From: Pancytospora philotis
Taxonomy: Eukaryota; Microsporidia
Length of the DNA: 29,104 nt
Assembly (NCBI GenBank): GCA_023647555.1
Contig: JALRLY010000226.1
Span: 1-29,104 of the forward strand
Direction of reading: 5' to 3'
This document shows positions 1 through 29,104 of this stretch, in pieces. The notes below the pieces were generated by a model. It made no database searches and was not told the DNA's origin. It saw only the letters and a program-made list of their open reading frames with translations. The translations under genes were made by a program, and so were the position numbers. The first letter of the stretch is position 1. Each line of letters opens with the position of its first letter.

Positions 1-326
1 TGGAGTACACGGGCGAGATCCTCTCGGAGAAGGAGACCGAGCGGCGCGGCAACTTCTACGAGATCAACAAGTGCTCGTACCTGTTCAACTTCGCGACCAA
101 GAACGGCGAGTCGCACCTCTCGGTCGACGCATTCTACATCGGCAGCAAGAGCCGTTACATCAACCACTCCACGTCGCACGCGAACCTGCGCTCGGAGGTG
201 TTCGTGTCGAGCGGCGTCCAGCACATTGTGTTCTACGCCACCCGCGACATCTACCCTGGCGACGAGCTGCTGTTTGACTACCACTTCACGGACGAGCACA
301 AGCTGAAGCACGGAATACTGGACTAG
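1..326 (+). CDS. Histone-lysine N-methyltransferase, E(z)-type SET domain (3' part only)
   Basis: The reading frame is open from the window edge (first full codon at 3) to TAG at 324-326, giving the last 107 residues. It is a SET domain core: an EYTGE start, an ERRG..YE....CSYLFN stretch, the RYINHS cofactor/pseudoknot motif and a GDELLFDYHF C-terminal motif. The ERRG-to-CSYLFN stretch closely follows the DRRG..YD...CSFLFN of Enhancer of zeste (EZH2, KMT6) rather than SUV39 or SET1 families, and no post-SET cysteine cluster follows, which also fits E(z). Family members methylate H3K27 in the nucleus as the catalytic subunit of PRC2. The CXC/pre-SET part lies outside the window, so subfamily is inferred from SET residues alone. 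An EED-like gene lies 3.4 kb downstream. Confidence 0.85.
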   Translation, partial: EYTGEILSEKETERRGNFYEINKCSYLFNFATKNGESHLSVDAFYIGSKSRYINHSTSHANLRSEVFVSSGVQHIVFYATRDIYPGDELLFDYHFTDEHKLKHGILD

Positions 327-533
327 CTGGGCGGTGCGTATGCAATCCAAAGCTATGCGGGTTATTGTGTGGCCTGCCTCGTATCGTAGCAATGCATGCT
401 GATATATCGCGCGCGCCATGAACTGCTACCGGTACAGTGACGCTTTGTGTTTAAGCTGAGCAATAAACAGATGTTTAATAATAATGTGTTGGCTTTACTC
501 GGTGTTCGCTCAGTATATTTTTATCAGGCTAAT
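327..533. other. Intergenic stretch between SET gene and transposon
   Basis: No gene seen. AATAAA occurs near 460 and could serve the SET gene as a poly(A) signal. A short open frame reading into the transposon from 447 begins with GTG and is flank plus inverted repeat rather than a gene. Confidence 0.4.
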
Positions 534-537
534 GTCC

Positions 538-592
538 CCATTAGCTGGGCAAATTTGCCTTTTGAGCAAAATTTTGAAAAAAGAACCTTGAA
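538..592 (+). repeat. Left terminal inverted repeat of the Merlin-like element
   Basis: 55 bp, matching the reverse complement of 1502-1556 with about seven differences, including an uninterrupted 22-bp match (GCAAAATTTTG core, 566-587). The AAAATTTT core lies about 25 bp upstream of the transposase ATG at 600. Confidence 0.9.
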
Positions 593-599
593 AACTTTG

Positions 600-1435
600 A
601 TGGTGCGTCTAGACTACAGTGATGAGAGAAAGATCCTGAGTCAGATTGTAATGCAGGTCGAGCTGAAGTGCGATAGATGCGGGAACGAAGCCCGGCTAGA
701 TAATAATAAGGATGATTATCTTATTTGATGCTCTAGGAGACTGTGCAACTATGCGCATTCAGTGTAGAAAGGTACAGCGCTTGAGGAATCTAGGATTCCT
801 AAAGAGCAAACACTTGGGATTTTAGATCTGTGGATGGGCTTAGCGCCCACAAAGCTCATATGCCGATTGGTGGGCATTAACAGGAAAGCAGTACATCGTC
901 TGCTACGCAAAGTATCACGCATCGCTGTCCCGCGGTATTACGAGCGGGTTGGGCAGATCGGCGGGCCCGTGGTGGTGGTCGAGGTAGACGAGTCGAAGTT
1001 CGGCAAGCGTAAGTTCAACCGCGGGCACAGGGTGGAAGGCACTTGGGTGCTCGGTGCTGTCGAGAAGGCAAGCACGCGGCGGATCATGATCATTATGCTG
1101 CTTATAGAGAACCGCCCCAAGGAAACACTGCTTGGCCAGCTTGCAAAGTACGTCCATCCCGAATCGCGCATGCGGTCAGACATGTAGAGAGGTTACATAG
1201 AAGCTGCAGAACTATTCGCTACAATGAAACCGTTAACCATAGCCTTTTCTTCAAAGATCCTGTAACTGGTGTGCACACGAACACTATTGAAGGAAATTGG
1301 GCAGCAGTAAAGGCGCAGACACCGGTTCGCTCCCGAACTCGAAGCCTTGCCTGGCTATATTTGCTCAGGTTCATGCTTAAAAGAGAATATACAAAGACTC
1401 ATACTGACAAATTAATTAAATTAGTCTTACCTTAG
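600..1435 (+). pseudogene. ISXO2-like (IS1595/Merlin) transposase, inactivated
   Basis: One frame from ATG 600 carries a CxxC zinc-ribbon start (KCDRCGNEA), a helix-turn-helix-like region and the first catalytic Asp (VEVDESKFG), then the second (MRSDM). It is interrupted by in-frame stops at 726-728, 765-767 and 1185-1187. Comparison with the two other copies in this window shows that the first and third stops replace tryptophan (FVWKC/YVWEC and SDMWR). After about 1227-1233 the frame shifts and the rest (VNHS, then GVHTNTIEGNW with the catalytic Glu) continues to TAG at 1433-1435. Family members cut and paste the element through an RNase-H-fold DDE active site. Four lesions make this copy non-functional. 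Confidence 0.9.
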
Positions 1436-1501
1436 TATTTATTTAGATGCTTATAACCTCTATCACGCTCTGTTACCGATACCGATCTCCCGCCAAAAAA
1501 A

Positions 1502-1556
1502 TTCAGGGTTCTTTTTTCAAAATTTTGCATAAAAGGCGATTTTGCTCAGCTAATGG
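1502..1556 (-). repeat. Right terminal inverted repeat of the Merlin-like element
   Basis: Inverted partner of 538-592. On the plus strand it is open in frame with the downstream DOA1 gene, so a naive ORF starting at 1447 carries 55 false N-terminal residues encoded by repeat and flank. Confidence 0.9.
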
Positions 1557-1611
1557 TCCCAAACTCCTTTTTGTCATCTGCGCCGCCAAAAAAATCGCAA
1601 TCGGACGCCCT

Positions 1612-3381
1612 ATGCTGCATCTGGAGGGAAAGAAGGAGCTGAAGAAGGGCGCGATCAAGAAAATAGCGCGCGACCCGCTGGCGGCCGCCTGCGAGAAGAA
1701 CCTGGTCTGCCTGGTCGACGGAGACGGCTCGATTGCGACGGACAGCATGGTCAACTCCGTGGCCGCGTGGAACGGGGAGCTGTGGGCTGGCACGCAGAAC
1801 GGCAAGGTGCTGCGGCGCGTCGGCGAGTCCTTTGAGCAGGTGTACATGCACAGCGCCAACGTGTGCTGCCTGGAGCTGGGCGATACGTGCGCGCTCAGCG
1901 GCTCCTGGGACCACGAGGCGATCTTGTACCGATACAGCAGCGAGAAAAAGTATCCCGGCGAGGACGGGAACACGGTGGTGCTGCTGAGCCCTGAGCAGGG
2001 CGCGCAGAACGCGATGGTGAAGCGCTCGTACAGGCACCCCGGCTCTGTGTGGTGCGTGGCGCTGCTGAACGACAACAGCAGCAGCGGCTACGATGCCGTG
2101 CAGTTTGTTACGGGCTGCGCGGACGGCAAGATCCGGCACTTCGATGCGAGCGGGCAGCGGAGAGAGCTGGCGTTCCACAGGTCGCCGGTCCGCGGGCTCT
2201 TTGTCAACGGAGACGTGGTGTACAGCGTGGAAAACCACGGGCGGGTGCACAGGACGACGCTCGGCGGCGTGCTGCTCGGCGCCAGGTCGCTGGGCACGTT
2301 CATGTACTGCATATGCCGCTACCAGGACAACATCGCAGTCGGCGGCGAGGATGGCGTCGTGTATCTGCTGAACAGAGATCTGGAGGTGCTCTGCAAGGCT
2401 AAGGCGCCATGCTCTACGATCTGGGACATCAAAGAGCACGAGGGCGCCCTCATCGCATGCGGGTCCGATGGGGTGCTGTACACCTATGGCAGCGGCAGCG
2501 CGGAGCCGGGCGCTGATTCCCAGACGAGCGCGAGCTCAGAAAAGGCCGAGGCGTCTGAGGAAGCGCCGCCTGCCGATGAGAAGAGCGAGAAGCCGAAAGA
2601 CGGCATCTTCGAGAGCGGCGGCGTCAGATACAAGATCGAGGGCGGCGATGTCTACGTTGATAAAAACAGCAAGTGGGAGCTGATGGGCTCGGCGCAGAAG
2701 AAATACGATCATACGATTCCTGTGGAGTTCGGGGACAAGAGCTACACGCTGTCCTTCAACGACAAGGACAATGTGCACGAGGTGGCCAAGCGCTTCCTGC
2801 ACGAGCACAAGCTCGACTCCCAGTTCCACGACGACATCGTCGACCACATCCAGAAAAACTTCAAGAGCCTGACTGTCTACAAGAAACACACGGGCATAGA
2901 CCTGAAGGGCATCCGCAAGGTGCTCGGCGAGCATCCTGTCGTGCCGCTGCTCGAGCAAGTGGCCGCCTCGACGCCCTTCTCGCTTGTCAAGAGCGACAGC
3001 CCCAGCATCTACGACATTGAGGACGAGCTGTTTGATCACCGGGCGCGCAAGGAAGCATCCACGAGCGAGGACGCTGCGGATGCCAACGATAATTACCGCG
3101 TGCCCGACCCGGACATCCCGCTCTTTGCGTTCTTTGACATCCTCAAGTTCCTGGTGGGCAACGGCCTGGCGATCGACGTGGCGTGCATTTTCCGCTGCAA
3201 GATCGCCGTGCCCAAGGAGGCAAAGGCCTTTGCGCTCCTGATGACCAACCTTGTTGCCGATTCACCGTTCGAGCTTGCCGCGCTGGACCTGAAGATCAAG
3301 CAGCTGCGCGACGCGCGGCTGCTGACCGACGACGACATCCATCACTATGAAGAGAACAAGAAAATTGCAAGGAAGAAGTAA
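1612..3381 (+). CDS. DOA1: DOA1/PLAA-like ubiquitin-binding WD40 protein
   Basis: 589 residues from the ATG at 1612, chosen because the longer frame from 1447 runs through a transposon repeat. Residues 1-295 form WD40-type blades (GTQNGKVLR, SGSWDHEAILY, TGCADGKIRHFD, VGGEDGVVYLL, ACGSDGVLYTY). A charged low-complexity linker follows (296-330), then a PFU domain (about 330-415, with YDHTIPVEF and a DNVHEVAKRFL segment). The C-terminus (about 435-589) is helical and could be a shortened PUL domain. DOA1/UFD3/PLAA binds ubiquitin through PFU and Cdc48/p97 through PUL, acting in ubiquitin recycling and ribophagy. Yeast Doa1 is about 715 residues, so this one is compact. A Merlin element sits just upstream and may have affected its promoter. 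Confidence 0.85.
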   Translation: MLHLEGKKELKKGAIKKIARDPLAAACEKNLVCLVDGDGSIATDSMVNSVAAWNGELWAGTQNGKVLRRVGESFEQVYMHSANVCCLELGDTCALSGSWDHEAILYRYSSEKKYPGEDGNTVVLLSPEQGAQNAMVKRSYRHPGSVWCVALLNDNSSSGYDAVQFVTGCADGKIRHFDASGQRRELAFHRSPVRGLFVNGDVVYSVENHGRVHRTTLGGVLLGARSLGTFMYCICRYQDNIAVGGEDGVVYLLNRDLEVLCKAKAPCSTIWDIKEHEGALIACGSDGVLYTYGSGSAEPGADSQTSASSEKAEASEEAPPADEKSEKPKDGIFESGGVRYKIEGGDVYVDKNSKWELMGSAQKKYDHTIPVEFGDKSYTLSFNDKDNVHEVAKRFLHEHKLDSQFHDDIVDHIQKNFKSLTVYKKHTGIDLKGIRKVLGEHPVVPLLEQVAASTPFSLVKSDSPSIYDIEDELFDHRARKEASTSEDAADANDNYRVPDPDIPLFAFFDILKFLVGNGLAIDVACIFRCKIAVPKEAKAFALLMTNLVADSPFELAALDLKIKQLRDARLLTDDDIHHYEENKKIARKK

Positions 3382-3518
3382 ATTGTTTGCGTCGCACTGT
3401 TTTGATTCTCTGCTGTTATGGCTTGCCCCAGCAGTATCACAACCCGAGACTTACTAGGCCGCTGGGCCGAGCCCATGGTCGCTCTAGCCGTCAGAATCTG
3501 CTTCTGATTATAGAATAA

Positions 3519-3589
3519 GCGTCATTGGTTTAGTGGTATAATAGTGGGTTGCCATCCTGCAGACACGGGTTCGATTCCCGTATGACGCA
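3519..3589 (+). tRNA. tRNA-Gly (GCC)
   Basis: A 71-nt cloverleaf: acceptor arms GCGTCAT and ATGACGC, D arm with AGTGGTA, anticodon loop TTGCCAT (anticodon GCC), and T loop TTCGATT within the B box GGTTCGATTCC. A T-run follows at 3590-3594 as a Pol III terminator. No intron. Confidence 0.95.
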
Positions 3590-3682
3590 TTTTTGCTTTT
3601 GCCCAAATGGCGTATCGCGGCTGCGAAAAGGCTTAAGAAACAGTGGTCCGCAACTGGTGATTTACTGATGCTGGGGCGGCGA

Positions 3683-4861
3683 TCACAGATCCATCCCGCT
3701 CTCGATGCGCTGGACGTCGAGCGCCATCGAGTGCAGCTCGCCGCCCGTGGTGACGTAGATCCGATCGCTCAGCAGCAGAAAGTCCTCTGCTCTGGCAAGC
3801 CGCGTCTCCACGATGAGCGGCGTCTCGGCGCGGGAGAGGCGCCGCAGGTCATACAGGTAGATGTCGCCCTCCCTGCTGATGCCCGCCAGAATATGCCGCT
3901 CAATCGCGATGGTCTTGCAGCTCTTCGGGAAGCTGATCTTGCCGATGTAGAGCGGCTGGTCGCCCGCGAGCTGCATGCCCCGCTGCGAGAGGAGCGGCTC
4001 GGCGAGCTTATCGAGGTCCATGTTATTGTAGATCGCGAGCACGGTGTTGTTGCACAGGCTAAGAACGATATCGCCGTAGTAGAGCACCTTCGTGATGGCC
4101 GACCGGTGGATGCCTGTGAAGTTCTGGCTCGGCTTGTGGTAGAAGCTCTCTGCGCCGCTGCTGTTCGGCTCCAGCGACACGCGCCACTGCTTGATCGTGG
4201 AGTCCGTGCCGGTGCTCGCGATCAGCGCGCGGCTGTGGTGGACATCGATGCTCAGGATGTGGTCGCGGTGGCTCATCAGCCCGCCGATCACGCCGATCGG
4301 GCTGTAGGTCCTGATATCCCACAGCCTGATTGTGCTGTCCTCGCTGCAGCTCACAACCGTGCTGCCCACGACCTTCAGGTCATAGACGCAGCCGGTGTGG
4401 CCCTTCAGGTATCCCTCCACCAACCCGCTGTTGAGGTTCAGAATCTTGATGATTCCGGTTTCGCCCGCCACACACAGCAGATTCTTGACTGCAGCATCTT
4501 CATAGCTGTGCGCGGATGCTGAGTCAGCGCTCGCTGACGATGGCGAGGATGCGGCAGTCTGCACAGACCCCCGTTCATTTTCTGGAATGATGCACTCAGT
4601 TCCTGACGCTGCGCTGTAAGTGTGCACAGAGGCCGGCCTGGACTCGACTGATTTGCCTGCTGGCCCGCCAGTCCCCACATCCGCAAACGCGCAGCAGTAG
4701 AATTTCTCGTTCTTATTGGCGTCCAGATACCGCTGCACGATCTCCAGCTCCAGGCTGAGCACCACGCAGGAGCGCGAGCCCACCGCGGCTATGATGCCGA
4801 GCTCTCTGTGCGCCTTCATCGAGCCGAGCCACATGTTCTGCAGTGTCTTCGTGATCGCCAT
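3683..4861 (-). CDS. EED/Esc-like WD40 protein (putative PRC2 subunit)
   Basis: 392 residues from the ATG at 4861; a longer frame exists from 4993, but an AAATTTTG box lies immediately upstream of 4861. WD40 blades follow EED in order: LLCVAGETGIIKILN (about 128-142; EED has a GIIRIIN strand), CSEDSTIRLWDIRT (172-185), then IGGLMSHRDHILSIDV (192-207), matching the EED FGG..GHRDEVLS signature, STGTDSTIKQW (216-226), and IHRSAITKVLYYGDIVLS (251-268), matching the EED IHR....V...GD.ILS blade. A Ser-rich insertion lies at about 65-125. EED binds H3K27me3 through an aromatic cage and activates E(z). Other WD40 families are possible, but the run of matches is specific. The E(z)-like SET gene upstream strengthens the call. 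Confidence 0.82.
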   Translation of the reverse strand: MAITKTLQNMWLGSMKAHRELGIIAAVGSRSCVVLSLELEIVQRYLDANKNEKFYCCAFADVGTGGPAGKSVESRPASVHTYSAASGTECIIPENERGSVQTAASSPSSASADSASAHSYEDAAVKNLLCVAGETGIIKILNLNSGLVEGYLKGHTGCVYDLKVVGSTVVSCSEDSTIRLWDIRTYSPIGVIGGLMSHRDHILSIDVHHSRALIASTGTDSTIKQWRVSLEPNSSGAESFYHKPSQNFTGIHRSAITKVLYYGDIVLSLCNNTVLAIYNNMDLDKLAEPLLSQRGMQLAGDQPLYIGKISFPKSCKTIAIERHILAGISREGDIYLYDLRRLSRAETPLIVETRLARAEDFLLLSDRIYVTTGGELHSMALDVQRIESGMDL

Positions 4862-4866
4862 GAGCG

Positions 4867-4879
4867 GCAAAATTTGCCC
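4867..4879 (-). promoter_or_regulatory. AAATTT box upstream of EED-like gene
   Basis: Minus strand reads GGGCAAATTTTGCC a few bases before the ATG at 4861. It matches boxes at the same place in other genes here and supports the shorter start. Confidence 0.65.
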
Positions 4880-5140
4880 GCGTCTGCTTGTTCTGCTATA
4901 GTGAAATGGCGTATGGTAGTTTTGGCATATAGGCTCTGCTGTTACTGTCTGATCGCCAAGGCCTTTGCTACTGTTTGCAATCTTCCTCGGCAATAAGCCA
5001 TAAACGCGTCAGCAGTTTTAATTGCCCATCTATGAATTAATAGCAGTTCATCCGCCTAGGCATCTTGAATTGTAAATCTGCTACACAATACGCACACACC
5101 CCTTTACGTCTATCAATACCCGTTATTAACACATTTATTT

Positions 5141-8100
5141 CTATAGAATGTCCAGCAACTCTTTCAGCACTGGAACGGTGAGCATGTTGGCGCGGTTGCC
5201 GATGAGCACCAGCTGCTTCCGCGCGCGGGTTAGCGCGACATTCAGCCGCTCGCGACTGCTCAGCACCTCGCAGCTGACCACCGGGTCGAACACGACGGCG
5301 ACGCAGTCGCTCTCGCTCCCCTGGAAGCGGTCGACAGTCGTGGTGTGGTGCTGGGTCACCGCCTTCGCGTCTTTTACCGTGGCGTTTAGGTAGCAGAGAA
5401 TCACGCAGGGCGGCAGCGTTGCGACGATGTCCCTGTAGGAGGCCCCTGCTGTGTCGATGAACAGGACCGGCGCGTCGTACGGGATGCCTCTGCCTGCGGC
5501 GGCGTATTCAGCGAATGATATGCACAGCGCCTTTTCAGCCTCAACGGCAGAACTGCCTGCGTTGCCGTTTACGAGCCGGCCGCCGTAGAACAGCGTGTTG
5601 CTCAGGCGCATGATGCTGTCCACCATCCGGTACTGCTGGGCGAGCACCGAGCAGCCGTCCATCAGATGCTCGAAGATGCTCAGCTCCATCTGGCGGCTGT
5701 GCTTGGCGAGCGGCTTCAGCTGCAGATGGTCGCCCACCACGCAGAAGCGGGCGGAGAGCGAGATGGGGATGAGCGCAAGCAGCAGATGCATCTGCGAGCC
5801 CTCGTCGATAATGCAGTAGTCGAAGCGCCGCTCGATAAACACCGGGTCGCCGAAGCAGAAGCAGGTTCCGAATACTGCGGATGCTGCTGTGACCCTCTCT
5901 CTGAAGGAAGTCTTCGGCTTCGCGTCTGCATAGTTCGCGCGGTAGCACTCGAGGCTGCCGAGCTTTTTGATGATGTTCTCGATGGCGAAGTGCGTGTAGC
6001 AGATAGTGAGCACCCGCTTGCCGTAGTGGCGCAGGATCTTTATGAGCAGGGCGATCAGCGTGCTCTTGCCGGTGCCAGGCATCCCGTGCACGATGCGGTA
6101 GCTCTCGCAGTTAAGCGCGTAGAACAGCGCTCTCTGCTGGTCCGTGTTCAGCGCCAGGAAGTCATCCTTGAACAGATCGGGAATGGGGAGAGCAAAGCGC
6201 GGGCTCTGCAGGCGCAAAGAAGACTCCAGGAATGACTCGGTCGGCACGTCCGCATGGAGCATAAAGCCGGGCTTCTCGGTAGACGCGCTTTCGCCAAAGC
6301 TGCTGGCAGCCCCGGGCTTCTTGTTGTAGAGCCGCTCATCTAAGAACGAATACCCGGAATTAGACGGTGCGGAGCGAATGGCAGATCCGATGGACGATTT
6401 TGGCTCCATTGCGGGCGCAGGGGCTTTGCCGGTCTCTTCCTTCTCCGAGGCGCATCCGATGCTGCTCAGCTCGATATCGGGAGAGCTGTCGAGCAGGTTG
6501 GACGGCAGATGCTCCGCGCCCTCAAAGCTGCATATCGTCTCAAGCTCGTCTGACTGCGGCGACCCCGAGGCGAACAGGCTTTCGGAGATATCGCAAATGC
6601 TGGCGCTCTGCAGCGACGAGGCGTCCAGTGTGAAGTTGGACCCGAGGCTGCAGCAGCTGGATTCCTCTTCGCATTTTTCTGCAAGAAGCGCCTCATTGAG
6701 CGGCTGTGCAGCGGCAGCAGCGAGGCTGCGACGGTGCTGCTCCTCTCCAGGCAGCGTGAAGGCACTGAGCGCGCCGCAGCCCTCACCGCGGTAGTATTTT
6801 GGATACGCCAGACTGATCAGGGACCACCGCAGGTACTTGTAGAACACCTCGCACCGCTCCGTGCTGATGTACACCATCCGCTCCACGCTGATGCCATCGC
6901 GCAGCCGCACGGACATGCGCGGGCCATCAACGCTCTCCACCGTGCCGTGTGTGAGCAGCTTGCGCGTGCGGCTGTATATGCTCACGTAGTCAGCAGACAC
7001 CGCATCATCGGTGAGCCGCAGCACCGCCACGCCATTTTTAATATCCGTCACAATCGCCTTCGTAAACTTGAGCTCACCGACGTACTCGCTCTCGATACCA
7101 TCCAGCTGCTTCCGAAGGAAGTGCGTCTCGGGCAGCTGCATCAGCCTTCTGTATACGCTGCACGGCATGTTCTCCGCGCACAGACAGTCACTTACGCTGC
7201 TCCGCGCAGCAACCTTATTGCGCAGCTGGAGAAGCGCGGCGATCTCGCTGTACTTCATGCACGGGCTGAGCATCTCCTCGGAGCACAGGTAGTAGAGGTA
7301 CGGCCGGTACACATTGTGGCGTTGGCCTGCGTTGCCATCATCAGCGCCTTTATTTTTTTGGTGCACAGCGCCGCTGAGAGTGCGCACCGTATTAATATTG
7401 TCTATCAGGTCGGCCCGGTGCGGATGCCCGCGGCCGCTGTCGAGCCGCCCCTCGCGCTCCAGCATCAGCAGCGTGTAGAGCAGCACCTGGGCACGGTGCG
7501 CAACCTGCGGGCGCTTGCCAGTCTTGAACTCGATGACCCGCCCAGGCCCGTAGCAGTCGATGCTCCCCTTCAGGCCGATGTCGCAGGAGAAGATGCCCTG
7601 CTCCACGGCGGAGATCTCGATGCCCTTTCCCACAAACGCAGCGACGTAGCGCGCAGCGCCGAGCACCTCGTTCAGTAGCTCCTTCTCGAGCACGTTGCAG
7701 GCGTAGGCGAGCCTCTCGTGCTTCTCGATGATCGCGCGGGCATTCGTTGTGATGAACTTGGCATCGCAGCGCCCCTCCACCAGGCAGATCTGCAGCAGCT
7801 CGTGCATCACCACGCCGAAGACGAGCGCGCGGTTCGCGTAGCTGAACGAGATATCAGCAACCAGCCTGTTCACCAGCGGGGAGTTCTCGCACATCAGCGC
7901 GCTGCAGAAGTTGGTAACCGTAAGCATGTGGTCCTCGATGAGCACGGCGTTCCGCGTATCGTCAATCATGAACACGTGGCTGCCCTGGCTCGTGTCCGGC
8001 GAGCCGTTGCATCCCGGCCATCCGTCCTGCTGCAGCGATTCGTCCGTCAGATTGTCGAACACACGGACGCGCATCCCAACGGCGAAATCGCACTCGGCCC

Positions 8101-8362
8101 ACGCGCCCGACAGGACCACGCGGGAGCGGCGCCCGACTAGCACCTTCGACCCGTCCCTGGTCTCCACGCCGCGGACCACGAAGCGGTGGAGCGTGTCGGA
8201 GGGCTCCAGAATGTCCTCCTCGATCTGGAAGGGCGACGCCTCGTCCCAGAACGCGACCTTTGACGGCGCCCGCGCAACGTCCATCTCCACGCCCGCGTAC
8301 GTCTTCTTCTGGGACGACACCCACTGGACGTCCGGCTGAGAAAAATCTGAGTCCGCTCCCAT
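5141..8362 (-). CDS. DNA2: DNA2 nuclease-helicase
   Basis: 1073 residues. The N-terminal half is the RecB-like nuclease of Dna2: H187 (VMHELLQ), D269 (GLKGSID), E278/K280 (IEFKTGK) and Q292/Y296 (RAQVLLYTL). A 4Fe-4S cysteine set fits C153 or C158 plus C393, C395 and C401. Residues 725-1073 are a superfamily 1B helicase: Walker A GMPGTGKST (760-768), IIDEGSQ (851-857), GDHLQLKP (877-884), QYRM (910-913), DRFQGSESD (1011-1019) and RERLNVALTRAR (1038-1049). Dna2 trims long Okazaki flaps and resects double-strand breaks. A Ser/Glu-rich, probably disordered segment (about 560-720) separates the two enzymes. The length is close to human DNA2 (about 1060). AATAAA overlaps the region just after the TAG stop. 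Confidence 0.95.
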   Translation of the reverse strand: MGADSDFSQPDVQWVSSQKKTYAGVEMDVARAPSKVAFWDEASPFQIEEDILEPSDTLHRFVVRGVETRDGSKVLVGRRSRVVLSGAWAECDFAVGMRVRVFDNLTDESLQQDGWPGCNGSPDTSQGSHVFMIDDTRNAVLIEDHMLTVTNFCSALMCENSPLVNRLVADISFSYANRALVFGVVMHELLQICLVEGRCDAKFITTNARAIIEKHERLAYACNVLEKELLNEVLGAARYVAAFVGKGIEISAVEQGIFSCDIGLKGSIDCYGPGRVIEFKTGKRPQVAHRAQVLLYTLLMLEREGRLDSGRGHPHRADLIDNINTVRTLSGAVHQKNKGADDGNAGQRHNVYRPYLYYLCSEEMLSPCMKYSEIAALLQLRNKVAARSSVSDCLCAENMPCSVYRRLMQLPETHFLRKQLDGIESEYVGELKFTKAIVTDIKNGVAVLRLTDDAVSADYVSIYSRTRKLLTHGTVESVDGPRMSVRLRDGISVERMVYISTERCEVFYKYLRWSLISLAYPKYYRGEGCGALSAFTLPGEEQHRRSLAAAAAQPLNEALLAEKCEEESSCCSLGSNFTLDASSLQSASICDISESLFASGSPQSDELETICSFEGAEHLPSNLLDSSPDIELSSIGCASEKEETGKAPAPAMEPKSSIGSAIRSAPSNSGYSFLDERLYNKKPGAASSFGESASTEKPGFMLHADVPTESFLESSLRLQSPRFALPIPDLFKDDFLALNTDQQRALFYALNCESYRIVHGMPGTGKSTLIALLIKILRHYGKRVLTICYTHFAIENIIKKLGSLECYRANYADAKPKTSFRERVTAASAVFGTCFCFGDPVFIERRFDYCIIDEGSQMHLLLALIPISLSARFCVVGDHLQLKPLAKHSRQMELSIFEHLMDGCSVLAQQYRMVDSIMRLSNTLFYGGRLVNGNAGSSAVEAEKALCISFAEYAAAGRGIPYDAPVLFIDTAGASYRDIVATLPPCVILCYLNATVKDAKAVTQHHTTTVDRFQGSESDCVAVVFDPVVSCEVLSSRERLNVALTRARKQLVLIGNRANMLTVPVLKELLDIL

Positions 8363-8378
8363 AGGGCCGGAAAAAAGA

Positions 8379-8386
8379 GAAATTGT
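8379..8386 (-). promoter_or_regulatory. Weak AAATTT-like box upstream of DNA2
   Basis: Minus strand reads ACAATTTC about 20 bases before the ATG at 8362, followed by a pyrimidine run and CCGGCCC. Weaker than the other boxes. Confidence 0.35.
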
Positions 8387-8515
8387 ATATGGGAAGCGTG
8401 GGCCTGGTCGGAGCTAAAAGCTGCGCAATGCGGCTATCGCAGCCTGATACAAAAGCTCTCTGCTCAAACCAATACCACCAAAAGATTCGCTGCGGCAAGT
8501 GCATTTTAAAAAATT

Positions 8516-8587
8516 TGACCACAACCGGATTCGAACCGATGACCTTCTGGACTGGAATCAGAAGCGCTACCACTGCGCCATGTAGCC
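8516..8587 (-). tRNA. tRNA-Trp (CCA)
   Basis: 72 nt on the minus strand: acceptor GGCTACA pairing with TGTGGTC, D arm GCGC/AGTGGTA/GCGC, anticodon loop TTCCAGT (anticodon CCA) and T loop TTCGAAT. The sequence parallels eukaryotic tRNA-Trp. The pair closing the anticodon loop is an A31-C39 mismatch. A T-run follows on the minus strand (8507-8513) as Pol III terminator. Confidence 0.93.
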
Positions 8588-8680
8588 TCATTTTTAACGA
8601 GGCAGTGAGCTAACAGAGACCACGGAACCAACGGCCATACCGCAGCACGTCACTATTCCGCGCTACGATCAAATAGAGCG

Positions 8681-8691
8681 CAAAATTTCCC
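8681..8691 (+). promoter_or_regulatory. AAATTT box upstream of the 214-aa gene
   Basis: CAAAATTTCCC lies 5 bases before the ATG at 8696, the closest spacing being similar to that of ELP1. Confidence 0.6.
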
Positions 8692-8695
8692 GTCG

Positions 8696-9340
8696 ATGGT
8701 AGTACGGGGAGCATCTGCAGCGGGCCAGGGCTGCGCCGAGCAGCGTGCGGAGGAGAGCCGGCCTGCAACGCCAGCGCTCGGCACGATGGACAACCCCTGT
8801 GTCATAGTTAAGTACCGCAACGGCCTCCTCGTCGGCGGGCGATTCTACAGCTACGAGGCGCCGCGCTGCAGGGAGCTTCTGGGCATGCTGAACAACAAGG
8901 AGTTCGACAAGGACCTGCTGGGGCTCGCCGGAGACGATGCGTACGTGCTGATCGAGGACAGGGATGAGATCTTCGACTGCTATGTCGAAAGCGACGCCTC
9001 TCCCGATACGGCTGAGGAGGGTAGCAACAAAAAATTCAAGGTTGAGAGCAGCGCGCCTGCGTACGCATCGGACAGCAACGCCGATGCGGCCGTGCTGCCC
9101 GAGACCGTGAGCATCCATCCCGACGCAGAGACCAGTGTTGTCTTCAAGCTGCTATACAACAACCGCGTTACGCTCTGCAGGGTGGATGGAAGCCTCACAG
9201 TAGATGCTGTGCTGAGCTACTTGTTTAATCTGTCCGGGGAGCGCCTTTGGCTGGTTAAAGGCGATGCTGTTTTAGATCGCAGTGCATCTGTTAAGTCTCT
9301 GGACCGGTGTCTGGTGCGTGCCCGGGTCATGCCAGAGTAG
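8696..9340 (+). CDS. Hypothetical protein, possible ubiquitin-like C-terminal fold
   Basis: 214 residues from the ATG that follows the AAATTTCCC box. An internal ATG at 8786 (MDNPCVIVKYRNGLL) is an alternative start: the first 30 residues are low-complexity and everything recognisably folded begins there. Residues 31-100 look like alternating strands and helices with an acidic stretch (DDAYVLIEDRDEIFD), then comes a Ser/Ala/Asp-rich linker (about 100-145). The last 65 residues (VVFKLLYNNRVTLCRVDGSLTVDAVLSYL... to the end) have the strand-helix-strand pattern of a beta-grasp/ubiquitin-like domain. I do not recognise the family, and the fold is a guess from pattern. Confidence 0.7.
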   Translation: MVVRGASAAGQGCAEQRAEESRPATPALGTMDNPCVIVKYRNGLLVGGRFYSYEAPRCRELLGMLNNKEFDKDLLGLAGDDAYVLIEDRDEIFDCYVESDASPDTAEEGSNKKFKVESSAPAYASDSNADAAVLPETVSIHPDAETSVVFKLLYNNRVTLCRVDGSLTVDAVLSYLFNLSGERLWLVKGDAVLDRSASVKSLDRCLVRARVMPE

Positions 9341-9756
9341 ACTGGTTGTGCGTGGGCATATCGGTTGTCAGTCTTTAGGGCCGATGCCGTAGCCAGAAAA
9401 GTAAATTGTGGATTCACCGAGTTTTTACTGCAGTGCGCGTTTAGTAGCTTGACCGCACCTTATTGTTTCTTCTATTGCAAGGGCTCCCAATTATATGGCC
9501 AGCGTATACTCCTTAGTTCTCGACACACAGCAGATTAGACAGATTACCCACGCCTTTTAAAATAGAAATGGACATGGACAGACCCGAACGTGAGACAACA
9601 CGGCGGGGTCGTAGTCTCTCGCATATGGCTCCACACAACAGTAAAACAATAAATGAACTTCCACAACACTCACATGTCATGACGAATGAATGATGTTAAC
9701 CTTCAAGACATCCATGCTTATTTAATCGTTGACCGTCGTCCATGGTTGGACACAGC
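9341..9756. other. Intergenic stretch without a supported gene
   Basis: AT-richer than its surroundings. It holds only a 41-codon ATG frame (9568-9693, plus strand) with no AAATTT box or recognisable motif. LSM2 (minus) and the 214-aa gene (plus) converge here, so it is mostly 3' flank. Confidence 0.4.
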
Positions 9757-10035
9757 TCACTGGCCGAGACTGCATCTGAGCCGGCTGGCGTCCGCGAGCA
9801 GCTTCTCGCCCGCGGGGTTCGGCGACAGCCTGATCGTCTTGATGGCCGATCCGCGCACGGCGCATACGCGCATTGCCGCGAACGCGGGGCAGTCCCCGGG
9901 TATTTCCACGCCCTCGAGGCTGATGTTCAGAAACGGGTCGATGGCCTTCAGCACCCCCGACAGCGTCACGCCGCACTTCAGGCTGACCACCACGCGTCCC
10001 TCGGCCATTGTCCTAAAGTACTCGTAGAAGATCAT
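9757..10035 (-). CDS. LSM2: U6 snRNA-associated Sm-like protein LSm2
   Basis: 92 residues from the ATG at 10035; the frame is open far upstream, but homology begins at MIFYEYFRTM and an AAATATTTTCGCCC box precedes this ATG. The Sm1 motif is VVVSLKCGVTLSGVLKAIDPFLNISL and Sm2 is VCAVRGSAIKTIRL, matching LSm2 (which begins MLFYSFF and has a NCFIRGS..RYV segment). LSm2 is part of the LSm2-8 ring on U6 snRNA in the nucleus and the LSm1-7 ring in mRNA decay. It diverges from the cyclin gene across 129 bp. Together with the Cef1-like gene it suggests that splicing is retained. Confidence 0.9.
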   Translation of the reverse strand: MIFYEYFRTMAEGRVVVSLKCGVTLSGVLKAIDPFLNISLEGVEIPGDCPAFAAMRVCAVRGSAIKTIRLSPNPAGEKLLADASRLRCSLGQ

Positions 10036-10042
10036 GGATGGG

Positions 10043-10055
10043 CGAAAATATTTGC
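10043..10055 (-). promoter_or_regulatory. AAATATTT box upstream of LSM2
   Basis: Minus strand reads GCAAATATTTTCGCC, then CATCC and the ATG at 10035. It fixes the LSM2 start and is a variant of the AAATTT-GCCC pattern. Confidence 0.6.
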
Positions 10056-10142
10056 ACTTCGATGTTAAGCACACGTGCGTGGGGCGGGCTGCAGGCCGCA
10101 TCCTCTGTGCTGGCCACCAAAAGTGGAGCACCGCGCGCAATA

Positions 10143-10150
10143 GAATTTTT
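10143..10150 (+). promoter_or_regulatory. AATTTTT box upstream of cyclin gene
   Basis: AGAATTTTTAC followed by AGCCCC directly before the ATG at 10165, in the same arrangement as other genes in the window. Confidence 0.5.
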
Positions 10151-10164
10151 ACAGCGCAGCCCCA

Positions 10165-10845
10165 ATGCCTGGCATCTATGCTGAGTATTCCGCTGCGGAC
10201 CGCCCGGTCCAGGAAATGATCCTGGGTGCCGTCGCGGCCTACAAGCTCCCGTTTGCTGTGAGGTCCACCGCGCTGCTGCTTTACCACCGGTTGCGGGCGT
10301 ATGCCGTTCCAAACAGCGCCACGGACTGCAAGGACAGCAGCTTTGCGCCTGCGCGCCACCAGCTCGGCATTCTCTGCCTCTTCCTCGCATGCAAGTTCGA
10401 GGATGTCCACGGGTACCTCGACCGGCTGCTCATGAGCCTTGGCTACCCGGAGGACGGCTTCAAGCAGCTCATGGACTGGGAGATGCGCGCCTTCGAGATC
10501 CTCGGCTTCAACTTCTCGTATCCGAATGTCTACATGAAGATGCAGGCGCTGCGGTTCCTCTGCGAGGAGCGCGGCGCGGCTCTGGAGCCCTCCTGGGACG
10601 ATGAATGCGCACGGGCCGATAAACTGCTGTGCTCCGAGGCCGCGCTCCAGGCATTGGATGGTGCATGTGCTAACAGGGAGGACGCCACAAAAGAGGATGC
10701 ATGTGCATACGCGCCCAAGCTTTACAACTCTCTCGCCATTGCCGCCCTCGGCGCAGGCAAGGAGGCAGAGAGCATTTTCGAGGAGCAAAAAATAGAGTTT
10801 GATTCTGCGTTGGTTGATGAGCTCAGAAGATTGGTACTCGAATGA
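10165..10845 (+). CDS. Cyclin-domain protein
   Basis: 226 residues. Residues 15-125 form one cyclin box: helices FAVRSTALLLYHRL, then HQLGILCLFLACKFEDV with the conserved Lys, and the Glu-bearing helix WEMRAFEILGFNFSYPN. The Lys/Glu pair is the usual cyclin fold and CDK-contact signature. The second half (about 125-226) is helical and may be a degenerate second cyclin box (LYNSLAIAALGAG). Cyclins activate a CDK; whether this is a cell-cycle cyclin or a transcriptional one (C, H, K/T type) cannot be told from sequence alone. It is short compared with most cyclins, in line with the other compact genes. Confidence 0.85.
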   Translation: MPGIYAEYSAADRPVQEMILGAVAAYKLPFAVRSTALLLYHRLRAYAVPNSATDCKDSSFAPARHQLGILCLFLACKFEDVHGYLDRLLMSLGYPEDGFKQLMDWEMRAFEILGFNFSYPNVYMKMQALRFLCEERGAALEPSWDDECARADKLLCSEAALQALDGACANREDATKEDACAYAPKLYNSLAIAALGAGKEAESIFEEQKIEFDSALVDELRRLVLE

Positions 10846-10985
10846 TTAATAGACTGTGCCGTGGCCGTTCAAGCCTTATCGTACCATTTTCCTACCAGCC
10901 GCCGTTCGCTCTATAAAAATACCTGCCAAATGTAACACCCTACAGTCCCTCATTAAATCTAATTGCATCGCTGTATGTAAAACAT

Positions 10986-12161
10986 TTATTTCAGAAGCTT
11001 CCTGAGCGATGAATCGGCCTCGCCGCTCTTCTTCATCACCTTGGACACCGCCATCTCAAAGTCCTCCTGCGTGACGTGCACACGGCGCTCGCGCAGCGCA
11101 AACATGCCGGCCTCCGTGCAGACCGCCTTCACCTCGGCGCCGCTGCTCCCCACGAGCCGCTCGGCCAGCGTGGCCATGTCGATGCCCTTCACCAGGTTCA
11201 TCCGGCGCGAGTGGATCCGCAGAATCTCGAGCCGCGCCGAGGACTTCGGCGCCGGGAACTCGATCTTCCGGTCGATGCGCCCCGTACGCAGCAGCGCGGG
11301 GTCGAGAATGTCGATCCGGTTCGTCGCCATGATCACCTTGATCTTGTTGCACGACTCGAAGCCGTCGAGCTGGTTGAGCAGCTCAAGCATCGTGCGCTGC
11401 ACCTCGCTGTCGCTCCCCTTAGAGGAGTCCGTGCGCGCCGAGCCGATGGAATCGATCTCGTCCATGAAAATGATCGACGGCGCGTGCTCGCGCGCCATCA
11501 CGAAGAGCTCGCGCACCAGCCGGCTGCCCTCGCCGATGTACTTCTGCACCAGCTCAGACCCGGACACGCGGATGAACTTGCACTGCGTGTGGTGCGCGAC
11601 CGCACGCGCAAGCAGCGTCTTGCCGGTCCCGGGCGGCCCGTACAGCAGCACGCCCTTCGGCTGCGAAATCCCGAGGCTCTCGAACAGCTCGGGGTGCTTG
11701 ATGGGCATCTCGATCACCTCGCGGATCTCCTTGATCTGCTCGTCCAGCCCGCCGATCATGCTGTACGTGCTGTCGGGCACCTTCTCGACCATCATCAGCG
11801 ACACAATCGGATCGACCTTCGTGGGCAGAATCCGGTGGATGTCCATCGTGTCGGAGTGCAGCGCGACGCGCGTGCCGGGCTGCAGCGCCGCGTAGTTCAC
11901 GTGGTCCTCGACGTTCGTCACGTACTTGCCGTCCGGCTGCGTCTTCACGAGGCAGCGGCGCCCGCCCATCTTGTTCACCACGGTCCCCACGCTCGACGGC
12001 GCCTCCTGCACGATCGAGATCTCGTCGCGGATGTCGCGCACCTGGTCGTTCAGCGACGCGCGCTGCTGCTCGAGCTTCTTCAGCCGCTTCTCGGCCTGCA
12101 GAATCTCCGCCTCGATTGTTTGTGTCTTGAGCGCGTAAAAGTTTTTGCAAATCTCTGTCAT
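10986..12161 (-). CDS. RPT6: 26S proteasome regulatory ATPase subunit RPT6 (PSMC5)
   Basis: 391 residues, near the usual length of about 400. An N-terminal coiled coil (about 15-50, [19 protein letters not shown]) leads to an OB domain (55-115) and an AAA+ module: Walker A GPPGTGKT (175-182), Walker B IIFMDEID (230-237), [24 protein letters not shown] with Arg fingers, and a C-terminal AAA lid. The sequence follows Rpt6 throughout (for example [21 protein letters not shown]). It lacks a C-terminal HbYX motif, as Rpt6 usually does. It forms the heterohexameric ring that unfolds ubiquitylated substrates. The TAA stop lies inside an AAATAAATG sequence, so termination and poly(A) signal overlap. 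No clear AAATTT box; GCAAATAA lies about 35 bases upstream. Confidence 0.97.
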
Positions 12162-12822
12162 GGCGGTCGAAGGGCTCCTGCGTGTTTGTTATTTGCAGCC
12201 CGCCGCAGGCCGTCTCGCCGCACGCCCTCGTGTAGGATGGGCATGTAACGAGCGCAGTCGAATGCGCATGCAAGGAGCGATACACGGGTGGAATAGCAAT
12301 TGAACAGCCAGCACATAATTTTATCTTTCTGCATGATGATGGGCATCGATTCGAATTTGTCTTTTTAATATACGAACTGCATAGTAAAAAGCTGCGTAAA
12401 ATCCAGTTTTGACATATTTTTCTATGTGTATTAGGATTCAATGATATTCTCTAATAGAACTTGCGCAAAGTGACTATCTACAATTTTCAACTAGTTACAT
12501 ACTTGATTAAAATAGAAAATTCAAATATTAGCTGGTCCGATTGCCTTCAACACGATTGACAGTATCAGAGAACAAAACTATAAAAGCAGATGAGCGTAAC
12601 TTCTCATGAGTTTTATTGTGATGGTTATAGTTGTGATGATGAGATGCTGTGGAGCGGTGGGAACGGGAGGAGGCCCCTCCAAAATGGAGATGCCACCAGC
12701 TCTCAAGCCTGGTTACGAGAATGAGTATGCCGACGCCGCCGAGCAAATGACCGAAGGCGGCGACTGGTTCTAAACCGCAAGTGTTGCGGCGCTTAATCAA
12801 GTAAATTTCTGCGCAAAGCATT
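12162..12822. other. AT-rich intergenic stretch with a GC-rich island
   Basis: No protein gene supported. From about 12320 to 12600 it is AT-rich and featureless. An island at 12630-12800 is much richer in GC and contains several inverted repeats (see separate entry). Confidence 0.4.
12630..12800. other. Structured GC-rich island, possible non-coding RNA
   Basis: Within AT-rich DNA, this island holds a 7-bp perfect stem (12734-12740 with 12756-12762, 15-nt loop), a GGAGG/CCTCC stem (12666-12670 with 12676-12680), and a competing CTCC/GGAG stem (12677-12680 with 12686-12689). A box C-like GTGATGA occurs at 12633-12639, but I find no convincing box D partner, nor conserved U1, U2, U3, U4, U5, U6, SRP, RNase P or MRP motifs. 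A 29-codon frame (12684-12773) is the alternative. Strand and nature are unknown. Confidence 0.25.
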
Positions 12823-13269
12823 TTAATCGTGTTGTCTAGGCGTATTGAATATGAGTAGCTCTTCGTGATCTGGTTTGTGTGCAAGTTGTATAGGAGCTGG
12901 TTCGAATACGAGGTCTTTGCACCGCGCAGTAGTCTCAACAAGCTCTGTTTTGTAATCGCGTATGAATCCACAAATAGACGCGAATAGTGTTTCGCCGATG
13001 TTTTCCTCTTTGGTGTCGCGCATCGATGCCAGCAGCCTGCTAAGCAGTTTTTTGATGCATCCAAGGTCGGATGCTGCCATCAGGTTTGTCTGCAGTGCAG
13101 AGGCGATATGCTCCATATCAGCATTTGATGCGAAAGTTTGAGACTGATCATCGGTGCTTCTGCGCTGATTGCGCAAGTTAATCGCATCTTTCAGAGCGCT
13201 ATCCAGGTCGCGTTTTGCAGTATGCAGCTCTTTGAAGCAGCGGCAGAGCGTCTCGCTTCGCCGCAGCAT
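12823..13269 (-). CDS. Hypothetical helical protein (weak; possibly frameshifted at its start)
   Basis: 148 residues from an ATG at 13269. The frame is mostly amphipathic helix (ETLCRCFKELHTAKRDLDSA; IASALQTNLMAA; CIKKLLSRLLASM; TKEENIGETLFASICGFIRD) with little low-complexity, which favours a real gene, although its codon use is less GC-rich than its neighbours. A second ATG at 13328 opens MSGQANLLPSLAQLLTGI in a frame offset by one, which would join naturally to this ORF, so the true gene may carry a frameshift (real or a sequencing error). No AAATTT box and no recognisable family. Confidence 0.4.
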   Translation of the reverse strand: MLRRSETLCRCFKELHTAKRDLDSALKDAINLRNQRRSTDDQSQTFASNADMEHIASALQTNLMAASDLGCIKKLLSRLLASMRDTKEENIGETLFASICGFIRDYKTELVETTARCKDLVFEPAPIQLAHKPDHEELLIFNTPRQHD

Positions 13270-13691
13270 CCGGATATCCCTGTCAACAGCTGTGCAAGGG
13301 AAGGAAGGAGATTCGCCTGGCCGCTCATGCGCTGCAGAACTTTGAGTCGCCTGGGATGCGCATGCATGCAGAAATGCCGAATAAACCTAGATTATTTGCA
13401 TGGGGCTATATTCTATGATTATTTTGCAAGGTCTGGCAGTTGATTGCAATACGTGCTGACAGCTTTAAATAATTGCGATTTTATTGGCGCACATCCGATC
13501 TGCTGTCGCCTGCGGCCATCGAAAGCAGCAGACTTAGGCCTGCGTGCCTCCCATCCTTTACGCAGACCAACAGCTAAAACGAATTACTATGTCGTAGCCT
13601 AGTCAAAACCTGCGAAACTAATGAGAAGCGTAGCAAGGCTGGCGAGTAGACCGTATGATACAGCAAGATTTAATAAAAGAAAGTTGCACAG
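13270..13691. other. Intergenic stretch
   Basis: Apart from the possible extra 5' segment of the hypothetical gene (to 13328), nothing recognisable. AT-rich around 13380-13490. Confidence 0.35.
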
Positions 13692-14162
13692 TCACGGCCT
13701 TCTGTTCTTTTGGTTCCTCCGCATTCTTTTGAGGTCTTTTCGCGTGTGGGTGTTTTTAAGCCGGTCCTTGGCGAACTCGAGCACTATTTGATCCGTCTGC
13801 GCATCAGCCGATTGCTCATGGCGGCTCCCATGCGCCGGGCCTGTCAGTTCACAGCCCAGGCAGATCTGCGAATGCATGGCATAGCACTGCGCGGCAGGCC
13901 GCTTCAACGCCGTGCCCACCAGCTCGTACTGGTACGAGAAGAGCTCCAGCAGCTCGAGCAGTTTGAGCTTTTCGTCCGCGCTCCACGAGCCCGCGGGCCG
14001 CTGCCAGACGTCCTCAAAGCGGGACCTGCATGCCTTCGCGTCCCTGTCCAGCAGCGACGCGATCTTCCCCCACTTGTTGAACCCGTACTTCATCACGCCC
14101 GCCTTGAGGATCTGGTCATCCGTCCTGGTCCAGCCCGCTTCATCGCCAGTGCGCCTCATCAT
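13692..14162 (-). CDS. CEF1: CDC5/CEF1-like Myb protein, NineTeen complex (minimal)
   Basis: 156 residues. Two Myb/SANT repeats: R1 GWTRTDDQILKAGVMKYG..KWGKIASLL (about 10-38) and R2 GSWSADEKLKLLELLELF (58-75) to PAAQCYAMHSQI. The motif ILKAGVMKYG.N.W..IASLL...AK.CR.R is the hallmark of Cdc5/Cef1 (ILKAAVMKYGKNQW..IASLL), not of c-Myb. Cdc5 is a core subunit of the Prp19/NineTeen complex that stabilises U6 in the active spliceosome. Normal members have 590-800 residues; this one stops soon after the Myb repeats with a basic tail (RKDLKRMRRNQKNRR) that could be a nuclear signal. Diverges from the RING-CH gene. Confidence 0.85.
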   Translation of the reverse strand: MMRRTGDEAGWTRTDDQILKAGVMKYGFNKWGKIASLLDRDAKACRSRFEDVWQRPAGSWSADEKLKLLELLELFSYQYELVGTALKRPAAQCYAMHSQICLGCELTGPAHGSRHEQSADAQTDQIVLEFAKDRLKNTHTRKDLKRMRRNQKNRRP

Positions 14163-14481
14163 TGCGGTGCCAGCCGCGTTTGTTTATGCATGGGCAGAAG
14201 CGGGATCTGAGCCAGCACAGCGCCAGGCTTCGTCTACCCCAAGCATAAAGGGGAGATGAGAGCCGCGAGGTTTTGACTCAGAGTCTGCGGCTGTTTCTAG
14301 TACTCTATCTGCGCTTGACGAAAGTGGCCGATTGTCGAGAATCGCCACCAGTACCGTCATGCCCTGCCTATACCTTTGCCCACTAGACCCGCCTGCATAG
14401 TCTCAGCAATCATGCATGCCGCGCCACCCCTATATTCCCATTGGTTGCTGCGAGATTTAATCTGATAGGATCAAAGAGCCG
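14163..14481. other. Divergent promoter region between CEF1 and the RING-CH gene
   Basis: 319 bp with no gene. A GAGATTTAATC sequence about 20 bases before the ATG at 14482 is a weak version of the AAATTT box. Nothing similar is seen on the CEF1 side. Confidence 0.35.
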
Positions 14482-15204
14482 ATGGAAGACGCGTACTGCC
14501 GAATCTGCTATCTGGACAGAAATCCGTACAACGACGACGCCGACCTCATCAGCCCGTGCGCGTGCAAGGGCAGCATGCAGTACATCCACGCCGTGTGCCT
14601 CAACCGCTGGCGCTTCAGAAACGGCTGCCTCAGCGCGCAGCGGAACTGCGAGACGTGCGCGGCGCCGTACGCCAGGGACATCCCGGTGCACTACAGGCAC
14701 AGCGTCCTGGCGCTGAGCGCCGCGGTGCTCGCCGTCGCGTACCTCTGCTTCTTCCTGTACTTCGGGTCGCTCGTAACCGCGCTGTCGACCATCCGCAGCC
14801 AGGAGTTCACCATGTACATGGGCGGCGCGCCGGGATGGGCCAAGGGGCGCAGGCAGCCCCACGACACGCTCTTCGACGTAAACTGGCAGTTCGTGCTCGA
14901 CAGCAGCGAGTGCCCCGACGGCTGCAGGTGCGCGTTCGCCGGCCACGAGTCCTTCCTCTTCCTCGACTACAGGCACTGGATCCTCTGTCTGGCGATATTC
15001 ATATCCGCCAGCAACGTGTGGAACGGGCAGCATGCGCTCTCCACGCTGAACTACGCCTTCACGTTCTGGCGCTACGTGCACTTCGGCTTCGCGGTCGACA
15101 AGGCGCTCTTCGGCCTCTTCACGCTGATCTACCTCAAAGACGTCTTCTGGCTGATCTACTACAAGCTCGAGTGGCTGCTTTTTAATATCGACTACTTTAA
15201 TTGA
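14482..15204 (+). CDS. RING-CH (MARCH-type) membrane E3 ubiquitin ligase
   Basis: 240 residues. A C4HC3 RING-CH finger occupies the N-terminus: C6, C9, C26, C28, H36, C39, C56, C59, with the family-typical PCACKGSMQYIH and CLNRW. Hydrophobic segments follow at about 71-97, 165-182 and 196-226, with loop sequences between, indicating a multi-pass membrane protein with its RING on the cytosolic side. Such ligases (Doa10/TEB4, MARCH, Ssm4 families) ubiquitylate membrane substrates or act in ER-associated degradation. The short length is closer to MARCH proteins than to Doa10. Function beyond E3 activity is inference. Confidence 0.87.
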   Translation: MEDAYCRICYLDRNPYNDDADLISPCACKGSMQYIHAVCLNRWRFRNGCLSAQRNCETCAAPYARDIPVHYRHSVLALSAAVLAVAYLCFFLYFGSLVTALSTIRSQEFTMYMGGAPGWAKGRRQPHDTLFDVNWQFVLDSSECPDGCRCAFAGHESFLFLDYRHWILCLAIFISASNVWNGQHALSTLNYAFTFWRYVHFGFAVDKALFGLFTLIYLKDVFWLIYYKLEWLLFNIDYFN

Positions 15205-15902
15205 AAAATGCGTGGAAAACGAACACCAGCGGATGCCGACGGAGCCACTACTTTACTATAGTGCCCCATAAACAGCAATACAAAGCATACCAAGAAAGAG
15301 CACAGCGAGCGGTGCGCGCACTGTAAAAAATAGAGGCTTAGTTGATAAATGTCTGATGTCTGGCACAGAGCAGCACAAGCGCCCTGTTTCCTTTAAACAG
15401 TAACTGTGCTCCAAATGGCAGATGAGGTCACAAGACCATCTCCGTGGCTTCAGAGCGCTTTTTGATTGGGGTAAATTTTTTGCGCACTTAAATAGCAATT
15501 TTTTTCTAGAAGGAAAAAGCGGCTGTGCATTCCGCAGGTTTGGTTGATGCGGCGTCTTGTGTTTGTTCAGCGTGGTGAATGGGCAATGTCTGGCCGCGCG
15601 TGAGCTATTAAACTACTTCTGGCCTCTTTGCAAAATAGCAGTGCTTGTCGCTGGTAGATCGCAGTCCCACACGCGGCCGTCCAGCAACAAACTAAGACAT
15701 GGGTGCGCTACAAGGGCCATGCAGTCTTGGGCTGTGTGGGCGTTTTTAGAATGACTGATTTTGCAGTTGTATTAAATTTGACTTTAGATTGAGCTGTGCA
15801 TTTGCATCGAGCGTTTAATTCAGTGATGCCCTTTGCAGAGCCACCGGTATTGTGTTTGCACCGCACAGCCGGCGCAGAACTGCACGTTACAAAAATTTAC
15901 CC
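15205..15902. other. 698-bp intergenic stretch
   Basis: No supported gene. An AAATTTTTTGCGC sequence near 15471 resembles the start-site box, but no ATG frame of useful length follows on either strand. A minus-strand frame (15256-15498) ends in a hydrophobic segment resembling a tail anchor but lacks an in-frame ATG before it. AAAAATTTAC at 15891 belongs to ELP1. Confidence 0.4.
15891..15900 (+). promoter_or_regulatory. AAATTT box upstream of ELP1
   Basis: AAAAATTTAC followed by CC and then the ATG at 15903. The box virtually abuts the start codon and fixes it. Confidence 0.65.
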
Positions 15903-18900
15903 ATGGACAACTACTTCGTGAAACTGACCAGAGACGTCAGTTTTGACGCGGCGGACGTGCTCTACGAGGCGCCGGACACCTACGTGTGCAACCTGGCCGG
16001 TGCCGACCGCGGCTCCCCCGGGCCGTGCGCTGTTCTGCACAGCAGCGGCGCAGCGCTCGATCTGCCCTTCCCCGTTGCTGTCTTCCGCGACCTGCAGTAC
16101 GACTTCCTGCTGCTCTCGCGCGATCAGGCGCTCTACAGAGTGAACAAGCACCGGCGCGCGGTCGAGGAGATCGGGCGGCTGCACGACGCGGTGCTCGGGA
16201 TCTACCCGGGCGGCGATCTCTTCCTGGTGCTCACCACCAAGGAGCTGCTGCTCTTCAACGGCTACTTCGAGCTGCTCGAGAGCCTCGACATACGGAGCGC
16301 CGTGAGCAGCCACAAGCTCGGCAGGAGCACCGCGGGCAAGCAGTGCTGCCGCGAGAGCCGCGCGGGCTGCAGCTGCGATGCCATAGAGAGCGCGGTGGAC
16401 AAGGTGCTGCCCGGCGTGGCGACCCTGTGCCTCTCGTCCGGCTTCACCGAGGCTGTCTGGGCCGGCGATCTGATCATGCTCATCGGCGCCGACGAGTCCG
16501 TCGTGCTCGATGCGAAGCTCGCGATCCTCACTGTGATTTCTGAGCGGATCAGCAGCGCCGTCTACATCAGCCGGTACAACAAGTTCGCGTGTGCCGTTGG
16601 CGGTGCGATCAGATTCATCGAGCCCAACGGCCTGGAGCACGGCGACGCACTAGAGGTGCGCGCCGACCGCCTCGCCTCGATGGAGGTCGATGGGGAGCAT
16701 CTGCTGGTGGTTGCTGCTTCTACAGCCGGCAGTGAAAGTGTCCGCGATGGCCCCGCCGCGCAGTCTACCGCTGTGTACTTCATGAAGAACTTCTGCTGGT
16801 ACCGCAAGGCTGTTGTGCGCACCGGCCGGCTGCTTAAGGCCGCTGGCAACCTCCTCATCACCACCACGGGCAGCAGCGTGCGGCTGCACTACCTCTACCG
16901 CGAGATGAGCTGCGGCCTGGTGGTGGACGGCAACAGGTTGCTGTACACCAACTTTTCCTCTGCGATCATCCCGCCTCCGCTGTATTACAAGGAGCTCACT
17001 GTCGGTGATTCATCTGATGCGCAGATCGATGCGTTGTGTCTGCGGCCCATTCCATGCAGCAGCGAAGCGCCTTCGTATGCGGCGCAGCTCTACATTGCGT
17101 CGGGCCCCTCCATCTACAGCTTCAGCATTGTGGACGACTCTATCCGTCCCGCCGGAGTGACAAGCCTCAAGGATATTTCTGACTCGGTGAGCGATCTGCT
17201 GGCAGTTGAACGGTCTGGACAGCCGCTGCTGTTTGTGAGGGCCAATAACAGCATCTACGAGGTGGCCGGTCATCCGGATGCCGCGCCGGTGCTCTGCCAG
17301 AATGCCGATGCATCGCACGGCTCTATGCTGAAGATGTTCAGCGCAGGGAGCAGCTACGGCATTCTCTATGATACGGGGAAGCTGGTGCTTGTGCCCGAGC
17401 GCCCCGATGAAAAGACGCCCGTCTACGCCTTCAAATTCGACCGTTCAAAGAATTTTAAGGCTGAGTTTTGCAATAGCAGTTTAATATTGCAGAACGGCAA
17501 TGAATTGCAGATACTCTACGATTGCAACACTGATCTGAAAGAGCCTGTTCTGGTGCCGTTCGTGTGCTCGTTTATCACCCACGGCCGGTACATCATCTAC
17601 GTAAGCAGAGACAAGCTGCTGGTGAGTCTGGACGGGCAGCAGTGCTACGAGGCCTACGCCGATGCGCCCATGCAGCTGCTGGCGGTGCTTGACAGCAGAA
17701 TAATATCGCAGACCAGGTTCGGGAGCCTCGAGACCACCACGTGCAAGGTGTTCGTGCGCCAGCAGGTCGAGGACGCGCTCTCGGCCGCCGACTACCGCGC
17801 GGCCGCCGACATCTGCGATGCGCACCACATCAGCTATGCGGTGTTCTACCGCGGTGGCCGCTGTCCCTTGTCCGCGGTCGCGCAGCTCAGCGACAGCCAA
17901 GCGCGGGCGCTGCTCGGCCAGCTCAGATTCAGCGGGCGCGTGCTGCACGAGCACGACTCGCTGGAGCGCCTCAGACAGCATGCGCGTGCCAGCGGCTGTG
18001 CCGAGCTGTTTCTGGAGGGCAGCAGCAAGAACGGGGCCGGGTGCGCGTGCCGCTCTTTCTTAGGGAGCGCAGCGGCTGCGCATCTGTTACAGACCGCGTA
18101 CCACGCACCGCTGTTCAGTGTAGAGGCAGTAACAGGCGATGCTGAGAAGTGCACCGCCTCATCGCTGGACTGCATCGATCTGGACGATCCCGTTGCCACC
18201 GCTAATGCTCTGCTGCCGCTGCTCAGCTACAAGACCCACCGCGGGAGCATCATTGCCCTGTTTGCGGCGATGCAGCGTATCGACCTCTGCTTCTTCCTCC
18301 CAGACCTGGCAGGTGTGGTTTCCTCGCTGCGTACCACCTATTCTGATCACGAGATCCTCTGTGCCTCTGTCGCCTCGCTCGATCCGGACAGAATAGCACT
18401 GGCCCACCGCATCTGCCAGGCCGACTACGCCCCCTTCCGGAAGTCGTTCGAGTCGCGCGAGGACGTGCACTTCTTCCTGTACAACCACCTCGAGGACAGG
18501 GAGAAGGCGCTCTACTACCTCGTCAAGCGCAGCCACGGCGGGTCCGCCCCGAAGCACAGCATCGACGGCAGCGTGGCCAGCTATGCTGAGAAGCACGGCC
18601 TGCTCAACGAGCTCGTTATGTACCAGTACTACGGTCTGTTTGAGACCAACTTCTACCCCTTCGTTGCCGCGCACGCACCCCCGGCGCAGGCCCTCGCCCT
18701 CTACCATCGGGGCGGCTCCCGTGCAGAGGCGCTCGCTGTGGCGAAGCAGCACCTGCTGTGGCGCGAGGCGCTCGAGCTCTCTGCGTCGGACGGCGCTGTA
18801 TCACCGGACGAGCGCGTGAGGATCGCCCAGGACTTCGCTGAGCTCCTTTTGAGCAAGGAAAGGCCGTCCGACGCCGGAGCGGTCTACGAGGACTATCTCA

Positions 18901-19496
18901 AGCAGCACGACGCCGCCATCAGATGCTACATACAGGGCGACAGCTATAAGGAGGCGCTGGCGCTATACAAACGCACCTACTGCAATGGCGAGCCGACGGA
19001 TAGTGGCAAGAAGGCTGAACTGACCGGACTGTTCGCCTCTACCGCCAGGTCCTACCTCCAGGGCCAGATCATCAAGCTGCGCAGCTTCGTCGAGTGCTAC
19101 GACAAGTACCGGCACCGGATCTACAACGTAAGAGAGAAGCTCAGCAGCAACATTGGGATGAGCCAGTCGACCTTCACCTGCACATCATCCAAAAGCCTCA
19201 AGAACGCGCTCACGAAGGACCGCCCGGGCGGCCTGTTTGAGTACGAGTACGTGCTCAACAGGATCAGGCTGGCCGTGCTGGACATCGTCGCGTGGCAGCG
19301 GCAGGCAGCAGCGCTCGCGGGCGTGTTCGGAGCCTTCGAAATGGGCGACTGTGCGGCCGCCCAGGAGGAGGCCCTCCGGGCGATCGCGCCGCGCCTCAGG
19401 GCCGAGGTCGACGAGATATGGAGCTACAAGCGCGACAGCGCGGACGCCGGCGCGCCCGAGATCGCCCGGCCCGAGCTGCCGGCGCACTTCGGCTAG
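15903..19496 (+). CDS. ELP1: Elongator complex protein 1 (ELP1/IKI3)
   Basis: 1197 residues from the ATG at 15903; a frame 17 codons longer is rejected because the AAATTT box lies just before this ATG. The N-terminal two thirds is WD40-like propeller: FACAVGGAIRFIEPNGLEHG (about 225-245) and YFMKNFCWYRKAVV (about 292-305), the latter matching the family NYHWYLK element. The C-terminal part is helical repeat: a DREKALYYLVKR stretch (Elp1 has KRYEKALKHL), AGAVYEDYLKQHDAAIRCYIQG (about 993-1014), which is diagnostic for Elp1, and FEYEYVLNRIRLAV near the end. ELP1 scaffolds Elongator, which modifies wobble uridine of tRNAs. It is shorter than the human (1332) and yeast (1349) proteins. Confidence 0.88.
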   Translation: MDNYFVKLTRDVSFDAADVLYEAPDTYVCNLAGADRGSPGPCAVLHSSGAALDLPFPVAVFRDLQYDFLLLSRDQALYRVNKHRRAVEEIGRLHDAVLGIYPGGDLFLVLTTKELLLFNGYFELLESLDIRSAVSSHKLGRSTAGKQCCRESRAGCSCDAIESAVDKVLPGVATLCLSSGFTEAVWAGDLIMLIGADESVVLDAKLAILTVISERISSAVYISRYNKFACAVGGAIRFIEPNGLEHGDALEVRADRLASMEVDGEHLLVVAASTAGSESVRDGPAAQSTAVYFMKNFCWYRKAVVRTGRLLKAAGNLLITTTGSSVRLHYLYREMSCGLVVDGNRLLYTNFSSAIIPPPLYYKELTVGDSSDAQIDALCLRPIPCSSEAPSYAAQLYIASGPSIYSFSIVDDSIRPAGVTSLKDISDSVSDLLAVERSGQPLLFVRANNSIYEVAGHPDAAPVLCQNADASHGSMLKMFSAGSSYGILYDTGKLVLVPERPDEKTPVYAFKFDRSKNFKAEFCNSSLILQNGNELQILYDCNTDLKEPVLVPFVCSFITHGRYIIYVSRDKLLVSLDGQQCYEAYADAPMQLLAVLDSRIISQTRFGSLETTTCKVFVRQQVEDALSAADYRAAADICDAHHISYAVFYRGGRCPLSAVAQLSDSQARALLGQLRFSGRVLHEHDSLERLRQHARASGCAELFLEGSSKNGAGCACRSFLGSAAAAHLLQTAYHAPLFSVEAVTGDAEKCTASSLDCIDLDDPVATANALLPLLSYKTHRGSIIALFAAMQRIDLCFFLPDLAGVVSSLRTTYSDHEILCASVASLDPDRIALAHRICQADYAPFRKSFESREDVHFFLYNHLEDREKALYYLVKRSHGGSAPKHSIDGSVASYAEKHGLLNELVMYQYYGLFETNFYPFVAAHAPPAQALALYHRGGSRAEALAVAKQHLLWREALELSASDGAVSPDERVRIAQDFAELLLSKERPSDAGAVYEDYLKQHDAAIRCYIQGDSYKEALALYKRTYCNGEPTDSGKKAELTGLFASTARSYLQGQIIKLRSFVECYDKYRHRIYNVREKLSSNIGMSQSTFTCTSSKSLKNALTKDRPGGLFEYEYVLNRIRLAVLDIVAWQRQAAALAGVFGAFEMGDCAAAQEEALRAIAPRLRAEVDEIWSYKRDSADAGAPEIARPELPAHFG

Positions 19497-19549
19497 GCGT
19501 TCTTAAGTAAATTCTGTTCGCTTTCCTCTCTTGTGCGCAAATGCAAAAA

Positions 19550-19621
19550 CGAACGCGATGGAATTCGAACCCACAACCTTCGGTTCCGTAGACCGACGCT
19601 CTACCATTGAGCTACGCGTCC
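19550..19621 (-). tRNA. tRNA-Arg (ACG)
   Basis: 72 nt on the minus strand: acceptor GGACGCG with CGCGTTC, D arm GCTC/AATGGTA/GAGC, anticodon stem TCGGT/ACCGA with loop CTACGGA (anticodon ACG, presumably read as ICG), T loop TTCGAAT. No intron. Confidence 0.94.
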
Positions 19622-19690
19622 TTACAAATTAAAGGGTACTATCAGATGTCAGTAGCTGTGGCCATGCACGCCTGGCGTTGCCGGCTTCAG

Positions 19691-19700
19691 GAAATTTTTG
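19691..19700 (+). promoter_or_regulatory. AAATTT box upstream of cis-prenyltransferase gene
   Basis: GAAATTTTTG followed by GGG, 25 bases before the ATG at 19726. It lies inside a longer open frame from 19678 and argues for the later start. Confidence 0.6.
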
Positions 19701-19725
19701 GGGCAGAATCGGCGGGCCTCCTGAG

Positions 19726-20655
19726 ATGGCCATTCTGCACATGCGCCAGCGGGCCGCCCTCGCTCTGATCGCTGTCATCGAGCGCATCGTGAACTCCAGC
19801 CTGCTGGTCGGGCTTCTGAATAGGCTGAGCAAGCTGCTCTACGCATTCTCCGAGGACAAGGGCGCGCTCATCCCCTACGCGGGCTCGCGCTTTAAGGGCC
19901 TCCGGGTCGCCTTCATCGCCGACGGCAACCGGCGGCACTTCAAGAAGATCAGCGGAGCCACGGGCGCATCTGGCGCGGGTGGGAAGCCCGTCGAGATGCA
20001 AGGATTCAAGGGATGCGAATCTGGGTCTGCAGGCATTCCGAGCAATACACCAATAGCCAGCATCAGCTCGGCCCCGCAGCTTGGACAGGTGGCCAGCGCG
20101 ATCAAGGCCAACAAAATGCAGCACGGGCTCAACAAAATCCTGGAGCTGATCGTGTTTGCGCATCTGCACGGGCTCAGCGAGGTCTCCTTCTACTGCTTCT
20201 CGGTCAAGAACTTCCAGCGGAAGAAGGCGGAGGTGGAGGACATCATGGGCTTCGTGCGCGGCCAGAGGGAGCTCGACTTCTCGGTGCCCGTCCGGATCCG
20301 CGTGCACGGGCGGATGGATCTCGTCGAGCCCGCGGTGCGCGACGTGTTCCAGCACTGGATGGACCGCACGGCCGGCAACGACGGCCTCGTCGTGAACATC
20401 TTCTTCTCGTACTCCTCGTCGGCGGAGGCGCTGAGCACGACGCAGTTCGCCAGCCCCGTCGATCTGCTCGTGCGGACGAGCGGCGTGCGGCGCCTGAGCG
20501 ATTTCATGGTCGCGCAGGTCGCGTCGGGGACGGCCGTCGACTTCGTGGAGCCGCTGTGGCCCGACTACTCGCTTGTGCACTGCTGGCTGACGCTGTTCAA
20601 ATACACGCTGGAGGAGAAGTACCTCCGGACAAAAAATAAAGCTACTACATTTTAG
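19726..20655 (+). CDS. cis-Prenyltransferase (dehydrodolichyl diphosphate synthase)
   Basis: 309 residues. Motifs in order: VAFIADGNRRHFKK (61-74, catalytic Asp66), VSFYCFSVKNFQRKKAEVEDIM (153-174), IRVHGRMDLV (191-200), and VDLLVRTSGVRRLSDFMVAQ (245-264) with WPDYSL. These are the conserved blocks of the UPPS/DHDDS (Rer2/Srt1) family, which builds the polyprenyl chain of dolichol at the ER. An N-terminal amphipathic/hydrophobic region (8-40) probably associates with the membrane. Two oddities: a low-complexity insertion of about 55 residues (75-130) between the first motif and the next helix, and Val in place of the usual Glu in the RTSGE motif. AATAAA overlaps the last codons. Confidence 0.9.
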   Translation: MAILHMRQRAALALIAVIERIVNSSLLVGLLNRLSKLLYAFSEDKGALIPYAGSRFKGLRVAFIADGNRRHFKKISGATGASGAGGKPVEMQGFKGCESGSAGIPSNTPIASISSAPQLGQVASAIKANKMQHGLNKILELIVFAHLHGLSEVSFYCFSVKNFQRKKAEVEDIMGFVRGQRELDFSVPVRIRVHGRMDLVEPAVRDVFQHWMDRTAGNDGLVVNIFFSYSSSAEALSTTQFASPVDLLVRTSGVRRLSDFMVAQVASGTAVDFVEPLWPDYSLVHCWLTLFKYTLEEKYLRTKNKATTF

Positions 20656-20843
20656 GTGTGCGCTTTCTTGCGTGTTGCGCATCCGCTGTAGCCGCGCTTA
20701 TTCAGCATGGCCGCGCTTTATTAATAAACGACAGAGCAGAGCAGAAAGCTATCCATTAAATATTTAATAACTCGGCAGCCGGATTCGGGCAATTAATTCG
20801 GATGCTGGACCTCGCATAGCACCGCCATGACGCCTGCACGCCC

Positions 20844-22253
20844 TTACGTATAGCGTACAAACAGCGGCGCGTGCGCGTCTGCCTCGTACCGGTTGCGCTC
20901 GATCTTCAGCTTGTTGAGCGTGTCGGCCTCGTCGGCACTCTGCCGCTCCAGCTCCTCAATGTACTTGTGCACCGGCGCGAGCGAGTCCTGCAGCTGCGCC
21001 GCCAGATTCTTGTACATCTCGAGCTTGTTCTCGTCCGCGTGCGTCTTCGCGTTGCTCGTGCGCTTCGTGCTCTCCAGCTGCTTCAGCCTGCTGCTGTGCA
21101 GCTGCCGCTTCTCGCGGCTCCGCTCCAGCCGGTCCTTGAGCGCGTTCAGCTGCTCCTTGAGCCGCAGAGCCTCCATCTCGTCCAGACGCTTCTCGGCATC
21201 GCCCTCCTTCATCTCCTCCTGCAGCTTGGCGATGCTGTCCGCCGTGCTCTTCAGCAGCATCCGCTGCGTCGCGAGCTCCGTCCGCGCGCCCGCCATCTCC
21301 GAGAGCACCTCGTCCGCGCGCTCCTCGTAGGCCTTCTCCAGCTTCTTGAGCTGGTCGAGCTTGAGCTCGCTGCGGTCGCTCAGCAGCCGCGCCTCGTCGA
21401 TCTTCATGGCGAGGAAGGCGTTCTTGGCGGCCTCCGCGGACTCGATGCTGCTGTTGTGCGTGTTCTCCAGGCTGCTCAGCGCGTCGGCGGGCACCGACGG
21501 CGGCGGCGGGATCGGCTGCGTGCTGACGGGCGGCGGCGCAGGCGCCACCGAGGAGGGCACCGAGACGACCGGCGTCGAGAACACCGCGCTGCTCGCGGCC
21601 GGGCTGCTGCTTGCATACACGGTTGTCACCGACACCGCGCTGCTGTTTGCGGCGCTCACGTAGGATACGGTCGTTTTGGTGACGGTTTTCGTCCGTGCGC
21701 GCTTGGTCGCGGGTGGCGCCTTCTTGAGCGCCCTTGCGGGCTGCTTGGGAGACGCGTTCGGCAGCGGCGCGGGCGGGGCGTCGTCGGGCTCTGCAGGGAG
21801 CAGCACTACCCTTCCTGGGTGGTAGTGCGGCTGCACGTGGTGCTCGATGTGCACGTGTCCTGCGGGTATGAGCGGCGCCCCGCTGTACTGCTCGGCCGGC
21901 TGCGGGGCGCTGTAGCTTGGCGCGCGCGGGCTGTATGTGGGGCTCGGCGCGGGCTGCTGCGGCCTTGTGCCGAGCGGCTGCGGGCGGCCGTTGGCGCCCG
22001 ACAGATACCGATGGGCCGGAGCGGCCGAGGACGGTCCTGCAGGGCGCTGCACAGGCGCCGGGCTGCCTCCTTTATAGCGGCCCGCTGGTGCGCGCTGGGC
22101 CGCTGCCGGGCTGGCCGCGCGCCCAGCCTTTGCGTTGTGCATCAGCCCGAGATCATCTAGAATCATTATCCTGGCCAGTAGGCTGCTGATCAGCAGCCAC
22201 CAGCGCACGGGGCCTCTCCACTCTGCCATTCTGTTGGCCGCAGTTTCGCTCAT
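20844..22253 (-). CDS. Pro/Ala-rich coiled-coil protein of unknown function
   Basis: 469 residues. The N-terminus has a short hydrophobic stretch (about 17-33, VRWWLLISSLLARIMIL) that could be a signal anchor or amphipathic helix. Residues 40-265 are disordered, rich in Pro, Ala, Ser, with a His-rich patch (HVHIEHHVQPHYH) and a basic stretch (ATKRARTKTVTKTT). Residues 270-455 form a long coiled coil (KLDQLKKLEKAYEERADEVL; KEQLNALKDRLERSREKRQL). Such an architecture is common for endocytic or cytoskeletal scaffolds, but I see no EH, calponin or other signature. GATTTATT lies directly before the ATG. The frame is long and clean, so a real gene is likely; the function is not known. Confidence 0.8.
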   Translation of the reverse strand: MSETAANRMAEWRGPVRWWLLISSLLARIMILDDLGLMHNAKAGRAASPAAAQRAPAGRYKGGSPAPVQRPAGPSSAAPAHRYLSGANGRPQPLGTRPQQPAPSPTYSPRAPSYSAPQPAEQYSGAPLIPAGHVHIEHHVQPHYHPGRVVLLPAEPDDAPPAPLPNASPKQPARALKKAPPATKRARTKTVTKTTVSYVSAANSSAVSVTTVYASSSPAASSAVFSTPVVSVPSSVAPAPPPVSTQPIPPPPSVPADALSSLENTHNSSIESAEAAKNAFLAMKIDEARLLSDRSELKLDQLKKLEKAYEERADEVLSEMAGARTELATQRMLLKSTADSIAKLQEEMKEGDAEKRLDEMEALRLKEQLNALKDRLERSREKRQLHSSRLKQLESTKRTSNAKTHADENKLEMYKNLAAQLQDSLAPVHKYIEELERQSADEADTLNKLKIERNRYEADAHAPLFVRYT

Positions 22254-22586
22254 AATAAATCTGTTTCAGAGTCTCGGGCTGCGACAGCGCGCTCGCGAAG
22301 GCCGCGCCCGGCCAGCAGCGCTGCGAATACGCATGCCATAGTTATCCAAACACCGTTGATGCAGCATTCCGCCGCAGCAGCCCCGGCGCATGCAAACTGC
22401 GCTGAAACATGGGGCTAAGCCGCCTTTTTCTTCTGTCGGCCGCCGGGCCCGCGCCCCACACCGCTGTTTACAGACTATGGATAAACAATGGTGGATATCG
22501 GATACATTGTGCAATAAATAGTTAAGATAAGCTGTAATTTATCACTAGTGATGCAGCGCGCGGCCGCGCCGCCGGCTGCCCGCGGC
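22254..22586. other. Divergent intergenic region
   Basis: Lies between the coiled-coil gene (minus) and the LEA-like gene (plus). Nothing gene-like is supported; GC-rich at 22260-22470, AT-rich at 22470-22545. Confidence 0.4.
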
Positions 22587-22596
22587 CAAATTTTTG
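22587..22596 (+). promoter_or_regulatory. AAATTT box upstream of the LEA-like gene
   Basis: CAAATTTTTG followed by a GC stretch and CCCC just before the ATG at 22612; it excludes the alternative upstream start at 22594. Confidence 0.6.
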
Positions 22597-22611
22597 CGCG
22601 CGCCAGACCCC

Positions 22612-23514
22612 ATGGCGAACGTCGCGGCGTCATGCAAGATACTGGGCGTTGCCAAGGACACGCCGCTCAAGGAGCTGGTCGCGTCCTACTACGGCCAAAA
22701 GGAGCAGCTGGAGGAGCAGCTCAAGGACCCGGAGCGCTCCTTCACCGACAAGAACCAGATATTCAATCAGATCCACCGGATAAGGAGAGCGTACCAGACG
22801 CTCCTTTTGGCCCGAAACAATTCGCCCAAACAGACCAATAAGAGCGCGTCTCCTATTGATCGGGACGCTGAAACAGTGATAAATAATTTGAGTGGCAGCG
22901 ATCCCATCATGGTCAAGAACGAGAGCACCAACGACAACGTCGATAGGGCGGCCGACAAGGCGCACGACGCAGTGGACAAGGTGGACGAGACCGTCGGCAA
23001 CAACGTCAACGACGACGGCACCACCCGCAAGAAGGTCGCGGGCAAGGCGCACGAGGCCGTGGAGGGCACCAAGGACGGCGTGAAGAGCGCCGCGGGCGAC
23101 GACGACAAGGGCAAGGATGCGCACAAAGGCGCGTCGTCCAAGCACGCGGGCGCCGACTCCCACAGCAGCGGCGCGCAGACGCACAAAGAGAGCGGCGCAC
23201 AGACCCACAAGGAGGGCGGCGCGCAGACTCATAAGGAGGGCGGCGCGGGCGCCGACGGCGAGAAGGAGCCCAACACCTTCGACAAGCTGAAGGAGCAGAC
23301 GCAGCAGATGTTCAAGAACGACGCCTCCGAGGACAAGCCCCGCAAGGGCGCCGAGCCGAGCGACGCGCACAAGGGCGCCTCTGAGGCCGCGAAGGACAGG
23401 GATACCAAGGACGCCAAGGCCGCGGGCAGCGACTCCGGCAACAAGCGCTCCAAGGAGGACGCGGACGGCGACAACAACAACTCGGGCGGCTTCTGGTCCT
23501 GCTGGTGCTGCTAG
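22612..23514 (+). CDS. J-like/LEA-like hydrophilic protein with C-terminal cysteine tail
   Basis: 300 residues. Residues 8-68 resemble a J domain (CKILGVAKDTPLKELVASYY ... IHRIRRAYQTLLLA) but lack the HPD tripeptide needed to activate Hsp70. Residues 100-165 carry LEA-like repeats rich in Ala, Lys, Asp, His (DRAADKAHDAVDKVDETVG; GKAHEAVEGTKDGVKSAAG). Next come three perfect-to-near-perfect octapeptides (GAQTHKES/G) and a long charged, disordered tail ending FWSCWCC. The terminal Cys cluster could be lipid-modified (palmitoylated, or prenylated as a -CC end), placing the protein on a membrane. LEA proteins protect against desiccation and stress, which would suit a spore, but this is inference. 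I know of no named family with this layout. Confidence 0.85.
   Translation: MANVAASCKILGVAKDTPLKELVASYYGQKEQLEEQLKDPERSFTDKNQIFNQIHRIRRAYQTLLLARNNSPKQTNKSASPIDRDAETVINNLSGSDPIMVKNESTNDNVDRAADKAHDAVDKVDETVGNNVNDDGTTRKKVAGKAHEAVEGTKDGVKSAAGDDDKGKDAHKGASSKHAGADSHSSGAQTHKESGAQTHKEGGAQTHKEGGAGADGEKEPNTFDKLKEQTQQMFKNDASEDKPRKGAEPSDAHKGASEAAKDRDTKDAKAAGSDSGNKRSKEDADGDNNNSGGFWSCWCC
23170..23241 (+). repeat. Three tandem 24-bp units in the LEA-like gene
   Basis: Each unit encodes GAQTHKE followed by Ser or Gly. The units differ only by synonymous third-base changes and the Ser/Gly change, suggesting recent expansion. Confidence 0.9.
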
Positions 23515-23575
23515 TTGTTTGGCGAGCTTTGTTATTTTGCTTCAAAAATAAATTCATCCTTCTCCTTGTCAAAAA

Positions 23576-23648
23576 CACCCGAAGCGGGACTCGAACCCGC
23601 GACCCTTAGGTTAAAAGCCTAATGCTCTACCGATTGAGCTATCCGGGC
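23576..23648 (-). tRNA. tRNA-Lys (TTT)
   Basis: 73 nt on the minus strand: acceptor GCCCGGA with TTCGGGT, D arm AGCTC/AATCGGTA/GAGC, anticodon loop CTTTTAA (anticodon TTT), T loop TTCGAGT. A T-run follows on the minus strand (23571-23575). Confidence 0.95.
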
Positions 23649-23844
23649 CTATTTTATAAGGGGCAGCTGCCCATCACAGCTATTTTATAGAGGCTGCCCG
23701 CCGCGCGCCTCCGCCGCGCTTGAGTCTCACGGCGCTTCTATCATTTGTATGTTGCTGGCACATACGACCAGATGTGTATGAGCCAGCGATGCTGCGGCGG
23801 ACCGACGCTAGCGCGCTGCCGCGGCTCAGCGCACTTCACGGGTC

Positions 23845-23855
23845 TCAAATTTTTG
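23845..23855 (+). promoter_or_regulatory. AAATTT box upstream of the 108-aa gene
   Basis: TCAAATTTTTGGCCC then G and the ATG at 23861, the clearest example of the AAATTTTTG-GCCC arrangement in the window. Confidence 0.65.
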
Positions 23856-23860
23856 GCCCG

Positions 23861-24187
23861 ATGGCCGACGACGAGGAACGGGCGCTGATGGAGAGAGAGT
23901 CGCAGCTGTACTACGGCGGCGTCGCAAAATCGCGCGAAAGAGAACGGATGCACAAGCGCAAGAACGCCGGCTACCAGATGATACGCAAGAAGGACGAACC
24001 CGCGGTCAGAGTGCTCATCGGGTACCTCTCGCAGCTGCGGGTCTACCGCAATGCTCTGGTCATCGACGCACTGGCAGAGGCCGTCGCAAGCGGCGCAGTT
24101 GTCGAACGCGCTTGCCAGATCATCGAGGGCAAAGTTCACGACCCGCTGGCCATAGTCGGGATCCTGCGCAGCGGTGGACAGGCCTAG
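23861..24187 (+). CDS. Small helical protein of unknown function
   Basis: 108 residues from the ATG after the AAATTT box; an ORF starting at 23720 is longer, but its extra 47 codons lie upstream of the box. The N-terminus is acidic then very basic (KSRERERMHKRK, about 25-36), and the remainder is helical (VRVLIGYLSQLRVYRNALVIDALAEAVASG; VERACQIIEGKVHDPLAIVGIL). It resembles no family I can name. The box and GC-rich third positions support a real gene. Confidence 0.7.
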   Translation: MADDEERALMERESQLYYGGVAKSRERERMHKRKNAGYQMIRKKDEPAVRVLIGYLSQLRVYRNALVIDALAEAVASGAVVERACQIIEGKVHDPLAIVGILRSGGQA

Positions 24188-24608
24188 ACAGCCTCCATGG
24201 AAAGTAGCAAGTGTGCAACACGTAGAACAGCTGTAGAGCAAGTCCCTGCCCAGCCTTCATTGGTAAAAATATGCGGTCTGGCCAGACATCTCCGGCAGTC
24301 TATTCAAGCTCGACGGCTCCCGGTCGCTTTTTACTGGCATCACATGAAACTTGCAGCACCGACAAATAGGGGGACTAGCCTCGATCAAGATGCCTATGAG
24401 CCTATTTAATTCTTGCCACTGTGCTGAGATGGTTTACGCTACCTTCGTGCCCTTTGTAGCGCACTGATCCGGCTGTAGCCTTACCAGATCTGCGGGACTG
24501 GCTGGCCTCGATGCTTTACTGAAACGCTCGCAACTAAGGGCGCACCGCAAACAGCGGTAGCCCCGCCGCAGTGCTTGGGGTTGCCAGGCGCTGGTGTGTA
24601 CACGCGCA

Positions 24609-24773
24609 TTATTGCAGGCGGCCTGGATCGTCCAGCTGCTCATCTCGCACGAGCGCATCGAATAAATCTTCCAATTCCTGTAGCTCGTCGTACAGATCCA
24701 GCGATCTATTCATCCCACGCATAAACTGCCCGCCTAATAACCCTAGACTCTTTATGCGTCTCTGAGCCGCCAT
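24609..24773 (-). CDS. Possible small ORF, 54 residues
   Basis: Begins MAAQRRIKSLGLLGG and ends in an acidic, Leu-rich helix (LYDELQELEDLFDALVRDEQ). The amphipathic composition is protein-like, but there is no start-site box and no family. It may be chance. Confidence 0.25.
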   Translation of the reverse strand: MAAQRRIKSLGLLGGQFMRGMNRSLDLYDELQELEDLFDALVRDEQLDDPGRLQ

Positions 24774-25347
24774 TACTGCGTGTCGACCACGCCAGATGCT
24801 TCAAGCCTTTTGGTGGCAGAGAGCTATGTCCCCTGCGCTGCGCGCTGGAGCTCCACCTTGCGACTGTACGGCTGCGCACCTCGCTGGCGCTATTCAGCTT
24901 TGCCCGGCACCGGATATCCTGACCTCGTGTAGTTACAGCAGTATTGGCACAGGGCTAAGGGCGATTCTTCCGTGATACTAAGCACACCCGAGCTTCGCGG
25001 GGCCTTGGTCGACCCATGCCCCCATCTGCTGTAAGCCCGCACACTGCATATCAATGCGGCAGTCCACAGCATACTGTCATTGTACCGTCCATTGCATAGG
25101 TCGGAAAGGAGGGAAGCTAAAATAAATAAATCCCGGGTCCTGGCGCTGAAAAATTTTGTTATGGCCCAACTGTCCACAAACTCGCCGTTAATATCGAGGC
25201 TGCTGAAGGGCCGGTTAGCCGGTGACAGAGCAACCACTTACTTGATGCAGTGTCGTCATTAGAAATCTCATGTTTATTAAAATTATATTGTTACAGATAT
25301 GAAATAGATCAACTGATGCGTACACATGGACACATCAGAACATGCAT

Positions 25348-25354
25348 TATAAAA
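25348..25354 (+). promoter_or_regulatory. TATA-like box upstream of the secreted-protein gene
   Basis: TATAAAA 20 bases before the ATG at 25375, with GCGCCC directly before the ATG. The gene has no AAATTT box, unlike the housekeeping genes. Confidence 0.35.
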
Positions 25355-25374
25355 GCCGAGAGTGGTCTGCGCCC

Positions 25375-26553
25375 ATGCTGGTGATGAGTCCGTGGTTCGT
25401 GATTGCATTGTTTCTGTCTGCGCTGATGCTTTTGGGCGCGCCCCATTCCATTGAACCGGCCCACGGCGAGCGGCACCAGAGGCACTGTAGCAACCCGAGC
25501 CTTGGCTGGGTGAAGGAGCTTGAGGAGCAGCTCCAAAGCGCAACAGAAAGGACAAGTGGCTGTTTGGGCTCGAGCCCCAATAGGGATGGCCGGAAGCCGG
25601 AGTACCTTAGTTGGATCAACACGTGCCGTGCTTACGATCGCCGGTTCATGCGCCGCCCGCAGACGGGGGTGACGCGGCAGGATCTCGCGCGGGCGTGCGA
25701 CTTGGACTTCTACAGCTCGTCATACGGCGCAGACGTGCGCGACGGCGGGCAGCGGGTGCGTGCAAACCCCAGGAAGGATGCAGGCGCAGGCGCCGACAGC
25801 TTTGCAGAGCTCGTTATGGATTTTATCAGGCCGCTGTACGATGATGCATTCACAGGGGACCACCTGGTGGTGCACACTTACGACGGTGGGCCCTACAGGC
25901 CGCTGATGTACGAGTTCTATGTTAACGACCGTCGGTTCAGAGACTACCTGGGCGACGTGCGCGAGGGCATGGTGCGGGCCCCGGGCTTCATCAGTGCAAA
26001 GGAACTGGGCATCCTGGACGAGGCAGTCTCGGCCGGTAAGAGCTTCAACGAGTTGCAGCGTGTAGAAATCAAGGCACTAAGTAAGCTCGTGCTCGATGCG
26101 GGCGCGTTCCATGCTTTCATCCAAGCTAAAGCGATGTCGGAAAAGCTGAACTTTAAGGTCGGCTTCGATGAAAACTCGACGCTGGACGGCTTCGCGAAGG
26201 CGCTGCGCTTCTACATAAACACGATTGTGAGCAGCGGGGGCCAGAAACAGCTTTCGCCCGACGTAAAGCGGGTGTTGGAGGGTGTGGCATTTTTCTCGCT
26301 CGCATTTCTTGACTGCGAAGATGCGGCGCCTCGAGTAATCTTCAAATACAAAGGAGGGAAGCGGCGCAGGGATCTGGGCATGTGTTTCCTCGAAGTTAAA
26401 GGCGACTATATTGCGAGCTTGCTGATTGTGTTCCACGCTTGGAGCCATGCCCCCAACGGGATCACCCCCGAAGCCTTGGAGAGCGCAAAGGAGTCCATCG
26501 ATAAATGGATTAAGAGGAATGAAGGCGTTCCCTTCAATCAGTGCAAATATTAA
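25375..26553 (+). CDS. Secreted protein of unknown family (candidate host-exposed protein)
   Basis: 392 residues from the ATG at 25375; an in-frame ATG at 25342 would add 11 residues but bury the signal sequence. Residues 1-25 form a typical signal peptide (MLVMSPWFVIALFLSALMLL), with cleavage likely near residues 22-31. The mature part is mixed helical with a few Cys and no second membrane segment. I recognise no domain. It lies between a gene-poor stretch and Ty3/Merlin debris, a setting where lineage-specific secreted proteins of microsporidia are often found. The TAA stop is followed at once by TAAATTT. The role as an effector is inference only. Confidence 0.8.
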   Translation: MLVMSPWFVIALFLSALMLLGAPHSIEPAHGERHQRHCSNPSLGWVKELEEQLQSATERTSGCLGSSPNRDGRKPEYLSWINTCRAYDRRFMRRPQTGVTRQDLARACDLDFYSSSYGADVRDGGQRVRANPRKDAGAGADSFAELVMDFIRPLYDDAFTGDHLVVHTYDGGPYRPLMYEFYVNDRRFRDYLGDVREGMVRAPGFISAKELGILDEAVSAGKSFNELQRVEIKALSKLVLDAGAFHAFIQAKAMSEKLNFKVGFDENSTLDGFAKALRFYINTIVSSGGQKQLSPDVKRVLEGVAFFSLAFLDCEDAAPRVIFKYKGGKRRRDLGMCFLEVKGDYIASLLIVFHAWSHAPNGITPEALESAKESIDKWIKRNEGVPFNQCKY

Positions 26554-26948
26554 TAAATTTACTCATAATAGCATTTTGAGTAGTTGTGCGCTTCTTACCT
26601 GTATATCTACGTCCGTGTATCTACGTCTCCCTGGCGCGCCGCCTGCCAGCTTCTCGGCTGGCACCATAGCTGGCCTACTTAAAGGCTACTCGACGAGCCT
26701 CGAACGATACAGACTCTAGAGTCTTTTTCATTATTTGAGATTAACAGTGGGCTGCGCGTTAGTCGGGATGTTCAATTCACGCGAATACTTGACGTGGCAT
26801 TGTGTCTATTGGGGCCAGCGCCAGAAGCCGGTGACCCACCCAAACTAGAGAAAGTGTGTTCGGTAATAGGAGGGGTTATTTATTGAATGAGTTCTTCAGA
26901 GAAGGTGGCTCCAACGCTAGCTTTTGCTCGCAGCGCCTGTGTATCGAT
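26554..26948. other. Intergenic/transposon-flank stretch
   Basis: No gene seen. It contains a perfect 14-bp palindrome (26711-26724, AGACTCTAGAGTCT) and lies downstream of the minus-strand Ty3 integrase, so it may hold the remains of its 3' end or LTR; I cannot define LTR borders. Confidence 0.35.
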
Positions 26949-27815
26949 TTACTGGTACTGTATACGATCGACCGGGACTTTCAGGGTGATTCCGTGTAGT
27001 TCATTGGGTTCTGCGTGAATGGATCATGAGTATGATGAGTTATACGCGTCGAGAGCAAGCGGAACGGCTCTTTTCCAATTTGTTTCATCGAAGTGAGATA
27101 GTTTGCGCAACTTATTCATAAAGGTCTGGTTAAAACGTTCGATACATCTTTGTGTGCTGGGCTTGTATGGGGATCCATGTTTAAGCTCTATCGAGTGCAT
27201 GATACAGAAGTCATGAAGTGCTTTGTTGCTGAACTCTAATCCATTGTCGGTCAGGATTGTCCTGGGTTTACCCATCACTCAAATCTTATGTTCAGCTGCG
27301 CGATAATTGCTTCGCTTTGCTTATTCCTCATGATCTCAACGTGGGCTCTCTTCGAAAATACGTCGATGATTGTTAGCATGTGCTGGGCGTGTCCGAGTCA
27401 CCCCGGATTGGGCCGATCATGTCCATTTCCCAGAGCTCGTTGACGCTACTGACTTTAATAGGCAAATAGCTGTTCTGCGCATGCTTCTGCTAGATCTTGC
27501 AGCTGGCAACATAACTATTGATCTGCGCATTAGCGTGATCCACGAGTAACGTCTAAGGATCCAGTATTTCATCACTTCTGCGCTTCCGTGGCCTGTTGCT
27601 TTGTGGTACTCCTTCAGTATGCATGGGATATCCGCGAACTGTGGTCGCACTATGTCAGTTCCTTCGCTTGTGATGTGGACCACGTTGCAACTGAATGCTC
27701 TGCTGAGTAAGTCCAAAAAGTTCTCTTCCCCTTCAAGTATTCGAGCTTGAAGTCATAGCCTTGAAAAGCCAGAGCCCATCTCAGTAGGCGTGACGGATCA
27801 AGTGTCACAGACGCC
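26949..27815 (-). pseudogene. Ty3/gypsy retrotransposon pol fragment (RNase H end and integrase), broken
   Basis: Minus-strand pieces in order: RNase H C-terminus (DPSRLLRWALAFQGYDFKLE, YLKGK), then DLLSRAF after a one-base loss at about 27723-27733; integrase zinc-binding region (YHKATGHGSAEVMKYWILRRYSW), another frameshift, CKI-stop-QKHA, then LWEMDMIGP with the first catalytic Asp; a further shift into TIIDVFSKRAHVEI; a final shift into TILTDNGLEFSN (second Asp) and CIERFNQTF (Glu); and a stop inside the C-terminal part before the end at 26949. At least four frameshifts and two stops make it inactive. Reverse transcriptase and gag are missing. Confidence 0.85.
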
Positions 27816-27878
27816 TGACAAATTTTTAGAAGCAAATATTTTACAAAAGTTGTAAGTTTTTTAGGCGAAGCCCTGGAT

Positions 27879-28165
27879 ATGGCAAGCGGTAATGGCATCT
27901 ATAAATCGATAATCGAGCCTATTACGAAAGATCCGCGCCTAGCTATAAATTATTCGATGGATACAGGGGTGCTTCGAAAGACAATGCTATGTTTAGAGTG
28001 CAATGGGCTCATGGTACGCAGTACTCATAAGTTAGGAATGGATGATTTTGTGTGGAAGTGCCACAATAAAGCGTGTGCTAAAATGAAAACAACAAGAAGC
28101 ATTCGTTGTAGCTCTCCATTTGAGGGCCTTAAGGCGTCACTTACGCAACTTATCCAGCGGAGCTT
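27879..28165 (+). pseudogene. ISXO2-like transposase, N-terminal fragment
   Basis: Opens with ATG 27879 and carries the zinc ribbon and adjoining region (LCLECNGLMV ... DDFVWKCHNKACAKMKTTRSIRCSSPFE, then LKASLTQLIQ), which aligns with the neighbouring transposase (CPHCPTYMC ... YVWECRNYECAKYRTTLSVRYGSVF). No catalytic domain follows: the frame runs into the inverted repeat of the next element at 28166 and stops at 28277. This suggests the element was split by insertion of the second one. Confidence 0.8.
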
Positions 28166-28220
28166 GGGACTATTATGTGCATGGAAATGTCTTTTAAGCA
28201 AAATTTTAAAAAAAATAACC
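28166..28220 (+). repeat. Left terminal repeat of the second Merlin-like element
   Basis: About 55 bp related to 538-592 and the inverse of 1502-1560; shares GGGACYATTA and the GCAAAATTTT core followed by an A-run and AACC. Confidence 0.75.
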
Positions 28221-28225
28221 GGATC

Positions 28226-28275
28226 ATGGGTAGAATACGCCTCCAAAACCCTGCCCGGAGGTGTATTCTACTCAT
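28226..28275 (+). repeat. Long hairpin upstream of transposase
   Basis: Arms of 19 nt (28226-28244 and 28257-28275) complementary at all but two positions, both tolerable as G-U pairs in RNA; 12-nt loop. It lies between the terminal repeat and the transposase start. Confidence 0.85.
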
Positions 28276-28303
28276 AAAATTTTTAAGGGTAATGTTAGCC
28301 TAA

Positions 28304-29104
28304 ATGGTTGTAAGCATGTGGGAAACGCTTTTTGAGCCTTTAGCTAATGCATCACTATTAGAATTGATAAAGCAGCTCCAGAGTCTAAAGTTAATACACG
28401 CTGATATGAAATGTCCACATTGCCCCACCTATATGTGTCTACGCCCCCGTGCCAGCGTTTGTGATAAGTATGTCTGGGAATGCAGAAACTATGAATGCGC
28501 TAAATATCGTACTACTCTTTCAGTGAGGTACGGCTCTGTTTTCAGTAGTAGCAAGGTGAATATGTATCGCCTATTCAAGCTCATTTGTTTGTGGGCAAAA
28601 GAAATATCTATCAATGATGCTCGGCAATTTATAAGCGTTACACGGAAAACTATAGGCGAGATGTATGCGCGACTACGCCAAGTAGTGGTACGAGAAGTCC
28701 GGCGCGAGCCGATTCGCTTAGGTGGCTATGGTGTGCAATGCCAAGTGGATGAGTCGCTTTTCGTTCATAAACAAAAGTACCACGTGGGCCGGGTTGCTGA
28801 AGAGCAGATCTGGGTGTTAGGTATTGCAGATACTAGCAGGAGTCCGTGTTTTGGCTATATGCAGATAGTGGACGACCGCACAGAGGAGACGCTGCTACCA
28901 ATCATCGCGGAGATTTGCAGGCCTGGTACAACGATAGCTTCAGACATGTGGCGCGCATACCTGAATTTGAGCCGCAAATTGGGATTCGAGCATCGGATGG
29001 TTAATCATTTTTTAAACTTCGTGAACCATGTAGATGGCACACATACGCAAGCCATTGAATCACACTGGGCAAATCAGAAATATCGCATCAAAAAAATGAA
29101 AGGT
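28304..29104 (+). CDS. ISXO2-like (IS1595/Merlin) transposase, 3' end beyond window
   Basis: 267 codons, open to the window edge, with an in-frame TAA just before the ATG at 28304 (an ATG four codons on, 28316, is also possible). Zinc ribbon CPHC...VCDKYVWECRNYEC (about 37-70), a helix-turn-helix-like stretch, then the RNase-H-fold catalytic core: CQVDESLF (first Asp, about 147), IASDMWRAY (second Asp) and THTQAIESHW (Glu). No internal stop or frameshift is present, so this copy may be active. An AAAATTTTT box lies at 28277-28284. It moves DNA by cut-and-paste, and serves here as the reference for the lesions in the copy at 600-1435. Confidence 0.93.
   Translation, partial: MVVSMWETLFEPLANASLLELIKQLQSLKLIHADMKCPHCPTYMCLRPRASVCDKYVWECRNYECAKYRTTLSVRYGSVFSSSKVNMYRLFKLICLWAKEISINDARQFISVTRKTIGEMYARLRQVVVREVRREPIRLGGYGVQCQVDESLFVHKQKYHVGRVAEEQIWVLGIADTSRSPCFGYMQIVDDRTEETLLPIIAEICRPGTTIASDMWRAYLNLSRKLGFEHRMVNHFLNFVNHVDGTHTQAIESHWANQKYRIKKMKG

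Follow-up and report, generated by a model that had tools for sequence, protein, structure and literature searches.

Candidate E(z) and EED subunits of a PRC2-type histone methyltransferase in the reduced genome of the microsporidian Pancytospora philotis

In this study, we identified an E(z)-type SET gene and an EED-type WD40 gene on one contig of Pancytospora philotis, and with a probability of roughly 0.85 the two, judged from their sequences, encode the catalytic and the propeller subunit of a PRC2-type histone methyltransferase. The window analyzed is the entire contig C2, 29,104 bp long, from an assembly of 83 contigs and 3,680,843 bp (3.68 Mb). What was observed directly comprises the identities of both genes, the conserved catalytic residues of the SET fragment, a p55 gene and, in one H3 gene, the substrate lysine. 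The first-pass annotation had proposed that at least a two-subunit E(z) and EED system is kept in this reduced genome, and finding both genes supports that proposal as an interpretation. P. philotis is a microsporidian infecting nematodes and belongs to the Enterocytozoonida clade (PMC10393165); the available portion of that paper's main text contains no mention of histone, chromatin, polycomb, EZH2 or methyltransferase.

Gene order around E(z) and EED

The features of the window that matter here are as follows.

3-326, + strand: C-terminal part of E(z) with the SET domain (Pfam SET 2.2e-14), last 107 codons, stop codon at 324-326
834-1435, + strand: broken IS1595-type transposase, likeness seen by eye, resembling the frame at 28304-29104
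1609-3381, + strand: gene with WD40 and PFU domains (PLAA/Doa1-type), PFU 4.4e-11, frame open from 1447
3519-3589, + strand: tRNA-Gly (gcc), located after the PFU gene and before EED
3683-4861, - strand: EED-type WD40 propeller protein, 392 aa, ATG at 4861
5141-8362, - strand: Dna2-like nuclease-helicase adjoining EED, PF08696 2e-16
27024-27898, - strand: integrase- and RNase H-like retroelement pieces, short frames recognized by eye
28304-29104, + strand: IS1595/ISXO2-like transposase (8.3e-12), at the right-hand contig end

E(z) and EED, earlier suspected to have stayed neighbors, are indeed close: they are convergent, with stop codons about 3.36 kb apart, and the PFU-domain gene, the tRNA-Gly and transposase-like remnants lie between them. 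We estimate that two given genes of a 3.68 Mb genome have a chance of roughly 0.2-0.3% of lying this close together. Since gene order in Microsporidia generally changes slowly, this linkage need not imply co-regulation. P. epiphaga has the two genes on separate contigs of 6.9 and 46 kb, whereas in P. philotis they share one contig at a distance of ~3.4 kb. A longest contig of equal length, 32,997 bp, is listed for the EED relative P0007 and the E(z) relative P0027, which may hint at linkage there too. The transposase at 28304-29104 and the seemingly broken relative next to E(z) are each close to a contig end; a Pfam search with the piece 834-1184 of these transposase-like frames gave no match.

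Identity of the E(z) gene and its relatives

The SET frame is open at the first base of the window and lacks the first part of the domain, and the four motifs on which the E(z) assignment had been based (ERRG, CSYLFN, NHS and FDYHF) are all present. Because the window is the whole of C2, the contig cannot be extended leftward; the front 401 codons of the gene are found beyond the window, at the right-hand end of contig C14, and correspond to protein P0058 ('hypothetical protein PAPHI01_1777, partial [Pancytospora philotis]', 401 aa). Both halves have open reading frames, and the unsequenced stretch between them probably measures ~65-140 aa (31 relatives have 65-138 residues there), so that the whole protein would reach roughly 570-650 aa, shorter than the three fungal E(z) rows (1017-1020 aa).

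P0058 contains an MCSS-like zinc motif, FCTVCCLFSCGIH, kept in 31 of 34 non-fungal rows, and the beginning of the CXC cysteine array; we take 'MCSS' as the label for the zinc motif before the CXC. By alignment the CXC (pre-SET) array is present ahead of the SET domain, its first part alone being carried by the C14 half. Its Pfam signal was weak: the TCR model, related to CXC, was the only match in P0058 (0.017), and preSET_CXC (PF18264) had no match in the genome, nor in any control genome. The longest alignments of the E(z) profile to human EZH2 chains begin at about position 257-283 and cover the MCSS region. Catalytic motif residues were conserved in all 33 rows, and cysteines after the FDY tyrosine were lacking in each of the 33 rows reaching that position, that is, the post-SET cysteines are absent.

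In searches with the SET fragment, EZH2 ranked first (1.3e-14, 57.8 bits) and SUV39H2 came next after the EZH2 rows (50.1 bits), while the E(z) profile matched EZH2 at 5e-43, far above SUV39. The predicted fold of the relative P0022 has a SET domain closest to EZH2 and a helix modeled at residues 2-36, and its full-length alignments to EZH2 begin around residue 15-31 of the latter. Taken by itself, the SET fragment is ambiguous; at the level of sequence, the architecture and the EZH2 profile comparison settle its identity as E(z).

The tree gave a more divided result. Grouping of the SET protein with SET1 or SUV39 had been named in advance as evidence against E(z), and we built a SET-only tree of 26 rows, among them the fragment from the window with 13 E(z) relatives. 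E(z) of the microsporidian type grouped with fungal E(z) against the rest (support 95/93), and AU tests disfavored joining microsporidian E(z) with SET1 (p 0.048); a grouping with SUV39 was not rejected (p 0.199), a single clade of all E(z) had p 0.282, and a short human EZH2 fragment fell beside SET1 with weak support (81/38). The unrejected SUV39 grouping counts against relying on the SET domain alone, and this tree, being weak, was dropped as the deciding test.

The window SET fragment has 11 E(z) relatives at 58-71% identity (P. epiphaga 68%) and the EED protein has nine, full or partial, at 34-48% (P. epiphaga 46%), numbers that exclude chance likeness. A wider search with the E(z) profile returned 55 proteins, sorted manually into 42 E(z)-like and 13 other SET proteins. 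The 42 comprised three long fungal-type proteins by Pfam domains (one from Sodiomyces), the two halves from P. philotis itself and 37 others, seven of which come from P. epiphaga, Enteropsectra breve, Enterospora canceri, Ecytonucleospora hepatopenaei, Nucleospora cyclopteri, Glugoides intestinalis and Vittaforma corneae, which we take to be all Microsporidia; the remaining 30 are probably microsporidian as well. The alignment of 37 rows excluded the E(z)-like fragments P0024, P0026, P0054, P0057 and P0060 and the 13 other SET proteins. The names Encephalitozoon, Nosema and Nematocida were not among the profile-search matches, in a search that requires shared short words and does not imply absence there. 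Some relatives already carry annotations that designate the same genes (EZH2 in E. breve and P. epiphaga, EZ in E. canceri, EED in P. epiphaga), so the present pair is mostly a new example of annotated genes. Vertical inheritance within this microsporidian branch is the simplest account of E(z) and EED.

Asparagine occupies the position of human EZH2 Y641 (in the numbering that we assume) in all 33 microsporidian-type rows reaching it, and tyrosine that of F645. A natural Y641N as a microsporidian speciality was nevertheless rejected, because Chaetomium also has N; the three other fungal rows have K or S. Fungal PRC2, as in the Ezh2-Eed-Suz12 complex of Chaetomium thermophilum, shares with P. 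philotis an E(z) with CXC and SET, an EED propeller and both of these residues, whereas SUZ12 was unfound in P. philotis. In Neurospora, the PRC2 methyltransferase is KMT6/SET-7.

EED, other subunits and chromatin genes

The three motifs quoted earlier for an EED-type protein (GIIKILN, IGG..SHRDHILS and IHR...GDIVLS) are present in the minus-strand frame, and its predicted fold resembles EED more than other propellers, suggesting that the overall EED fold is intact. A longer frame from a TTG at 4993 is possible; the starts of aligned relatives coincide with the ATG or lie near it. In sequence searches with the single protein or the EED profile, repetitive propellers (designed Tako8, LIS1, FBXW7) in part ranked above EED. 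In PDB searches, the first 64 residues brought up EED at no better than E 0.18, ranked after an unrelated protein, and the last 165 residues brought up nothing useful; NCBIfam offered no useful family.

The H3K27me3 aromatic cage of EED looks eroded and poorly conserved. Its residues were paired by sequence profile, not structure, to a human EED presumed to use F97, Y148, W364 and Y365. Y148 is kept in eight of the nine rows reaching it, including the window protein, and none of the 10 rows has an aromatic pair at W364/Y365, the placement of F97 and W364 being ambiguous. At two further positions with ambiguous human counterparts, the window protein has L7 where seven of eight relatives reaching it have F, and I318 where all nine have F.

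A search of the assembly for SUZ12 and RbAp48, suggested by the first-pass annotation, succeeded for one of the two. A single p55/RbAp48 gene was found (L013:1468-2586, PF12265 2.4e-18); p55-type proteins also serve other complexes. No SUZ12 was found: the VEFS box, which PRC2 normally requires, had no genome match at E<=10, with a model that matched no control genome either. One Zn_SUZ12 (PF23320) match at L015, at 19.4 bits against a cut-off of 28, was rejected because the zinc finger ends a 310-aa frame with nothing after it where the VEFS box would be; below its cut-off PF23320 also matches B. subtilis and M. jannaschii. Diverged SUZ12 is frequently missed, as the accessible parts of two papers report (PMC10638273, PMC10538959), which makes its apparent absence here weak evidence.

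Only two SET domains were matched in the genome, E(z) and a SET1/MLL-like protein (L001, 2.5e-27 to MLL), and no SUV39/Clr4-type enzyme was seen among them. Pre-SET had no match at E<=1, and BAH and JmjC none; none of these three models matched a control genome. The sole chromodomain match was an HP1-like protein of 147-163 aa on contig C38 (L014:1243-1734; chromodomain 1.3e-14), with a weak C-terminal chromo-shadow signal below the cut-off (0.0017).

Six histone-fold matches were found and three loci were read. The H3 at L004:1471-1923 has a canonical-looking tail; aligned to the canonical H3 tail, which has ARKS at the K27 site, it reads SARKTTSE there, hence ARKT instead of ARKS, and has three extra residues after ARKS. 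The H3-like frame at L003:1465-1890 (- strand) has a divergent tail and stands beside an H4-like frame (L003:2786-3088, + strand), and a third H3-like gene at L005:1414-1875, likewise with a divergent tail, keeps ARKS near its N-terminus. H3-H4 pairing was used to name the main H3 in Encephalitozoon, according to the part of PMC10158259 available. With L003 beside H4, the main H3 of P. philotis may be another than L004.

From the established PRC2 mechanism we infer complex formation, methylation and silencing. EED would bind the N-terminal helix of E(z) and hold the SET domain active; the complex, joined by the p55-type protein from its gene elsewhere in the genome and perhaps by a SUZ12 that has diverged, would methylate the H3 lysine corresponding to K27 (SARKT here), and H3K27 methylation would lead to chromatin silencing. 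Counting against the PRC2 reading are the unfound SUZ12, the weak CXC Pfam signal, the EED cage that looks poorly conserved by sequence, the SET tree, the repetitive propellers above EED and the divergent H3 beside H4.

Alternative readings and biological meaning

First, E(z) and EED might be kept with no read-write loop, EED being a scaffold only and H3K27me3 being read by HP1 or by nothing. The missing W364/Y365 pair and the replacements L7 and I318 favor this, as do the single HP1-like protein and the lack of BAH and JmjC matches, from models without a control match; the intact predicted EED fold, the kept Y148 and a cage pairing made by profile speak for caution, and we regard it as possible but on the whole unlikely. 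Second, and slightly more doubtful, E(z)-EED could be the only repressive histone methyltransferase left and work with HP1, SUZ12 having been lost or replaced and EED serving as a scaffold. With only E(z) and the SET1/MLL-like domain found, E(z) may be the sole repressive H3 methyltransferase and supply the HP1 ligand: one PRC2-type enzyme would make trimethyl-lysine, at K27 or at K27 and K9, that the sole HP1-like chromodomain protein would read. As E(z) is the only non-SET1 SET enzyme found and an HP1-like protein remains, such a Polycomb-fed HP1 system is a testable possibility. Cryptococcus reportedly has a PRC2 chromodomain reader, Ccc1. There, too, the PRC2 product could have a chromodomain protein as its reader and SUZ12 is hard to recognize (Bnd1; PMC10638273, seen in part), whereas in P. 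philotis HP1 is not known to be linked physically to E(z). Both K27 and K9 are reported for Paramecium Ezl1 in the accessible part of PMC6586856. If this were true, two heterochromatin systems would have been merged into a single one, and the microsporidian heterochromatin now attributed to Clr4 and H3K9 may be Polycomb-made.

Third, the SET protein might be a SUV39/Clr4-type H3K9 methyltransferase, with the WD40 protein serving it or unrelated. The accessible text of PMC10158259 describes in the reduced genome of Encephalitozoon a similar set of HP1-like protein (Swi6/HP1), RBBP4-like protein and SET enzyme; the enzyme is listed as 'Clr4/EZH2' and read as Clr4, H3K9me3 heterochromatin is argued, and polycomb or H3K27 is not mentioned in that main text, a view from which a sole repressive E(z) in P. 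philotis would depart. Together with the HP1-like protein here, the second rank of SUV39H2 and the AU result, this is what favors an H3K9 enzyme; we consider it very improbable against the CXC and MCSS-like segments, the lacking post-SET cysteines, the neighboring EED, the E(z) profile far above SUV39 and the absence of Pre-SET matches, although that model matched no control genome. Lastly, a decaying or moonlighting E(z) without a histone role would fit contigs split inside the gene and its unread middle, and is hardly credible beside conserved catalytic residues, open frames in both halves and a kept EED partner.

Discussions of Polycomb silencing usually center on its use in multicellular development, and many yeasts have lost this silencing. 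In the literature covered, which was searched in part and with few subscription journals, we found no study of microsporidian PRC2 or an H3K27 mark beyond a statement on E(z)-type genes in PMC9692433, and 'microsporid' is absent from the accessible text of the PRC2 evolution papers PMC8788455 and PMC10638273. A parasite genome of 3.68 Mb has kept E(z), EED, p55 and a K27-bearing H3, and no further repressive H3 methyltransferase was seen in it; this suggests a job of the mark that could not be spared, for example subtelomeric or transposon silencing. P. philotis makes it possible to test directly which of the two marks, H3K9 or H3K27, underlies microsporidian heterochromatin.
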